The notes under the pieces are model-generated. The model searched no databases and had not been told where the DNA came from. It saw only the letters and a list, made by a program, of their open reading frames with translations. A DNA stretch of 64,000 nt from Marinifilum sp. N1E240 (GTDB lineage Bacteria; Bacteroidota; Bacteroidia; Bacteroidales; Marinifilaceae), in contig NZ_WHKF01000007.1 in the NCBI RefSeq assembly GCF_009295825.1, positions 1-64,000 of the forward strand, in the 5' to 3' direction. Positions within the stretch are counted from its first letter, which is position 1, and each line of letters starts with the position of its first letter. This document shows, piece after piece, positions 1 to 64,000 of the stretch. The position numbers and the translations under genes were made by a program.

Positions 1-93
1 AAATAATTTTAAAAAAGATTTTTAAACTCAAAACCTAAATCATCACCCCAGAATTTCACTTTTTTCAAACTCCCCTCGCTAGAAGAGCGGCTG

Positions 94-126
94 CAAAGAT
101 AAATAAAATACATCTACAATTGCAAA
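94..126 (-). promoter_or_regulatory. Leftward Bacteroidota-type promoter P1
   Basis: Read on the minus strand, a perfect -7 box TATCTTTG (94-101) lies 21 nt from a TTTG -33 box (123-126), with A/T tracts further upstream. The transcript would start with CAGCCGCT and run out of the left edge. It is the last of three such elements at 94, 219 and 356. The tandem arrangement and G/C-containing start region suggest a stable RNA (rRNA) operon beyond the window, which is inference. Confidence 0.6.
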
Positions 127-218
127 ACTTTTTTGAACTTTTTTTTTGAGATCGAATACTTGTCAAAGCCTTACAAATACTAGTGCTCCACAAGATCTTC
201 TCACTCTAAAAGCGGCTG

Positions 219-257
219 CAAAGATAAAGAATTTAATTCCTCATTTCCTAATGCAAA
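219..257 (-). promoter_or_regulatory. Leftward Bacteroidota-type promoter P2
   Basis: On the minus strand TATCTTTG (219-226) is followed by the same CAGCCGCT start region as P1. Upstream it shares a block TAGGAA, a few bases, then GGAATTA with P3, but the nearest TTTG is 27 nt away, so the -33 region is non-canonical. Confidence 0.5.
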
Positions 258-355
258 CCTGAAAAAAATTCAAAAAATTTAAAGCCGAATTTTAATTCCG
301 TTATCGCTAACTTATTTCCTCAAAATTCAAACACTCTACCGTTGTAAAGCGGGTG

Positions 356-393
356 CAAAGATAACGCAAGTAATTCCACTATTCCTAATCAAA
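356..393 (-). promoter_or_regulatory. Leftward Bacteroidota-type promoter P3
   Basis: On the minus strand TATCTTTG (356-363) is followed by CACCCGCT, close to the P1 and P2 start regions. The upstream block TAGGAA...GGAATTA is shared with P2. Distances between the three -7 boxes are 125 and 137 bp. Confidence 0.5.
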
Positions 394-456
394 TAGTAAA
401 ATATTTCTTAAACTAAACCTAACACTCTGGTAACCTGATTGAAAATTTTCGGTAAA

Positions 457-496
457 AATAAGTCCGGTCGCTATTAATAGCAAACCCGGACTTATT
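457..496. other. Long perfect hairpin with nested palindrome
   Basis: Perfect 11-bp arms AATAAGTCCGG (457-467) and CCGGACTTATT (486-496) enclose a loop that itself contains the palindrome GCTATTAATAGC. On the minus strand the hairpin is followed by ATTTTTACC, so it could be a terminator placed upstream of the three leftward promoters. A protein-binding site is the alternative. Confidence 0.5.
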
Positions 497-615
497 CAAT
501 CATTTTCTAACCTAATGAAATGAAACTATGTTCTTATGTCATTTCAAAAATAGAATATAAATGAGTTAAGCATTCTGAAAAACTGTTAATGAAATATAAA
601 AGTAATACTGATTGC

Positions 616-718
616 TAGCTTGCGTTAAGGATTGAAGCGGTTACCCGACACAATTAACGAAGTAATGAGGAATTGTGTTGAGTCGTAGCGAAAATCCTGA
701 CCCGATAGGGAAACGCCC
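616..718 (+). ncRNA. Candidate structured RNA, nested stems
   Basis: No ORF lies here, but several nested complementary segments do: GCGTT (622-626) with AACGC (712-716), AGGATT (628-633) with AATCCT (693-698), ACACAATT (648-655) with AATTGTGT (671-678), and CCC (701-703) with GGG (708-710). Together they fold into a closed multi-stem element. The segment GCGTTAAGGATTGAAGCGG resembles an intergenic element I have seen repeatedly in Bacteroidota genomes, with no function I can state. The strand is chosen from that resemblance. Confidence 0.4.
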
Positions 719-723
719 TAAAT

Positions 724-753
724 AAAAAAAGCCTTCTCGAAATGAGAAAGCTT
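724..753 (-). terminator. Intrinsic terminator of the Nim-like gene
   Basis: On the minus strand an AAGC-TTCTC / GAGAA-GCTT hairpin (one mismatch region) is followed by a run of seven T, starting 8 bp after the stop codon of the gene ending at 761. Confidence 0.8.
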
Positions 754-760
754 AGATATA

Positions 761-1285
761 TTATAAATCTTTTTGAGATTTCTTTTTGTCACGCTCTACT
801 TGCCAAGGGAAATTATTACCGTGAGGAGCTCCGAATTCCTTTGCCGTTAATTCCTCTGGCTTTAATCTATACACCTCAACATTCCTTACCGCTGGCGAGT
901 TGTATGTAAATTTCTTATCGGTGTATTGTCCCATTAATATATTTAAAGCATCCACCTTTTGATCGTAATCGGTGATAAACTCAATCTTACCACGAGCAAC
1001 CACACTTTTTCCTTTCATACGATAGCTGCATGCTATGTGCACATCCTGATATGCCAATTCGGGCGGAGTACAAAAGGTAATGCAGACTTCAGGCTTAGCC
1101 TTCATGCAATCTATTAATTTACCGAAATCGGCACCATGCAAATAGATATATTCATCGTAATATCCAAAATTCATAGGTACTACATAAGGTTTGTTTTCAG
1201 CATCGACAACTCCCAGGTTGCAAATATCGCAAGAACGAATTATTTCTTCTATTTGCTCTTTGCCTTCTATAAATACAGTTTTCAT
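761..1285 (-). CDS. Pyridoxamine 5'-phosphate oxidase-like (NimA-type) flavoprotein
   Basis: A 174-residue cytoplasmic protein of the flavin-binding split-barrel fold. The opening, with ICNLGVVDAENKPYVVPMNF near residues 22-41 followed by YIYLHGADFGKL, is typical of the Nim/PNPOx-like group that binds FMN; some relatives reduce 5-nitroimidazoles. The substrate cannot be told from sequence. It lies 32 bp downstream of dnaG on the same strand and has its own terminator, so the two may be cotranscribed. The family call is firm, the specific activity is not. Confidence 0.8.
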   Translation of the reverse strand: MKTVFIEGKEQIEEIIRSCDICNLGVVDAENKPYVVPMNFGYYDEYIYLHGADFGKLIDCMKAKPEVCITFCTPPELAYQDVHIACSYRMKGKSVVARGKIEFITDYDQKVDALNILMGQYTDKKFTYNSPAVRNVEVYRLKPEELTAKEFGAPHGNNFPWQVERDKKKSQKDL

Positions 1286-1317
1286 TTTTTTTGATATTTT
1301 GATATAAGAATTGAGAT

Positions 1318-3246
1318 TTAGAGAATCGTACGGTTTCCCAATTCTTTGGAAATTGCATTTTTAATTTGATCGAGAACCATTTTCTGTTGCATCAGTTCCA
1401 TCATTTTAGCTGAATCGCCAGTCTCCTGAGCTTTTTGCATTTCCTGAAGAACTTCTTTCATTAAGATTCTCACTTTTTTTCCTTTGTATTCGTTAACCAT
1501 CTTAGGAACCAAATCCTTTAATTTCTCAAGAATAGATTCGACATAACTCCCATTTTTGGACCATATTTTACTTTCTTCGTAGGGTTCACTTAAGATATCG
1601 GCGGCTAACTGACTGACTTTTTCGTTGCTATGATCACGAAAGAACGTTTTAGCATTAAAACTCTCCTTATCCATATTAGATCCGTAAAGATCGAAAACTA
1701 ATTTATACAATGGATCCACCGATTCCAGCTCATCTTTTTGCAGTTCTGAGATAATAAACGAACCAACCTTAGTAATTAACTCTTGTCCATTTTCATCGGT
1801 TTCCTTAAACAGAACCTCTGAATCGAAATTTAAGAGTAAACTTACAAGAGCTCTTTCTTCCGTATCACAAGCATTCGCGAGATCTTTAATTCGGGATTTT
1901 TCAAAACTGCCCAGCTCTTTTATTTCTGCTACAGTTCCACTTTCTCTTCTTTTCTTTTCAGTTTTATTCAATTCAGAATACAAAGTTCTTTCATCCACAT
2001 TTAATATCCTACTGCACTCCTTAATGTACGGAGGTCTTGTTGGAGGAGACATCTTCTCTATAGATCTTAGAATATCAACAATTAAATTTGCTCTTTTTAC
2101 AGGATCTCCTTTAGCATCATCTAAAAGTAATTTGGCTTTAAAAAGAATAAAATCGCTTTCATTTCTATCAATATAATCAATCAAATCAGAAGCTCCCATA
2201 GTTCTAGAGAAGGAATCAGGATCTTCACCTTCTGGTAATAGCAATACTTTTGCGTTCACCTCTTGTTCCAAAATCAGATCGATTCCTCGAAGAGATGCTT
2301 TTATTCCTGCAGTATCGCCATCGTATATAATGGTAACATTATTCGTAAAACGCTTTATCAATCGAATTTGATCTGGCGTTAAAGCCGTACCCGAAGAGGC
2401 AACCACATTCTCGATTCCTGCCTGATGAAAGGATAAAACATCGGTATAACCTTCAACCAAAAAGCATTTATCGTTTTGAACAATGGACTTTTTTGCCTGA
2501 AAAATTCCATAAAGAACTCTACTTTTATGGTATACTTCAGATTCTGGTGAATTTAAATATTTGGCCGCTTTCTTATCATTTTTCAGAATTCTACCACCGA
2601 AAGCCAAGACTCTTCCTGCAATTCCATGAATAGGAAAAATAACACGACCTCTAAATCGATCGAGTAAACGATTCTCCTTATCTATACTTAATCCGGTTTT
2701 AACCAGATACTCCCTTTTATATCCACTATTGGTAGCCTGTTTCGAAAAAGCTTCCCAATCTTCCAAACAAAATCCAAGTTCGAATTTTTTAATAATATCG
2801 TCACGAAATCCTCGTTCTCGCAGATAACTCATCCCAACAGCCATTCCTTGCTGATGCTGATACAGATTGTGAGAAAAAGATTTCTGAGCAAAAGAATTTA
2901 CAATCATCATACTTTCGCGATCGTTCTTCTGTTTTTCTTGCTCAGGCGATAATTCTTGCTCAACTACATCGATATGATATTTTTTTGCAAGGTATTTTAA
3001 AGCTCCTACATAATCGAGATGTTCGTGCTCCATTATAAAGTTCACAGAATTCCCACCTTTTCCACAACCAAAACATTTGTATATGCCTTTAGCTGGAGAA
3101 ACTGTAAAAGATGGTGTTTTTTCGTTATGGAATGGACACAATCCCAAATAGTTAACGCCGCGTTTTTTAAGAGTCACGAAATCAGATACAACATCGGATA
3201 TCTCCGATGCATCGAATATTCGTGTTACTGTTGACTGATCAATCAT
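1318..3246 (-). CDS. dnaG: DNA primase DnaG
   Basis: Synthesises RNA primers at the replication fork. It has 642 residues when started at the ATG at 3246; a TTG seven codons upstream is in frame but adds nothing conserved. The N-terminal CHC2 zinc finger has C37, H40, C58 and C61. The TOPRIM catalytic core (about residues 255-345) carries LVEGYTDV, IIYDGDTAG and EGEDPDSF acidic motifs. A helical C-terminal region would bind the replicative helicase DnaB. Length and domain order are normal for bacterial primase. Confidence 0.97.
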   Translation of the reverse strand: MIDQSTVTRIFDASEISDVVSDFVTLKKRGVNYLGLCPFHNEKTPSFTVSPAKGIYKCFGCGKGGNSVNFIMEHEHLDYVGALKYLAKKYHIDVVEQELSPEQEKQKNDRESMMIVNSFAQKSFSHNLYQHQQGMAVGMSYLRERGFRDDIIKKFELGFCLEDWEAFSKQATNSGYKREYLVKTGLSIDKENRLLDRFRGRVIFPIHGIAGRVLAFGGRILKNDKKAAKYLNSPESEVYHKSRVLYGIFQAKKSIVQNDKCFLVEGYTDVLSFHQAGIENVVASSGTALTPDQIRLIKRFTNNVTIIYDGDTAGIKASLRGIDLILEQEVNAKVLLLPEGEDPDSFSRTMGASDLIDYIDRNESDFILFKAKLLLDDAKGDPVKRANLIVDILRSIEKMSPPTRPPYIKECSRILNVDERTLYSELNKTEKKRRESGTVAEIKELGSFEKSRIKDLANACDTEERALVSLLLNFDSEVLFKETDENGQELITKVGSFIISELQKDELESVDPLYKLVFDLYGSNMDKESFNAKTFFRDHSNEKVSQLAADILSEPYEESKIWSKNGSYVESILEKLKDLVPKMVNEYKGKKVRILMKEVLQEMQKAQETGDSAKMMELMQQKMVLDQIKNAISKELGNRTIL

Positions 3247-3431
3247 ATCAACAAAAATAGGAAACAAGATTGAAAAAGATCGAAAGAATAGTAGAATTTA
3301 AAATTTTGATTTTTTACAATATCACAAATCACAAGAAATCACTAGCTCCAAACAATGGAATGACTAACTGGAACGTTAGAATAATGAAAAATTATTGAGT
3401 AAATTTAATTAAGCATACACATAGAAAACAT

Positions 3432-4307
3432 ATGAAGTCAATTGGAGCAAAATCATACTTCCTAAAAGGAGCTGTAGCAGGAATTCTTTTCTTTTTCATT
3501 AGATATCAGGGATATTCGCAAGAATCTCTACCAACAGCCAATGATTATAAGAAGTTTTACAAAACTAAAACTCTTATTGTATTGGAAGATTCTCCTTTTT
3601 CAGACTACAATTCTAAAATAAAAAATGCGATCCAAAAGAACTGGAAATTAACGGAATATGATTTTATAAGCAATAAAGAATTTGAACAGAAAAAATTGAA
3701 TCCGGAATACTCTTTTTTGGTAACTAGCATTGTTACTTTTAATAAAGACAAAACCAAAGCGGAATATAATTTTTTGAGTCTGCTAATGGGAGGAACTGCC
3801 ACAGACATTACTGATATGACAGATCTATGCTCTATTCCACTTTCATATCTGGATGTTGATGAAGAAAGTTACCTATACAAAATGGAATCATTAACTCGTT
3901 TTATTCAAAATCATGTTTCGTTTATTAGCGATTATCCTTCTGTAATTTCAAAAAATATATTGAAGTTCTACAATAAAAACATGGGTGAAATCAAAAACAA
4001 AATCTTGTACATCACACAAAAAGATCTTCCTAAGGATGCAAAATCTTTATCGAAAATCAAAAAACTGTATTCGGGCAGGGTTAAGATTGTAAGTTCCGAT
4101 GAAATAGAAAATGCCATAAGTAATAAAGATCGGGATGTAGTTTTTCTGCACAAAGTTGGACCAGAAAAAACTACTAAAAAGGCAAGGTGTTTTAAGGTTA
4201 TTATTGGTGCAGATGATGCAAAAATTTACTATTTTGATTATCACATGATTAAAAACAAGCAAACCGATAGCTTCTTAAGCAAGGATTTTAAAAAACTTTT
4301 AAACTAG
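3432..4307 (+). CDS. Exported protein of unknown function
   Basis: A 291-residue protein I do not recognise. The N-terminus has a basic start and a hydrophobic stretch (about residues 12-24) followed by YSQ, a likely signal peptide with cleavage near residue 30. The rest is rich in Lys, Asp and Tyr, without clear repeats or metal motifs; an internal LLMGGTATDITDMTDLCSIP segment is the most distinctive part. It sits 5 bp before a sirtuin gene and opens a three-gene rightward operon that ends at the hairpin at 5550. Confidence 0.7.
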   Translation: MKSIGAKSYFLKGAVAGILFFFIRYQGYSQESLPTANDYKKFYKTKTLIVLEDSPFSDYNSKIKNAIQKNWKLTEYDFISNKEFEQKKLNPEYSFLVTSIVTFNKDKTKAEYNFLSLLMGGTATDITDMTDLCSIPLSYLDVDEESYLYKMESLTRFIQNHVSFISDYPSVISKNILKFYNKNMGEIKNKILYITQKDLPKDAKSLSKIKKLYSGRVKIVSSDEIENAISNKDRDVVFLHKVGPEKTTKKARCFKVIIGADDAKIYYFDYHMIKNKQTDSFLSKDFKKLLN

Positions 4308-4312
4308 ATGTA

Positions 4313-5002
4313 ATGAAGAAACTCGTTGTGTTAAGTGGTGCAGGAATGAGTGCCGAGAGCGGAATTAAAACCTTTCGGGATATGGGAGGATTATGGAATC
4401 AGTATGATGTGATGGAAGTTGCCAGCCCAGATGCTTGGAGAAATAATCCTAATTTGGTTCACCAATTTTACAACGAAAGGCGAAAAAAATTATTTGAGAG
4501 TAAACCCAACCAGGGACATCAGCTTTTGGCTGAACTTGAAGATCACTTCGATATCCATATTATAACTCAAAATGTAGATGATTTACATGAACGAGCTGGT
4601 AGTTCGAAAATTCTTCATCTGCACGGCGAATTGAAAAAAGCCAGAAGTACTGTAGATTCAAGCTTGATATATGAATTGGATAAATGGGAATTGAGCCTAA
4701 ATGATACTTGTGAAAAGGGATCTCCACTGCGCCCTCATATTGTTTGGTTTGGAGAAAGTGTTCCTGCCATTTTGGAAGCTGCTGAAATTGTCGCACAAGC
4801 TGATTTGTTCCTTATAATAGGAACCTCGATGAATGTTTATCCTGCTGCTGGATTAATTGACTATGTTCCCAGCGGAGTTCCTATATATATTATAGATCCA
4901 AATCAACCCAAAATTCAATCGAATCGCAATATTACCTTTATTAATGAAATCGCAAGTGTTGGTATGGCAGAACTATACGACATTTTGCAATTAAAATCTT
5001 AA
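4313..5002 (+). CDS. Sir2-family NAD-dependent protein deacylase (CobB-like)
   Basis: A 229-residue sirtuin that removes acyl groups from protein lysines using NAD+. Seen: the NAD-binding GAGMSAESG (9-17), QNVDDLHERAG (86-96), catalytic His104 in HLHGEL, HIVWFGE (142-148) and the GTS motif (170-172). Tyr53 and Arg56 match the Y-x-x-R pair that gives SIRT5/CobB proteins preference for succinyl or malonyl lysine. Only one cysteine (C133) lies where CobB has four zinc ligands, so the zinc ribbon is lost. Spacing to both neighbours is 4-5 bp, indicating an operon. Confidence 0.9.
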   Translation: MKKLVVLSGAGMSAESGIKTFRDMGGLWNQYDVMEVASPDAWRNNPNLVHQFYNERRKKLFESKPNQGHQLLAELEDHFDIHIITQNVDDLHERAGSSKILHLHGELKKARSTVDSSLIYELDKWELSLNDTCEKGSPLRPHIVWFGESVPAILEAAEIVAQADLFLIIGTSMNVYPAAGLIDYVPSGVPIYIIDPNQPKIQSNRNITFINEIASVGMAELYDILQLKS

Positions 5003-5006
5003 GGAT

Positions 5007-5525
5007 ATGAAAAGACTATTGCTACCAATATTTACAATTTTCATTCTTGCTTCATGCAGTCATTACGAATCTGCCACTCCTCTTGGACTACCAGAAAAAT
5101 CAGCAGTTGAAGAATCGTTTCTTGGTGAATGGATACTTTCTGATGAGAAAAAAGAAAATGAAACTTCAGGCTTTTTGAATGTTATGGCTTTTAATCATCA
5201 CGAATACCTTGTGCAATTGTATGAATTTGCTGACTCATCAGAATATATTGAATCGGTATTAAATTTAAGAATGTTCTCTACACAAATAAAAAAAGACAAT
5301 TATTTTAATCTTATATTTTTGGGTCCAGATGCAGAATCAAGCTATATGATATACCGATTAAAAGAAATATCAGGTAACAGATATAAATTAATGTATTTGT
5401 CGAAAGATAATTTTGAACTCAAATTTGAGAATTCTGAGAGTTTTAAAAAGTATGTTGAAACGAATCAGAAAGAATTCAATAAAGCATTTTTGCCCGAAGG
5501 AATATTGAGTAGGAAAATAGATTGA
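5007..5525 (+). CDS. Putative lipoprotein of unknown function
   Basis: A 172-residue protein with a lipoprotein signal peptide: a hydrophobic stretch ending in LASC, with lipidated Cys17. The mature part is acidic and aromatic and looks like a small beta-rich envelope protein; I recognise no family. It is the third gene of the 3432-5525 operon, 4 bp after the sirtuin, and is followed by a strong bidirectional terminator. Confidence 0.7.
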   Translation: MKRLLLPIFTIFILASCSHYESATPLGLPEKSAVEESFLGEWILSDEKKENETSGFLNVMAFNHHEYLVQLYEFADSSEYIESVLNLRMFSTQIKKDNYFNLIFLGPDAESSYMIYRLKEISGNRYKLMYLSKDNFELKFENSESFKKYVETNQKEFNKAFLPEGILSRKID

Positions 5526-5549
5526 AGATCTATACTTGATGGTAAAACA

Positions 5550-5577
5550 AAAGCCGATACATATTAGTATCGGCTTT
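5550..5577. terminator. Bidirectional terminator between convergent genes
   Basis: A perfect stem AAGCCGATAC (5551-5560) / GTATCGGCTT (5567-5576) with a 6-nt loop, flanked by A-rich and T-rich sequence on the two sides. It separates the rightward lipoprotein gene from the leftward phosphate transporter. Confidence 0.85.
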
Positions 5578-5601
5578 GCTTTTATAAGGTATGCATTAAA
5601 A

Positions 5602-7899
5602 TTAATCTTCTGTAGAAATTTCATCATCTGAAGTTTCGTCTTCTCCACTAAACCCTGAAAAATCTCTAGATGCCTTTAATAGATTACCCGCATGCAAGGT
5701 TAAATTCTTAGTTTCATTCAGAATTCCTAAATAGAGTACAGAATTTCTAGTACCTACTTTCTCGGCTTTAATTCTACGAATTTGTTCTTTTCTGAACTTG
5801 CGAATCGATGTCAACAAGCTTTTCTGCTTAGCAAAAGCTTTCTCTATTTCAGCAACATCATAACTACTCTCTTTTAATATGCGATTGATAGTTCTGAAAA
5901 AATCATCCAGTTTAGTTTGGATTGTATTCAGTTCATTAACCTGCTCTGTTATTAAAGTTTTGTGATTATTATCAACATAGTCAAATGCTGGTCCAGCGAT
6001 AAAACTCATTGAGTGAGCAATCTCACGCAAGTAGTCAATCAATTGAACGTAGAAAGGTCCAGTAGCAATGCTATCGTCGCTTAACTTTTTCATCATCAAA
6101 GGAACCTGATCTTTAATCGATTTTGCCTCCTTATCTAACTTACCAGCTTTTTTATTGCATTCTTTCAATTTTGCACGTTCTTCAAAAGCAAGTCCATTAA
6201 TTATTTTTCCATACAAATTTGGAATCTTAACTGTGATACCTGAAACTGCAAAAGTCAACTGCTCAAAAATTCCACCTTTTATAATAATTGTATCATCTTC
6301 CTCGCTTACTTCTTCCTTAGCTTTAGATTTTCTCTTATGGAAAACATGCGAACGAACCACAAAGATTATAGCAAGAGTTAACAATCCAAGAATTGCAAAA
6401 CCGCCTAACCAATTTATCAGATTTGCAAAAATAAATGCCGCTGTAAAGGCTGAAAAAGCTGTAAAAAACCAACCACCAATAACAGTTAATACACCTGTAA
6501 TACGATATACAGCAGAATCTCTACCCCAAGCTCTATCTGATAAGGAAGTACCCATAGCCACCATAAATGTAACATAGGTTGTAGATAATGGTAATTTTAA
6601 TGATGTACCTATAGAAATAAGGATACTTGCTACGGTAAGATTAACTGATGCTCGGATCATATCGAAAGCTGGTTTATCCTTAGGATCAACTCCCGGAATC
6701 ACAACTTCCTCTGGTTTATTAAATCTATTCGCTATTCCTTGCTGAATAGTAGCTGGCATCATGCGCTTAAAATTGCTATTCGCTGATAATGAACGACGAA
6801 CCAATAAACGAGCAAAGAATGATGATCCAAATTTTTCATCTCCCTCATTTTGGCTACTCAAGCCAATTTCAGTCTCGGTAACTGTTCTGGCTTTTTTTGA
6901 AAACCATAAAGTAACAGTCATCACAACACCTGCAATAATCAACAAGTAAGTTTCTGTTTGTACTTTTGCGCTAAGAATTCCCATGGTCATGCCATAAGGA
7001 TCTGCGCCCGGATTAGCTGCAAATGCCTGGAACGATTTGAAACCTGCCAATGGCACACCAATAAAGTTAACCAAGTCGTTACCTGCAAAAGCCATAGCTA
7101 AGGCAAATGTACCAACCAATACAATTACTCTAAGTATATTTAATCGAACAAACCATACTAACAATTGTAATATCACTGTCCATCCAATAAAACACACTGC
7201 AATAATTGTAAAAGTATTCGATTTGATCCATGCAAGAGTATCTTTATCAATAAAAGAAGAACCCTTTGCACCTTTAATTAAAATGAAATACGTAATTGCA
7301 GTAATCGCAAATCCTCCAAAAATAGCACCAAAGTATTTAAATGACTTTTCATACTTATAGGTGAAAATTAGTCGGGTAACCCATTGAACAAGCGAACCTG
7401 ATAAGAACGCAATTACAACACTAAGTAAAATACCCGTTATAATGGCTAGCGCCTTAGCAGAGTTAATGTAATTTCCCAAATCGAGTAAGGATTGATCTGC
7501 AGAGTTCATTATTTTAACTACGGCAACCGCAACTGCTGCACCTAACAATTCAAATACAATTGATACTGTAGTTGATGTTGGCAGACCTACGGTATTGTAA
7601 AAATCCAACAGTATAATATCTGTTAGCATTACCGCAACAAAAATAATCATGATCTCGGCAAAGTAGAATTGATCGGGATGAAAAATCCCTTTTCGGGCCA
7701 CTTCCATCATACCGCTTGAAAAGGTTGCTCCAACTAAAATTCCCAAGCTGGCAATAATCATTATCACATAACGAGGGGCAGCTTTAGAACCAAAAGCAGA
7801 GTTTAGGAAGTTCACAGCGTCGTTACTAACGCCAACAATAAGATCACTTATGGCTAATGCAAATAGCACCACCACAATTAGTAAGTAAAAGTTCTCCAT
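5602..7899 (-). CDS. PiT-family inorganic phosphate transporter with C-terminal PhoU-like domain
   Basis: A 765-residue inner-membrane permease that imports phosphate driven by a cation gradient. I start at the ATG at 7899; an in-frame GTG at 7938 adds 13 unconserved residues. The two PiT signature repeats are visible as GVSNDAVNFLNSAFGS near residue 26 and FAGNDLVNF about 280 residues later, each within blocks of hydrophobic helices. After the last helices, roughly residues 570-745 are charged and helical, like the PhoU/DUF47 domain usually encoded by a separate gene. The role of the fused domain in regulation is inference. Confidence 0.92.
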   Translation of the reverse strand: MENFYLLIVVVLFALAISDLIVGVSNDAVNFLNSAFGSKAAPRYVIMIIASLGILVGATFSSGMMEVARKGIFHPDQFYFAEIMIIFVAVMLTDIILLDFYNTVGLPTSTTVSIVFELLGAAVAVAVVKIMNSADQSLLDLGNYINSAKALAIITGILLSVVIAFLSGSLVQWVTRLIFTYKYEKSFKYFGAIFGGFAITAITYFILIKGAKGSSFIDKDTLAWIKSNTFTIIAVCFIGWTVILQLLVWFVRLNILRVIVLVGTFALAMAFAGNDLVNFIGVPLAGFKSFQAFAANPGADPYGMTMGILSAKVQTETYLLIIAGVVMTVTLWFSKKARTVTETEIGLSSQNEGDEKFGSSFFARLLVRRSLSANSNFKRMMPATIQQGIANRFNKPEEVVIPGVDPKDKPAFDMIRASVNLTVASILISIGTSLKLPLSTTYVTFMVAMGTSLSDRAWGRDSAVYRITGVLTVIGGWFFTAFSAFTAAFIFANLINWLGGFAILGLLTLAIIFVVRSHVFHKRKSKAKEEVSEEDDTIIIKGGIFEQLTFAVSGITVKIPNLYGKIINGLAFEERAKLKECNKKAGKLDKEAKSIKDQVPLMMKKLSDDSIATGPFYVQLIDYLREIAHSMSFIAGPAFDYVDNNHKTLITEQVNELNTIQTKLDDFFRTINRILKESSYDVAEIEKAFAKQKSLLTSIRKFRKEQIRRIKAEKVGTRNSVLYLGILNETKNLTLHAGNLLKASRDFSGFSGEDETSDDEISTED

Positions 7900-7995
7900 G
7901 TTATTAAGTTCGTAAATTCGAGACAAACATACTAACACATGGAGAAGAAAATGTTTCAGTTTTGTTACGTTTGTGTTAATTTAACGTTAACAATC

Positions 7996-8370
7996 CTATT
8001 TTTCTGATTTATTTAGCTTTACCAAATAATCAGCTGTTGCTACATTTAAAGCCATTGGTACGTTATTCAGAACACAAGTTCTAATCAAGGTTTGAATATC
8101 GTGTTCATGCCCATGCGGAGTTTCAGCATCAATTAAAAATATCACTTCATCTACCTTTCCTTCCAGAATTTGTGCAGCTAAAAGAATATCTCCTCCATTA
8201 GGACCGTGACCAAAAGGCTCAACTTCCAGATCCAGCACGGAATTTAAAATTTCAGATGTATTTGTAGTTCCGATCAATTTGTGCTTTTTTAATTCGTCCT
8301 TATGTCTTTTCACCCAAGCCAACATTACACTTTTCTTCTCATTATGGGCTACCAAAGCAATTGTTTTCAT
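7996..8370 (-). CDS. mgsA: Methylglyoxal synthase
   Basis: Converts dihydroxyacetone phosphate to methylglyoxal and phosphate, a bypass of lower glycolysis. The 124-residue protein has the family's phosphate-binding GTTNTS (34-39), GPNGGD with the catalytic Asp61 (equivalent to Asp71 of the E. coli enzyme), the HGHEHD region (86-91) and the NVATADYLV tail. It is about 28 residues shorter than the E. coli protein, lacking only terminal extensions. It is transcribed leftwards upstream of the phosphate transporter, with a 96-bp gap. Confidence 0.93.
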   Translation of the reverse strand: MKTIALVAHNEKKSVMLAWVKRHKDELKKHKLIGTTNTSEILNSVLDLEVEPFGHGPNGGDILLAAQILEGKVDEVIFLIDAETPHGHEHDIQTLIRTCVLNNVPMALNVATADYLVKLNKSEK

Positions 8371-8628
8371 ACTCTAAATAATTTTATCAATTAATATTCT
8401 ATAGTTAATTTGATGGTTTTCGATTCTACTTATGATCTTTATCCAATTTGGAATCATTCATATCAAAAAAAAATATATTATTTACAAGAACATTAGGCCA
8501 GTAAAGTAAGAATTTAGTATTTTTCTGATAAGAATATTATCAGCTTCAATAATTACCATAGCTATTTATGTATTTTTTGAAGCTTGTAACAAATAAACAA
8601 AGTATTCTTCAAATCAGTAATAAAATTG

Positions 8629-8636
8629 TAAATTTG
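8629..8636 (+). promoter_or_regulatory. Putative -7 box for the SPOR lipoprotein pair
   Basis: TAAATTTG matches TAnnTTTG 25 bp before the ATG at 8662. No convincing -33 TTTG is visible. The rest of the 8371-8661 spacer is A/T-rich with nothing else I recognise. Confidence 0.4.
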
Positions 8637-8661
8637 TTAATATTATATTAATGTGAAGGCT

Positions 8662-9084
8662 ATGAGTAATCTATCTAAAATTCTTCTTTTGTGTGTTCTG
8701 ATTGTATCAGTAGGGCTAAGTTCGTGTAAAGAAGAAGCTAAAACTGTAAAGAAGAAAGCGACAACCGAAAAAGTTGCAAAGAAAAAAGAAGTTAAAAAAC
8801 CTGCAGCTAAGCCTGTAGCAAAAAAGAAATTAGAACCTGTTGTTGAAAAGGTGTCTAATAAATATTTTCTGATAGTTGCCAGTTTCGAAAAGCAATCAAA
8901 TGCTGATAAGCTTCAAAATAAATTGAAAACAGAAGGATATGTATCAGAAGTTCACAACGCAACTAACGGATTCTATCGTGTTTCCTACAAAGGTTTCTCG
9001 AATAGAAAGTTAGCATTCGAAGAATTAAAGAATGTCCGCTCAACAGAAGAGCATAAAGATACTTGGCTTTATATCAAACGATAA
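8662..9084 (+). CDS. SPOR-domain lipoprotein 1
   Basis: A 140-residue lipoprotein. The ATG at 8662 begins a signal peptide ending in GLSSC (Cys22); an in-frame GTG at 8653 is the alternative start. A Lys/Ala/Val-rich linker (about 25-62) leads to a C-terminal SPOR domain (about 66-138, with YFLIVASF and FYRVSYKGF). SPOR domains bind glycan strands stripped of stem peptides at septa. It is 6 bp before a second gene of the same design, so both probably act in the envelope during division. Confidence 0.85.
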   Translation: MSNLSKILLLCVLIVSVGLSSCKEEAKTVKKKATTEKVAKKKEVKKPAAKPVAKKKLEPVVEKVSNKYFLIVASFEKQSNADKLQNKLKTEGYVSEVHNATNGFYRVSYKGFSNRKLAFEELKNVRSTEEHKDTWLYIKR

Positions 9085-9090
9085 TTAGGT

Positions 9091-9510
9091 ATGGCAAAAT
9101 TGATTTATTTACTCATCCCGGTTTTTCTATTACTGATATCCTGTAATGATAAAAAATCGGTAACCACAGTAAACAAAGAAAATGTTGTAGCGCAAACTGC
9201 GAAACGACAAGTTCCTGAACTTACTCCACCTCCAGAAAAACCGGAGCCTAAATTAACAAATGAACAAATTGCCCAAAACAGAAAGATATTTGATTACCAT
9301 ATTGTAGCTGCAAGCTACAACTACAAAAAGCAAGCGGATAATTTTAAAAGTAGACTCTACCAAAAAGGATATCCTTCAATTGTTTTAGAAAAAAATGGTA
9401 AGTATAGAGTAGTTCTGCAATCTTTCAACAATAAAGAATCGGCTGTAAAAGAATTAAAGCGACTGCGTAAACTGAATAAAAAACCCGACTTGTGGTTGTT
9501 ACGTCAGTAA
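9091..9510 (+). CDS. SPOR-domain lipoprotein 2
   Basis: A 139-residue paralogue of the preceding gene: signal peptide ending LLISC (Cys18), a Pro/Glu-rich linker (PPPEKPEPK) in place of the Lys-rich one, and a SPOR domain from about residue 68 (DYHIVAASYNYKKQA, KYRVVLQSF). Its stop codon lies 2 bp from the stop of the convergent PAP2-like gene, with no terminator hairpin between them. Confidence 0.85.
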   Translation: MAKLIYLLIPVFLLLISCNDKKSVTTVNKENVVAQTAKRQVPELTPPPEKPEPKLTNEQIAQNRKIFDYHIVAASYNYKKQADNFKSRLYQKGYPSIVLEKNGKYRVVLQSFNNKESAVKELKRLRKLNKKPDLWLLRQ

Positions 9511-9512
9511 CC

Positions 9513-10115
9513 TTACATTAGTAAGAGAGTAGAAAAAATAATAGTAAAACCTAAAACAAAACCTGCATATACCTGAGAAGGAGTGTGCAGGTTTAATTTT
9601 AAGCGGGAATAAGCCAACAAACCAGCCATTAAAATTCCTGCAATAAAATACATGCGCAACGAACTTGAGAATAGAATTGAAAAAGCCATTATCATTCCAA
9701 GAAAACCACCTATTCCTGCCATGTGAATGCTCACTTTCCATTTTGTAGAAATACCAGCAATAACAGCAATAGAAATAATTGCAGCCAACTGTAAATGAGC
9801 TACAACTCTTGTAATTGGGAATTTCATTAGTAAATAAAATCCCAATGCATAAAAAATAATCGACAATGCAAGAGGTATTATTCTTTCTCTTTTGTTATCC
9901 AATCCATAATCAGACACTAATTTTTGAGCTTTTAGCAATGGCAATACACTTACCGGCAATAATATTGTTGATATTGCCACAATTAAATAAATTACTCTTA
10001 TTAGTTGAGGTGGTGTATAATCTAAATAAGTTCCTGAATGAAATACAATAAAGATTGAATAAAGAGGCATCAACATAGGGTGTGCTACTCCAGAAATTAT
10101 TCTTGAAAGATTCAT
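9513..10115 (-). CDS. PAP2-like integral membrane phosphatase
   Basis: A 200-residue protein with about six hydrophobic helices. The three phosphatidic-acid-phosphatase motifs are present in weak form: KRER (75-78), SIHMAG with His131 and SRLKLNLHTPSQVYAG (170-185) with Arg171 and His177. The usual Asp after the last His (HxxxD) is Gln181. Family members dephosphorylate lipid phosphates or undecaprenyl pyrophosphate. The substituted residues leave open whether this protein is active. Confidence 0.7.
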   Translation of the reverse strand: MNLSRIISGVAHPMLMPLYSIFIVFHSGTYLDYTPPQLIRVIYLIVAISTILLPVSVLPLLKAQKLVSDYGLDNKRERIIPLALSIIFYALGFYLLMKFPITRVVAHLQLAAIISIAVIAGISTKWKVSIHMAGIGGFLGMIMAFSILFSSSLRMYFIAGILMAGLLAYSRLKLNLHTPSQVYAGFVLGFTIIFSTLLLM

Positions 10116-10188
10116 ATTCTTTTATTCTTGGGTCAACCTGATAATTCAGAATTAAGTATCAGTAAGGTTCATACTTATATAAAACAAA

Positions 10189-10214
10189 GGTGCAAAGATA
10201 ATTGTCTTTGCACC
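10189..10214 (-). terminator. Terminator of rpoN
   Basis: A perfect 10-bp stem GGTGCAAAGA / TCTTTGCACC with a 6-nt loop, followed on the minus strand by TTTGTTTT. It lies 25 bp beyond the rpoN stop. Confidence 0.8.
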
Positions 10215-10238
10215 AAGTTCTTTATTCTTTAACAAAAT

Positions 10239-11693
10239 TTATAGTTCTTTTCTTAAGCGAGCCACCGGAATATTCAATTGCTCTCGGTATTTGGCTACTG
10301 TTCTACGGGCAATCTGATATGATTTCTCTTTTAATATTGCAGCCAACTTATCATCAGTTAATGGCTTTTTCTTGTCTTCATTATCAACACATTCCTGCAA
10401 TATCTTCTTAATTTCTCGTGTAGAAACTTCTTCACCAGAATCGGTTTGCATACCTTCTGAGAAAAAATATTTTAGTGAGAAGATTCCAAAATGCGTTTGG
10501 ATGTATTTCGAATTGGAAACTCTCGAAATGGTTGATATATCTAAACCAGTGATATCTGCAATATCTTTCAAAATCATTGGCTTTAATTTCTTTTCATCAC
10601 CTTCCATAAAGTAAGCACGCTGAAAATCGATAATTGCATTCATACTAACCAGCAAAGTATTTTGTCGCTGCTTAATCGCATCGATAAACCATTTTGCAGA
10701 ATCCAATTTTTGCTTGACAAACATTACCGCATCCTTCTTATCCTTCGATTGATTCTTCTTATTTCCAGAATAATCCTGCAACATTTCCGAATAGGATCGA
10801 CTAATGTGAAGTTCAGGTACATTTCTAGCATTCAAACTTAAACGAAGGTCACCATCTTCCTCTTCCAGAATAAAATCCGGAATAATGGTTGGCGAAGCTT
10901 TTACCATTGGATTGTTAAAAGCCGATCCTGGTTTAGGATTCAACTTTAATATTTCATCAATGGCACATTTAAAATCTTCATCACTCGCATTTACACGCCT
11001 CTGTATTTTATCGTAATGCTTTTTCGTAAATTCTTCGAAATGTTTCTTTAAAATTAGTTGAGCCAATTTTACATCTGGGTTGTGCTTTCCTTTTCTTTGT
11101 ATCTGCAACAACAAACATTCCTGTAAGTCTCGAGCACCAACGCCTGCAGGGTCAAAATCCTGAATTACTCTCAACAGTTCAACCAATTGCTCAAAAGAAG
11201 TTTCAACTCCCGTTGAAAATGCCAAATCATCAACAATATTATCGATATCTCTTCTCAAATATCCATCTTCATCGATATTCCCGATAAGATATTCGGTTAA
11301 GGCAGCATCTTCAGGAGATAAAATTCGAAGTCCCAATTGTGAAATCAATAATTCATGAAAGGTAGTTCCTCCCGAAAAAGGAATTTCTTCATGTTTATCA
11401 TCTTTCGAATAATTTTGTGCAGATAATTTATAAGAAGGAACATCTTCATCATTCATGTAATCTTCCAAAGTAAACTCTTCTCTATCAGAATCTGGTTCCG
11501 CTGTATCCTCTGTTTGACTACTTTCCTGATATTCTTCTTCGTTTCCTCCTTCTTCGAGAACAGGATTTTCTTCCAACTCCTTCTTAATTCTTTCCTCGAG
11601 TTGCAAAGTAGGAAGCTCCAACAACTTTATCACCTGTATTTGTTGAGGTGATAATTTCTGTAATAATTTTTGCTGTAAACTTTGCTTTAACAT
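10239..11693 (-). CDS. rpoN: RNA polymerase sigma-54 factor
   Basis: A 484-residue alternative sigma factor that recognises -24/-12 promoters and needs an AAA+ activator. Region I is the Gln/Leu-rich N-terminus (QSLQQKLLQKLSPQQIQVI) that contacts activators, followed by an acidic region II (about 45-110). The core-binding domain, a helix-turn-helix and the C-terminal RpoN box ARRTVAKYR (462-470) follow. No enhancer-binding activator gene is in this window. Confidence 0.97.
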   Translation of the reverse strand: MLKQSLQQKLLQKLSPQQIQVIKLLELPTLQLEERIKKELEENPVLEEGGNEEEYQESSQTEDTAEPDSDREEFTLEDYMNDEDVPSYKLSAQNYSKDDKHEEIPFSGGTTFHELLISQLGLRILSPEDAALTEYLIGNIDEDGYLRRDIDNIVDDLAFSTGVETSFEQLVELLRVIQDFDPAGVGARDLQECLLLQIQRKGKHNPDVKLAQLILKKHFEEFTKKHYDKIQRRVNASDEDFKCAIDEILKLNPKPGSAFNNPMVKASPTIIPDFILEEEDGDLRLSLNARNVPELHISRSYSEMLQDYSGNKKNQSKDKKDAVMFVKQKLDSAKWFIDAIKQRQNTLLVSMNAIIDFQRAYFMEGDEKKLKPMILKDIADITGLDISTISRVSNSKYIQTHFGIFSLKYFFSEGMQTDSGEEVSTREIKKILQECVDNEDKKKPLTDDKLAAILKEKSYQIARRTVAKYREQLNIPVARLRKEL

Positions 11694-11835
11694 ACGAATT
11701 CTGTTCTTTTTTTAAGATGAAGCAAGGTACATAATCTGCGCTGAACTTACAAACATCAAGCCAAAAGTAAAAAAGGAGAAAGTGAAAATGAACAAAAAGA
11801 AAACATAAATCTAAAAGCCTTAAGTGCAAATAAAA

Positions 11836-11863
11836 AAACCGCATCACTTGCGTGACACGGTTT
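11836..11863 (-). terminator. Terminator of asnS
   Basis: On the minus strand an AAACCG-TGTCAC / GTGATG-CGGTTT hairpin (two wobble pairs) is followed by a run of T. It lies about 60 bp beyond the asnS stop. Confidence 0.8.
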
Positions 11864-11924
11864 ATCAAATATTATAATCATCTCAATATATTCTCATCTG
11901 AAAATTGAGATTTAGAATTTCATT

Positions 11925-13370
11925 TTAAAATTCAGCATTCTTAGGGGTTCTTGGGAAAGGAATTACATCACGAATATTACCCATTCCGGTAACAAATAAC
12001 ATCATTCTTTCAAATCCTAATCCGAAACCAGAGTGAGTAGCCGATCCAAATCTTCTAGTATCTAAATACCAATCCATTTCATCAGCAGGAACTCCCATCT
12101 CAGTCATACGAGTTACCAATTTGTCCAAATCTTCCTCACGTTGCGATCCTCCAACAATTTCACCAATTCCTGGGAACAAGATATCCATTGCGGCAACAGT
12201 TTTTCCATCATCATTCTGTTTCATATAGAACGACTTGATTTCTTTCGGATAATCAATCAGGATAACTGGTTTCTTAAATTTCTTTTCAACCAAATAACGC
12301 TCGTGTTCCGACTGAAGATCAGCTCCCCAACCTTCAATTAGGTATTGGAATTTCTTCTTCTTGTTTGGCTTAGAGTTACGAAGAATCTCAATTGCTTCTG
12401 TATAAGTCAAACGAACAAAATCGTCTTCCAATACAAACTTCAATTTCTCTATCAATTCCATTGAACGATCTTCTGCTTTCTTCCCTTTTTCCTCTTCCTG
12501 CAATCTCTTGCTTAAGAATTGAAGATCTTCCATGCAGTTATATAAAGCATATTTAATCATATACTTTAAGAATTCTTCAGCCAAATCCATGTTATCAGTA
12601 ATATCATAGAAAGCCATTTCTGGTTCAATCATCCAGAACTCAGCCAAGTGACGAGTTGTATTTGAATTTTCGGCGCGAAAAGTAGGACCAAAAGTGTAAA
12701 TCTCACCCAAAGCCATCGCTCCCAATTCACCTTCTAACTGTCCAGAAACCGTAAGGTTTGTCTCTTTTCCGAAGAAATCTTCTTTATAATTAATGCTACC
12801 ATCTTCGTTTAAAGGTGGATTTTTAGCATCTAATGTTGAAACTCTAAACATTTCGCCTGCACCTTCGGCATCCGAACCTGTAATTAAAGGTGTGTGCATG
12901 TAAAAGAATCCTTTTTTATTGAAGAATTCGTGAACAGCATAAGCCATAGCATGACGAATACGAAATACTGCACTAAAGGTATTGGTACGAAAACGCAAGT
13001 GTGCTTTCTCTCTTAAAAACTCCAAAGAGTGTTTCTTTGGCTGTAAAGGATATTTTTCAGGGTCCGCAACACCTAAAACTTCAATATTTTTAGCTGCAAT
13101 CTCAACTGATTGTCCACTACCTTGTGATTCAATCACCTCTCCATCAACAGAAATGGCTGCACCTGTAGTTATTTTTCTTAATTCCTCCTCATTAAAATTA
13201 GGAACATCAACAACAATCTGAAGATTTTGAATAGTAGAACCATCATTTAAAGCCACAAAATTAATTTGCTTGTTACCTCGCTTTGTTCTAACCCATCCTT
13301 TCACATTCACCGTACTGCCAATTTCACTTGAAACCAACAGATCTTTGATCTTAATTCTTTTCTGTTCCAT
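11925..13370 (-). CDS. asnS: Asparaginyl-tRNA synthetase
   Basis: A 481-residue class II aminoacyl-tRNA synthetase that charges tRNA-Asn. The N-terminal OB-fold anticodon-binding domain (about 1-115, [12 protein letters not shown]) precedes the catalytic domain. Motif 2 is seen as [15 protein letters not shown] and motif 3 as [10 protein letters not shown] near the C-terminus; the final [11 protein letters not shown] is typical of the AsnS/AspS branch. An acidic/basic helical insertion (about residues 290-325) is common in Bacteroidota AsnS. It stands alone with its own terminator. Confidence 0.96.
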
Positions 13371-13501
13371 TTTTATTATTACTTAATGAGATAATAATTG
13401 TTATTTGATCTTTAAATCAGACAACAAGGCTACAAAAATATAAAATTGGATTTAATTCTTTACTTATTATCCAGATATTCAGAAAAATTAGTGAACAAAA
13501 A

Positions 13502-13610
13502 GTCAATTTTAATCAAGTCAATTCTCAATTACTTACTTTTTTCAAGAATCTTATAAGGATATTAATTGACTGATTTTCTAGAGCTTTGCCTAATTTTAAA
13601 CAAAATTGAC
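13502..13610. promoter_or_regulatory. Cluster of four GTCAATT half-sites
   Basis: GTCAATT occurs at 13502-13508 and 13517-13523 (15 bp apart), and its complement AATTGAC at 13564-13570 and 13604-13610. All lie in the 306-bp spacer before the acyl-CoA synthetase gene. They could bind a regulator, but short A/T-rich words recur by chance in this genome. Confidence 0.25.
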
Positions 13611-13676
13611 TTTGTGTAGTTTATGTTTTCTTGTCAAGATTATTATCTTTAACGGTCGCATCAACCTAGTAAATTA

Positions 13677-15335
13677 ATGATTCAAAACAAGTTAGTACAA
13701 TCGATACAGCAAACAATACAGAAAAACCGAGAACTTCCGGCTTTTACGAATTACCAAAAAGATACAATCACTTACGCTGAAGTTGCCCAACGCATACATT
13801 GGATACATCTACTTTTTAAAGAGTTAGGAATAAAAAAAGGAGATAAAGTTGCGGTTATAGGTCGTAACATGAACAATTGGGCAGTTACTTATTTGGGAAC
13901 TATCACTTATGGAGCTATAATTGTTCCCATTCTTCCTGATTTTAATTCTAGTGATATACATCATATCGTCAATCATTCGGAATCCAAACTTCTTTTTTCC
14001 ACCGAAAACATCTTTAATAAGATTGATGATAGCAAAATGAAAAAGTTAAAGGGAATTCTTTCTCTTGGCGCATTTGAAGTTCTTTGTTCATCATGCGAAA
14101 AGCTGGTTAAAGCTCACAAAGTTGCTAGCGAAAAATCAGAAGCAAGTGCTATTGACATAGATAATTTAAAATATGCAGATCCTAAAGAAGATGATACTGC
14201 TGTTTTATCTTATACTTCAGGAACATCAGGTTTCTCGAAAGGTGTAATGCTTTCTTTCAGATGTTTGTATTCTAACGTACAAATAGGATTCGATTATATT
14301 GATCTTCGTCCAGAAGATAAGATCGTATCATTTTTACCATTGGCTCATGTATTTGGATGCATGTTCGAATTCTTAACTGAATTTTGTTGTGGCTGCCATG
14401 TTGTTTTCTTATCACGAGTTCCAACTCCACAATTAATTACCAAGGCATTTCAGGAGGTAAAACCCCGTTTGATTTGTTTGGTTCCATTAATTATGGAAAA
14501 AATATATAAAAAACGAATACTTCCTGTTCTTGAAAGTCGTAGAGTAAAGCTGATGCTTAAAATTCCTTTGTTAGAAAAGAAGATCTACAAAAAAATAAGA
14601 ACTTCACTGATTGAAACCTTTGGTGGGAATTTTATTGAAGTAATTATTGGTGGTGCAGCACTAAGTAAGGAAGTGGAAGATTTTCTTAAAAAAATTGAAT
14701 TTCCATTTACTATCGGGTATGGAATGACCGAGTGTGGTCCATTAATTAGCTACAGCCCAAGTAATCAGTTCCAATCTCACTCGTGTGGGAAGGTGGTAGA
14801 TAGAATGCAGGTAAGAATAGATTCGAAAGATCCATTTAATGTTGTAGGTGAAATTCAGGTGAAAGGAGATAATGTAATGCAAGGTTATTACAAAAATTCT
14901 GATGCCACAGCTGAAGCTTTAAGCAAAGATGGTTGGTTAAAAACCGGCGATTTGGGAGTAATCGATCAGGATGATACCATCTATATAAAAGGAAGAAGCA
15001 AAAACATGCTTTTAGGTCCATCTGGACAAAATATTTATCCTGAAGAAATTGAAGCCAGATTAAATAACATGCCTTTTATTCAGGAATCAATTGTTACTGA
15101 TGACAAAGATCACAAGCTAATTGCCTTAATATACCCGGATTATGAATCGTGTGATGCCGAAGGCTTAACAAGAGATGAAATTCAGGCGGCATTGGAAAAA
15201 GACAAACAAATAATTAATAAAGATTTTCCTGCCTATATGAAAATTTCAAGAATAATTTTGTTTCCTGAAGAATTTAAGAAAACTCCTAAACGAAATATTA
15301 AACGATACTTATACACAAGTTTGTACCACGAGTAA
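13677..15335 (+). CDS. AMP-forming acyl-CoA synthetase (long-chain fatty acid-CoA ligase family)
   Basis: A 552-residue adenylating enzyme that activates a carboxylic acid, probably a fatty acid, to acyl-AMP and then acyl-CoA. Seen: the P-loop-like SYTSGTSGFSKGVML near residue 180, GYGMTECGP, and the C-terminal hinge motif GWLKTGDLGVIDQDDTIYIK. A C-terminal lysine in KTPKRNIKRYL fits the catalytic Lys. It has no signal peptide or membrane helix. It is monocistronic, with a terminator just after the stop. Chain-length preference cannot be read from sequence. Confidence 0.88.
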   Translation: MIQNKLVQSIQQTIQKNRELPAFTNYQKDTITYAEVAQRIHWIHLLFKELGIKKGDKVAVIGRNMNNWAVTYLGTITYGAIIVPILPDFNSSDIHHIVNHSESKLLFSTENIFNKIDDSKMKKLKGILSLGAFEVLCSSCEKLVKAHKVASEKSEASAIDIDNLKYADPKEDDTAVLSYTSGTSGFSKGVMLSFRCLYSNVQIGFDYIDLRPEDKIVSFLPLAHVFGCMFEFLTEFCCGCHVVFLSRVPTPQLITKAFQEVKPRLICLVPLIMEKIYKKRILPVLESRRVKLMLKIPLLEKKIYKKIRTSLIETFGGNFIEVIIGGAALSKEVEDFLKKIEFPFTIGYGMTECGPLISYSPSNQFQSHSCGKVVDRMQVRIDSKDPFNVVGEIQVKGDNVMQGYYKNSDATAEALSKDGWLKTGDLGVIDQDDTIYIKGRSKNMLLGPSGQNIYPEEIEARLNNMPFIQESIVTDDKDHKLIALIYPDYESCDAEGLTRDEIQAALEKDKQIINKDFPAYMKISRIILFPEEFKKTPKRNIKRYLYTSLYHE

Positions 15336-15340
15336 AATGG

Positions 15341-15370
15341 TAAGCCGGTCTTTTCAGATCGGCTTATTTT
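15341..15370 (+). terminator. Terminator after the acyl-CoA synthetase gene
   Basis: Stem TAAGCCGGTC (15341-15350) / GATCGGCTTA (15357-15366), one wobble pair, followed by TTTT. Its right arm overlaps the stop codon of the convergent gene ending at 15364. Confidence 0.75.
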
Positions 15371-16224
15371 TTAAACAAACCATTTTGTAGTTTTGTTCGA
15401 TGGTTGAGTTTAAAAACCAAATCGATAACAGGTGTTGCTAAAAACTGAGTTCCATAATTGCTATCTAAATAGTACATCTTGTATCCTGCCGATATAGATA
15501 AGCGACTGTTTTTATGCCAATGTATTTTCCCTTGACTCTCAACTGCCCATTCTCCATTAAAATCAATATTGTAATAATCAGCATTTATTGAAAAATTGAA
15601 ATTTCGATACACATTTCCTGCCAACTCCAATCCAGCAAAATACAGTTTCTGATTCTTATAATAAGAAGCCGTTCGATGATATAAAAAGTGATAATCCACT
15701 AAAGGAAGGTTATCATCACCCGATTTTAAAGAAAAATCGAAGCCTATACGACCCGTTACTATTAAATCGGGGATGCGAACAAAGCAATCTGCCGGCTGTG
15801 GATTCAAAATATGACTTAGTATCAACTCATTTCGAAAAGTGAAGATATAAGGAACATCAGCAGATTCAGAAATCTGATCTTTAAAGCCGCTATTTTGCAT
15901 CCACTTCAAGCCAAGAGTTGGATAATAAAAAGTATGCTGACTTGATAGTATGGTATTTTTACCTATCCACTGATGTTTAAAACCAATATTAGGCGCAAAA
16001 GGAAACAACAGCAATTGCGAATTGATCTCTGTTTTAGGATAGTTACCATATCTGCTTATGGCAAGTGCACTCAAGTGAACTTCGCCCATTGGAACCACTT
16101 TAGCTCCTCGTTCGGTCCAGGTACTATAATAATCAATTCTTTCTCCTCCCACTAAAGGAACCTGTCCATATATAAGTGAACATGAAAATATCAATACTAG
16201 CAATAAAACAAGTTCTTTCTTCAT
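15364..16224 (-). CDS. Exported protein of unknown function, probably beta-rich
   Basis: A 286-residue protein with a signal peptide (hydrophobic residues 4-19, cleavage after about residue 20 at IYGQ). The mature part alternates polar and aromatic residues (for example YYKNQKLYFAGLELAGN, YNIDFNGEWAVES), the pattern of an outer-membrane beta-barrel, and ends in a short tail after FKLNHRTKL. I recognise no family. It lies between an acyl-CoA synthetase and a divergent TetR efflux operon with no obvious link to either. Confidence 0.65.
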   Translation of the reverse strand: MKKELVLLLVLIFSCSLIYGQVPLVGGERIDYYSTWTERGAKVVPMGEVHLSALAISRYGNYPKTEINSQLLLFPFAPNIGFKHQWIGKNTILSSQHTFYYPTLGLKWMQNSGFKDQISESADVPYIFTFRNELILSHILNPQPADCFVRIPDLIVTGRIGFDFSLKSGDDNLPLVDYHFLYHRTASYYKNQKLYFAGLELAGNVYRNFNFSINADYYNIDFNGEWAVESQGKIHWHKNSRLSISAGYKMYYLDSNYGTQFLATPVIDLVFKLNHRTKLQNGLFKK

Positions 16225-16444
16225 TTGTAACGCTTTTAATAACTAACACGAAATAAACCATTTTATTATTAGAGATAAAATAATTCTCTTCAAATATTAA
16301 AATCGAGATTTAAACGCCATTTACCGATAAAATTAAAACAGTTACCTAATTACCTGATACAATATGTTTTTATCGGTATACTTTTACTATTGGTTGAAAA
16401 TTCACACTCGCACAAAACTAATGTTAACAAAATTTAACACAGAA

Positions 16445-16476
16445 TTGGAAACTTTTAATACGGTTAAAGTTTCCAA
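16445..16476. promoter_or_regulatory. Palindromic operator of the TetR efflux operon
   Basis: Perfect 11-bp arms TTGGAAACTTT (16445-16455) and AAAGTTTCCAA (16466-16476) are separated by 10 bp and end 15 bp before the -7 box. Position and symmetry fit autoregulation by the TetR-family protein encoded just downstream. Confidence 0.7.
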
Positions 16477-16491
16477 AGTTTTTTCTTCATG

Positions 16492-16499
16492 TATATTTG
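16492..16499 (+). promoter_or_regulatory. -7 box of the TetR efflux operon
   Basis: TATATTTG matches TAnnTTTG exactly. The presumed -33 region falls inside the right arm of the palindromic operator, so repressor binding would block it. The ATG at 16504 is only 4 nt after the box, which would make the mRNA nearly or wholly leaderless. Confidence 0.55.
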
Positions 16500-16503
16500 C
16501 AAT

Positions 16504-17112
16504 ATGAATGAGCAAAAGGAAAAGATTTTAATGAACATCTGGGAAATGTTTTTCCAATATGGTATTAAAAGTGTGACGATGGATGATATTGCTTCAAAAT
16601 TAGGCATATCTAAAAAAACTCTATATCAACACTTTCCAAACAAAAAAGAATTGGTTACTCAAGCATGCGAATGGGAAAGACAAAATCCTGAATTCTCTTT
16701 CAATTCAGATGAATTAAAAGAAATGAATGCACTTGATCAATATTTTGAATTCTTCAAATTTGTAAATGAGAGAATTAAGCTACGCTGTGATTCTTTAGAT
16801 TACGATTTAAAGAAATACTACCCTGAAATATGGAATAATTTCAAACAGGAAAAAATAATTGGCTTTCAAAATGAATTGCTAACCAACCTAAAAAAAGGAG
16901 TTAAAGAAGGATTCTATAGATCTGAACTAAACATCGATTTTATAAGTAAAAATCTGGTTAGTTTCTATTTAAACCTATCCATAACAGAATATCAGGTGTT
17001 CAACGATGATGAAGTATTTAATGCTGATATGCATCGAGAATTAACCATGTATCATTTACATGGAATTTGTACCAAAGAAGGAATAAAATATTTTAAAAAT
17101 AAATTTAAATAG
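16504..17112 (+). CDS. TetR/AcrR-family repressor of efflux operon
   Basis: A 202-residue regulator. I take the ATG at 16504 as start; an ATG 5 codons upstream (16489) overlaps the -7 box. The N-terminal helix-turn-helix is seen as GIKSVTMDDIASKLGISKKT followed by LYQHFPNKKELV. The C-terminal domain is helical and would bind an unknown ligand. It is the first gene of the efflux operon, 10 bp before the TolC-like gene, and the palindrome at 16445 is its likely operator. Confidence 0.9.
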   Translation: MNEQKEKILMNIWEMFFQYGIKSVTMDDIASKLGISKKTLYQHFPNKKELVTQACEWERQNPEFSFNSDELKEMNALDQYFEFFKFVNERIKLRCDSLDYDLKKYYPEIWNNFKQEKIIGFQNELLTNLKKGVKEGFYRSELNIDFISKNLVSFYLNLSITEYQVFNDDEVFNADMHRELTMYHLHGICTKEGIKYFKNKFK

Positions 17113-17122
17113 ATCATTACCA

Positions 17123-18490
17123 ATGAAAAACATCCTACTAATACTGGTGATTTATTTTGGTTTTAGTAATTTGCTATTAGCACAAAACGAGACTAAAATT
17201 AATTTCACTTTAACCGAAGCACAAGCATATGCTTTGGAAAACTCATACTCGGTAAAAGGTACCGACTATGACTTACAAGTTGCAAAAAAGAAGGTTTGGG
17301 AAACCATTGCTGACGGTTTACCACAAATTGATTTTAATGCAGATTATTCTAATAATTTAAAATTGACTAAATCTCCCCTACCAATTGAATTCGCAAATGT
17401 AATTAGAGCTATGAGTGGAGAACCAACCTCTAATGAACCAATGTTCGTTTCGTTTGCTCAGCGATATAGTAGTTCTGCTGGTGTAACAGTCAATCAGAAA
17501 ATATTTGATGGATCGTATATTGTTGGAACCATGGCAGCAAAAGTATATCTTCAATTATCAAAAGATCAAAAAGAAAAATCGGAGATTGAAATAAAAGATG
17601 CGGTTGCTCAAGCTTATTACACTGTGTTGGTAGCTGAAGAAAATTATAAAACCATAAAGGAAAACCTAGATATCAACAAAAAGTTATTGAAAGAAACTGA
17701 TGCATACTTCCAAAATGGCTTTCGTGAAGAGTTAGATGTTGATCAGATCCGTTTGAATTTAAACAACTCTAAAACTCAATTAGCAGATGCCAAAAGAGCG
17801 ATTCGTACATCCTTAATAGTTTTAAAATTTACTATGGGGGTTGATGTTGATGATAAAATTGAGTTAACAAATTCATTAAACAACTTAGTTGATCCTTTAA
17901 GAACAGAAACACCTGTAATTTCGAGTTATGATGTAAGCAATCATATCGATTATAAAATCATGACAACAAACCTAAAAGCTCAGGATTTATTGATAAAAAA
18001 TGAGCAGGCTGATTATTTACCAAATATCTCAGCATTTTACACTTATAGTAAGAACGCTAGTGCCGATGATTCAAATATTTTCAAATCAAACGTTCCCTGG
18101 TTTAATTCTTCTGTTTTAGGTGTTAAGGTCAGCATGCCAATTTTTTCAGCAGGTAAAAGAAGATCAAAAGTAAAGCAACAAAAAATAGAATATATGGCTT
18201 TAGAAAATGATCTTCAGATGACAGAACAAAATCTGAAAAAAGATTTAAGTATTTCGTTTTCTAACTTACTGAATGCGCAAGAAAAATATGAAAACGATCG
18301 TGAAGGTTCCGAAATTGCGAAAAGAATTTACGACAGAACAAGAATCAAATTCAATGAAGGTATCTCTACAAGTACCGAACTTTCAGAGAATGAAAAACAA
18401 TATTTGGATTCACATTCGAACTATATAAACTCAACATTACAGTTATTGAATTCGAAAATAGCATTCCAAAAAGCATTGGGTAAACTATAA
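17123..18490 (+). CDS. TolC-family outer-membrane efflux protein
   Basis: A 455-residue protein with a signal peptide (1-21, ending LLAQ) and two outer-membrane-efflux repeats, each with long alpha-helical stretches (for example residues 155-240 and 350-450). It forms the outer-membrane channel of the tripartite pump encoded by the next two genes. Spacings of 10 bp upstream and 27 bp downstream indicate one transcription unit. Confidence 0.93.
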   Translation: MKNILLILVIYFGFSNLLLAQNETKINFTLTEAQAYALENSYSVKGTDYDLQVAKKKVWETIADGLPQIDFNADYSNNLKLTKSPLPIEFANVIRAMSGEPTSNEPMFVSFAQRYSSSAGVTVNQKIFDGSYIVGTMAAKVYLQLSKDQKEKSEIEIKDAVAQAYYTVLVAEENYKTIKENLDINKKLLKETDAYFQNGFREELDVDQIRLNLNNSKTQLADAKRAIRTSLIVLKFTMGVDVDDKIELTNSLNNLVDPLRTETPVISSYDVSNHIDYKIMTTNLKAQDLLIKNEQADYLPNISAFYTYSKNASADDSNIFKSNVPWFNSSVLGVKVSMPIFSAGKRRSKVKQQKIEYMALENDLQMTEQNLKKDLSISFSNLLNAQEKYENDREGSEIAKRIYDRTRIKFNEGISTSTELSENEKQYLDSHSNYINSTLQLLNSKIAFQKALGKL

Positions 18491-18517
18491 ATAAAACATC
18501 CTACAAAAAATACTAAA

Positions 18518-19639
18518 ATGAAAAAGTTAATCATAGCAGGTATAATTCCACTCTTGTTTGCGTGTTCTGCAAAAGATGCGGAAAAAGATTTGAACAAAGA
18601 AGAACAACTTAAAAAATACAAAACTGAATTTGCAGTTTTAAAAAAGAAGATTTCGGCTCTTGAAACTGAAATTAAAAACGAAAGTGGTGACGAGCAAACC
18701 ATAAATGTTGTAGTTGAGGAATTGAAATCTTCGAAGTTTGAGCATTACATTCAAATTACAGGTAATGTTGAAGCTGATAAAAATATCACTATTACACCAG
18801 AAACTGGAGGAAATATCATTTCTATTGATGTCGTTGAAGGACAAAAAGTAAAAAAAGGTGATGTATTAGGAAGACTGAATACTTCTCAAATTCAGCGAAC
18901 AATTGACGAGGTAAAAACCAATCTTGATTTGTCTACAACTATTTTTGAAAGACAAGAAAGACTTTGGAAGCAAAAAATTGGTTCCGAGATTGAGTATTTA
19001 CAAACCAAAGCAAATAAGGAATCATTAGAAAGAAACCTTGAAGCATTGCAGGCACAAAAGGATATGGCAATTATTACCGCTCCATTTAATGGTATAGTAG
19101 ATGAAATTCATCAAAAGAAAGGTGAATTGGCTGGTCCATCTATTCCTTTTGCTCAATTGGTAAATATCGATAAAGTATACGTAGAAGGCGATGTTTCTGA
19201 ATCTTATCTTAACTATATCAAATCTGGTGCAGTTGTGCTATTGGATTTCCCGGCAATTGGTTTCTCTACATCCGCTCCTATCTATCGTACTTCGAATGTT
19301 ATTGATCCTGGAAACAGAAGTTTTAAGGTTAGAATTAACCTAAACAATTCAAATCACCAGATCAAACCAAACCTGATTTCTATCATGAAAATCAAAGATT
19401 ATGAGGTTGATAATGCAATGGTGGTACCTTCAATCCTAATTAAAAAAGATTTTGAAGGAAACTACTTGTACCTGGCGAAAAAGGAAGGAAAACATTTTGT
19501 AGCTAAAAAAACCTACATCAATGTATCAAAAACCTACAACAACAAATCAATGGTTGAATCAGGTTTAAACTTAGGAGATAAAATTATTACCGAAGGTTTT
19601 GCTCAGGTTGTAAACGGAACGCTTATCAACACCAAATAA
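18518..19639 (+). CDS. RND efflux periplasmic adaptor (membrane fusion protein)
   Basis: A 373-residue lipoprotein (signal peptide ending LLFAC, Cys16) that bridges the RND pump and TolC channel. A coiled-coil segment lies at about residues 25-55, followed by the lipoyl/biotinyl-like half motifs (NIISIDVVEGQKVKKGDVLG and ITAPFNGIVDEIHQKKGELA) flanking a second helical hairpin, then the beta-barrel domain (VYVEGDVSESYL). It has the usual length and order for the AcrA/HlyD-like family. Confidence 0.93.
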   Translation: MKKLIIAGIIPLLFACSAKDAEKDLNKEEQLKKYKTEFAVLKKKISALETEIKNESGDEQTINVVVEELKSSKFEHYIQITGNVEADKNITITPETGGNIISIDVVEGQKVKKGDVLGRLNTSQIQRTIDEVKTNLDLSTTIFERQERLWKQKIGSEIEYLQTKANKESLERNLEALQAQKDMAIITAPFNGIVDEIHQKKGELAGPSIPFAQLVNIDKVYVEGDVSESYLNYIKSGAVVLLDFPAIGFSTSAPIYRTSNVIDPGNRSFKVRINLNNSNHQIKPNLISIMKIKDYEVDNAMVVPSILIKKDFEGNYLYLAKKEGKHFVAKKTYINVSKTYNNKSMVESGLNLGDKIITEGFAQVVNGTLINTK

Positions 19640-19651
19640 TTCGAAGAAATT

Positions 19652-22600
19652 ATGGATAATACAAAAGACAATATACTTGCCGAAAATCAGCAACGGCAGT
19701 TTAAACCAACCTTCGGAGCTTTAAAGAACAAGAATTCCATTTTTATTCTGACTTTTATTCTGATAGTATTTGGTTGGTTCTCGTACCAAAGTATGCCTAG
19801 GGAATATTTCCCTGAAGTTGTGATTCCAAATATCATGGTATCTACTCCTTATCCAGGAAACTCTCCTATTGATATCGAGAATTTGGTGACACGACCAATT
19901 GAAAAGGAATTAAAATCATTAAAAGGTGTAAAGAAATTAAGTTCTGCTTCATACGAAGACATGAGTTTAATTGTGGTTGAGTTTAATACGGATATCCCTG
20001 TAAAACAAGCTCTGCAAGACACTAAGGATAAGGTTGATAAATCCTTAAGTGAATTGCCTGATGATTTGGATACGGATCCTATAGTTGAAGATGTTGACTT
20101 TGCAGATTTCCCAATTCTTAATGTAAACCTTTCGGGTGATTTTGGATTGGATGATTTGAAGGAGTTTGCTGAAGAATTGCAAGACAAATTCGAATCTCTT
20201 CCAGAAGTTTCTGAAGCGGATATAAAAGGTATTGATGAAAGAGAAATCAAAATCAACGCCGATTTACATAAAATGGAAGCCAATGGAGTTACTTTTCATG
20301 ATATCGAACTTGCCATTGGGGATGAAAATGTAACGGTAAGTGCTGGAACTTTAATTACGGATAACACACGAAGAAGTATTCGTACAAGTGCCGATTACAC
20401 CAACATGCAGCAAATTGAAAATACCATTGTTAAAGTTACAAATGGTAGAGTTGTATATCTTAAAGATGTTGCGGAGGTTGAAGATGGGTATGAGGAACTT
20501 TCATCTATATCAAGATTAAACAATCATCCTGTAGTTTCTTTATCAATCACCAAAAAATCAGGTGAAAACCTTTTGGCTGCTACCGATGAAATTTACAATA
20601 TTATTTCTCAGGAAAAAGAAAATGGTGCACTACCAAGAGGGTTGATAGTTACAGTTACTGATGATACTTCGGAAGATGTAAGAGGACAAGTTGCCGATTT
20701 AGAGAATTCCATTATCATGGGGATGCTATTGGTAATTATTGTATTGTACCTGTTTATGGGCTTGAGAAATGCTTTATTTTCAGGTCTAGCAATTCCGATG
20801 TCGATGTTAATTTCGTTTATCATCTTAAACCAAATTGGCTATACTGTAAATCAGATGATTCTATTCTCACTGATTTTGGCTCTTGGTATGTTGGTTGATA
20901 ATGCCATTGTGGTAGTCGAAAATGTTTATCGATTGCACGAAGAAGGTTTATCAAAACTGGAAGCTACTAAAAAAGGTGTAAGTGAAATTGCCGGTCCTAT
21001 TATTTCATCAACGGCAACAACTCTTGCTGCATTTTTCCCACTATTAATGTGGAGTGGAATTATGGGTGAGTTCATGAAATATCTTCCAATTACTCTGATA
21101 ATTGTATTGGCATCATCACTATTTGTAGCTTTAATATTAAATCCTGTTTTTACAGCTAGTTTTGTTAAGATTGATGACGTAAATAAAAAAATGAATAAGA
21201 AAAAGTTCATCATTATTGCGTCAGCTTTCCTAATTGTTTCTTTGCCATTTTATTTAATGAAGATGTTTGGTGCATTGGAAACCTACTTAATGGCGAATCT
21301 ACTAGCTACAATTGGAATAATTATACTATTGAATCTGGCAATTTTAAAACCATTTGCACGCTGGTTTCAAACCGTTTTTCTGGTGGTTATGGAAAACAGA
21401 TATGAAAGAACATTGCGTTTCGCCTTAAAAGGAATTCGTCCATTCCTATTTTTTGCGGGAACATTCCTATTAATGATTGGCTCAATTTCTTTTTACTTTA
21501 AAACAAATCCTCTTTTTGTATTTTTCCCGGATAACGATCCAAAGTCGATATATGTAACCATGGAATTGCCTTTAGGAACAGATATTCATAAAACCAACGA
21601 AACAACTCAAAAAGTTGAATATATTGTGAACAAAACAATGTATCCATTTATGGGAATCATTCGTTCCATTTCAACCAATGTGGGTTCTGGTAAAGGTGGA
21701 ATGTTTTCATCAGATCGTGCTGCAAATAAATCATTAACTACCATTTCATTCGTCGAATTTAAAGAACGAAATGGAGTAAGTACTTCTGAAATAATGCAGG
21801 AACTCACCAACAATTTTAATGGATTTATTGGCGCTAAAATATTTGTTGAGAAAGATGATCAGGGACCTCCTGTTGGTTATCCAATTAATGTTGAGGTGGC
21901 AGGCGATGATTTTGAAAAACTATTAATTCAAGCTAATAGAGTAAAACAAATGCTTGATGAAGATAGAATCGCAGGTGTTGAAGAACTAAAATTAGATTTG
22001 GATCAGGGTAAACCTGAAATGCTAATCAATATTGACAGAGATAAGGTTCGTCGTTTTGGTTTGTCAACAAATCAAGTTGCAAGAGCATTAAGAAATTCTC
22101 TTTACGGATTGGAAGTTTCCAAATTTAAAGATGGAGAGGATGAGTATGATATCATGTTACGTTTGAATGACAAATACAGATATGATGTTCCTGCACTAAT
22201 GAATCAAAAAATTAGTGTGATGAGCCCGATAAGTAACCAAATGGTTCAAGTTCCCATTTCATCGGTTGCCAATTACAAATATGGATCGACTTACGAAAGA
22301 ATCAATCGTATCGAAAATACTCGTGTTGTTACCATTTACTCTAATGTAAAAGAAGGTTTTAATGCTAATATCATCAATACACGAATTCGCGAATTGTTAG
22401 CTGATTTTGAAATGCCTAAAGGTTATTCTTACAAACTTACCGGCGAGCAGGAAGAACAGGAAGAAACGCAAGCTTTCCTTACTCAAGCACTATTAATTGC
22501 TTTGGCATTAATTACTTTAATCCTTGTATCACAATTCAACTCGGCAATTAAGCCATTAATCATCATGATAACGGTTCTTTTTAGTACCATTGGTGTTTTC

Positions 22601-23089
22601 CTTGGATTGGGTATTTTCCAAATGCCATTTGTAATTCTAATGACAGGTATTGGAATTATCTCATTAGCTGGAATTGTAGTAAATAACGGTATTGTATTGG
22701 TTGATTACATAGATCTTTTAAGAAAAAGAAAGATTGAAGATACAGATATGAGCGAACGTAAATATTTGAGTTCGGCAGAAGAGATTGATTGTATTGCACA
22801 AGCAGGTAAAACTCGTTTACGTCCTGTTATGCTTACTGCAATTACAACCGTATTGGGATTATTTCCTCTAGCAGTTGGTATGAATTTCGATTTTACCACC
22901 TTACTAAGTGAATTTAATCCTCATTTATCCTTCGGTAGCGATAGTACTGCATTTTGGGGACCTATGTCGTGGACAGTAATTTTTGGATTGACAGTAGCAA
23001 CGTTCTTAACATTGATTATTGCTCCAGTCATGTTCCGTTTATCAACACAAATTGAGCACAGATTGTACGATTTTTTCTCAAAAAAATAG
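19652..23089 (+). CDS. RND-family efflux permease (HAE1/AcrB-like)
   Basis: A 1145-residue inner-membrane proton-driven pump with a first helix near residues 30-47, two large periplasmic loops and about 12 helices. The proton-relay helix reads LALGMLVDNAIVVVENVYR; AcrB has two Asp where this has Asp-Asn, a variant common outside the AcrB clade. The C-terminal half carries GIVVNNGIVLVDYIDLLR and RLRPVMLTAITTVLGLFPLA. An extra hydrophobic segment (about residues 520-570) makes it slightly longer than AcrB. Substrates cannot be predicted. It closes the TetR-TolC-MFP-RND operon. Confidence 0.95.
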   Translation: MDNTKDNILAENQQRQFKPTFGALKNKNSIFILTFILIVFGWFSYQSMPREYFPEVVIPNIMVSTPYPGNSPIDIENLVTRPIEKELKSLKGVKKLSSASYEDMSLIVVEFNTDIPVKQALQDTKDKVDKSLSELPDDLDTDPIVEDVDFADFPILNVNLSGDFGLDDLKEFAEELQDKFESLPEVSEADIKGIDEREIKINADLHKMEANGVTFHDIELAIGDENVTVSAGTLITDNTRRSIRTSADYTNMQQIENTIVKVTNGRVVYLKDVAEVEDGYEELSSISRLNNHPVVSLSITKKSGENLLAATDEIYNIISQEKENGALPRGLIVTVTDDTSEDVRGQVADLENSIIMGMLLVIIVLYLFMGLRNALFSGLAIPMSMLISFIILNQIGYTVNQMILFSLILALGMLVDNAIVVVENVYRLHEEGLSKLEATKKGVSEIAGPIISSTATTLAAFFPLLMWSGIMGEFMKYLPITLIIVLASSLFVALILNPVFTASFVKIDDVNKKMNKKKFIIIASAFLIVSLPFYLMKMFGALETYLMANLLATIGIIILLNLAILKPFARWFQTVFLVVMENRYERTLRFALKGIRPFLFFAGTFLLMIGSISFYFKTNPLFVFFPDNDPKSIYVTMELPLGTDIHKTNETTQKVEYIVNKTMYPFMGIIRSISTNVGSGKGGMFSSDRAANKSLTTISFVEFKERNGVSTSEIMQELTNNFNGFIGAKIFVEKDDQGPPVGYPINVEVAGDDFEKLLIQANRVKQMLDEDRIAGVEELKLDLDQGKPEMLINIDRDKVRRFGLSTNQVARALRNSLYGLEVSKFKDGEDEYDIMLRLNDKYRYDVPALMNQKISVMSPISNQMVQVPISSVANYKYGSTYERINRIENTRVVTIYSNVKEGFNANIINTRIRELLADFEMPKGYSYKLTGEQEEQEETQAFLTQALLIALALITLILVSQFNSAIKPLIIMITVLFSTIGVFLGLGIFQMPFVILMTGIGIISLAGIVVNNGIVLVDYIDLLRKRKIEDTDMSERKYLSSAEEIDCIAQAGKTRLRPVMLTAITTVLGLFPLAVGMNFDFTTLLSEFNPHLSFGSDSTAFWGPMSWTVIFGLTVATFLTLIIAPVMFRLSTQIEHRLYDFFSKK

Positions 23090-23111
23090 ATTCGTACAAA
23101 AAATAAACATC

Positions 23112-23138
23112 AAAAAGCCGGTTGTAAACCGGCTTTTT
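23112..23138 (+). terminator. Terminator of the RND operon
   Basis: A perfect 12-bp stem AAAAAGCCGGTT / AACCGGCTTTTT with a 3-nt loop, 22 bp after the permease stop. The remaining 335 bp to the next gene show nothing I recognise. Confidence 0.92.
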
Positions 23139-23473
23139 CCGTTCGTAGTAATTTTAAAAAAATTGAGGTTATCAACTAAACTAAATGTTTTTGTTGAAAA
23201 AAAAATGATGCTTATTCCAAAAGCTTTTACTAAATTGAGTGATCTTTATTGACAGGCTATAATTCCCTGATTGTGCTATTATTAGAGTAATATTTATAAA
23301 AAATTAAAATGAAATTTTCGTCCTGAAAAAAGATGTGTTTATCCACAAAAAATGGAGGTAAATAAAATCAGGGATATCGATTTTGGGCAACAACATAATA
23401 ATTCGTAAATTTTTAATTGTGAGTTTGTTATTTCCAATTAACCAAATTAACCATATTCACTAAACCCTTAACC

Positions 23474-24067
23474 ATGGAAATCATCTCGATCATACTGCAA
23501 ATATTAATTTTATCTGCTCTGGCATTTATTATTTCTTTTCTGATACAGGAAAAAAGAAACGCATCTGCAAGTTCGGAAGAAACAGCTACAGAATCTGAAG
23601 TGAAGGACTCAACCACGAATTCGCTTCCAGCTTCTGACGAAACGCGCGAGGAGTTTCTTCGAATCAATGCATTTTTTATGAAGATTTTGTGTGAAAAGAA
23701 AAGCAAGAGCAATTTTAAAAGACTTCAGAAAGAATTTTTGGAGTTGGGAACTCGACTTTACTATTTAGCTTCGGAACTAACCATCCGGAAATTTTTAGAA
23801 TTTAAATCTCTCAGTTCATTTGTAGAAGGAACAGTACATGAGCATAAAATTGCATTACTTTGGTTCGCCGAGTTTAATGTATTGCTCAGAAAAGATTTAG
23901 GTCTTCAGACTTCTCCTGAACTGATAAAAGATTATCTGAACATTATCCTGACATACTGGGATGAAGATGAGATGGAAAAACAAGAATTAGACGATTTAAA
24001 AACGCAACTTGCCGACTCTATAGATAATTACTTTAGTGTTTTTAATGTAGGAACCTCATTAAATTAA
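23474..24067 (+). CDS. Membrane-anchored protein of unknown function
   Basis: A 197-residue protein with one N-terminal hydrophobic helix (about residues 4-25, without a clear cleavage site), then a Ser/Thr/Glu-rich linker (30-60), then an all-helical soluble domain (62-190) containing CEKKSKSNFKRLQKEFLELG. I recognise no family. It stands alone between two terminators, so context gives no function. Confidence 0.65.
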   Translation: MEIISIILQILILSALAFIISFLIQEKRNASASSEETATESEVKDSTTNSLPASDETREEFLRINAFFMKILCEKKSKSNFKRLQKEFLELGTRLYYLASELTIRKFLEFKSLSSFVEGTVHEHKIALLWFAEFNVLLRKDLGLQTSPELIKDYLNIILTYWDEDEMEKQELDDLKTQLADSIDNYFSVFNVGTSLN

Positions 24068-24090
24068 AAAAGTGCCTTTCGGCACTTTTT
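24067..24090. terminator. Bidirectional terminator
   Basis: A perfect stem AAAAAGTGCC / GGCACTTTTT with a TTTC loop and T-runs on both strands, between convergent genes ending at 24067 and 24092. Confidence 0.9.
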
Positions 24091-24091
24091 T

Positions 24092-25501
24092 TTATTTTCG
24101 TTGGTAACATCTAACCCAATCAATTTCCATTTCTGCATTCAAATCGTTCCTGGCTTCTTTTACTGCTAAACAAAAATTTAAATACATTGGGTCTTGCGGT
24201 ACTCCTTGATTTTGTTTCTTAATGGTGACATCATTTATTTTCCACTCCAGTTCATTAGCACTCCAATCAAGAGTATAAATAAAATATCCTTTATTTAAAT
24301 CTACTCCCTTAATTTTGAATTGATTCTTTTGAGGAGCATCTTCACTGCCCCAAAAGTTTCCAGAGTTTAATTTTCCTCCGTTAGCTGTTTTCAGAATATC
24401 AATATGCGGAAGACTTTTATCTGCAACCATCCAAAATGAATTTTGAACTTGCGAGTGATTCTTCAACTTTATCTTAGCTTCAAATCTACCATACTTTTGT
24501 TTAAATGAGTTTCCTGTATTCAGAACCGCTGAAGTATAATCAAATTGTTCAGGAACAAAACCTAAATTTGATTTCCAGGTTAAGCCTTCCTTCTTTTCTT
24601 TACGAGCTTGTAAAGCTGCTGTGGTTCCCGAAACTTTAATATTTTCACCTTCAGTAAACACATGTAAATCATCTTCTAAAGAATATCCCTTATCTAGTAA
24701 TTTATCTCCCCAATAGTAACGGGTAATCCATTTTGAAGAGTCTAAAGAACCCGAATCAAACTCTTCTGAAAAAGTAAGATCCCACTTTTTAAATTCCTCG
24801 AAAGGATTTTTAGCTTTTAATTTAAAGAACTTTACAAACTTATCACTTGATTTTAATTGCTCGTATTCTTTCAGCTTTTGAAAATCATCCGTTTTTTCAA
24901 ATCGCTTTTTATCCAACAGGAAATTCTTTTCTTTTTGAAATTCTTCCGAGCTAATTTTTTCTTCAAGCTGATAATATGTTTTCAGATCAGAAGAATTATC
25001 AAGCTCATTAAAAATTCTAAAAGCTTTCGATTTTTTAAACTTAAAATACTCTTTAATACGAGCAGATGATTTCAATCTTTTATATCCCTTCCACTCTTCA
25101 GCTTGCTTCTTTTTACTAAATCCTGATGATTTAACAATCATCTCCAATTCTTCAAATCTCTGTAAGTCTTCAGATTTTTGAACCAACTCATAGGTGCTCA
25201 ATTCAGAAGAATCTTTTAAACGAAAATAAATTTTGAATTTCTTAGATTTCTGGAAGCGCTTAAATTGTTTTTCATCCTGATACAATTCACTTCTTTTAAA
25301 GCTTTTGCTCTCTACACTTTTTCGATTTCTTTTGAATTCATCAGATAAAACATATATCTCTAATTCATTAAAATGCTTCAACTCTTCCGATTTCAAAAAC
25401 AATTCAAATTCTTCAAAGTCATTTCTAAGTTCGTCTCTCTTTTTCTCAATAGCAACTGTATTAGATGCTCTACGAAGTTTGGATGCTAAAAAAAAGCTCA
25501 T
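24092..25501 (-). CDS. GH16-like lectin-fold protein with degenerate active site and N-terminal helical repeats
   Basis: A 469-residue protein without a signal peptide. Residues about 38-231 contain three repeats of 50-60 residues opening S-x-[DE]-L-x-x-[FY]-x-x-L-E (at 38, 110 and 170) and later S-x-x-F-x-K, all charged and helical. Residues about 240-469 resemble the glycoside hydrolase 16 / laminarinase jelly roll (FDSGSLDSSKW, YGRFEAKIKL, DWVRCYQ). The catalytic pattern E-x-D-x-x-E reads HIDILK (366-371), so both glutamates are replaced by His and Lys. Hydrolysis is unlikely; carbohydrate binding or a structural role is possible. Confidence 0.75.
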   Translation of the reverse strand: MSFFLASKLRRASNTVAIEKKRDELRNDFEEFELFLKSEELKHFNELEIYVLSDEFKRNRKSVESKSFKRSELYQDEKQFKRFQKSKKFKIYFRLKDSSELSTYELVQKSEDLQRFEELEMIVKSSGFSKKKQAEEWKGYKRLKSSARIKEYFKFKKSKAFRIFNELDNSSDLKTYYQLEEKISSEEFQKEKNFLLDKKRFEKTDDFQKLKEYEQLKSSDKFVKFFKLKAKNPFEEFKKWDLTFSEEFDSGSLDSSKWITRYYWGDKLLDKGYSLEDDLHVFTEGENIKVSGTTAALQARKEKKEGLTWKSNLGFVPEQFDYTSAVLNTGNSFKQKYGRFEAKIKLKNHSQVQNSFWMVADKSLPHIDILKTANGGKLNSGNFWGSEDAPQKNQFKIKGVDLNKGYFIYTLDWSANELEWKINDVTIKKQNQGVPQDPMYLNFCLAVKEARNDLNAEMEIDWVRCYQRK

Positions 25502-25601
25502 ATTATTTTAATTTCAAGGATAAAAAACGAATGCCCAATTTATACATAATCGGTAAATAATCATAATCCGAATTAGTACGATATAGAGAATGGATAGACG
25601 A

Positions 25602-26426
25602 TTATTGTTTTACAAAGTGGTAAGTGATACTTCCAGTCTGTTCAGCTGGACTCGATGTACTTACGTTAAATCTGGTTTTAAATGAGGCTCCAACTGCAGC
25701 TTCAAATAAACAGTCATCTTGTACGCCTGATTCCTTTTTTAAAACTCTGGCATCAACAACTTTTCCACTTTGATTTACACTAATTTGCACCACAATTTTA
25801 CCTTCACCTTCGCATTTAAAAACCGGAATTGGTAAGTAAATCTTATGTCGCCCTTTTAAACTGTAATAAACACTACTCGGACCACTATATTCAATACTTT
25901 GCAATGAATCCAGAACTCTCTGTTTTTCTTTGGATTCAGCCAAGCTTATACTATCCAATTTATAGTCATCTGAATTACTTCTTCCATCAGGAGCTTCATC
26001 AGATCCATACTCATCCAAATTCTTACGAATTTCGTCTATCATATTCTCAACCTTCTGTTTCGGGTCAGAATTTGATTTTTTAACGTTTTGGTTTACGGCA
26101 ATTGATCGAAGAAGTTCGTCTACACTCTTAGTTATTTCAAAATTTTTTTCTTCCAGAACTTTTTCAATTTTCTCTTGTTCCTCTTTAAGAATCTGTTCTG
26201 CCACTTCAAGAGGAATATCGATGAAAATTTCTGGTTCAATATATTCTCTTCTGGTATTCAATTTAAAGGAAAATAAAATGATAAGAAGTAACATATGAAA
26301 TGCCAAGGTTCCCATTACACCATATTTATTTCTCTTTAAAAAACCAGAAAACTCAGATACCAAATAAGGACCAAATTCAATTATTCGTTTACCTATAATT
26401 TTTAGTATATCTGAAAGTGAGTTCAT
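25602..26426 (-). CDS. TonB-family energy transducer-like protein
   Basis: A 274-residue protein with a cytoplasmic N-terminus, one transmembrane helix (about 37-57), a Glu/Lys-rich periplasmic linker instead of the usual Pro-rich one, and a C-terminal TonB fold (about 195-274: GEGKIVVQISVNQSGKVVDA, then VLKKESGVQDDCLFEAAV). TonB C-terminal domains contact TonB-dependent receptors. No ExbB/ExbD genes are adjacent. Two cysteines (in FKCEG and DDCLF) could form a disulfide. Confidence 0.75.
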   Translation of the reverse strand: MNSLSDILKIIGKRIIEFGPYLVSEFSGFLKRNKYGVMGTLAFHMLLLIILFSFKLNTRREYIEPEIFIDIPLEVAEQILKEEQEKIEKVLEEKNFEITKSVDELLRSIAVNQNVKKSNSDPKQKVENMIDEIRKNLDEYGSDEAPDGRSNSDDYKLDSISLAESKEKQRVLDSLQSIEYSGPSSVYYSLKGRHKIYLPIPVFKCEGEGKIVVQISVNQSGKVVDARVLKKESGVQDDCLFEAAVGASFKTRFNVSTSSPAEQTGSITYHFVKQ

Positions 26427-26531
26427 CGATTAAGCGATAATAAAATTTGATTTTGCAATAATAACGATTCTAATACAAATTTATTAAGAAATAACGGCTA
26501 TCGTGCATTATCATTGCGAATACTAAAATAA

Positions 26532-26563
26532 AAAAGCCGCCTAAACTTAATTAAGCGACTTTT
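26532..26563 (-). terminator. Terminator of the 26588-27437 gene pair
   Basis: On the minus strand an AAAGTCGC / GCGGCTTT hairpin with one wobble pair is followed by a T-run, 24 bp beyond the stop at 26588. Confidence 0.65.
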
Positions 26564-26587
26564 GACAACTTTTATTATCTGAATTTA

Positions 26588-27055
26588 CTAAAACTTTCGT
26601 TCTTTTATTAAATTACCGCTGGCATCCCAAATGAACCAGGTTCCGACTTTTTTACCTTCCCTGTATTCCATTTCATAGCGCATTACGCCCTTGTCATCCC
26701 AAATGTACCATTTGCCATGCTTCTTATTCCGTCTGTAATTGGCTTCGGCAATTTTAATCGATTTATCATTCCATGTAATCCATGTTCCATCCATTAAACC
26801 AGATACATAAGATCGAATTTCCTGAGTCTGTTCATCCTCAAAAAAGAGAGTAATCTTACCATTACGCTTTCCCTCTTCCAAATTCATTTCAATCCTTTTG
26901 GCTCCACTCTCATAAAACTCGGTGTATGTACCGGTATATAAATCCCCAGATGTATTGTAATATAGTCCTTCAATCTCCTCAATTGACTGCGAGAACGAAT
27001 GACATGCTACAAGGCACAGTATAAGACTAACTACTACTTTAAAATTATTAATCAT
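26588..27055 (-). CDS. Exported MORN/YwqK-like repeat protein
   Basis: A 155-residue protein with a signal peptide (1-22, ending SFSQ). It carries about five copies of a short beta-hairpin repeat with G-x-W/x-x-W-x-D consensus, for example GTWITWNDKSIKIAEANYRR, GKWYIWDDKGVMRYEMEYRE and GTWFIWDASGNLIKERKF. This is the YwqK-antitoxin/MORN-like repeat that is common in Bacteroidota envelope proteins. Annotation as an antitoxin would be misleading here because the protein is exported and no toxin gene is next to it. Confidence 0.75.
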   Translation of the reverse strand: MINNFKVVVSLILCLVACHSFSQSIEEIEGLYYNTSGDLYTGTYTEFYESGAKRIEMNLEEGKRNGKITLFFEDEQTQEIRSYVSGLMDGTWITWNDKSIKIAEANYRRNKKHGKWYIWDDKGVMRYEMEYREGKKVGTWFIWDASGNLIKERKF

Positions 27056-27065
27056 TTACTCTTAA

Positions 27066-27437
27066 TTAGTCTTTTTTAAGTACCAAACGGATTACATTAT
27101 TCACTCCGCTTACATTTACATTCTTTAATTTATTGTCGGTATAAGAAATATAGCTCGACATTACATTGTAGTTACCTGGAACTATATTAGTAATCTTAAA
27201 ATTTCCATCAAAATCTGTATAAACAGTTTCCTCAGATCCTTCGAAACGAATTGCAACACCAGCTAAAGCTTCACCTGTTTCTGTATCCAAAACAACACCA
27301 GTAAGGCTTGTTGTTTCAATTGCTGCAGCTTCCGCCGCCGCCAATTCTCTGTCGCCCTCAGGCGTAACTACTTTTATTGCCTGGCTCTCAAAGCCAATTG
27401 CTAGTAGTGCGATAAAAAGAAAAACAAACTTTTTCAT
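27066..27437 (-). CDS. Exported CarboxypepD_reg-like domain protein
   Basis: A 123-residue protein: signal peptide (1-20, ending SQA), a short Ala/Glu-rich stretch, then a single transthyretin-like carboxypeptidase regulatory domain (about 45-121: TGVVLDTETGEALAGVAIRF, VYTDFDGNFKI). This domain normally heads SusC-type receptors; here it stands alone. It is 10 bp upstream of the MORN-like gene and probably cotranscribed with it. Confidence 0.8.
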   Translation of the reverse strand: MKKFVFLFIALLAIGFESQAIKVVTPEGDRELAAAEAAAIETTSLTGVVLDTETGEALAGVAIRFEGSEETVYTDFDGNFKITNIVPGNYNVMSSYISYTDNKLKNVNVSGVNNVIRLVLKKD

Positions 27438-27673
27438 TGTCTTAAAATTTTCGGTTTTAGTATTCTTTATCTAACTGATTTAGTATGACATCCAATCGTT
27501 TTTTTCATTAAATTAGATATCAACAATTAATTCTCTCATACTAAGAGGTTCTATTTCCTCTTGAGTACATAACAAAAGTAAGACTGTTTAATTTGATACA
27601 GATTAGGGAACGCTTATCAAAACCTTAAGTGTCAGTTAACTTTTTATTTAGATAATATTACAAATCTGATAAA

Positions 27674-28378
27674 GTGAATATCTCAAGAACCAGCGCAATA
27701 TGGTGGAATGATTTTGTCAATCTATTTTATCCCAAGCTATGTCAGGCATGTGGAAATTACTTGTTCAAAAATGAAATTTCAATTTGCACCAAATGTTTAT
27801 ATGATTTACCCACCACCAATTTTCATTTGGAAAAGAATAACCCAGTTTCTATTCTTTTTTGGGGAAGAGTAAAAATAGAATACGCAGCATCATATTTTAC
27901 TTTTGCCAAAGGGAGTAAATTTCAGAAACTAATCCACAAATTAAAATATCACAACCAACAAAACATTGGTATTGAATTAGGCAAGCACTTGGGAATTCAA
28001 TTAAAAAAATCAGATTATTTTAAAGATATTGATTTGGTAGTGCCTGTACCCTTACATCCTAAAAAGAAAAAAATAAGAGGATTTAACCAGGCAGAAGTTG
28101 TGGCAGATGGCATTGCAATTAGTATAAAAGTTCCAGTTGAAGCAGAGAATTTATATCGCTCGGTTCATACACAATCTCAAACGAAAAAGAACAAATTGGA
28201 ACGTTGGCAAAATGTAGATAATATTTTCAAACTAAAGGATATTAATCAATTTGCCAACAAGCACATTCTCCTTGTTGATGATGTTGTAACTACAGGATCA
28301 ACTTTAGAAGCATGTGCCCAGGCAATTTTGCAAGCTGATAGTGCCAAAGTAAGCATTGCAACATTAGCTTATGCTTAA
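27674..28378 (+). CDS. comF: ComF-family amidophosphoribosyltransferase-like protein
   Basis: A 234-residue cytoplasmic protein linked in other bacteria to DNA uptake. The N-terminal zinc ribbon has C23, C26, C38 and C41. The C-terminal phosphoribosyltransferase fold has the PRPP-binding HILLVDDVVTTGSTLEAC near residue 197 and VVPVPLHPKKKKIRGFNQA. The start is a GTG at 27674; no upstream in-frame ATG precedes the first conserved residues. No other competence gene is nearby. Confidence 0.88.
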   Translation: MNISRTSAIWWNDFVNLFYPKLCQACGNYLFKNEISICTKCLYDLPTTNFHLEKNNPVSILFWGRVKIEYAASYFTFAKGSKFQKLIHKLKYHNQQNIGIELGKHLGIQLKKSDYFKDIDLVVPVPLHPKKKKIRGFNQAEVVADGIAISIKVPVEAENLYRSVHTQSQTKKNKLERWQNVDNIFKLKDINQFANKHILLVDDVVTTGSTLEACAQAILQADSAKVSIATLAYA

Positions 28379-28383
28379 AATAT

Positions 28384-29088
28384 TTACTCGGCATCAATAA
28401 ATTTATAACCAACACCTTTAACAGTTTGAATAAATTTATCGCCTATTTTCTCTCTTAATTTTCGAATGTGAACATCAATAGTTCTATCTCCTACAATAAT
28501 CTTTTCGCCCCAAATGGCAGCATATATTTCATCGCGAGTAAAAACTTTTTGTGGACGAGATACAAGAAGAATCAACAATTCAAATTCCTTCCTTGGCAAG
28601 GAAAATTCTTTCCCATTTTGTATGATCAAATATCTTTCTCTATCAATAGATATGTTTCCGATGGTAATTAAGCCATTGGATACACTTGAATTATCACCCG
28701 AAATACGACCGGCGCGCTTTAATAAAGCCTTAACACGGCTGATAAAAACTTTTGGTTTTATAGGCTTATTGATATAATCGTCTGCTCCAGCTTCGAAACC
28801 CGCAATTTGTGAATAATCTTCACCTCTTGCAGTTAAGAATGAAATCAATACATCCGAAAATTCCGGAAGCGATCTAATCTTTTCACAAGTTTCAATTCCA
28901 TCCATTTCCGGCATCATTACATCTAGAATGATTAAATGCGGATGAAATTTTTTAGCTTTTTCAATTGCTTCTCTTCCATCAGCTGCAGTCGAAACTTGAA
29001 ATCCTTCTTTTTTTAGGTTGTAACTTAAAAATTCTAGAATATCAGCTTCATCGTCTACCAATAAAATTTTATAATTGCTATTTTCCAT
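28384..29088 (-). CDS. OmpR/PhoB-family response regulator
   Basis: A 234-residue regulator started at the ATG at 29088; an upstream in-frame start at 29157 overlaps the kinase gene and adds unconserved residues. The receiver domain has acidic D12/D13, phospho-acceptor D56 in LDVMMPEMDG and the conserved Lys in INKPIKP. The C-terminal winged helix (from about 135) ends with RTIDVHIRKLREKIG...KGVGYKF. It lies 25 bp downstream of a PhoR-like kinase gene. I infer phosphate control from kinase architecture and neighbours, not from a specific residue. Confidence 0.9.
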   Translation of the reverse strand: MENSNYKILLVDDEADILEFLSYNLKKEGFQVSTAADGREAIEKAKKFHPHLIILDVMMPEMDGIETCEKIRSLPEFSDVLISFLTARGEDYSQIAGFEAGADDYINKPIKPKVFISRVKALLKRAGRISGDNSSVSNGLITIGNISIDRERYLIIQNGKEFSLPRKEFELLILLVSRPQKVFTRDEIYAAIWGEKIIVGDRTIDVHIRKLREKIGDKFIQTVKGVGYKFIDAE

Positions 29089-29113
29089 TCGGCTTTGGTT
29101 GTTTAGTTTTTTA

Positions 29114-30151
29114 TTATTTTGATTTATCGAGAGCGAAAGTAAAACTAGTACCTTCACCGTAGGTGCTACTTACATTTATACTTTGATTGTGAGCATCGAT
29201 AATGTGTTTGACAATCGCCAAACCTAATCCCGATCCTCCCATATTTCTTGATCTGCTTTTATCAACCCTAAAAAATCTTTCAAAAATACGAGGTAAATTA
29301 TCAGTTTCTATACCAATTCCATTATCCCTAATCTCAACAAGAACTTTATTGTCCATACTCATCAATTCAATAGTAGTGGTGCCATGATCTCTACCGTACT
29401 TAATTGAATTTACAATTAAATTATTGAGTACCTGAAAAATTTCCTTTTTATCAGCATACACAAATTTAGGTACTGAGCTTGCTGGATTAAATATCAGTTT
29501 AATACGATTCTTCTTAGCACGCATTTCCTGCATTTCAATCACTTCATTAATTAAATCGATAATATTAAATCTCTCATATATCAATTTCAACTCACCCGAT
29601 TCAAGCTTCGAAATCACTTCCAAATCTTTTACTATCGTGATCATTCTATTGATACTTTTCTCGGTTCTTTCCAGATAACTTCTGTTTATTGATTCGTCTT
29701 CTAATCCGCCATCAAGAAGAGTTAAAATGTAACCTTGTATGTTAAAAATAGGAGTTTTTAATTCATGCGATACATTTCCAATAAATTCCTTTCTGTATTT
29801 TTCCTGCTTTTTTAATTGTGCTACTAAAGATCCTCTATTCTCACTCCACACCTGAACTTCTTTTTCTGCTTCAGCTAAAATGTCATCAGTTTTAACTCTT
29901 TCTCCCAATTCCTGATCAATAAGCTGAGTATCATGAATTGTTTTATAAAGCATCCTTACCTTAGAATACAAAAATCGGTTTAACAGATACTTACTTGTTG
30001 CATATGTTCCCCATCCTATAAAAACAGCATATAATATTATATACCAATTATTATTTTCGAAGAACAGATCGAGTAAAAAAGCCAGTAGAACCATTCCAAC
30101 TACAGCCAGACTGGTGAACAAACTCACTTTTGTTGATGATATTAATTTCAT
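29114..30151 (-). CDS. PhoR-like sensor histidine kinase
   Basis: A 345-residue kinase with two N-terminal membrane helices (about 11-30 and 37-54), a short linker (no PAS domain that I can see), a HisKA domain with the phospho-acceptor His129 in NVSHELKTPIF, and an HATPase domain with N, G1 (DNGIGIE) and G2 (GGSGLGLAIVKHI) boxes. With only about six residues between helices it has almost no periplasmic sensor, as in PhoR proteins that read transporter state. It forms a two-gene operon with the response regulator. Confidence 0.88.
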   Translation of the reverse strand: MKLISSTKVSLFTSLAVVGMVLLAFLLDLFFENNNWYIILYAVFIGWGTYATSKYLLNRFLYSKVRMLYKTIHDTQLIDQELGERVKTDDILAEAEKEVQVWSENRGSLVAQLKKQEKYRKEFIGNVSHELKTPIFNIQGYILTLLDGGLEDESINRSYLERTEKSINRMITIVKDLEVISKLESGELKLIYERFNIIDLINEVIEMQEMRAKKNRIKLIFNPASSVPKFVYADKKEIFQVLNNLIVNSIKYGRDHGTTTIELMSMDNKVLVEIRDNGIGIETDNLPRIFERFFRVDKSRSRNMGGSGLGLAIVKHIIDAHNQSINVSSTYGEGTSFTFALDKSK

Positions 30152-30727
30152 ATTTGTTTTAATACTTATTCAAAATGTAGAAATCATATCTGCTTAAAGC
30201 GATAGAAAACAGTGATTTTTACAATCTTTTTCCGTGCAGCAAATATTTAAATAAAAGTAGGATAATTTCTGAAATAGAAGTTAACTTTTCGTTAATCTTA
30301 TTGTAATTCAATACATTAAATCTTAATATTTTCTTAACATTTAAGAAATATTTTTAAACCGAACTCACAATCGTTTTAAAATTTGAATACAAATAATTCA
30401 ATCTATATTTTCAATCATTACACGAAATTTTCAAGGAAAAAATTCTAGTCATTTTTTTGTAATCTTATTGTCATTTTAAAGAAATTCACAATGTGTAAAC
30501 CTTTATAAATAAAACATCCATGCAAATTTAAATCGTGTAATTCCATAACATATTAATACCTTTTTCATATTATTTTAACATTCGCTTTTACTCTTAACCT
30601 ACTAGTAACATCAGCCTGTTTTTTGATAATTTTTAATTAAGACTCAATTATCGTTCTACTCACATTACATTCTTAAAATCGCATTGTAATTCGAAAGTAA
30701 ATATCGTATTGACTTATTAATTAAAAA
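30152..30727. other. Long divergent regulatory spacer with repeated TAATCTTATTGT motif
   Basis: 576 bp without a gene, between the leftward kinase/regulator operon and a rightward TonB-dependent receptor. TTAATCTTATTGTAATTC (30292-30309) and TAATCTTATTGTCATTTT (30460-30477) share 15 of 17 aligned bases; the TTGTCAT/TTGTAAT part is reminiscent of PhoB half-sites. Between them lie further CTTAA-type words. Binding by the adjacent regulator is inference. Confidence 0.3.
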
Positions 30728-33472
30728 ATGACAAAACAAGCTTTATTAGTTTTAGTACTAACTCTTTTCTCAATCGGTTTGTATGCGCAAAATGGAAGCA
30801 TTTCGGGAAATGTTAAAGATGGAAAAACCGGAGAAGCATTAATCGGAGCTTCAGTTTATATCGACGGAACAACCATTGGAACGGTAACCGATTTTGACGG
30901 TAATTATACTATTCCCAATGTACCGATAGGAACAGTAATTGTAAAATGCTCCTTTATCTCATACGAAACATCGGCTAAAAACAACATTCAAATAAATACA
31001 GATAATAGCATGACTGTTGATTTTATAATGGGGGAATCAACCGTTGCTTTAAATGATGTAAAAGTTATTGCGAAAGCCAATAGGGAATCTGAGGTAGTTC
31101 TTTTGATTGATCAGAAAAAATCAATTGGCATAAAACAATCCATTGGAGCGCAAGAATTAGCATCTCAAGGTGTTTCGAATGCAGCTACTGCTGCTTCGAA
31201 AATATCTGGAGTTACCAAAAACGAAAGTTCAGGAGATGTATATGTAAGAGGCTTAGGAGACAGATATCTATCTACTACAATGAATGGATTACCTATTCCC
31301 TCGGATGATGTAGACAAAAAGAACATTGATTTGAAAATGTTCTCAACCGACATAATTAAGAATATTAGCATTAACAAAACCTATTCAGCTGAAAGTTACG
31401 CTGACCAAGCTTCCGGAAATGTTGATATTGTTTCTAAAACCTACAGCGATAAAATATCAATTGGTTTATCTACAAAAATCAATACTAATGTTTTAAAAAG
31501 TGGAGTGTTCGATAATTTCAAAAGCACACAAAATCATAAAAATTTAAGTCTAGGATTTTACGATCAACCTTACAATACTTTAAATGCAATCAATCTGCAA
31601 AGTTGGAATACTGAAACAAGAAATTTCCCAATAGGATATGAATTTTCCATTCTGGCGGGTAAGAAATTTATATTATTCAAGAAAGATTTATCTGTTTTTG
31701 CCACTCTTGCGCATGAAAATGAATCGGAATATTCTGATGGTATATTCAAAAAATACAGATCAAATGTTTTAGATGAATCATTTACCGATACCGAAACTTT
31801 TAAAACGAAAATCAACACAACTGGATTATTGAATTTGAATTTTGATTTTAATGCAAATCACAATATCAATTTAAATACAATTTGGGTGCATAAAACCTCC
31901 GATGAACTTTACGAACAAGGACGAAACGGTGAAGGATATGTGTTCGATCAGGATCCTCAGGAAGAAGGAGCTTTTGTAAGAGATCAAAATTTAAAAGAAA
32001 CGAATTTATTAATTTCTCAACTATTGGGATCACATGCAATTAATGATCAAAACAAATTAAATTGGGCAATTGCTTATAATAAGGTAAAAGCAGAAGAACC
32101 AAACCGAATTCGCAACGAGGTAAATATTCTGGATGAGAATACCATACAATTTGCTCACGTAGGAGATTTCCAACAAAGAAAATCCCAGCAAAATATCGAA
32201 GATTCGGAAATAAACGGATACCTGAAGGATGAATTAACATTAATTGATAAAACCGATAATAAATTAAAATTAAACTTTGGTGGCAATTTCAGAATGAAGG
32301 AAAGGGATTTTAACTCTCTTTTTATTGGAATAAGAGCAAAAGGTGTTCAGGTAAATTCAGTTGACAATTTAGACCAGGCATTATTAGATCAGAGCCTTTA
32401 CAATAGCAATACTTTAATTATCAGAGAAAGAAAACCTGATACTTACAATGCCAATTTAGACGTATATTCTGTCTTTTTAAATACAATTTTTCAATTGAAT
32501 AAACTGTCTGGTACTATTGGTATACGATTCGAAAACAATAAGCTTGACATTGATTGGGATGTTGCCAATTACGTTGGACGAATTGGCAATCTTTCAAATG
32601 AGTATGATAACATACTGCCAGCGATCAATTTAAAATATCAGTTAACTGATAAAAGTGCATTGCGTTTTGCAGCAAGTAAAACCATAACTCTACCAGAATT
32701 TAAAGAGTTGGCACCTTTCGAATATGTATCACCAACAGGACGCGTTACTAAAGGTAATCCTGATTTAAAAAATTCTGAAAATTACAACCTGGATGTAAAG
32801 TGGGAAATGTTTCCAAGCGCAAAGCAATTGTTCTCTGTATCGGCTTTCTATAAAATAATTAACGATCCTATAAATTTGGCTTTATCAAGAGGTTCCTCAG
32901 GTAATTTTATTTACCAAAATACAGGTGATAAAGCTGATGTTTATGGTTTTGAGCTGGAAACAAGGTTTTCACTTATTAAACCAGAAAATAGCGAAAAGCC
33001 TGAATTAAGTGTGGTTTTAAATGCTACTAAAATATGGTTCAAGCAGGATCTATTGGAAGAATTTCAATACAATAAAAAAACAGAAACCGATCTGCAAGGA
33101 GCATCAGATTTTATTTTCAACGGATCCTTAAACTATACTACCAATAAAGAGAAAGAATTTTCCGCAACACTTACAGGAAACTATTCTTCTGATAAAATAT
33201 TTGCTCTTGGGGCACCAGAAGATAAAACATACAGTGATACCTTCTTCAATAATGAAATTATAGAAAAAGGATTTGTGACTCTTGACCTAACACTAAGTAA
33301 AAAATTATCCAATCGATTCTCCATAAAATTTTCAGGAAAGAATTTGTTGAATCCTAAAATTGAACAAACACAAAAAATTCAACCAAGTTCTGGTGAAGCA
33401 ACAAATGAAATTGTAAAATCTTATAAAAAAGGAATGAACTTAAGTTTAGGACTTAAGATCAGTTTGAATTAG
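30728..33472 (+). CDS. TonB-dependent outer-membrane receptor
   Basis: A 914-residue receptor: signal peptide (1-20, ending LYAQ), CarboxypepD_reg-like domain (about 23-105: SISGNVKDGKTGEALIGASV), plug domain (about 125-235: GDVYVRGLGDRYLSTTMNGL), then a 22-strand barrel ending in a long tail with KGMNLSLGLKISLN. It imports a ligand across the outer membrane using TonB energy. There is no SusD partner; instead a beta-helix lipoprotein follows 40 bp downstream. The divergent PhoR/PhoB-type operon suggests phosphate-related control, which is inference. Confidence 0.9.
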   Translation: MTKQALLVLVLTLFSIGLYAQNGSISGNVKDGKTGEALIGASVYIDGTTIGTVTDFDGNYTIPNVPIGTVIVKCSFISYETSAKNNIQINTDNSMTVDFIMGESTVALNDVKVIAKANRESEVVLLIDQKKSIGIKQSIGAQELASQGVSNAATAASKISGVTKNESSGDVYVRGLGDRYLSTTMNGLPIPSDDVDKKNIDLKMFSTDIIKNISINKTYSAESYADQASGNVDIVSKTYSDKISIGLSTKINTNVLKSGVFDNFKSTQNHKNLSLGFYDQPYNTLNAINLQSWNTETRNFPIGYEFSILAGKKFILFKKDLSVFATLAHENESEYSDGIFKKYRSNVLDESFTDTETFKTKINTTGLLNLNFDFNANHNINLNTIWVHKTSDELYEQGRNGEGYVFDQDPQEEGAFVRDQNLKETNLLISQLLGSHAINDQNKLNWAIAYNKVKAEEPNRIRNEVNILDENTIQFAHVGDFQQRKSQQNIEDSEINGYLKDELTLIDKTDNKLKLNFGGNFRMKERDFNSLFIGIRAKGVQVNSVDNLDQALLDQSLYNSNTLIIRERKPDTYNANLDVYSVFLNTIFQLNKLSGTIGIRFENNKLDIDWDVANYVGRIGNLSNEYDNILPAINLKYQLTDKSALRFAASKTITLPEFKELAPFEYVSPTGRVTKGNPDLKNSENYNLDVKWEMFPSAKQLFSVSAFYKIINDPINLALSRGSSGNFIYQNTGDKADVYGFELETRFSLIKPENSEKPELSVVLNATKIWFKQDLLEEFQYNKKTETDLQGASDFIFNGSLNYTTNKEKEFSATLTGNYSSDKIFALGAPEDKTYSDTFFNNEIIEKGFVTLDLTLSKKLSNRFSIKFSGKNLLNPKIEQTQKIQPSSGEATNEIVKSYKKGMNLSLGLKISLN

Positions 33473-33512
33473 TACACTAAATAACTTTTTATATTCCAAA
33501 ATTGAAATTGAA

Positions 33513-35465
33513 ATGAAAAAATTAACGATTAAAATCTTAGGGCTTGCAATCTTGGCAATGCCAATTTTCTCAAGCTGCTCAGACGATGATGATGATCCAA
33601 CTCCAACACCTGTTGAAGGCGTAATTCAATTACTTGAAAGTGGAGAAATGAACGGAACATTAACTGAGAATTATACACTTAAGGCTTCAGTTCAATACGA
33701 TCTGTCAGGTTCTTTTATTGTACCTGATGGAATGAAACTAAGCATTCCTGCAGGAACTGAAATTGTTGCTAATAATGGTGGAACAGGTGTTTACATTGCT
33801 GTATTAATGGGTGGACAAATAGATATCCAAGGTACAGAAAGTAATCCTGTAGTAATGTCTTCGGTAGCTGGTAATGCTGGCGATTGGGGTGGATTAACCA
33901 TTTGTGGTAAAGCTACAACTACTGCTGGTGCAAATTCGGAAGCTGAAGTAGGTGGATTCATTTATGGAGGAACTGATGATACTGACAATTCTGGAACAAT
34001 CAAAAACCTTGTTATTACAGGAACAGGAGCCCAAATTAACTCTGAATCTCAATACAATGGAGTTTCTTTTTATGCTGTAGGTTCAGGAACAACAGTACAA
34101 AACGTAGCAGTTATTAATGGAGCTGACGATGGTGTTGAATTTTTTGGTGGTACAGTTTCAGTAAGTAACTTATTTTTGCAAAATAACGAAGATGATGCTA
34201 TTGACTGGACTGAAGGTTGGAGCGGCACAATTACAAATGCTTACGTTGAGCATACCATTCAAGATTTTTCTACAGTTGTTGAAGGTGATAAAGTAAACAA
34301 CAATCCAAAAATTGTAAATCTTACGGCAGTTTCAACTACTGGCGGAACTGCTTTGCAATTCAAGAAAGAATCTGGTGCAACTATTACAGGCTTATCATTA
34401 AGTGGATATGCTAAAAGCATTGATATGAAAGATGATGGTCCGTTAACGAATGTGATTATCGAAAGTGAAAATGCAGATCCTACAAAAAGTTACAATACTG
34501 CAGCAACTGTTGATCCTTCGGGATGGACTTGGGTTGATGCTGAACTTGCTGTCGTTGAAGAATTATCGGGAAATGTAACAAGTGATATAACATTAGATGC
34601 AACTAAATCATACCGCTTAACAAGCTCGTATATTGTACAAGATGGTGCAAGTTTAACCATTCCTGCCGGCACTAAAATTCATGCAGATGCAGGTGGAACC
34701 GAAGTTTATATTGCTGTTTTAATGGGTGGTACAATTAATATAAATGGAACTTCAAGCAATCCTGTTGTGATTTCTTCGGATCAGGGACAACCAGGAGATT
34801 GGGGTGGATTAACCATTTGTGGCAAAGCAACAACTACAGCAGGTGCTAATTCGGAAGCTGAAGTCGGTGGTTTTATTTATGGAGGATCAACCAATGATGA
34901 TAACTCAGGAACAATTGAATACCTTGTAATTAAAGGAACTGGAGCACAGATTAATTCTGAATCACAATACAATGGTGTTTCTCTTTATGCTGTTGGCTCA
35001 GGTACTACTATTGAAAATGTTGCCGTATTGAATGGTTCGGATGATGGTATTGAATTTTTCGGAGGAACTGTTTCTGTAAGTAATCTGTATCTTGAAAATA
35101 ACGAAGATGATTCGGTAGATTGGACTGAAGGATGGAATGGAACTGTAACCAATACATACATTTCTCATACTATTGCAGGTTTCTCAACTGCTTTCGAAGG
35201 AGATAAAATTAATAACAATCCAAATTTTATGAATGTAACGGCAATTTCTACTGTTGGTGGAACTGCATTACAATTCAAAAAAGAATCTGGAGCTACTATT
35301 ACAAATATCTATTTAGAAGGTTACGATAAAAATATAGACATGAAAGATGATGGTGCTTTATCGAATGTTCAAATTGATGGAGTTAATGCTGATGTAAATT
35401 CAGCGTACAATTCAGGAACAAAAGTTGATATTTCGAGCTGGACTTGGAGAGAAGCAGAATTATAA
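33513..35465 (+). CDS. Surface lipoprotein with two tandem beta-helix domains
   Basis: A 650-residue lipoprotein: signal peptide ending FSSC (Cys22), then an acidic DDDDD stretch. Two halves of about 310 residues each (about 38-345 and 352-650) are near copies; both contain GDWGGLTICGKATTTAGAN, EAEVGGFIYGG, GAQINSESQYNGVS and the DWTEGW segment. The repeating Gly/Asn/Val pattern is that of a right-handed parallel beta-helix. Relatives are sometimes labelled 'multidrug transporter', which nothing here supports. It is cotranscribed with the receptor and may act as its surface partner. Confidence 0.82.
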   Translation: MKKLTIKILGLAILAMPIFSSCSDDDDDPTPTPVEGVIQLLESGEMNGTLTENYTLKASVQYDLSGSFIVPDGMKLSIPAGTEIVANNGGTGVYIAVLMGGQIDIQGTESNPVVMSSVAGNAGDWGGLTICGKATTTAGANSEAEVGGFIYGGTDDTDNSGTIKNLVITGTGAQINSESQYNGVSFYAVGSGTTVQNVAVINGADDGVEFFGGTVSVSNLFLQNNEDDAIDWTEGWSGTITNAYVEHTIQDFSTVVEGDKVNNNPKIVNLTAVSTTGGTALQFKKESGATITGLSLSGYAKSIDMKDDGPLTNVIIESENADPTKSYNTAATVDPSGWTWVDAELAVVEELSGNVTSDITLDATKSYRLTSSYIVQDGASLTIPAGTKIHADAGGTEVYIAVLMGGTININGTSSNPVVISSDQGQPGDWGGLTICGKATTTAGANSEAEVGGFIYGGSTNDDNSGTIEYLVIKGTGAQINSESQYNGVSLYAVGSGTTIENVAVLNGSDDGIEFFGGTVSVSNLYLENNEDDSVDWTEGWNGTVTNTYISHTIAGFSTAFEGDKINNNPNFMNVTAISTVGGTALQFKKESGATITNIYLEGYDKNIDMKDDGALSNVQIDGVNADVNSAYNSGTKVDISSWTWREAEL

Positions 35466-35484
35466 TCAAAATTCACAACACTTT

Positions 35485-35516
35485 AAAAAGGCAGATTCTT
35501 AAGAATTTGCCTTTTT
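35485..35516 (+). terminator. Terminator of the receptor/beta-helix operon
   Basis: A 16-bp stem AAAAAGGCAGATTCTT / AAGAATTTGCCTTTTT with no loop beyond the stem turn and one wobble pair, followed by T-rich sequence. Confidence 0.88.
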
Positions 35517-35667
35517 TATCAAATTGTTCATCCTAGAATAAATTGACACAAAATTGACTTATTTATAAAAATGTGAATCTTTTTCATAAATATAAAATCA
35601 TATCGAACGAGAAAAAATTCAGTTTATTAGAATTAAAAATGGACTCAAATATTAGTAACAAGAACAA

Positions 35668-36057
35668 CTATTTTTCTATGTTCATTTTTAATTCCTTCCA
35701 ATAATCCAATCCATCCTCCAGAGAACATACATGAATTTTGTATTTCTCATATATAAATTTGCCGGCAGTTATGCTACGTTCTCCGTATTTACAGTAAAGT
35801 AAATAGGTCTTCTTTCCTCCCAATGAGTCGATAATCTGATATAATTTTTCTGATGTATCGGCAAGCAAAGCTCCTTGTATATGTCCTTTCTTAAAATCCT
35901 TTTCCAATCGAACATCAATAACAACAGCATTATTATTTAATTTGGCAACTCTGTTAAATTGTTTCGGACTCAAAACCTGAACTGTATCATTTTGAGAATA
36001 TGAAACTTGCGTTAGGCAAATTAATAATGCAAATATCAAATATTTAAAAAAATTCAT
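35668..36057 (-). CDS. Exported rhodanese-domain protein
   Basis: A 129-residue protein started at the ATG at 36057, which begins a signal peptide (1-21, ending SYSQ); longer in-frame starts run into the HemW gene. The rhodanese domain has the CDC25-like DVRLEKDFKKGHIQGA and the active-site loop CKYGERS with the persulfide-forming Cys. Rhodaneses transfer sulfane sulfur; in the periplasm the substrate is unknown. It lies 49 bp downstream of hemW and is probably cotranscribed. Confidence 0.85.
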   Translation of the reverse strand: MNFFKYLIFALLICLTQVSYSQNDTVQVLSPKQFNRVAKLNNNAVVIDVRLEKDFKKGHIQGALLADTSEKLYQIIDSLGGKKTYLLYCKYGERSITAGKFIYEKYKIHVCSLEDGLDYWKELKMNIEK

Positions 36058-36106
36058 AAACCGGGTTTTATTAAGATGATTCCTAATTAAGGAATCAATT
36101 GTAATT

Positions 36107-37243
36107 CTATTCTTCTTCAATCCAGAAAAAATCAGACATAATATCATTTGATACGAAAACACCATCATCACAAAGAATCAGGGAGTTATTCTCTTTGCGA
36201 ATATGATTGGATTGAATATATTTTTCTGCCTTCTTAACACAATGTTGGTGCAATTGTTCACCAAACAATTCCTTAACCTGATCCAAATTCATTCCCCAGT
36301 ATGTTCTTAAAGAAGTAAGTACAAAATCATTAAATCTATCGTGAAAACTTAAATTTTCCTTCTCCGAAAAATCTTCCTTTTCATCAATCGCCTTCATATA
36401 TTTATAATTGTGAGCAATATTCCATTCTCTTTCCTGCAGATTATAGGAATGTGCCGATGGTCCAATGCCCAAATATTGCTTTTGCTGCCAATAACTGGAA
36501 TTGTGGCGGGAAATAAATCCTTCTTTAGAAAAATTAGATATTTCATAATGGATAAAACCATTCTCACGAGCAGAATCAATCAAATATTTAAATTGTTCAA
36601 AACTCTCCTCTTCATCCAATTCTGTTAACTGTCCTTTTTCAAGTTTTTTAGAAAAAACTGTATTCGGATCATACATTAAATGGTAAGAAGAAATATGTTG
36701 GATATTTAAATCGTAAACCAAATCTAAATTCTCTTTCCACTTCTCCATACTTAAGCCGGGAACACCGTATATCTGATCAACAGAGATATTATCGAAACCT
36801 AAATCCTGCGCTCTGCGAATAGCATTAAATGCCTCTTTTCCAGTATGTCTTCTGTTCATAAGAATTAAATCTTCATCATGAAAAGATTGTATTCCTACAC
36901 TTAAACGATTAACTGATGACTTTGATAACTTTTCAAGGTAGGATTGATTCAAATCATCAGGATTAGCTTCCATGGTGATCTCTGCATCCGACTCTATATT
37001 CCAATATTTTGCTACTTCATCAATTAATAATTCAATTTGTTCTGGTTGATAAACCGAGGGTGTTCCTCCTCCAAAATAAATTGTAGAAACCGATTTCTGA
37101 TTCAAATAATCCTTCCGCAATTTAAGTTCCTTTTTAAAACAATTCAACATTTCGTTTGTTGCCTGTAGCGATATGCTTTTATGGAACGCACAATAATGAC
37201 AAAGTTGCTTGCAAAAAGGGATATGAAAATAAACTCCTGACAT
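36107..37243 (-). CDS. hemW: HemW-like radical SAM protein (coproporphyrinogen III oxidase family)
   Basis: A 378-residue radical-SAM enzyme with the CX3CX2C cluster at C11, C15 and C18 (FCKQLCHYC), the YFGGGTPS motif and the HemW C-terminal domain. HemW is a heme chaperone or heme-insertion protein; older annotations call it oxygen-independent coproporphyrinogen oxidase. HemW proteins, unlike HemN, start directly with the cluster motif, as here. Confidence 0.9.
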   Translation of the reverse strand: MSGVYFHIPFCKQLCHYCAFHKSISLQATNEMLNCFKKELKLRKDYLNQKSVSTIYFGGGTPSVYQPEQIELLIDEVAKYWNIESDAEITMEANPDDLNQSYLEKLSKSSVNRLSVGIQSFHDEDLILMNRRHTGKEAFNAIRRAQDLGFDNISVDQIYGVPGLSMEKWKENLDLVYDLNIQHISSYHLMYDPNTVFSKKLEKGQLTELDEEESFEQFKYLIDSARENGFIHYEISNFSKEGFISRHNSSYWQQKQYLGIGPSAHSYNLQEREWNIAHNYKYMKAIDEKEDFSEKENLSFHDRFNDFVLTSLRTYWGMNLDQVKELFGEQLHQHCVKKAEKYIQSNHIRKENNSLILCDDGVFVSNDIMSDFFWIEEE

Positions 37244-37430
37244 ATTTCTATATTTTTTTGCAAGGTAGAAGCATTTCTCTTATTTTCCACAATTATCATC
37301 CTAAGAAATATAGAATGCAATCATCAGAATATTTATGATGCAACAATTAATATAGATTCTCGTCTTTAAGGCAGACAACAATATTAATCAACCAAAGTCT
37401 CGAAAAGTTACTTTGTTAAAATATTATCAT

Positions 37431-38150
37431 ATGAAAAATTTCAAAAAACTAATTACTCCTGCTCTTATTCTTTTTTTCAGTTTTATGATCTCTATTCCTG
37501 TTTATGCTGATGGGATAAAAGGGAATGGAAATGTAAAATCTGAAGATCGAGAAGTAAGTAATTTTGATGCGATAAAAATTAATGGAGCTTATACCATTTA
37601 TCTTTCCCAAGATGATGATTACAGTCTTAGAATAGTAGCAGATGAAAATCTTTTAGATATAATCACCAGCAAAGTGAAAAATAATGTTTTGTATATTTCT
37701 AACGAAAAATCAATTTACAAATCAAAAGAATTGAAACTATACATCGGTTTTAAGCACTTGAGTAAAATAAAAGCCAATGGTGCTATTTCATTAAAAAGTG
37801 ACCAGATTCTGCGATTTGATAAAATTGATATAGAAATAAATGGTGCGTCCTCGGCGGATCTGGAATTATCGGCTAATCGTTTATCAATAGATAACAGCGG
37901 TGCTTCTACAATTAAGCTTGCTGGTAAATGTGAAGAAGTTGATATTGATATTTCGGGTGCTGGAAGTGTAAATGCAATTGCATTAAAAGCGAAAAAAGGA
38001 ACAATAGACATAAGTGGTGTTGGTAGTGGAAAAGTATTCGTTGAAGAAGAATTACGAGTAAGTATTTCGGGTATTGGTTCTGTAAAATACAAAGGTGATC
38101 CACGAGTTACCAGTGATATTTCCTTTCTGGGAAGTTTAAAAAAATACTAA
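37431..38150 (+). CDS. GIN-domain (DUF2807) auto-transporter-adhesin-head-like protein
   Basis: A 239-residue exported protein started at the ATG at 37431 (a TTG six codons upstream is less likely). The signal peptide spans about 1-26 (ending VYAD). The rest is one GIN domain of repeating short strands: GNGNVKSEDREVSNFDAIKI, then INGAS, ISGAGSV, ISGVGSG and ISGIGSVKYKGDP, the pattern of a parallel beta-solenoid. The function is unknown in the family; it may bind glycans or act at the surface. It has its own terminator. Confidence 0.88.
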   Translation: MKNFKKLITPALILFFSFMISIPVYADGIKGNGNVKSEDREVSNFDAIKINGAYTIYLSQDDDYSLRIVADENLLDIITSKVKNNVLYISNEKSIYKSKELKLYIGFKHLSKIKANGAISLKSDQILRFDKIDIEINGASSADLELSANRLSIDNSGASTIKLAGKCEEVDIDISGAGSVNAIALKAKKGTIDISGVGSGKVFVEEELRVSISGIGSVKYKGDPRVTSDISFLGSLKKY

Positions 38151-38170
38151 AATAATATCTATAGATAGTT

Positions 38171-38200
38171 AGGCTGATTTCAATAAGAAATCAGCCTTTT
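38171..38200 (+). terminator. Terminator of the GIN-domain gene
   Basis: A perfect 11-bp stem AGGCTGATTTC / GAAATCAGCCT with a 5-nt loop, followed by six T. It lies between convergent genes. Confidence 0.9.
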
Positions 38201-38203
38201 TTA

Positions 38204-41200
38204 TTATTCCTCTTTTTTATATCCAATAATAACATTTGAAACAGCTCTTGGCTCGGGAGGAAGAGAAAAAATATTTCTTTCGTAATTCGAATTGTATGGC
38301 GAAATATTCAATGTTTTTCCATTAACCACTATAGTTGAACTGCCTCCTGGATCAAAACCCATCGCTTTTTTAATCTTGTATTTTTCTAAAATACCAGCCA
38401 TATCAAAATGAGTTGCACCTACCGATTCTCTAATTCTACCATTAACGGTTAAAACGAACAAATCTCCTTTATCATCTATTCCAACTGCAATTTTTGGTCC
38501 TCTCATATCTGTAAAATCCAAACGCGCAGCCTGTGTTTTTATCGAATTTGCTTTCTTCCAACCTTCCGTTATCATATCCAAACATTGAGTGCCATTATCT
38601 AATAACATTGGTCCTGCCTCTACTGCATGCAATACATCATCTAAACCTTTTACAAATATTTTTAAAGCATCACCTAAATTCGCAATTGGTTTTTCAATTA
38701 CTGATTTTGGAATGCACAAAGTCAAGCCCACAGGAATTTGTTGAATTGAATTTTTATCTTCAATTATCTCCTTAATCGTAGTTCCAGCCAATCGGTATAT
38801 AATACAATTTGTGGCAACTATTTCTTGATGATCATACATTAAATCGAAATAGGAAACTTGATTCGGATTCCAATTGTTGTAATTTTTAGCTTCAAATTGA
38901 ATTAAACGATTTTCTAGTTCAACATCGATTCCTGTACTACAATTCACTCTTGAAATATCCAATTTACCTGATTTGTAAATAAGTAAAGCTGGCTTATTAA
39001 AAAGCGGCGCACTTAAAGTTTTTCCATTTGATATTAATAATCCTAGAGGAGATCCAATGTATGATTCAGGTAAGCCTAATTTTCCCACTAATTCAGGATT
39101 TAAAATGTATCCACCATTCCAGGAAATTTTAGCTTTTACACAATTTTCACTTTCAAAATCCTTTACAAAATCGGTTACTCGTTTAGTTTTTATAGAGCTT
39201 AATGCTGCAAAATTCCATGCTTTTATATCATCACTCACATTTGCCTTAGCCAAAATACCATTCCACGGAAAACCATCATTGTATTTACCTGTAACATTAG
39301 CATACTCCACATCAGATTTTATTGCATCTTTTGCTAATAGTTTATCTAAAACCTCTTTTAAAGGCGAACCATTTAATTCTGCATCCTCTTTTATTATTCT
39401 GTAAACTTCTTTCTCTCCCAATTTATCACAGAGAGATTTAAACTGATCGGAATGCAATAACAAAGAAAAATCTTTTGAAGTTTGAACTGGAGTTGGATAA
39501 GCTATTGTAGTTCGAACACCGGCAGGTACGAATTGAATGTAACCTGTATTATTCGGTATTCCCATTATATTTGCTGCCAATTCGGTTGTTACCTTACCAA
39601 TATGAAAACGGTCGATATTTAAAATATCAGTCATGAAGGCAGCATTTCTTCTATTCGAAATTAAATATCCTTCCTTCTCCATTATTAAGCGTAGAATAGA
39701 TAAAGGCTTCTCTCCCATTTGTGGTATATGAATTCCCACTGTTAAAGAATTTATCGACACAATTTGAAGGATATTTTCCTCATACAAAAGTTTCAATTCC
39801 TGATCGAAACCAGATTCAAAGAATTTTCTTATATCCGTTGCAGTTGTCCAATTTGTTAGAGCTTTATCGGGAGCAAAAACATAAACTTTGGCTAAGTTTT
39901 TACTTTTAATATCATTGATAGAAACAGGTTCGTGCATTTCTATACCTAACCTATTCTTTATTGAGTTTAAGATAAAATACTCCAACTCATATTTAATATA
40001 TTTCCCAGGAAAATATGCCATTGGAACATTCAAATTCATTCTTTTAAACAAAAATTCTCTATCGTCGATAGAAATCACCGATGATGATGTTAGCTGAGAA
40101 AGTGCTAAATTTTTATCTAAAAAGAATCTCGAGCTTCCACTTACCTTTCTTCCAATACCTGGTGGAAGAAGTTTTGATTTTAAAAGGTTAACCATTCCAG
40201 ACAATTCCTGATGTGTATAATCGTGAAATGGATAGTAATTTTTATTACGATGACGATAAGTAAATGAATGATCATGTCTGATATCAATTTCACCTTTTCG
40301 AACTGAAAATATATTATCAATAGCATTGTAAAATTCATGAATCATTTCCATACTCATTTTATCAGTATCGGGATGATCGGTAATTTGTTTTTTAGCAAAA
40401 TAGAACGTTCCTCCTCTAATTTTTTGTTCTTCACTTCTAAAAAAACTTGGGTCTATTAAAGATTTTAAATAAAGCATAAATCCCAATCGACTGTAACCAG
40501 GCAAATAATGACGATTTTCAGTTTTCAAAAGTGCTTTAACATCATCATTAATGTAATTAGCTTTATCCCGATAACTTTCGAACGCATCGCTTACAAGTTT
40601 TAAACTTTTCGAATTTGGTTTTAACTGATAGTAAAGTTTCTTAACTATTCTATCTATACCTAAATTCAGCGAAGCTATACTATATCTATTTTCTAATACT
40701 CTTTTATTATGTGTCACACTTCGATGATGGATATGAGGAAAAAACACTTTTTCTATTACCTCATTCACATGTGAATCTAAAATAGTTCTTCCTCTAAACT
40801 CAATCACTTGTAGTCTATCCTTTTCTGGTAAATGCTCGCCAATTACCTCCGCATAAACATTCTCTGGTTGATATCTTCTGCAAAAAATTGGTACTCCTGC
40901 AGCTGCAGCTTCAAGAATAGGTAAACCTCTACCTTCCGTTTTCGATGGTAATAATATTAAAGAAGATATGCTGTACAGTTCTGGTATTCCTATCGGACTC
41001 TCAAATTGATTTTTAAACCTTTCTTTATCTGCTTCACTAAAAAGAAAACCCAAATACACTCTTTTTCTAAACTCTCTATCTATACTATTTAGTAATGCTT
41101 GAAAACGTTTTAATAATTTTTGAAAATATGCGTACTGTCCCAAAGGAATTGGTCCTGTTATTAAAACAGTTATTTTAAAATCAGAAGATTCTCTAATTTT

Positions 41201-42367
41201 ATCTTTTAAACTATCAACTTTAAGCATTTTTTGAATCAAGTCGAAGCCCAATTCAATTCTCTTTCTTGATATAACACGAGTTGGCTGAAGGAAAATAATA
41301 TTCTCGGATAAGAATTTATGCATTGCTTTGGTCTTATATCCAATATAAATGGGTTCTGGATTTTTTCTATCAACCAATTTGTAGTCTAAAACATCCTTTA
41401 CCGAGTAACTAATGAGAGCTTCATCGTGATAACGACTAAGCATTTTTTCCATTTGATACATGGACTCAATTTGTTTTCTTTTGTTGATATTTGAATATTC
41501 CGAGCTATCTACGGCCGTTCCAATTTCAGTTACATTTGCAGGGTTGTGTCCTTTGATATTGATTAAATATTCCGATTGTTTTCTATTTATATTAACATTC
41601 ATCCAGGAACGAGACTCCCATGGAAATAGAACATCTAATTGTGAAAAAAATTCTCCCAAATGAGAATTCAAAAAGAAGAAATCTCTAGGACCTTTTTTTA
41701 ATCCTTTTACCTCTTTTTCAACTTCAGAATTTCCGCCTTCCCAATAAAAATCATGATTATTATTTATTACCGGAATTCCCATAAATTCCGATACAAGAAC
41801 ACATGCCAAAGCACTTGATACATTACCAGGATTAGAACAAACATTAATCAAATACAAAAGTCCAATATTATTATCTTCTATGTATTTTGATAGTTTACTA
41901 CAAATAAGTAACACCTGATTCCAAAATTTTAGAATCAAATCATTGTATTCTTTACTGCCTCTTTCCAGTTTTGTAAAAAAGAAATCTTTATACAAATCCC
42001 AATCGTCGAAAGATTGCATTTCTTCAATGGTAAAAATATTAGCATTTGAGCCAATTATCTTTGAGGCTTCAGGATAAAACTTTCCTGCTATATAATGTAT
42101 TGGTAAATGATCACCAAAATTTCCTCTAAAAGATTTGGCATACTTTTCCACCTCAATGCTCACACCATCTATCGAAAAATAGAAGGTTATAAAAGCCATT
42201 CCCTTATTTACTAAATCACTTTTAAAATTTGAAAAAGATTCAGAAAATTCAACAACTGGAATTGGTTTACTCTCTTTAAAACGATCAATAAAAAGACCTA
42301 AATCGAACCAGGTATTTATTTTTTCTTCACCTAGTAATTTCATCATCTCAGCTGCTGACATTTTCAT
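38204..42367 (-). CDS. Giant fusion: GT-B glycosyltransferase plus phosphodiester glycosidase (NAGPA) domain
   Basis: A 1387-residue protein without a signal peptide or membrane helix. Roughly residues 1-570 look like a GT-B glycosyltransferase: HFLPS-type beta strands, then LPSKTEGRGLPILEAAAAG with the E-x7-E pattern of GT4 enzymes. Residues about 580-1050 match nothing I know. The C-terminal 200-300 residues end with DMRGPKIAVGIDDKGDLFVL, MGFDPGGSSTIVVNGK and PPEPRAVSNVIIG, the signature of phosphodiester glycosidases related to the lysosomal uncovering enzyme. Making and trimming a sugar phosphodiester on one chain is the simplest reading, but is inference. Confidence 0.75.
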   Translation of the reverse strand: MKMSAAEMMKLLGEEKINTWFDLGLFIDRFKESKPIPVVEFSESFSNFKSDLVNKGMAFITFYFSIDGVSIEVEKYAKSFRGNFGDHLPIHYIAGKFYPEASKIIGSNANIFTIEEMQSFDDWDLYKDFFFTKLERGSKEYNDLILKFWNQVLLICSKLSKYIEDNNIGLLYLINVCSNPGNVSSALACVLVSEFMGIPVINNNHDFYWEGGNSEVEKEVKGLKKGPRDFFFLNSHLGEFFSQLDVLFPWESRSWMNVNINRKQSEYLINIKGHNPANVTEIGTAVDSSEYSNINKRKQIESMYQMEKMLSRYHDEALISYSVKDVLDYKLVDRKNPEPIYIGYKTKAMHKFLSENIIFLQPTRVISRKRIELGFDLIQKMLKVDSLKDKIRESSDFKITVLITGPIPLGQYAYFQKLLKRFQALLNSIDREFRKRVYLGFLFSEADKERFKNQFESPIGIPELYSISSLILLPSKTEGRGLPILEAAAAGVPIFCRRYQPENVYAEVIGEHLPEKDRLQVIEFRGRTILDSHVNEVIEKVFFPHIHHRSVTHNKRVLENRYSIASLNLGIDRIVKKLYYQLKPNSKSLKLVSDAFESYRDKANYINDDVKALLKTENRHYLPGYSRLGFMLYLKSLIDPSFFRSEEQKIRGGTFYFAKKQITDHPDTDKMSMEMIHEFYNAIDNIFSVRKGEIDIRHDHSFTYRHRNKNYYPFHDYTHQELSGMVNLLKSKLLPPGIGRKVSGSSRFFLDKNLALSQLTSSSVISIDDREFLFKRMNLNVPMAYFPGKYIKYELEYFILNSIKNRLGIEMHEPVSINDIKSKNLAKVYVFAPDKALTNWTTATDIRKFFESGFDQELKLLYEENILQIVSINSLTVGIHIPQMGEKPLSILRLIMEKEGYLISNRRNAAFMTDILNIDRFHIGKVTTELAANIMGIPNNTGYIQFVPAGVRTTIAYPTPVQTSKDFSLLLHSDQFKSLCDKLGEKEVYRIIKEDAELNGSPLKEVLDKLLAKDAIKSDVEYANVTGKYNDGFPWNGILAKANVSDDIKAWNFAALSSIKTKRVTDFVKDFESENCVKAKISWNGGYILNPELVGKLGLPESYIGSPLGLLISNGKTLSAPLFNKPALLIYKSGKLDISRVNCSTGIDVELENRLIQFEAKNYNNWNPNQVSYFDLMYDHQEIVATNCIIYRLAGTTIKEIIEDKNSIQQIPVGLTLCIPKSVIEKPIANLGDALKIFVKGLDDVLHAVEAGPMLLDNGTQCLDMITEGWKKANSIKTQAARLDFTDMRGPKIAVGIDDKGDLFVLTVNGRIRESVGATHFDMAGILEKYKIKKAMGFDPGGSSTIVVNGKTLNISPYNSNYERNIFSLPPEPRAVSNVIIGYKKEE

Positions 42368-42470
42368 ATCTCACTTTTTTATTTAACAAAATTTCAAATA
42401 CAATTTAATTTACGAAATTCTGATAAGTTGATCAAAAACGTCTCGCTGAAATCATTAACTAAAAAGAAAC

Positions 42471-42500
42471 TTGATAACTTAAATTAGCTTTTTAACTTTG
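42471..42500 (+). promoter_or_regulatory. Promoter of the VanZ-like gene
   Basis: TTG (42471-42473), 19 nt, then TAACTTTG (42493-42500) form a canonical Bacteroidota -33/-7 promoter 18 bp before the ATG. Confidence 0.7.
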
Positions 42501-42518
42501 CTATAAACAAAATTTAAA

Positions 42519-42947
42519 ATGAGATTTAAACCTTTTTGGAGAAATATAATTTGGGCAGCTATAATATTTATACTTTGTGCGGTTCCTGGCGATGAATTGC
42601 CAAAAACAAATGCAATTCAAATTCCTCATTTCGATAAAATCGTTCATTATGGAATGTTCTTTATTATGGGCATTTTTCTAATGGCTGAATTTAGAATTCA
42701 AACCAAATTAAAAAGAGTTACTATTCTGATTATCTCCATACTACTTATTGGAATTTATGGGGGTGCTATTGAATTTTTGCAACAAAATTATTTTGTAAAC
42801 CGGAGTGGTGATTATATGGATTTACTTGCAGATATTCTTGGTGGTATTACTGCAATAATTTTATATCCTTGGCTTAAAAAACAAAAAGACCTGCTATTAG
42901 ATAGCAAGCCTTTTAATAAAATATCTTTTCTAAAGAAAATATTATAA
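42519..42947 (+). CDS. VanZ-like membrane protein
   Basis: A 142-residue protein with about four membrane helices and VanZ motifs: FDKIVHYGMFFIMG, a GGAIEFLQ segment and RSGDYMDLLADILGG. VanZ relatives can confer low-level teicoplanin tolerance, but the normal role of chromosomal VanZ-like proteins is unknown. Its last 6 bp overlap the 3' end of the convergent Rrf2 gene. Confidence 0.85.
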   Translation: MRFKPFWRNIIWAAIIFILCAVPGDELPKTNAIQIPHFDKIVHYGMFFIMGIFLMAEFRIQTKLKRVTILIISILLIGIYGGAIEFLQQNYFVNRSGDYMDLLADILGGITAIILYPWLKKQKDLLLDSKPFNKISFLKKIL

Positions 42948-43385
42948 ACTGATGTATTCATCAGAACTTTCCATTTCTGAAATTAATTGTCCTATTGTTT
43001 TACCTTTAAATAGGTCATAAATTTGCTGTCTGATACTTCCAAACTGATTATGAACCGGACAAGGAGGTTGTTTACTAGAACCTGATTTGCACGGACGCAT
43101 GCCAATCAAACAATTTTCAAACATATCCAAACCATCCACAATTTCAACAATATTCATTAAGGTAATTTCCGTAGGTTCTTTCCCCATACCAAAACCACCA
43201 TGAGGTCCCTTTGTTGAAGTAAGTAATTTTTGTCTAGCAAGGCTTTGTAGAATTTTGCCTAAGAAGGGAGTTGGAATCTCTAATTCTTCAGAGATCTTTT
43301 TAATTCCAATTTTTTTTCCATCCTTTGCATTTATCGACAAATAAATCACTGAACGAATTGCATATTTACAAGTATTCGATAACAT
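42942..43385 (-). CDS. Rrf2-family transcriptional regulator, probably Fe-S binding
   Basis: A 147-residue winged-helix regulator (MLSNTCKYAIRSVIYLS start, recognition region EELEIPTPFLGKILQSLA, wing KGPHGGF). Three cysteines at C92, C99 and C109 (ENCLIG, RPCKS, PPCPVH) sit where IscR and NsrR hold an iron-sulfur cluster, though the last spacing is longer than in IscR. It may sense iron-sulfur status, NO or redox. No isc/suf genes are nearby to identify its regulon. Confidence 0.87.
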   Translation of the reverse strand: MLSNTCKYAIRSVIYLSINAKDGKKIGIKKISEELEIPTPFLGKILQSLARQKLLTSTKGPHGGFGMGKEPTEITLMNIVEIVDGLDMFENCLIGMRPCKSGSSKQPPCPVHNQFGSIRQQIYDLFKGKTIGQLISEMESSDEYISL

Positions 43386-43519
43386 CTTTAATATTTAATT
43401 TTACTCTCACATTTATCTAACAATCAGGACAAATATAGTAATTATTACTACTAATTACGCATCTTTTATTCTTTAATTCCTTATTTATTATGATTCTGTT
43501 TATAGTCTGTAACAGGCTA

Positions 43520-43957
43520 TTATAAAGGAATTTTGTCAATTCTTTTTTGATGTCTTCCTCCTTCAAATTCTGTTTTAAGAAAGATATCTGCTATTTCCTC
43601 AGCTTCATCATATGAAATAAATCTTGCCGGAATACCACATACGTTTGCATTATTATGCGTACGAGCCAATTCAGCAATTTCAGAAGTCCAGCATAAAGCA
43701 GCTCTTACTTTTTGATGCTTATTTGCAGTCATTGTAATTCCATTACCACTTCCACAAATTGTAAACCCAAAATCAAACTCGTTATCATTAACAGCCAATG
43801 CCAACGGATGAGCCGTATCTGGATAATCCATACTTTCTTCAGAATTTGTCCCAAAATCTTTTACTTCATATCCTTTTTCAGATAGAAATTCGACTAGTTT
43901 ATTCTTGTATTGAAAACCTGCATGATCACATGCTATTGCAACTTTAATCTTTTTCAT
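43520..43957 (-). CDS. rpiB: Ribose-5-phosphate isomerase B
   Basis: A 145-residue enzyme interconverting ribose 5-phosphate and ribulose 5-phosphate in the pentose phosphate pathway. RpiB hallmarks are visible: ACDHAGF near the N-terminus (D11, H12), the catalytic Cys68 in ICGSGNG and the substrate-binding RTHNNANV. It starts at an ATG directly before KKIKVAIACDHAG and is not in an operon with neighbours. Confidence 0.95.
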   Translation of the reverse strand: MKKIKVAIACDHAGFQYKNKLVEFLSEKGYEVKDFGTNSEESMDYPDTAHPLALAVNDNEFDFGFTICGSGNGITMTANKHQKVRAALCWTSEIAELARTHNNANVCGIPARFISYDEAEEIADIFLKTEFEGGRHQKRIDKIPL

Positions 43958-44337
43958 TTTGTATTTTTTCGGAAACTGATTAGCATTAAATGTTTGTTAT
44001 TCTACTAATATTTTGACTTACAAAACTAGTAATTTTAATTGGTGGTTGAGTAAAAATCTCTTAATGATCGATAAATTAAAACTACAATTATATTTCACTC
44101 TTATCAACGAATCTCAATAGATATGATTTGCTTATTATCAGTATATTATAATGACAATTCTAGGTTATAAACAGAATTGTTCACATTTAGTTAACATACT
44201 GTTGATTTTTCCTTATTAAATTTTCCAATCTTTTATTTGCTTAAAAGAAAAACCTATTTGTATAGGAAAATATTACAGCCTAAACAATTTTATTTTTCAC
44301 CTATCAATTCTATTCTTTAAACGAGTTTTCAACAACA

Positions 44338-44588
44338 TGTTAATATAAATTAAGGGTGTTTTTATCACAATCTCCACTTACCAACAACTTGTTAATAAGG
44401 TTTAAATTCATCTAATAATCAAACTCCCTAAATTAACAATGCTTGTTAATATCCTGTTATTAGACTCATTCTTGAATCAATTACAACTAATTTTGAAATC
44501 TCTTACCAACACTATTAACAGGATATATTAATAATCTTATTTTTTAGAAATTTAAAAAAAGGAAATAATAATAGTAGAGGTGTTAATA
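44338..44588. repeat. Five copies of TGTTAATA in a 751-bp gene-free region
   Basis: TGTTAATA occurs at 44338, 44390, 44444 and 44581 and inverted (TATTAACA) at 44513. Three copies are preceded by AACAA-like sequence forming short inverted repeats, such as AACAACTTGTTAATA. They lie in the otherwise featureless spacer 43958-44708 before the receiver-protein gene. A regulator-binding cluster is possible. None is a DnaA box (TTATCCACA). Confidence 0.35.
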
Positions 44589-44708
44589 ACAAGAATGAGA
44601 AGCCAAAATTTAATATTTACCTATTGATTGGAATAGTTAAGAAGATTACCTTTATTTTGTAATGATTTTGTTATCTTGCATGCTATTGAAAAATCCACAC
44701 CTATAAAC

Positions 44709-45092
44709 ATGAGTTGGGAAACAAAAAACTATTCTATCCTTTTAGTTGAAGACAATAAGTTAAATCAAACTGTCGTAAAATTTACACTTAAACGATTTGG
44801 TTATTTAATTGATGTTGCCAATAATGGAATTGAAGCTGTAGAGAAATATAGAGAAGGTGAATACGATTTTATTTTAATGGATATCATGATGCCTGAAATG
44901 GATGGTATAGAAGCCACAAAATGTATTCGAGATTACGAGGATGGAAGAATGCATATTCCAATTATAGCTCTCACAGCCGATATAATGATCGCTAACGAAG
45001 AAAAATGTCTGGAGAGTGGTATGGATGCTCATTTATCAAAGCCTTTCGAAATAGAGAGCTTATTCAAGGTTCTTGAAAAATTAGATTTGTAA
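44709..45092 (+). CDS. Stand-alone response regulator receiver protein
   Basis: A 127-residue CheY-like protein started at the ATG at 44709; an upstream in-frame TTG at 44676 overlaps a -7-like sequence TTATCTTGC. The acidic pair is E14/D15, the phospho-acceptor D58 lies in LMDIMMPEMDG, and the Lys in HLSKPF is conserved. The NKLNQTVVKFTLKRFGY opening is that of receivers attached to or phosphorylated by hybrid kinases. It has no output domain and no adjacent kinase; the nearest is the soluble kinase at 46618. Confidence 0.88.
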   Translation: MSWETKNYSILLVEDNKLNQTVVKFTLKRFGYLIDVANNGIEAVEKYREGEYDFILMDIMMPEMDGIEATKCIRDYEDGRMHIPIIALTADIMIANEEKCLESGMDAHLSKPFEIESLFKVLEKLDL

Positions 45093-45125
45093 AAATCGAT
45101 ATAAAATTCCTAGTGTTTTAATGCT

Positions 45126-45160
45126 GCCGATATTTATATAATGTCGGCTTATTTATTTTT
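45126..45160 (+). terminator. Possible terminator after the receiver gene
   Basis: GCCGA (45126-45130) and TCGGC (45144-45148), extendable through A/T pairs, are followed by TTATTTATTTTT. Confidence 0.5.
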
Positions 45161-45168
45161 GTGTAACT

Positions 45169-45203
45169 TTTGATGCAAATAATAAAATTCAATTATAATT
45201 TTG
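45169..45203 (+). promoter_or_regulatory. Promoter of ruvB, possibly giving a leaderless mRNA
   Basis: TTTG (45169-45172), 23 nt, then TAATTTTG (45196-45203). The ruvB ATG follows only 4 nt after the -7 box, the same geometry as the TetR gene at 16504. Confidence 0.5.
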
Positions 45204-45207
45204 CCGA

Positions 45208-46230
45208 ATGGATGATAACCTGGATATAAGAAGTCATAGTTTTTCTGACAAGGAAAATGAATTTGATAATAAATTGAGACCTCTTCAATTTTCAGATTTT
45301 CGTGGACAAAAGAAAATTGTTGAAAATCTTAATATTTTTGTTGAAGCTGCAAAAATGAGAGAAGAAGCTCTCGATCATGTTTTGCTTCATGGACCTCCTG
45401 GTTTAGGTAAAACTACTTTGTCGAATATTTTGGCAAATGAATTAGGTGTGGGTCTTAAAATTACTTCAGGTCCTGTTTTGGATAAGCCAGGAGATCTTGC
45501 CGGCTTATTAACTAATTTGGAAGAGAACGATGTTCTGTTTATTGATGAAATTCATCGTTTAAGTCCAATTGTAGAGGAGTATTTATATTCAGCTATGGAA
45601 GACTTCAAAATTGATATAATGATTGATAAGGGACCCGCTGCGCGCTCAATTCAATTAGAGTTAAATTCGTTTACTTTGATTGGAGCTACAACCAGATCCG
45701 GATTATTGACATCACCTTTACGAGCACGTTTTGGAATTAACTGCCATTTAGAATACTACGATTTACCAGTTTTAACAAAAATTGTTGAACGAAGTGCTGG
45801 AATTTTAAATGTAGAAATAACTCATGAAGCAGCAGGAGAAATAGCTTCAAGAAGTAGAGGAACTCCTAGAATTGTTAATGCCTTATTGCGCAGAGTTCGT
45901 GACTTTGCTCAGGTAAAAGGAAATGGTTCTATCGATCTGGAAATTACCAGATTTTCCTTAGAAGCTTTGAATATTGATAAACATGGATTAGATGAAATGG
46001 ATAATCGTATTTTAAATACTGTTATTGATAAATTTAATGGAGGTCCGGTTGGAATTTCTACAATTGCAACTGCAGTTGGTGAAGATAGTGGAACTATTGA
46101 AGAAGTTTATGAGCCATTTTTAATAAAAGAAGGTTTTATTAAACGAACTCCAAGAGGGAGAGAGGTAACTCCATTAGCTTATTCTCATCTTGGAAAAGAT
46201 AATTTTAAAGATCCGGAATTGTTATTTTAA
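45208..46230 (+). CDS. ruvB: Holliday junction branch-migration helicase RuvB
   Basis: A 340-residue AAA+ motor that with RuvA drives Holliday-junction branch migration. Walker A is [11 protein letters not shown] (about 60-70), Walker B is [10 protein letters not shown], sensor 1 is [10 protein letters not shown] and the C-terminal winged helix ends with [17 protein letters not shown]. Length and order are normal. The next gene follows after 5 bp and is probably cotranscribed. Confidence 0.97.
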
Positions 46231-46235
46231 AAAGA

Positions 46236-46565
46236 ATGAAGAGATTACTACCCATATTATACACACTAGCAACTGTTTTAATTATTGTTGGAGCATTGTT
46301 TATTCTTCAATCCGAAACCCATGGAATAATTCTTCTAACTGGTGGTTTAGTGTTAAATATGATTTATAGAGTTTTTGCATTAAATTGGAATAGTGTTAAA
46401 GAATTTAAGTTAAATTCACTATTAAAGATTTTAGGGATATTAATTATGGCTTTTGCCTGTGCATTAATTTTTACAGATTCCGATCAAAAGTTTAACTTTT
46501 TAATTCTTTCGGTACTATTAGATTTAGTACTTAATTTTAAAGAAATATCATTTCGTACAAAATAG
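46236..46565 (+). CDS. Small integral membrane protein of unknown function
   Basis: A 109-residue protein with about four hydrophobic helices (roughly 5-24, 28-47, 62-81, 87-100), short loops and a basic tail (FRTK). I recognise no family. It is 5 bp downstream of ruvB and shares its terminator, so it is likely translated from the ruvB transcript; a link to recombination is not implied. Confidence 0.7.
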   Translation: MKRLLPILYTLATVLIIVGALFILQSETHGIILLTGGLVLNMIYRVFALNWNSVKEFKLNSLLKILGILIMAFACALIFTDSDQKFNFLILSVLLDLVLNFKEISFRTK

Positions 46566-46567
46566 AA

Positions 46568-46596
46568 AAAGGAGCTTGTGACCAGCAAGCTCCTTT
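46568..46596. terminator. Terminator between ruvB operon and kinase gene
   Basis: A perfect 11-bp stem AAAGGAGCTTG / CAAGCTCCTTT with a 7-nt loop, between convergent genes ending at 46565 and 46618. Confidence 0.88.
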
Positions 46597-46617
46597 CTAA
46601 CATCCCTAGTAATTTTC

Positions 46618-47481
46618 CTAAATAGCAATATTCTTTCTAGTATTAGACAAAGAATATATTTCGTTTATATTTTGTTTTAAAATAGCTTCAATTTTCTCTT
46701 TTAGTACAATATTCGATTCCGAGAATTTTAATGGAATTGTGAAGTAAAAAATTGATCCTTCACCAATATTGGAATCTATATACAATTTACCTCCTAATAA
46801 GTTGATAATCTCTTTACATAAACTCAATCCTAAACCAGCTCCTGAATGGACCCTTGTGTATGAATTATCAACCTGGGTAAATTTCTTAAATATTTTGTCT
46901 TGTTGCTCTTTACTAATTCCAGGACCATTATCTTTTACGTAGAATAAGATATTGTGTCTGTCCTGTATAGCACAACCAAAATCGATTTCTCCTTTTTCTG
47001 TAAATTTCACTGCATTATCCAATAGATAGGATAAAACTTTAGTTAGTTTTTCAAAATCAGTGAATATTTTATTTTCGCGTAAATCTTCAGTAAAATTTAA
47101 AACTATATTTTTCTGAGATTGATATATTTTTTGCCCGAAAACGGAATATAATTTTAATAACATTTCATGAATCTCCAATTCGGATTCATTGTATTCCAAG
47201 GCACCACTTTCTAATTGCGAAAGTTCCAGGATTCGATTAAACAAATCCAAAAGTTCTTTACTGCTCGATGTCAGTATTCTTGTAAATTCAGTTCGCTCGT
47301 CCTTTGAAAGAGAATCGTCTCGCAATAATTCTGATGCACCTACAATGGCATTCATTGGGGTACGAATTTCATGCGACATGTTGGCAAGAAAAGCATCTTT
47401 TAATTGCTCGGATTTTTTTACCTGAGCTTGTGCCTCTTTCAACTGTTTCTGCAATTCTTTATATGTAGGACGTTTCTCCAT
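46618..47481 (-). CDS. Soluble histidine kinase downstream of the GG-peptide array
   Basis: A 287-residue kinase with no membrane helix: an N-terminal coiled coil (about 6-30), HisKA with phospho-acceptor His37 in NMSHEIRTPMNA, and HATPase with NAVKF, VKDNGPGIS and GAGLGLSLCKEI boxes. It has no PAS, GAF or other sensor domain, so input must come through a partner or the coiled coil. It lies 114 bp downstream of the last of five double-glycine peptide genes on the same strand with no terminator between. The orphan receiver at 44709 is a candidate partner. Confidence 0.88.
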   Translation of the reverse strand: MEKRPTYKELQKQLKEAQAQVKKSEQLKDAFLANMSHEIRTPMNAIVGASELLRDDSLSKDERTEFTRILTSSSKELLDLFNRILELSQLESGALEYNESELEIHEMLLKLYSVFGQKIYQSQKNIVLNFTEDLRENKIFTDFEKLTKVLSYLLDNAVKFTEKGEIDFGCAIQDRHNILFYVKDNGPGISKEQQDKIFKKFTQVDNSYTRVHSGAGLGLSLCKEIINLLGGKLYIDSNIGEGSIFYFTIPLKFSESNIVLKEKIEAILKQNINEIYSLSNTRKNIAI

Positions 47482-47595
47482 GCAAATGAATTTAGTCTCT
47501 ATAATAGAGTTTCGTTTGGCTTTTGGTCTACACTACTAAACCTTAACCATTTCATCTTAACGATGATTATAAGAAAATATGTTTATGGGAATTTT

Positions 47596-47688
47596 TTAAA
47601 CAAGACAGTCATCTAAAATCGACTTGTCTTGCATACCACCTGTGGTATGATTTAATTCTTGAATGTTTAATTCTTCGAATGTGTTCAT
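47596..47688 (-). CDS. Double-glycine leader peptide A (30 aa)
   Basis: A 30-codon gene. The leader is MNTFEELNIQELNHTTGG and the predicted mature core is MQDKSILDDCLV. The leader shares only 6 of 18 residues with the four downstream-numbered copies, whereas the core shares 11 of 12; within the core several codons differ synonymously. The double glycine at 17-18 is the processing site used by C39 peptidases. It lies 59 bp from the array of copies B-E and nearest the kinase gene. Confidence 0.8.
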   Translation of the reverse strand: MNTFEELNIQELNHTTGGMQDKSILDDCLV

Positions 47689-47747
47689 TTTAAATTGGAT
47701 GAGAATAGTAAATATAAATAATACTTTTTACATCCACAAAAATTTAA

Positions 47748-47840
47748 TTAAACAAGACAATCGTCAAGAATAGATTTGTCAGACATACCACCTTTAATGT
47801 TTTTTAAATCTTCTGTGCTTACTACTTCAAAATTTTTCAT
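47748..47840 (-). CDS. Double-glycine leader peptide B (30 aa)
   Basis: A 30-codon gene with leader MKNFEVVSTEDLKNIKGG and core MSDKSILDDCLV. The leader has the amphipathic ELxxIxGG pattern of bacteriocin and pheromone precursors exported by peptidase-containing ABC transporters. The ATG is preceded by AAAAAAAATAGCA, repeated before every copy. The single Cys three residues from the C-terminus is the only residue suited to disulfide formation or modification. Confidence 0.85.
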   Translation of the reverse strand: MKNFEVVSTEDLKNIKGGMSDKSILDDCLV

Positions 47841-47915
47841 TGCTATTTTTTTTAGGTCAATTACTACTGGGAATTACTTTTTGGAAAATATTGGATTACT
47901 ATAGGGCAAGGTCAA

Positions 47916-48008
47916 TTAAACCAGGCAATCGTCAAGAATAGATTTATCAGACATACCACCTTTAATGTTTTTCAAATCTTCTGTGCTTACTACTTCGAAA
48001 TTTTTCAT
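47916..48008 (-). CDS. Double-glycine leader peptide C (30 aa)
   Basis: Its protein is identical to peptide B, yet the coding sequences differ at several third positions (for example Leu CTG for CTT, Cys TGC for TGT). It begins exactly 168 bp upstream of copy B on the minus strand, with a spacer nearly identical to the others in the array. Confidence 0.85.
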   Translation of the reverse strand: MKNFEVVSTEDLKNIKGGMSDKSILDDCLV

Positions 48009-48083
48009 TGCTATTTTTTTTAGGTCAATTACTACTAGGAATTACTTTTTGAAAAATATTGGATTACTATGGGTCACGGTCAC

Positions 48084-48176
48084 TTAAACAAGGCAATCGT
48101 CAAGAATAGATTTATCAGACATACCACCTTTAATGTTTTTCAAATCTTCTGTGTTTACTACTTCGAAATTTTTCAT
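48084..48176 (-). CDS. Double-glycine leader peptide D (30 aa)
   Basis: Leader MKNFEVVNTEDLKNIKGG (one change from B, Ser8 to Asn) and the same core MSDKSILDDCLV. It is offset 168 bp from copy C. Confidence 0.85.
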   Translation of the reverse strand: MKNFEVVNTEDLKNIKGGMSDKSILDDCLV

Positions 48177-48250
48177 TGCTATTTTTTTAGGTCAATTACT
48201 ACTAGGAATTACTTATTGAAAAATATTGGATTACTATGGGTTACGGTCAC

Positions 48251-48343
48251 TTAAACAAGGCAATCATCAAGAATAGATTTATCAGACATACCACCTTTAA
48301 TGTTTTTTAAATCTTCTGTGTTTAATACTTCGAAATTTTTCAT
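48251..48343 (-). CDS. Double-glycine leader peptide E (30 aa), first in the transcript
   Basis: Leader MKNFEVLNTEDLKNIKGG (two changes from B) and the same core MSDKSILDDCLV. It is 167 bp from copy D and is the first gene after the putative ECF promoter at 48384-48419, with a leader of about 40 nt. Downstream spacers match those of copies B-D; upstream sequence diverges, marking the array boundary. Confidence 0.85.
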   Translation of the reverse strand: MKNFEVLNTEDLKNIKGGMSDKSILDDCLV

Positions 48344-48383
48344 TGCTATTTGGTCTTTTTTACTTTTATTGGAAACAATTACA

Positions 48384-48419
48384 CCCCTTTATTCCCGTTT
48401 TCGGAAAAAGGTAACCCTC
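48384..48419 (-). promoter_or_regulatory. Putative ECF-sigma promoter of the peptide array
   Basis: On the minus strand GAGGGTTACCTTTTT, 8 nt, GGGAATAAAGGG. The same 35-bp arrangement with identical spacing stands before the ECF sigma gene (52883-52917). A -35 of GGTTACC and a -10 within GAATAAAG would be about 16 bp apart, a normal ECF spacing. It lies 41 bp before peptide E. Confidence 0.7.
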
Positions 48420-48535
48420 GGTAAGCAACTTTTTTTAAAAAAAATTGAAAAAAACTCTATATATTTAAATCCTTTAAGGAAAAGGTGCGTATATAAAGCA
48501 TTGTTTCTAAGAAGATTAAGAAAAACTACCTAAGC

Positions 48536-51370
48536 GTGAAAAATATTTTAAAAAAAATTCTGCTTTTTTCTCTTTTACTTGTTTTCCTGTCTGGTGAAAA
48601 CTTGAATTTAGCACACAATTCAATTCTGTTTTCAGTATCTGAAGTAAAAACGAATCCGGATTCCTTGTTGGTTCAACAATTTGATAGAGCCTTTCAATTC
48701 TTGAGAAAAGGAGATTTTCAATATGCGGAGCAATCATTTCGTAATGCTACAAATACCATAGAAAATGGAATAGTAAATAATAAAATTTTGGTATACAGAA
48801 CCTACGTTAATTTCGGAGTGTTATTAGGAAGAATTGGGAAGAGCCAGGAAGCTCTTAAATATTATAATCTATCAGAACAATTTACTATTGACAATTTTGG
48901 AGTAAATTCACAAAAATTAGTACCTCTATATGTGAATATGGGAAATATATTCGCTGAAGCGGAGGATTTATTTAAAGCGCAAACTTATTACGAGAAAGCC
49001 TTAAATTTGATTGGAAATGCAAAATCTAGATTTCTACCTAAAATTCATAATAATCTAGGTACCGTTTATTATAAAAAGAGGCAATATAATTTGGCCTTAC
49101 AATCGTATAAAGAATCTTTACGACTAAAAGAGCTTGCTAAAACTGGAGATAAGTTTTCCTCACTAAATGGTATTGCTAATTGCTATAAGAGAAGTGGCAA
49201 TTTTAATGAAGCTGAGTTGTTTTATTCGAAAAGTATATACGAAATTAAAAGAATTGGGGGTGATAACTCATATCAATTGGGAGATGTGTACTTGAATTAT
49301 GCTGTATTTCAAAATGAAAGTAAAAATTACAATAAAGTTTTACCTTATCTTACTTTAGCTTATAAAGTATACTCAAGTAATTATGGATTAAAACATCCGG
49401 ACACTGCACATTGTTTATTTAATTTTGGGGATTGGTATCATGATACGAATAAAAAGTATGATATAGCTTTAGAGTATTATCAAAAAGCGATTGTTTCTGA
49501 ATTGGATAATTTTCAGGATAGTAGTATTTATATTAATCCTAATCTGAATGAAATAGAGCCTCAATTATCAATACTTCAAATACTTAAAGGTAAAGCGCGA
49601 GCTTTAAAATCTTTATATTCCACTAGCAACAAGATAAGTGATTTAGATTTTGGTCTTCAAACTTATGATTTATGTTTGAACATTATTGATAAAATAAGAA
49701 TCGGTTATCAGGATGAAGAGAGTAAGTTTTATCTTTCTAAAAATGAGAAGGACACCTATACGGTTGCTATTGAAATTGCGGTTGAGTTATTTCAGCTAAC
49801 TGGAGATGTGAGTTATAAAGAGAAAGCTTTTAAGTATGCAGAAAGATCTAAGGCAGCAAGTTTAATGTCTTCGCTAAATGATGTAAATGCGAAGAATTTT
49901 GGTGGTATTCCTCAAGAACTTCAAGATGAAGAAATTCAATTGAGAAAGGACATTGCTTCTTATCGTGAAAAGATTTATGAAGAACGTAAAAAGGCAAGTC
50001 CCGATCGAAAGAAAATATCCGATTGGCAAGGAGTTTTGTTTGATTTAAACGAAAAATACAATCAAATGGTACTTCGTTTTGAGGAAGATTACCCTGAATA
50101 CTATGCTCTTAAATACGATAACCATACCATTGATATAGAAGAACTACAGTCAAGACTGGAAGATAATGATGTCTTAATTGAATATTCAATTTCAGATTCA
50201 GCTTTATTTACCTTTACAATTACCTCTAGTTCTTTTGAAGTAACTAGACAAAATCTAGATAAAGATAGTTTTGAGTCGCATTTGGAAGAAGTTAGAAACT
50301 GCCTGAAAACTAATGATTTTGCAGAAAAAAGTGCTGATTATTACAAACGATATACTAAATCAGCTTTTCACTTGTATAAAGAATTGTTTCAAAATCAACC
50401 TAATAATCTGGATAATAAAAATTTAATGATTGTTCCAGATGGAAAAATGGCTTACATTCCTTTTGGAGTGTTGTTAAAAAATGAGGCTGATTCTACCAGA
50501 ATGAATTATAGAGGATTGGATTATTTAATTAAAAGTAACACCATAACTTATCACAATTCGGCAACACTTGGTTTCTCTATAGAATCTGCAGGATTTAGTT
50601 TCTCATCAAATAAATCAGTTCTTGCTTTTGCACCATCTTACGAAGATGTAAATGATTCTATTCTTTATGCGGAAAGAGCATATAGAGATAAATTGTATCC
50701 TTTACCTGGTGTTAAGGAAGAGGTAAATAATATTTCTAAGGTTATTCCTGGAGATCTTTATGTTGATGATTTCGCTACTGAAAGGAATTTTAAAGATCAT
50801 GCTAGTGATTACGATGTGTTACACCTTGCGATGCATACAATTATTGATGATGAAAATCCAATGTACTCTAAACTTGTTTTTACACAAGTTGAAGATACTA
50901 CTCAGGATGGACTTTTAAATACGCATGAAATTTATAATATGAATTTTAACGCCAGAATGGTTGTTTTAAGTGCATGTAACACAGGAGATGGTAAATTAAT
51001 GAAGGGTGAAGGGGTAATGAGTTTGGCCCGAGGATTCTTTTATGCTGGTTGTCCAAGTATCATTATGACATTATGGACTGTAGAAGATCAAACTGGATCG
51101 AATTTAATGACCAATTTTTATAATTTCCTTTCTCAGGGATTAAAAAAAGATGAAGCTTTGCGTCAAGCTAAACTGGAATATTTGAAAACAGCTGATCCTT
51201 TAAAATCTCATCCATATTTCTGGTCTGGATATGTAACGATGGGAGATGTAGAACCATTATATGATTTTAATTTAAAATCTAATATTGCCTATATGGCTTT
51301 TGGTTCTTTAGGATTAATATTTCTATTAATAGCATTTAGACGTTTTAGAGCAAAAAAGATGACAGCTTAG
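48536..51370 (+). CDS. Exported, membrane-anchored TPR-CHAT (caspase-like) protein
   Basis: A 944-residue protein starting at GTG 48536; no in-frame ATG precedes the signal sequence (hydrophobic residues 8-20). TPR repeats fill about 50-325 (for example AEAEDLFKAQTYYEKALNLI). A helical linker (430-520) leads to a CHAT domain (about 535-905) with the caspase-type dyad: His767 in VLHLAMH and Cys814 in LSACNTGDG. A single helix (about 915-933) followed by RRFRAKK anchors it with the CHAT domain outside the cytoplasm. It is divergent from the peptide array and faces an ECF sigma operon. The protease substrate is unknown. Confidence 0.9.
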   Translation: MKNILKKILLFSLLLVFLSGENLNLAHNSILFSVSEVKTNPDSLLVQQFDRAFQFLRKGDFQYAEQSFRNATNTIENGIVNNKILVYRTYVNFGVLLGRIGKSQEALKYYNLSEQFTIDNFGVNSQKLVPLYVNMGNIFAEAEDLFKAQTYYEKALNLIGNAKSRFLPKIHNNLGTVYYKKRQYNLALQSYKESLRLKELAKTGDKFSSLNGIANCYKRSGNFNEAELFYSKSIYEIKRIGGDNSYQLGDVYLNYAVFQNESKNYNKVLPYLTLAYKVYSSNYGLKHPDTAHCLFNFGDWYHDTNKKYDIALEYYQKAIVSELDNFQDSSIYINPNLNEIEPQLSILQILKGKARALKSLYSTSNKISDLDFGLQTYDLCLNIIDKIRIGYQDEESKFYLSKNEKDTYTVAIEIAVELFQLTGDVSYKEKAFKYAERSKAASLMSSLNDVNAKNFGGIPQELQDEEIQLRKDIASYREKIYEERKKASPDRKKISDWQGVLFDLNEKYNQMVLRFEEDYPEYYALKYDNHTIDIEELQSRLEDNDVLIEYSISDSALFTFTITSSSFEVTRQNLDKDSFESHLEEVRNCLKTNDFAEKSADYYKRYTKSAFHLYKELFQNQPNNLDNKNLMIVPDGKMAYIPFGVLLKNEADSTRMNYRGLDYLIKSNTITYHNSATLGFSIESAGFSFSSNKSVLAFAPSYEDVNDSILYAERAYRDKLYPLPGVKEEVNNISKVIPGDLYVDDFATERNFKDHASDYDVLHLAMHTIIDDENPMYSKLVFTQVEDTTQDGLLNTHEIYNMNFNARMVVLSACNTGDGKLMKGEGVMSLARGFFYAGCPSIIMTLWTVEDQTGSNLMTNFYNFLSQGLKKDEALRQAKLEYLKTADPLKSHPYFWSGYVTMGDVEPLYDFNLKSNIAYMAFGSLGLIFLLIAFRRFRAKKMTA

Positions 51371-51391
51371 TGTAGAGCATTAAAAAATATT

Positions 51392-51428
51392 AATAAAGCC
51401 GTTAAACGAGAAATTTAACGGCTTTATT
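51392..51428. terminator. Terminator of the TPR-CHAT gene
   Basis: A perfect 15-bp stem AATAAAGCCGTTAAA / TTTAACGGCTTTATT with a 7-nt loop, 21 bp after the stop, followed by ATTTTA. Confidence 0.88.
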
Positions 51429-51510
51429 ATTTTATGTCTTTGTAAGCTCTTATTAATATTGCTAAAGATTATCTAGCGTAAAATGATATATCTTTTTTTA
51501 ATAGAACAAG

Positions 51511-51539
51511 AAAGCCGTTCAATCTGATTGAACGGCTTT
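51511..51539 (-). terminator. Terminator of the sigma/anti-sigma operon
   Basis: A perfect 13-bp stem AAAGCCGTTCAAT / ATTGAACGGCTTT with a 3-nt loop, 25 bp beyond the anti-sigma stop. The core GCCGTT is shared with the terminator at 51392. Confidence 0.8.
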
Positions 51540-51564
51540 ATATATGTGGTAATGAATGAATGAT

Positions 51565-52317
51565 TTATTCCAGTCTACTAAGAATTTCCTGTGCTTTACT
51601 TTTGTAGAAGCTATTTCCTTTGGCAATAGTATTAAATTGCTTAATGGCTTTATCTCTATCATTAGTCATTAAGTAACAAAACCCTAAATACCATTCAGAT
51701 TGCTCTATAAACAGGTTATTCTTATGTCGAATTACTCTGGTAAAGTTCTTATTTGCTTTATGATATTCGTTAATTTCCAAATTAGAAATACCTGAATAAA
51801 AATTACTCGTTATATTCGTACTGTCTTTATCTAAGATTTGCTTAAATAGATCCAAAGCAGTCCGATAATCTTTCGATTCGTAACTTTTTAAAGCAGTCAC
51901 CAGCATGTTATCGATACCCATATCTGTCGAACGATTATTTATAACAATTTTATACGGTTTGTAATAATTGCTATAAACCTTTTCGTTAGAATAGGTGCTC
52001 TTGTTATTTGCTAGAAACATCAAACTACCAATACCAATGAATAGAGCAAGAGATGCTGCTACAATATTCCATTTGGTTAAGTATTTGAATTTTCTCTTTT
52101 TATCTTCATTCGGAGGAGTTTCAATAGCCTCAAGTTTACTTCTTAAGTCCATTACATCTTGTTCCATTATGGCTTCATCTACCTCCTTGTGCAGATCCAG
52201 TTCCATTTGAAGATCTGAATCGTTGAGAAGATCTTTCTCGAATTCCTTCAGTTGGTCGTTAGACAATTCACCGTCCAGGAAATCCTCAATACGGTCAAAA
52301 TTCATTTCATCCATCAT
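51565..52317 (-). CDS. Membrane anti-sigma-like protein with periplasmic TPR domain
   Basis: A 250-residue protein. The start at 52317 (ATGATGGATGAA) overlaps the sigma gene stop by 11 bp, typical of translational coupling; 52314 and 52335 are alternatives. The cytoplasmic N-terminus (1-80: FDRIEDFLDGELSNDQLKEF) has the short helical zinc-less anti-sigma form common in Bacteroidota. One membrane helix lies at about 83-102, and a TPR-containing periplasmic domain at about 130-248. It should hold the ECF sigma factor until an envelope signal releases it; that role is inferred from position and topology. Confidence 0.82.
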   Translation of the reverse strand: MMDEMNFDRIEDFLDGELSNDQLKEFEKDLLNDSDLQMELDLHKEVDEAIMEQDVMDLRSKLEAIETPPNEDKKRKFKYLTKWNIVAASLALFIGIGSLMFLANNKSTYSNEKVYSNYYKPYKIVINNRSTDMGIDNMLVTALKSYESKDYRTALDLFKQILDKDSTNITSNFYSGISNLEINEYHKANKNFTRVIRHKNNLFIEQSEWYLGFCYLMTNDRDKAIKQFNTIAKGNSFYKSKAQEILSRLE

Positions 52318-52873
52318 ATACTTCTTTAAATTCATTATCACTTTTAATACTCTCAATCAGCATTTGTTTACACTGATATTTTCTCTTTTTAGCATACTTT
52401 TCACTCTTATAACCCATAACTTCGGCTATTTCTTTTAGTGAAATCTTATCCAATGCGAGTTGAAGTACCTTTTTACAATCTGCTCCAAGGTTTTGGAAAT
52501 GTTTTTGATATAGTCTGTACTTCTCCGTTTGGTCATAAGTAGGAGAGGCTTCGTCTAATCTATTATCCAAAATACCATCGGAATTAACCTCATTGCTATT
52601 TTTCTTTTTCTCAAGTTGCTTCAACCATAAAAGTCTGCAAATGGAATAGATGTATGTTTTAAAATTACAATTAAGAACCAAGGGTTCTTTTTTCATTTTA
52701 CGATAGATTACAATAATAGCTTCTTGAAAAAGATCGCGTGCATCCTCCTCGTTCCCATTATTGTTTTCTATAAAATTGCGAATACTCGGAAAGAATTTTT
52801 TGTAGATGTAATTTAATACATCATTATTACTCATACTTATTCCTTCAAGTATCGCCTCCGTAGTGTAATCCAT
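52307..52873 (-). CDS. ECF-type RNA polymerase sigma factor
   Basis: A 188-residue sigma-70-family factor. Region 2 is seen as DARDLFQEAIIVIYRKM followed by FKTYIYSICRLLWL, and region 4 as the C-terminal helix-turn-helix LALDKISLKEIAEVMGYKS followed by EKYAKKRKYQCKQML. It is the first gene of a two-gene operon with an overlapping anti-sigma-like gene. The promoter element upstream is repeated before the GG-peptide array, so it probably autoregulates and controls those peptides. Confidence 0.92.
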   Translation of the reverse strand: MDYTTEAILEGISMSNNDVLNYIYKKFFPSIRNFIENNNGNEEDARDLFQEAIIVIYRKMKKEPLVLNCNFKTYIYSICRLLWLKQLEKKKNSNEVNSDGILDNRLDEASPTYDQTEKYRLYQKHFQNLGADCKKVLQLALDKISLKEIAEVMGYKSEKYAKKRKYQCKQMLIESIKSDNEFKEVYDG

Positions 52874-52882
52874 ATTTTCTAT

Positions 52883-52917
52883 CCCTTTATTCCCTTTATA
52901 ATAAAAAGGTAACCCTC
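52883..52917 (-). promoter_or_regulatory. Putative autoregulatory ECF promoter
   Basis: On the minus strand GAGGGTTACCTTTTT, 8 nt, GGGAATAAAGGG, ending 9 bp before the sigma start codon. It matches the element at 48384-48419 in both blocks and in spacing. The rest of the 52918-53170 spacer is A/T-rich with nothing else I recognise. Confidence 0.7.
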
Positions 52918-53170
52918 AAAAAGTGTTTTTTTTTGAAAAAACATCAATTTAAACTGTAAAAAGCTGTAAATGAGCGTAATAAATTTAGGTGTTTTTTTAG
53001 TGATATATGTGAATTTTGAATGAAATAATACATGTATTAACATAAACTAAAGCAATATACTATATTTCTTTAAAAATGTTTAGGCAAAATGAATAATTTT
53101 TTTTGATGAATAGTTTAATATTAGATGTAAGTGTATATATTAATACGGGGAAGGTAAATGTAGTTTAAAT

Positions 53171-53206
53171 AAAAAATCCGATCTTCATTTGAAGATCGGA
53201 TTTTTT
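53171..53206 (-). terminator. Terminator of the tRNA-Val pair
   Basis: A perfect 16-bp stem AAAAAATCCGATCTTC / GAAGATCGGATTTTTT with an ATTT loop, directly after the second tRNA on the minus strand. Confidence 0.93.
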
Positions 53207-53207
53207 G

Positions 53208-53282
53208 TGGGCGATATAGGATTCGAACCTATGACCCCTTGGGTGTAAACCAAGTGCTCTGAACCAACTGAGCTAATCGCCC
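53208..53282 (-). tRNA. tRNA-Val (anticodon UAC), copy 2
   Basis: 75 nt. Acceptor arms GGGCGAT and ATCGCCC pair, the D arm has AGCTCAGTTGGT, the anticodon loop TTTACAC between CTTGG and CCAAG gives UAC, and the T arm has GGTTCGAATCC. The discriminator is A and CCA is not encoded. It is identical to the copy at 53310. Confidence 0.97.
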
Positions 53283-53309
53283 TTTTATTGGGAATTTTTT
53301 TGCTTTTTG

Positions 53310-53384
53310 TGGGCGATATAGGATTCGAACCTATGACCCCTTGGGTGTAAACCAAGTGCTCTGAACCAACTGAGCTAATCGCCC
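53310..53384 (-). tRNA. tRNA-Val (anticodon UAC), copy 1
   Basis: Identical in sequence to the tRNA at 53208, 27 bp upstream of it on the same strand. It is the promoter-proximal copy: a canonical promoter lies just upstream and a strong terminator after copy 2. CCA is not encoded. Confidence 0.97.
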
Positions 53385-53402
53385 TTGCCCTTAAAAGCGA
53401 TG

Positions 53403-53433
53403 CAAATATAAGATGGAATATTTTTACCTGCAA
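53403..53433 (-). promoter_or_regulatory. Promoter of the tRNA-Val pair
   Basis: On the minus strand TTG (53431-53433), 20 nt, TATATTTG (53403-53410), 18 bp before the first tRNA. It is a textbook Bacteroidota -33/-7 pair. Confidence 0.8.
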
Positions 53434-53471
53434 GTATAATTTTAAAAAAAATGAAAAAAATATTTTCTAGA

Positions 53472-53486
53472 TGGCACTAAATTGGC
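53472..53486 (+). promoter_or_regulatory. Possible sigma-54 promoter
   Basis: TGGCAC, then TAAATTGGC: the GG and GC cores are 10 nt apart as required for -24/-12 elements, with the -12 box one base off (TGGC for TTGC). It lies 39 bp before the ATG at 53526. RpoN is encoded in this window. Confidence 0.3.
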
Positions 53487-53525
53487 GGAAAGATGTAATT
53501 TTAGCAGTCATAAAAAATTGATACT

Positions 53526-53876
53526 ATGGAGAATAATTTAGAAAGTGATTGGAACAAATTATTATATAAAATTTCTGAAGATTTTAATGTAGATGCTGAT
53601 TTGAATGGTACACTTTTATTAATTGGCATTCAGGAAAGAGGTTTGGGCTTTAAGGAGACTTATTCTAAGCAAGACAAAATGGATCACATAAATTTAGCTA
53701 CTTGTACTCTTCTAATAAAATGGAATTATTACGAGGTTGTAGGCTACGATGAAAACAAATGGACTATTTTTAAGAAGAACAAACTGGTTCCTCCTTTTTC
53801 CAAAGAAAAAGAGGATTTATTGCTTAAATCTTCTATTGTAGAATATTTTAAGGAAAATGGATATTTTGAAAATTAA
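53526..53876 (+). CDS. Conserved-looking small cytoplasmic protein of unknown function
   Basis: A 116-residue protein with no signal peptide or helix pattern for membrane insertion. Distinct segments are GTLLLIGIQERGLGFKETYS, KMDHINLATCTLL and a C-terminal EYFKENGYFEN. It resembles small Bacteroidota hypothetical proteins I cannot name. It starts 18 bp before a cyclophilin lipoprotein gene and is probably cotranscribed with it. Confidence 0.7.
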   Translation: MENNLESDWNKLLYKISEDFNVDADLNGTLLLIGIQERGLGFKETYSKQDKMDHINLATCTLLIKWNYYEVVGYDENKWTIFKKNKLVPPFSKEKEDLLLKSSIVEYFKENGYFEN

Positions 53877-53894
53877 AACTGTAAATACATACTC

Positions 53895-54707
53895 ATGAAA
53901 AAATTACTCTACCTTTTAGTTCTACTTGCTTTTGTTTCTTGTAAGCAAAAATTGGAATTGGGAATAAACAACCGTATTGTTGAAATTGAAACTGAATATG
54001 GTACCATGAAATTGAAGCTTTATGATGAAACTCCTGGACATCGTGATAATTTCATAAAGTTGGCACATGCTGATTATTTCGATGGAACCTTATTTCATAG
54101 AGTCATAGATGGTTTTATGATTCAGGGAGGAGATCCTGATTCTAAAGGGGCAAAGGCTGGGCAAAGGCTAGGAGAAGGTGGACCGGGTTACCAAATTCCG
54201 GCGGAATTTAATGCTAAGCTTATGCATAAGCGTGGGGTAATTGCAGCAGCACGAGAAGGTGATGATGTTAATCCTGAAAAAAAGTCAGCTGGTTCTCAGT
54301 TCTATTTGGCGCAGGGAAGAGTTTATACAGAAGGTGCTTTAGATACCTTAATTCTAAAAATTAATGGCAAGCTAAAAACAGATATTTACAATAAAATCCA
54401 AAAGGAGAATGCTGTAAAGATCATGGAATATCAATCGGCAGGACAAATGGAAAAAATGACTGCATTGATTGATAAAATCCAAATTGAGGTTGATTCTGTA
54501 TTTAATATCAGTAAGAAAACCTTGAATAATGAGCAAATAAAAGCCTATACTACAGTTGGAGGAATTCCTCATTTAGATGGTGGTTATACTGTTTTTGGAG
54601 AGGTGATTGAAGGAATTGAATTAATAGATAGTATTGCTAAAGTGAAGAAAGATGAATTCGATCGTCCACTTGAGGATGTATCAATGAAAATTAACATTCT
54701 GCAATAG
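53895..54707 (+). CDS. Cyclophilin-type peptidyl-prolyl isomerase lipoprotein
   Basis: A 270-residue envelope foldase: lipoprotein signal ending AFVSC (Cys16), then a cyclophilin domain with FDGTLFHRVIDGFMIQGGDP, the KRGVIAAAR segment and SQFYLAQG. A charged helical insertion of about 70 residues (roughly 150-220) splits the domain before AYTTVGGIPHLDGGYTVFGE. The same insertion occurs in the paralogue 100 bp downstream. It catalyses cis-trans proline isomerisation, presumably in the periplasm. Confidence 0.92.
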   Translation: MKKLLYLLVLLAFVSCKQKLELGINNRIVEIETEYGTMKLKLYDETPGHRDNFIKLAHADYFDGTLFHRVIDGFMIQGGDPDSKGAKAGQRLGEGGPGYQIPAEFNAKLMHKRGVIAAAREGDDVNPEKKSAGSQFYLAQGRVYTEGALDTLILKINGKLKTDIYNKIQKENAVKIMEYQSAGQMEKMTALIDKIQIEVDSVFNISKKTLNNEQIKAYTTVGGIPHLDGGYTVFGEVIEGIELIDSIAKVKKDEFDRPLEDVSMKINILQ

Positions 54708-54728
54708 TAAAGAATTAAATATAGAAGG

Positions 54729-54757
54729 AAGCTCTGCATTTTAGCAGGGCTTTTTTT
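54729..54757 (+). terminator. Terminator between the two cyclophilin genes
   Basis: AAGCTCTGC / GCAGGGCTT stem with one wobble pair and a 6-nt loop, followed by seven T. Confidence 0.85.
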
Positions 54758-54810
54758 GTTATAAAATTAGCATCGTTTATCTTAGTTCAGATTTTTAAAA
54801 TTGAAATTTC

Positions 54811-55635
54811 ATGAGGATTAAAAATATACTATTGGTTCTACTTCTAATAGGCTTTACTTGTAATAAGAGTTATTCTCAGACGACAAATTCTATCATCTTA
54901 ATAGAAACCAATTTGGGAAATATGAAATTGATGCTTTACAAGGAAACACCTAAGCACAGACAGAATTTTCTACAATTAATTGAGAATAAACATTTCGATG
55001 GGACTTTGTTTTATCGTGTAATTAAAGGTTTTGTGGCTCAAGGTGGTTCACAGGATTCGAGAAATGCACCTGCCGGTAAAACAATTGGATATGGAGATGC
55101 AAATAGATCTATACAATCAGAATTTAATACTAAATACTTTCATAAAAAGGGAGCGATTGCTTCTCCACGCCAGCCCGATAAAGTAAATCTTTTTAAAGAA
55201 TCAGATGTATCACAATTTTACATTGCACACGGTCGGGTTTTTACAGAAGAGGAATTAAATGCAATGGAGAAGAAGATTAATGGTCCAATACGAAAAAAAA
55301 TAGTTAAAAGACATTTAACCAAAAGTAAAAGAGCTGTTTTGGATTCTTTAAAAAAGGCAAAAGCAGTGGACGAGTTTCGTACTATTGCAAAAAAAATAAA
55401 AGAAGATATTGAGTTTGATTACAACAGTTCAAGAGAACGCTTGGAGTTTACTCCTGAACAAAGAAAGGCATTTACGACTGTTGGAGGTGTGCCGCATTTA
55501 GATAACAATTACACGGTATTTGGTGAAATTATTAGCGGTTTAGATGTGTTAGATAAAATTGCCAATCTTAAAACCGACGCGAACGACAGACCCTATACCG
55601 ATGTGAAAATGAAAGTTAAAATTTTAAAGTATTAA
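54811..55635 (+). CDS. Second cyclophilin-type peptidyl-prolyl isomerase, exported
   Basis: A 274-residue paralogue of the preceding enzyme. The signal peptide ends SYSQ (about residue 22) and the hydrophobic stretch contains a Cys that is too early for a clear lipobox. FDGTLFYRVIKGFVAQGG and SQFYIAHG are conserved, and the charged insertion (about 150-225) is also present, before AFTTVGGVPHLDNNYTVFGE. The terminator between the two genes suggests separate regulation of the pair. Confidence 0.9.
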   Translation: MRIKNILLVLLLIGFTCNKSYSQTTNSIILIETNLGNMKLMLYKETPKHRQNFLQLIENKHFDGTLFYRVIKGFVAQGGSQDSRNAPAGKTIGYGDANRSIQSEFNTKYFHKKGAIASPRQPDKVNLFKESDVSQFYIAHGRVFTEEELNAMEKKINGPIRKKIVKRHLTKSKRAVLDSLKKAKAVDEFRTIAKKIKEDIEFDYNSSRERLEFTPEQRKAFTTVGGVPHLDNNYTVFGEIISGLDVLDKIANLKTDANDRPYTDVKMKVKILKY

Positions 55636-55661
55636 GAGCTTTTGCTATTTAGCCATTCGCT

Positions 55662-55695
55662 TTTGATTGTTGAGGAAAAAGTTTTTGTAACTTTG
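55662..55695 (+). promoter_or_regulatory. Promoter of pheS
   Basis: TTTG (55662-55665), 22 nt, TAACTTTG (55688-55695), 32 bp before the ATG. Confidence 0.65.
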
Positions 55696-55727
55696 CCGAC
55701 CATTGCAATAAATAAAGAAGTTATATC

Positions 55728-56750
55728 ATGCTTGACAAAATAAATAATCTACTTGAAGAGCTGAACGGATTTTCGGCTACAACACTTGAAGAGGTTGAAC
55801 AGTTCAGAATTAAGCACCTTAGTAAAAAAGGTAGCATTGCTTCGCTGTTTGCTGATTTTAAAACTGTGCCGAATGAAGAGAAAAAGGCAGTTGGGAAAGC
55901 TTTAAACGAGCTTAAAACTGCTGCTATGGATAAGGTAAATGCTTTAAAAGAAAGTTTTACCGGTGCAGAATTCGTAAAATCAGGTTTGGATTTGACTTTG
56001 TCTGGTGATCCTGTAAAGTTAGGTTCTCGTCATCCATTATCGTTGGTGAGAAACGAGATTACCGAGATTTTTGCACGCCTAGGATTTACAATTTCCGAAG
56101 GACCAGAGATTGAAGATGACTGGCACAATTTCTCAGCATTAAATTTCCCTGAAGAACATCCAGCTCGTGATATGCAGGATACTTTCTTTATTGAGAAAGA
56201 GCCAGATGTAATTTTACGTACACATACTTCATCGGTGCAGGTACACGATTTACAGGAAATGGAGTTGCCAATTCGTTGTTTAACTCCAGGTAGAGTATTT
56301 CGTAACGAAGCTATTTCGGCTCGAGCTCACTGTATCTTCCACCAAATTGAAGCACTTTATGTTGATGAGAAAGTTTCATTTGCAGACTTGAAGCAGACCT
56401 TAACTTATTTCGCTAAAGAATTCTTTGGAGAGAAAACAGAGATTCGTTTGCGTCCATCTTATTTCCCATTTACTGAGCCATCGGCAGAAGTTGATGTTAC
56501 CTGTTCGCTTTGTGGAGGTAAAGGATGTAACGTTTGTAAAGGAACCGGTTGGCTTGAGATTTTGGGTTGTGGAATGGTTGATCCAAATGTATTGGAATTA
56601 AACGGTATCGATAGCAAAAAATATTCGGGATTTGCATTGGGAATGGGAATTGAACGTATTACCATGTTAAAATATGGTATTAAAGATTTGCGTTTGTTCT
56701 TCGAGAATGATATCCGTTTCCTTGAGCAATTTACTGCTGGAGGGTTTTAA
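55728..56750 (+). CDS. pheS: Phenylalanyl-tRNA synthetase alpha subunit
   Basis: A 340-residue catalytic subunit of the alpha2beta2 synthetase. The N-terminal coiled coil (1-85) binds tRNA-Phe. The catalytic domain has the class II motifs: HPLSLVRNEI, FRNEAISARAHCIFHQIEAL and GFALGMGIERITMLKYGI. A zinc-finger-like insert CSLCGGKGCNVCKGTGW (about 255-272) is seen in many PheS proteins. The beta-subunit gene pheT is not adjacent; pheS is followed by a convergent osmC-like gene. Confidence 0.96.
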   Translation: MLDKINNLLEELNGFSATTLEEVEQFRIKHLSKKGSIASLFADFKTVPNEEKKAVGKALNELKTAAMDKVNALKESFTGAEFVKSGLDLTLSGDPVKLGSRHPLSLVRNEITEIFARLGFTISEGPEIEDDWHNFSALNFPEEHPARDMQDTFFIEKEPDVILRTHTSSVQVHDLQEMELPIRCLTPGRVFRNEAISARAHCIFHQIEALYVDEKVSFADLKQTLTYFAKEFFGEKTEIRLRPSYFPFTEPSAEVDVTCSLCGGKGCNVCKGTGWLEILGCGMVDPNVLELNGIDSKKYSGFALGMGIERITMLKYGIKDLRLFFENDIRFLEQFTAGGF

Positions 56751-56884
56751 TAAGGATTATTTATACAACCATTATAAAAGATGCTGTCCTTACGGATGGC
56801 ATTTTTTAGTTAAGAAAATACCAATAATCAAATCCCAAATCCCAATATGTAACATTTTTGGAATTCGAGATTTGGATTTTACTT

Positions 56885-57304
56885 TTACTCTTCGTGATAA
56901 ATAATTTCGGAGGTAACCGGAATAACTTGCTTATAAAGCGCACTAACACCACAATATTCTTCTTCGGATAATTTTACGGCACGTTCTATTTTCTTTTTAG
57001 GAAGATCTTTGCCAAAAAATTCGTAAACAACGTGCATATTCTTGTAATAAGTTGGTTGACTTTCAGTTAATTCTCCATGAACTGCGACCTTAATATCACG
57101 AACTTCCACTCTCATTTTTTTGAGAATCATTGCCATATCAATTCCTGTGCAACCCGCCAGAGCAGTTAACATTAGTTTTTTTGGACGGAAACCTTTATCG
57201 TCACCACCAATATCAGTACCGGCATCAGTTATTATTTTGTGTCCATCCATATCTGCCTCGTAGGCTAGATTATCTAACCACGACATCTCTACAGTGTGTT
57301 TCAT
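56885..57304 (-). CDS. OsmC/Ohr-family protein
   Basis: A 139-residue protein of the OsmC fold. The two redox cysteines are C52 in ALAGCTGIDM and C118 in EEEYCGVSALY; RPKKLMLTAL before the first is characteristic. Family members reduce organic hydroperoxides, but this YhfA-like branch has no firmly known substrate. It stands alone, convergent with pheS. Confidence 0.88.
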   Translation of the reverse strand: MKHTVEMSWLDNLAYEADMDGHKIITDAGTDIGGDDKGFRPKKLMLTALAGCTGIDMAMILKKMRVEVRDIKVAVHGELTESQPTYYKNMHVVYEFFGKDLPKKKIERAVKLSEEEYCGVSALYKQVIPVTSEIIYHEE

Positions 57305-57479
57305 ATTTATTAAAGTGTTTTAAATGTAAAGTTACAAGTAGCAAGTTATACGACCTGATAATATATTCCTAACTTATTTTTTAATCCTATTTCTGTTTAT
57401 CTATAAAAATAAAAGTTTAATTTGAAACCAACTTAGCAAAAGCTATTGGAGAAGTAAAACTTAAATTAGTATATTTAGA

Positions 57480-57553
57480 GCTAATTCTAAACTAGGTGAG
57501 CTTAGAATTAGCAACAAACAAACACAGCAAAACGTCCACCTTTATTTTGTGGA
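57480..57553 (+). promoter_or_regulatory. Two consecutive inverted repeats upstream of the Crp/Fnr gene
   Basis: A perfect 11-bp inverted repeat GCTAATTCTAA (57480-57490) / TTAGAATTAGC (57502-57512) with an 11-nt loop is followed by TCCAC (57535-57539) / GTGGA (57549-57553). Both lie within the 321-bp gene-free spacer and end 72 bp before the start codon. An operator or a 5' untranslated structure is possible; the rest of the spacer shows nothing. Confidence 0.45.
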
Positions 57554-57625
57554 TTTTAAGCACATTATTTGATGTATTTAGTATAGCATAGTATTTCTAA
57601 TTAGTGATTTCAGATTAAGTTGAAA

Positions 57626-58330
57626 ATGAAGCAAAATTTAATTCTTCCTAATTGCAATCAATTAGCAGATAAATTCACCGAACGGTTTCCTGATCTTTCG
57701 GTAGATGATAAGAATCTTCTGTTCTGGGACGAAGATGTACATTTCCAAAAACGAGGAAGTGTTCTTTATAAAGAAGGTGACTTTGCCAAAGGATGCTATT
57801 TTTTGTATTCGGGCATACTAAAAGTGTTTAAAACCGGACTGGAAGGTAAGGAGCAGATATTGCGATTTGCCAAACCTGGTGATTTAATTGGTTTTAGATC
57901 GGTGTTAAGTCAGGAGCGATTTTGTACTTCTTCAAAGGTGATTGAAGATGCAATGGTAAGTTTTATTCCAGGTACAGTATTAACCAAGTTGATTCAGGAG
58001 AATTCCAACTTTGCGCTGGAGTTGATGAAAATGACCTGTAACGAATTGGGTGAAGCCAACAATTACATTACTGATATTGCACAAAAAACGGTTCGTGAAC
58101 GATTGGCAGAAGTTTTAGTGCATTTAGAGGATACCTTTGGTCTAAATGATGAAGGAACCCTTAAAATATCGCTTACGCGTGAAGAACTCGCCAATATGGT
58201 AGGTACGGCTACCGAATCGGTTATTCGATTGCTATCGGAGTTTAAATCAGATAAACTGATTGAATTAAACGGTAGAAAAATTAAGATAATTAATAGCAAT
58301 GCACTTAAAAAAACCGGTGGATTGATATAA
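57626..58330 (+). CDS. Crp/Fnr-family transcriptional regulator
   Basis: A 234-residue regulator started at the ATG at 57626 (an in-frame TTG lies two codons upstream). The N-terminal cyclic-nucleotide-binding-like barrel has YKEGDFAKGCYFLYSGILKV and ILRFAKPGDLIGFRSVL. The C-terminal winged helix has LTREELANMVGTATESVIRL with LSEFKSDKLIELNGRKI. No N-terminal cysteine cluster as in FNR is seen, so it is not an obvious oxygen sensor. It precedes the TonB-dependent receptor and exporter genes but is separated by a terminator. Confidence 0.9.
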   Translation: MKQNLILPNCNQLADKFTERFPDLSVDDKNLLFWDEDVHFQKRGSVLYKEGDFAKGCYFLYSGILKVFKTGLEGKEQILRFAKPGDLIGFRSVLSQERFCTSSKVIEDAMVSFIPGTVLTKLIQENSNFALELMKMTCNELGEANNYITDIAQKTVRERLAEVLVHLEDTFGLNDEGTLKISLTREELANMVGTATESVIRLLSEFKSDKLIELNGRKIKIINSNALKKTGGLI

Positions 58331-58348
58331 GATATTAAGAATATATGT

Positions 58349-58383
58349 AAACCCCATTCGATATTATCGAATGGGGTTTTTTA
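58349..58383 (+). terminator. Terminator of the Crp/Fnr gene
   Basis: A perfect 13-bp stem AAACCCCATTCGA / TCGAATGGGGTTT with a 5-nt loop, followed by T-rich sequence. Confidence 0.92.
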
Positions 58384-58478
58384 TCTAGGGTTAGTTTAAA
58401 TAATGAATTATTTTAGATGAATTATGGATATTTATATAGTTTAGTAATAATACCACTTACTTAAATATCTTATTGATT

Positions 58479-61079
58479 ATGAATAAATCAATTATTTTAA
58501 CATTGATTTATCTCTGTTCTCAAGTAATAAATGTAGAAGCAACCATCATAGAGTATGAAATTGCAGAGAAGAACAAAAGAGATACAACCAAAAATTATTT
58601 AACTACCGTTGTTAAAAACGAAAATACTGATTTGATACTATCGGTACAGGAATTATTTTTAGGTAAAATATCAGGTTTGAGTATAACAAAACTTAATGGT
58701 GATCCAGGATCGTCATATAAATTTCAATCACGTGGTGTATCTTCATTGTATAGTAAGGGCGATCATCCGTTGGTTTTTTTTGATGGTATCCAAATATTAG
58801 TACAGCCTGAGGAATTTGGTAATTTTCTAAATACGATAAATCCTGCTGATATAGAATCTATAGAATTTTTAAAGAATGCAGCGGATATCGCTTTATATGG
58901 ATATCAGGCGGGTAATGGTGTATTAATTATTAAAAGTAAAAAAAGTACTGGTAAAAAACCTATTTCAATAAGTTTTGATAACTCAGTATCAATATCGAGT
59001 AGAAGCAATACAGTTGATGTTTTAAATGCAAACCATTATAAATCAGCAATGAATACATATTTGCCTTCTTCTTATTCTGAATATTTGACAATGTTGGGAA
59101 ATTCTGATACTGATTGGCAGGAAGAGGTTTTACAGTCTACTTTCGGAAATCATCAAAACTTGGCTATTTCAGGTAGGATAGGTAAAACATTTTACCGTGT
59201 TTCTGGTGGACATGATAAGCAGAAAGGTGTACTAAAAGAATCTGATTATGCTAGGTGGACTAGTCGATTAAATTTAAACAGGTTACTTTTTAAGGATCGA
59301 TTGAAATTGAGCTTTGGATTTGGTACGTCTAGAGTTGATCATTCATTTGGTAATTTGGATGCTTATTACGCTGCTATGCGATTTAATCCAACATTACCTT
59401 TATCTATTCAGGAATCAGAAGAGTATCCTCTTAAGGTCAACACTTATATTGGACAAGGTAATCCTCTTAATATCTTGAATAATTCAGAAAATGAAATTGA
59501 TCAGCGAAATTGGACTATCAACTTTAAAGCAGAGTATGAAGTACCTTTTTTACCAGGTGTAAATGCAGAAATTTACTTAGGCAAGAATAAATCTAATGAT
59601 AAATCATATAATGCTCAGGCTAGCCGATACTATATGAATAATGAAATTTTTATTGAGGCTAATGCTAACACATTTGATCTGAATTCTAACTTGTTTAAAG
59701 GAGGATTAAATTATCAAAAAAAGTTTAACACTCTTATATCAGCCTTAAATGTTAGTATAGGATATATAAAGCAAACGGATAGATTAAAAAAAAGAAAAAT
59801 TACCGCCAGTAATTCTATTAATAAGAATGATTACAATATTGAGAATTTTGGTTATCAGATATTGGATCAAAATTATCTTAATAATCTTAGTGATTCTTAC
59901 TTTAGTCTCGAGACTGAATTTACTCATTTACGTAGTAAAATGGAATCCTTGTATGGGAGATTATCTATTGAATTAACGGATAAACTTTCTGTTATTGGAA
60001 ATTATAGAATGGATACTGATGAAGATTGGAATGAAAAAGTTTATTCTGCATCGGCAGGAGTGTCATATCAATTATTGAGTAGACCAAGGAAAACTTCATA
60101 TGTAAACAACATTGGAATTAGATTGGGACATGGACTTATTGGAAAAGGAAATAAGTCCTCAGTAAAAGCTTATCTGAATAGAATTTATACAAGTAATATC
60201 GGTGTTGATATGAGTTTTTTTAATGGTCGTTTGAATGCGGTAATTGAAGGATATATTGAAAAAAGTAAAAACTTACCTTTTGAGGTTGATGTATATTCAG
60301 GTTCTAGTCATAGTACAAAGACTATTTATGATGGACAATTTGATAATAAGGGAATTGAATTCACAGTTTCTGCGGTTCCAATTGTTATTAAAGATTTAAA
60401 TTGGACTTTACATTTTAATGCAAATTACAATAGGAACGAATTTAATAATTTTGAATATTTCCTAACTGTAAACAACCCGATTACAGGTTATGGTAGTACA
60501 ATTCAGTATACAGCAACAGGGGAAACATATAACTCATATTATGTCCTTAAGCAAGTATATGATAGTAATGGTAAACCAATAGAGGGGATGTACAAAGATG
60601 TTAATAATGATGGGAGTGTAGATCACAGTGATAGACGATTCTATAAAAGTGCAGAACCTAAAATATTAATTGGATTTACATCCAATATCCAATATAAAAA
60701 TTGGGATGTTAATCTTAAATTACGTTCCGCAATAGGAAATTATATGTATAATAATATAGATGCTTATTTGGGGACTTTTGGTCTGTTGCCTGATAACAGG
60801 ACAAAAGATGCTCTGTATACTAACTTTAAATATCGACCATATTTTTCGGATTACTATGTACAGAAAGCATCTTTTGTACGTATGGAGAACTTTACAATTG
60901 GTTATTCATTTAAGCAGTTTTTAGGCAAAGATATTAAAGCACGTTTTTATGCAGGGGGGAAAAATCTTTTTACAATTACTGATTATAAGGGATTAAATCC
61001 TGAAGCACCAAATGGAATTGATTACAATAATTATCCTCAGGCAAGAATATTTACTTTTGGTCTTCAGTTCGATTTTTAG
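58479..61079 (+). CDS. SusC-like TonB-dependent receptor lacking the CarboxypepD domain
   Basis: An 866-residue outer-membrane protein started at the ATG at 58479 (in-frame TTG at 58473). After a signal peptide (about 1-22) it goes almost directly to a plug domain (about 55-155: SVQELFLGKISGLSITKLNG, HPLVFFDGIQILV, IESIEFLKNAADIALYG), without the usual N-terminal domain of SusC proteins. The barrel ends with the typical ARIFTFGLQFDF. No SusD gene follows. It is 291 bp upstream of the peptide exporter and may serve as its outer-membrane route or receptor; that is inference. Confidence 0.85.
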   Translation: MNKSIILTLIYLCSQVINVEATIIEYEIAEKNKRDTTKNYLTTVVKNENTDLILSVQELFLGKISGLSITKLNGDPGSSYKFQSRGVSSLYSKGDHPLVFFDGIQILVQPEEFGNFLNTINPADIESIEFLKNAADIALYGYQAGNGVLIIKSKKSTGKKPISISFDNSVSISSRSNTVDVLNANHYKSAMNTYLPSSYSEYLTMLGNSDTDWQEEVLQSTFGNHQNLAISGRIGKTFYRVSGGHDKQKGVLKESDYARWTSRLNLNRLLFKDRLKLSFGFGTSRVDHSFGNLDAYYAAMRFNPTLPLSIQESEEYPLKVNTYIGQGNPLNILNNSENEIDQRNWTINFKAEYEVPFLPGVNAEIYLGKNKSNDKSYNAQASRYYMNNEIFIEANANTFDLNSNLFKGGLNYQKKFNTLISALNVSIGYIKQTDRLKKRKITASNSINKNDYNIENFGYQILDQNYLNNLSDSYFSLETEFTHLRSKMESLYGRLSIELTDKLSVIGNYRMDTDEDWNEKVYSASAGVSYQLLSRPRKTSYVNNIGIRLGHGLIGKGNKSSVKAYLNRIYTSNIGVDMSFFNGRLNAVIEGYIEKSKNLPFEVDVYSGSSHSTKTIYDGQFDNKGIEFTVSAVPIVIKDLNWTLHFNANYNRNEFNNFEYFLTVNNPITGYGSTIQYTATGETYNSYYVLKQVYDSNGKPIEGMYKDVNNDGSVDHSDRRFYKSAEPKILIGFTSNIQYKNWDVNLKLRSAIGNYMYNNIDAYLGTFGLLPDNRTKDALYTNFKYRPYFSDYYVQKASFVRMENFTIGYSFKQFLGKDIKARFYAGGKNLFTITDYKGLNPEAPNGIDYNNYPQARIFTFGLQFDF

Positions 61080-61370
61080 TGTGGTAATGGGAAAGTTTGT
61101 TTGAATTCATCAATCAAACTTGATATTGTTTAAAATAATAATTTTAACTATTCAAACATAAAGCCCTTAGCAAGCTTAATTTATTTTAAATTTTACTAAG
61201 CATTTATGAAGTTTATTAAAAGGTAAATAGGATCAATATATGATTAATTCAGGTAAAGGATCGTTAATCTATGATAAATCAATTTTAACCTATTTTTTTG
61301 TTTAGTGCAAATTCAACTATTTTCCCTATTTTTATGCTACCATATACCAATTGCTAACTAATAATCTATT
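61080..61370 (+). other. Gene-free spacer before the exporter gene
   Basis: No GG-leader peptide ORF, no strong terminator and no ECF element (GGTTACC...GGGAATAAAG) are visible here. A weak 7-bp hairpin AAGTTTG / CAAACTT lies near 61091-61120 without a T-run. Confidence 0.4.
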
Positions 61371-63578
61371 TTGAAAAAGAAATTCCCTCACTTCCGCCAG
61401 TTGGATGCCATGGATTGTGGTCCTACTTGTTTGAGAATGATTGCCAAGCATTATGGCAAAACATTCAGCTTGCAATCTTTAAGAGATAAATCTCACATTA
61501 CCCGCGAGGGAGTTTCTATGCTTGGTATTGCCGATGCTGCCGAAAGCATTGGTTTAAAAACTATGGGCGTTCGAATTTCGTTCGAGCAATTAGAGAAAGA
61601 TGCACCTCTTCCGGCGATTTGTCATTGGGGACAGAATCATTTTGTAGTGGTTCATAAAATCGAGACCAAAAGGGGTAAAACAACAGTTCATGTTGCCGAT
61701 CCGGGTTCTGGATTATTGAAATTTACTAAGGAGGAGTTTAAAAAGCAATGGGCAAGCACGCAAAGCCAGGGAGAATTGAAGGGCTTGTGTTTATTAGTTG
61801 AAACTACTCCTGATTTTTACAGTCAAAGTGATGAAGATGTTTCTAATAAAAAGAGTATTGGATTTCTTTTGAAATATCTTAAACCTTATCGTAAATTTTT
61901 AATTCAGCTGATATTGGGAATGCTTTTTGGAAGTATGCTTCAGTTGATTTTCCCGTTTCTTACCCAATCGGTTGTTGATGTTGGTATCAATACACAGAAC
62001 CTCAATTTTATTTATTTGGTTCTGATAGCGCAATTGGTGTTGTTTGTTTCACGAATGTCTGTTGAGTTCATTAGATCGTGGATCTTACTACACATTTCAA
62101 CCAGAATTAATATATCATTGATATCTGATTTTCTGATTAAGCTGATGAAATTGCCAATTGGCTTTTTTGATATCAAAATGATTGGAGATTTATTACAAAG
62201 GATTCAAGATCATACAAGAATCGAAAATTTCTTGACATCGTCAACATTAAATGTATTGTTCTCGATGGTAAATTTGGTGATTTTCGGAGCTGTATTGGCA
62301 GTTTATAACATGCAGATTTTCTTTATTTTTCTTTTAGGTTCTGCATTGTATTTAATTTGGGTGAACTTGTTCTTACGTAAACGTCGTGAGTTGGATGGCA
62401 AACGTTTCGCTCAATTGTCAAGCAATCAAAATTCTTTGGTACAGTTAATTACCGGAATGCAAGAAATTAAGCTGAACAATTGTGAAAAGCAAAAACGTTG
62501 GGAATGGGAACAAATTCAGGCAGAATTGTTTCAGGTTCGAACCAAAGGCTTAGCTTTAAATCAGTATCAAATATCAGGTTCAATATTTTTTAACGAAACC
62601 AAGAATATCATTATCACTTTTTTGGCAGCAAAAGCAGTTGTGGACGGTCAAATGACACTCGGTATGATGATGGCTGTTCAGTATATTATTGGTCAGTTAA
62701 ACTCACCCTTAGATAATTTGGTTCAGGTAATTCATTCGTGGCAAGATGCTAAAATTTCTTTGGAACGATTGGGCGAAATACACGAAATGAAAAATGAGGA
62801 AGAACATTCAGATGAAAAAATTAGCGAAATTCCAGGAGAGAAAACCATAAATATTGACAAAGTTTGCTTCCAATATGAAGGTCCTCATTCCGAAATGGTT
62901 TTGAACGAAGTTAATTTGGATGTAGAGCATGGTAAAACTACAGCTATTGTAGGAGCATCGGGTAGTGGTAAAACTACTTTAATTAAACTGATGTTAGGTT
63001 TTTATCCTACTACAAAGGGTAGAATTTCATTAGGTGGAGTTACTTTGGCAAATTACAGTTCTTCTATGTGGAGACAAAACTGTGGTGTTGTAATGCAGGA
63101 CGGGTTTATTTTCTCGGATACTATTGCAAAAAACATTGCTGTAGGAGTTGAGCATATCGATAAAAAGAGATTGCTTTATGCAGTGCAAGTTGCCTGTATC
63201 GATCAATTTATAGAAACCTTACCATTGCGATATAATACCAATATTGGTGCGAATGGTCACGGTTTAAGCCAAGGTCAGAAACAAAGAATACTAATTGCTC
63301 GTGCGGTTTATAAGAATCCTGAATTTCTTTTCTTCGATGAAGCTACAAATGCATTAGATGCCAATAATGAATTGGCAATTATGGAGAATTTGGATGAGTT
63401 CAATAAGGGTAGAACTGTTGTGGTGGTTGCACACCGATTAAGTACAGTGCGTAATGCTGATAAGATTATCGTTTTGGAAAAAGGGGAAATTGTTGAGCAA
63501 GGTACACATGAAGAATTAACACGTTTAGAAGGTAAGTATTATCAGTTGGTTAAAAATCAGTTGGAATTAGGGAATTAA
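61371..63578 (+). CDS. Peptidase-containing ABC transporter (C39 bacteriocin/peptide exporter)
   Basis: A 735-residue inner-membrane exporter that cleaves double-glycine leaders and exports the core peptide. The N-terminal C39 domain (1-130) has the full triad Cys16 (MDCGPTC), His90 (GQNHFVVVH) and Asp110 (VADPGSG), with oxyanion Gln10. Six membrane helices span about 165-450. The ATPase domain has GASGSGKTT, signature LSQGQKQR and FFDEATNALD. The start is TTG at 61371: a stop codon lies 3 codons upstream and no ATG precedes the catalytic Cys. It is followed after 14 bp by an HlyD gene. Confidence 0.94.
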   Translation: MKKKFPHFRQLDAMDCGPTCLRMIAKHYGKTFSLQSLRDKSHITREGVSMLGIADAAESIGLKTMGVRISFEQLEKDAPLPAICHWGQNHFVVVHKIETKRGKTTVHVADPGSGLLKFTKEEFKKQWASTQSQGELKGLCLLVETTPDFYSQSDEDVSNKKSIGFLLKYLKPYRKFLIQLILGMLFGSMLQLIFPFLTQSVVDVGINTQNLNFIYLVLIAQLVLFVSRMSVEFIRSWILLHISTRINISLISDFLIKLMKLPIGFFDIKMIGDLLQRIQDHTRIENFLTSSTLNVLFSMVNLVIFGAVLAVYNMQIFFIFLLGSALYLIWVNLFLRKRRELDGKRFAQLSSNQNSLVQLITGMQEIKLNNCEKQKRWEWEQIQAELFQVRTKGLALNQYQISGSIFFNETKNIIITFLAAKAVVDGQMTLGMMMAVQYIIGQLNSPLDNLVQVIHSWQDAKISLERLGEIHEMKNEEEHSDEKISEIPGEKTINIDKVCFQYEGPHSEMVLNEVNLDVEHGKTTAIVGASGSGKTTLIKLMLGFYPTTKGRISLGGVTLANYSSSMWRQNCGVVMQDGFIFSDTIAKNIAVGVEHIDKKRLLYAVQVACIDQFIETLPLRYNTNIGANGHGLSQGQKQRILIARAVYKNPEFLFFDEATNALDANNELAIMENLDEFNKGRTVVVVAHRLSTVRNADKIIVLEKGEIVEQGTHEELTRLEGKYYQLVKNQLELGN

Positions 63579-63592
63579 ATTTGTGTCTAAAA

Positions 63593-64000
63593 ATGGAGAA
63601 AGATAACAATATAGAGTTACGTTCGGACGAAGTAAAAGAGATTTTAGGTAGAGTTCCGAACTGGATCATTCGAAGTGGAACCACACTGTTTTTTGTTGTA
63701 ATATTCACAATAATAGTTGGTAGTTACTTTTTTAAATATCCTGATATTATCGGATCTAGATTGGTATTAAGTACATTGAATCCACCAGCTGAATTAGTCG
63801 CTCGATCTTCAGGAAAGATTCAAATTTTATACGTTGAAGATAATCAAGAAGTCAAAAAAGGAAACCTTCTGGCAATTATTGATAATCCTGCGATTATTGA
63901 TGACGTATTTTTGTTAAAAGAAAGATTGGATGTTTTCCAGGGACATTTAACTGGAAAGGAGAGTATTGAATCAAATTTATTGGAAAGTAATTTTAGATTA
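63593..64000 (+). CDS. HlyD-family secretion adaptor, cut by window end
   Basis: The first 136 codons of an open frame running off the right edge. The N-terminus is cytoplasmic, with one membrane helix at about residues 28-48 (TTLFFVVIFTIIVGSYFF), then a biotinyl-lipoyl-like half motif (ARSSGKIQILYVEDNQEVKK, then GNLLAIIDNP) and the start of a coiled-coil hairpin. It forms the periplasmic part of the exporter with the preceding C39 transporter, 14 bp upstream. Confidence 0.9.
   Translation, partial: MEKDNNIELRSDEVKEILGRVPNWIIRSGTTLFFVVIFTIIVGSYFFKYPDIIGSRLVLSTLNPPAELVARSSGKIQILYVEDNQEVKKGNLLAIIDNPAIIDDVFLLKERLDVFQGHLTGKESIESNLLESNFRL

Follow-up and report, generated by a model that had tools for sequence, protein, structure and literature searches.

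The window, i.e., the 64,000-nucleotide stretch of Marinifilum sp. N1E240 DNA analyzed here, carries an array of five 30-codon genes that lies between a histidine kinase gene and a divergent gene for a TPR-CHAT protein. An ECF sigma factor gene and a gene for an anti-sigma-like TPR protein are found beyond the CHAT gene, array and sigma gene each have the same promoter-like block in front of them, and a C39-peptidase ABC exporter (PCAT) is encoded 13 kb from the array (Table 1).

Table 1. Features of the peptide locus and their positions in the window.
Feature	Position	Strand	Remarks
Sensor-less histidine kinase (HisKA + HATPase)	46618..47481	-	directly 3' of the array; Pfam
GG peptide precursor 5	47596..47688	-	divergent leader MNTFEELNIQELNHTTGG, near-identical core MQDKSILDDCLV (vs MSDKSILDDCLV)
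GG peptide precursor 4, tandem copy	47748..47840	-	ORF and repeat spacing
GG peptide precursor 3, tandem copy	47916..48008	-	ORF and repeat spacing
GG peptide precursor 2, tandem copy	48084..48176	-	ORF and repeat spacing
GG peptide precursor 1	48251..48343	-	18-aa leader and core MSDKSILDDCLV; homologues in the family
Promoter-like block GGGTTAC-N15-GGAATAAAGGGGTGTAA	48377..48417	-	upstream of the array; putative function
TPR-CHAT (caspase-like) protein	48536..51370	+	divergent from the array; hydrophobic N-terminus, C-terminal hydrophobic segment, His767/Cys814
Anti-sigma-like protein	51565..52356	-	helical domain at the N-terminus, single hydrophobic helix, TPR domain at the C-terminus; putative role and topology
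ECF sigma factor	52307..52873	-	above the cut-offs of Sigma70_r2 (Pfam) and TIGR02937 (NCBIfam)
Same promoter-like block, equal spacing	52875..52915	-	2 nt before the ECF sigma start codon; putative function
C39-peptidase ABC exporter (PCAT)	61371..63578	+	candidate peptide processor/exporter
HlyD-type adaptor of the exporter	63581..64000	+	runs on past the window (L060:3581-4891)

The five array ORFs are real genes. As the original prediction stated, all are minus-strand ORFs of 30 codons, each encoding an 18-residue leader with a terminal GG and a 12-residue core, and four are tandem duplicates, spacer included. All five start with ATG, and the tandem ones, the four upstream copies, are spaced by 168, 168 and 167 bp. 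They are the sole ORFs of the 30-codon GG form in the 64-kb window; 2000 dinucleotide shuffles of the 748-bp stretch yielded a mean of 0.0045 and a maximum of 2 such ORFs vs the 5 observed. ORFs this short and tandemly duplicated might be chance readings of non-functional repeats, an explanation that can practically be dismissed: the noise reading is refuted by the family homologues, in which the GG and an ORF length of 30 or 33 codons (34 in one case) are retained across the examined genomes, and by the pN/pS of 0.08 for same-type leaders compared between genomes, as well as by the shuffle control.

Both leader types exceed the NCBIfam TIGR01847 cut-off (17.4 and 19.0 bits vs 15.7), and a 30-row peptide alignment has invariant M1, F4, G17, G18 and C-terminal V, with E5 and L12 near-invariant. 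These scores, together with a C39 transporter orthologue in all 21 peptide-bearing genomes of the family, bear out the proposal that the array encodes double-glycine precursors that are probable C39 substrates; also in line with the original prediction, a Pfam scan of 20 window ORFs found no RiPP-modifying enzyme adjoining the array. The suggested parallel to class II bacteriocins is not supported: for eight peptides, Bacteriocin_IIc (22.7 vs 27.1 bits), ComC (18.4 vs 20.4) and Lactococcin (20.8 vs 23.1) all stay under their Pfam cut-offs, the core, with its 12 residues, is short and acidic, and no immunity gene was recognized. The original prediction did not cover the adjoining TPR-CHAT and kinase genes, the block common to the array and the ECF sigma gene, the species specificity of the core or the order-wide recurrence of peptide-CHAT pairs.

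A lack of homologues outside this genome had been named as an observation that would refute the prediction; this refutation fails, as such peptides occur in 20 further genomes of the family. At E ≤ 0.1, a single 30-mer query hit 20 of the 56 family genomes, and G002, missed by this search, has two array-like peptides at the same place, which brings the total to 21. At least two copies are present in 19 of the 21 genomes; G033 and G038 have one each, at a contig end. Homologues near C39 transporters or an ECF operon, for which a check had been proposed, are found in both settings. A search with a peptide profile (A1) of 393 evenly chosen genomes of the order, few of them from the peptide-bearing family, gave two hits outside Marinifilum sp. 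N1E240, both leader-only, and the exact peptide family therefore appears to be confined to one bacterial family.

The gene neighborhood is retained along with the peptides. The peptide gene adjoins the divergent TPR-CHAT gene in 20/21 genomes (the G038 contig ends first), the peptides lie upstream of a sensor-less histidine kinase of ~275-287 aa in 20/21 (the G033 contig ends inside the array), and the ECF sigma and anti-sigma-like TPR genes follow beyond CHAT in 19/21. The sigma/anti-sigma-like pair is relocated in G049 and G050 with the block retained, and CHAT, peptides and kinase are still together there; in genus g2, other genes lie beyond the kinase and the module is retained. By profile searches of the family, each of the 21 peptide-bearing genomes has a CHAT orthologue and 20 of them have a kinase orthologue; a distant CHAT orthologue is also present in G025. 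Because the peptide-bearing genomes share clade ancestry, the co-occurrence counts are not independent events.

The window C39/HlyD pair presumably exports the array peptides. A PCAT orthologue with 84-92% identity is present in all 20 other peptide-bearing genomes (partial in G037), and among the remaining 35 family genomes an identity above 62% is reached only in the highly fragmented G031 (88%) and in G025 (70%). When PCATs from CHAT loci of other families are compared with the three over-cut-off C39 transporters of N1E240, 11/11 are closest to the window PCAT, and 10 of these 11 loci have a recognized peptide. A pattern search of the N1E240 genome found no promoter-like block upstream of the exporter. 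The second C39 locus of this genome (L059:7021-17009) encodes cysteine-bearing GG peptides, a 442-aa putative maturase and a kinase/response-regulator-like gene pair, and the third exporter (L058:6958-12146) has a 55-residue GG peptide ORF nearby.

TPR-CHAT is a putative protease with a His-Cys pair: Pfam assigns the CHAT domain 198 bits, and His767 and Cys814 are invariant in 19 family rows and in 42/42 homologues from the L062-L104 loci. The N-terminal TPRs have profile matches to kinesin light chain, LGN and Rap phosphatase (6t3h), and several of the TPR fold matches are titled as complexes with peptides or peptide-like partners. In the AlphaFold model, pLDDT is mostly > 80 in the TPR part and < 50 for residues 673-855; because the model is good in the TPR part only, the catalytic fold carries no claim from it. 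The anti-sigma-like protein matched no Pfam or NCBIfam anti-sigma model, and its fold search returned TPR or TPR-like proteins, with no anti-sigma factor among the 50 matches listed.

The ECF sigma factor probably switches on the peptide genes via the promoter-like block, which would act as a promoter on the array and on the sigma factor's own gene. The block is present in 17/17 aligned array-CHAT intergenic regions of the family, two of which (L034 and L045) depart from it by one base. It stands before the array as well as the sigma gene in 20/20 genomes that yielded the upstream region of each, G004 having a one-base variant; the listed sigma ORF of L033 and L039 starts upstream of the block. 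In the N1E240 genome, the pattern (GGGTTA-N15-18) occurs four times and its reversed control not once; the four sites precede the array, the sigma gene, a gingipain-like C25 protease that carries a type IX secretion tail, and a LanC/LanB-N/LanB-C operon. Family-wide, 60 sites (GGGTTAC-N14-16) lie in 23/56 genomes vs 1 for the reversed control: 20 of these genomes have peptides, the others are G025, G031 and G032, and the remaining peptide genome is G004 with its one-base variant. Eighteen further sites in relatives include four before a C25 protease (G028, G032, G035, G039), two before a relative of the LanC operon's small first gene (G025, G038), one before a 578-aa protein weakly similar to the C25 protein (G033) and two at contig edges; the other nine precede other or unknown genes. 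An additional G038 site is located at a paralogous CHAT-peptide locus. Among 44 order-level loci, the block was not found, bar a degenerate look-alike (GTGTTA...) in G252, in two overlapping loci. The block-preceded Lan operon (L191:3806-8787) encodes LanC, LanB-N, LanB-C and a 67-aa HTH-like protein that lacks a Pfam match, with no recognized precursor peptide.

Eleven genomes contain two peptide types together, one being the tandem type and the other a last copy that diverges from it. Divergent-leader pairs within a genome have a mean identity of 0.45 in the leader and 0.87 in the core (37 non-independent pairs); near-identical-leader pairs between genomes have 0.94 and 0.65 (459 pairs, likewise non-independent). 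Assigning each last-copy core to the tandem core of its own genome is the best permutation in both length classes (ties 2/120 and 2/720). By sequence, the cores are species-specific and, within a genome, look as though they were fitted to one shared partner. This matching operates at the protein level, since sibling cores with divergent leaders have pS of 0.82 (synonymous sites saturated) and pN of 0.08. Gene conversion as the source of identical cores is largely rejected for these pairs because identical residues use differing codons at 55% (12-mers) and 39% (15-mers), as compared to 10% among tandem-type copies. Old partial conversion is possible, as codon differences in own-genome pairs are slightly below those in other-genome pairs (0.55 vs 0.64 for 12-mers, 0.39 vs 0.48 for 15-mers); in the two-copy genus (G001-G005), the cores are 0 to 3 synonymous codons apart and uninformative on conversion. 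The own-genome match is lowest in G034 (0.77), with G028 and G050 near at 0.80. In G034, the anti-sigma-like and CHAT genes (L031 5526-6301, 6524-9366) are each split into two ORFs and the array is intact, so that its low match is, in this one case, as predicted if the common partner has been lost.

In some species pairs, the TPR part of CHAT varies more than the rest of the protein. In four of eight species pairs (G036/G039, G035/G028, G035/G030 and G030/G028, three of which share genomes), CHAT residues 41-280 have pS of 0.58-0.64 and pN of 0.18-0.19, vs 0.21-0.24 and 0.01-0.02 in the remainder of the protein; in the neighboring genes, pS is 0.05-0.34 and pN 0.00-0.04. The TPR alleles of these four pairs look as though they have been exchanged or long maintained. 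The cassette is weaker in G049/G050 (0.38, 0.07 vs 0.12, 0.01), where RuvB and Rrf2 diverge more, and is not seen in three of the eight pairs: pS is high over the whole protein in G037/G040 and G027/G029, and the pattern is reversed in G039/G040 (0.32 in the TPR part, 0.48 in the remainder of CHAT). Within genera, no covariation between core and TPR cassette is seen, e.g., G036/G039 have a TPR distance of 0.22 and a core distance of 0 (one residue with the other G039 copy), which weakens the claim that the TPR is a receptor, a step argued from variability and analogy. The distances of other local genes correlate with that of the core at 0.70-0.86, barely below the 0.87-0.88 of CHAT, i.e., core distance follows phylogeny.

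Pairs of GG peptides and CHAT genes recur beyond the family. The CHAT profile (A2) has hits in 153/393 genomes of the order at E ≤ 1e-50 and in 18/296 genomes of the phylum, N1E240 included, at E ≤ 1e-100. Forty order-level loci (L065-L104) were hand-picked, mostly as the best-scoring with some weaker ones, and are thus a non-random sample; L062 and L063 were added owing to earlier hits. A GG-leader ORF, defined by a loose regular expression among ATG ORFs of 22-110 aa, lies ≤ 1 kb upstream of 23/39 CHAT genes vs 5/90 control genes (Fisher p 1e-10; 21/37 without L062 and L063), the CHAT genes of L068, L071 and L084 being left out as they sit at a contig end without upstream sequence. A first control (22/38 vs 26/111) was contaminated because control genes had the same upstream peptide, and the count given here was obtained minus the offending genes; of the five control hits that remain, two are themselves additional CHAT-locus peptides. 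Twenty-two of the peptide-positive CHAT genes belong to 13 other families and one (L062) to the own family, so that, among the loci examined, a GG peptide stands beside TPR-CHAT in 14 families of the order. One of ten leaders from the order search passes TIGR01847 (L062) and none of the nine from other families does; the non-L062 leaders, which fall below this cut-off, are consequently called by pattern only. The order-level cores are net negative in 26/28 cases, and an acidic-hydrophobic motif, [DE][DE][ILCVAYW][LIVW], recurs in 10/28 vs 1.2 expected, with 0/2000 shuffles as high, a p value that is optimistic because the motif was picked after the cores were seen. The peptide label requires 6 changes over a 61-protein CHAT tree, vs 15.7 when shuffled; the bootstrap is unsettled, 20 near-copy family rows favor clustering, and L068, L071 and L084 are scored peptide-less for want of upstream sequence. 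A C39 exporter is also present in 11/42 CHAT loci, 10 of these with a peptide, and at L069 a single run of genes comprises the peptide, the anti-sigma-like TPR protein, a kinase, LytTR, the exporter and HlyD.

With only slightly more confidence than doubt, we propose that the array encodes a secreted peptide signal which is read by TPR-CHAT and feeds an anti-sigma/ECF-sigma loop. In the circuit that we infer, the direction of control included, several gene copies would supply a species-specific peptide: the C39 transporter/HlyD pair would cleave the pre-peptides behind the GG and export the product, and the mature 12-mer would be bound in the periplasm by the TPR domain of a membrane-anchored TPR-CHAT. 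Binding would control TPR-CHAT, which may then act, by proteolysis, on the membrane anti-sigma-like TPR protein to free the ECF sigma factor; the latter would transcribe its own gene and the peptide array, closing a positive feedback. Its output set in N1E240 would also include the gingipain-like secreted protease and the LanC/LanB peptide-modification operon. The cytosolic histidine kinase after the array may be a second output, one for which the proposed circuit does not account. A precedent comes from CRISPR: the TPR-CHAT protease Csx29 cuts Csx30, which lifts the inhibition of an ECF sigma factor (PMC10028731). By analogy, the window's TPR-CHAT, anti-sigma-like TPR protein and ECF sigma factor would correspond to Csx29, Csx30 and the sigma factor, respectively, with the exported peptide as the putative trigger.

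The same genes could serve the producer alone. The peptides would then act in its own envelope, as co-secreted ligands, substrates or inhibitors that restrain TPR-CHAT rather than as an intercellular signal, in envelope-stress or self-recognition/cell-death control. We regard this as unlikely, yet with appreciable weight: recurrent pairing with TPR-CHAT, species-matched cores, the divergent TPR cassette of some pairs and the caspase-like family to which CHAT belongs are all in keeping with it, but several gene copies behind a block that appears self-activating fit a population signal better, and so do the outputs, a secreted protease and a peptide-modification operon, which resemble public goods; the data hardly discriminate between the two readings. 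It is improbable that the peptides are antimicrobials akin to class II bacteriocins. Their leader passes a signature titled 'bacteriocin' (TIGR01847) and is weakly similar to Bacteriocin_IIc, and a C39 exporter is at hand; however, the cores are acidic 12-15-mers, with the same net negative tendency across the order, the sub-threshold Pfam scores and unrecognized immunity gene point away from a bacteriocin, and so do the core matching within genomes and the placement of the locus among regulators. The receptor, in turn, might be the downstream kinase rather than TPR-CHAT, as in ComC/ComD-like two-component sensing. The kinase orthologue follows the array in all genomes except the one in which the contig ends, but Pfam finds HisKA and HATPase only, with no sensor domain, and pN is 0.00-0.02 in 7/8 species pairs (0.07 in G027/G029), a strong conservation unlike that of a co-evolving receptor; we hold this arrangement to be very improbable.

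Extended from the locus to the order, the preferred reading, in which TPR-CHAT senses the peptide, becomes more tentative: short exported GG peptides, with cores that agree inside each species, may be read beyond the inner membrane by TPR-CHAT proteins with divergent TPR alleles, leading to ECF sigma release or to signaling by a soluble kinase, and would constitute a new kind of communication. We consider this generalization plausible, though short of probable.

Peptide signaling is well described in Gram-positive bacteria; to our knowledge, comparable circuits in Bacteroidota are little known. Streptococcal ComC/CSP pheromones have a GG leader, a C39 exporter, a species-specific core encoded beside a variable receptor, and self-activating expression. 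The array shares with them the GG leader, the C39 exporter, a short core without an adjoining modifying enzyme, the species specificity of that core and a variable putative receptor encoded next to it. By contrast, it is tandem, belongs to a Gram-negative member of the Bacteroidota, scores under the Pfam ComC cut-off, and has TPR-CHAT, ECF sigma and anti-sigma-like genes as neighbors along with a kinase that lacks a sensor domain. The RRNPP regulators (Rap, NprR, PlcR, Rgg) offer a likeness in the TPR superhelix, which is proposed here to bind a short linear peptide and has a profile match to Rap phosphatase 6t3h; unlike them, the window TPR protein has a signal-like N-terminus, a C-terminal hydrophobic segment and a CHAT output in place of HTH or phosphatase. 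The type III-E Craspase (Csx29-Csx30-CASP-sigma) combines a TPR-CHAT protease, an ECF sigma factor, an inhibitor between them and sigma sites in its own locus (PMC10028731); the window locus resembles it in the TPR-CHAT protein and the ECF sigma factor and, by analogy, in a putative inhibitor and a putative promoter block. The two systems differ in that a Pfam scan of 20 window ORFs found no Cas proteins, gRAMP/Cas7-11 included, that the window TPR-CHAT appears secreted and membrane-anchored, with a peptide, not RNA, as the proposed trigger, and that the anti-sigma-like protein combines TPRs with a hydrophobic helix. GG leaders likewise go with PCAT exporters in the GG-leader RiPP clusters of Bacteroidales (PMC10352776) and in bacteroidetocins (cf. 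PMC6671954), whereas the array has no adjoining modifying enzyme and its core is not bacteriocin-like; the 'chat' matches in PMC10352776 are to an author's name rather than to the domain. GG peptides tied to CHAT proteases, or a Bacteroidota circuit of this type, are undescribed among the open-access matches listed.

If the proposal is true, the locus would represent an undescribed kind of bacterial peptide-sensing circuit, and one that can be tested, with a candidate at hand for the signal, its exporter and receptor, the transducer and the promoter. It would provide a function for the widespread TPR-CHAT group, making CHAT proteases peptide receptors in Bacteroidota, and would extend the Csx29-Csx30-sigma logic of CRISPR to a peptide trigger. 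It would also suggest that signals of this sort readily escape notice, their genes being only 30 codons long.

Several loci depart from the common arrangement. At L087:3121-3276, a small ORF beside CHAT has a Sec-signal-like start and ends in GSGGDDDIILGGG, with the acidic-hydrophobic motif and without the usual GG leader. In a group of ~1100-aa CHAT proteins (L074, L075, L076, L080, L081, L082, L085, L086), an adjacent ~410-aa secreted protein replaces the GG peptide, and kinase or sigma/TPR genes are nearby in 8/8 loci; the ~410-aa protein of L074, the one scanned, has a type IX secretion tail, and the core motif has single matches in four of the eight ~410-aa proteins, with no consistent position. 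Within the family, the paralogous G038 locus (L057:2622-5375) has a TPR-homologous gene 3' of the block, a CHAT gene (24% identity) and a divergent GG peptide, and contig G038:C30 is identical to a Marinifilum MAG contig (NCBI: Marinifilaceae), the one close named relative among the matches listed. In G001 (L034:10331-16549), two tandem CHAT genes lie beside two peptide genes, which suggests a duplication of the putative receptor.
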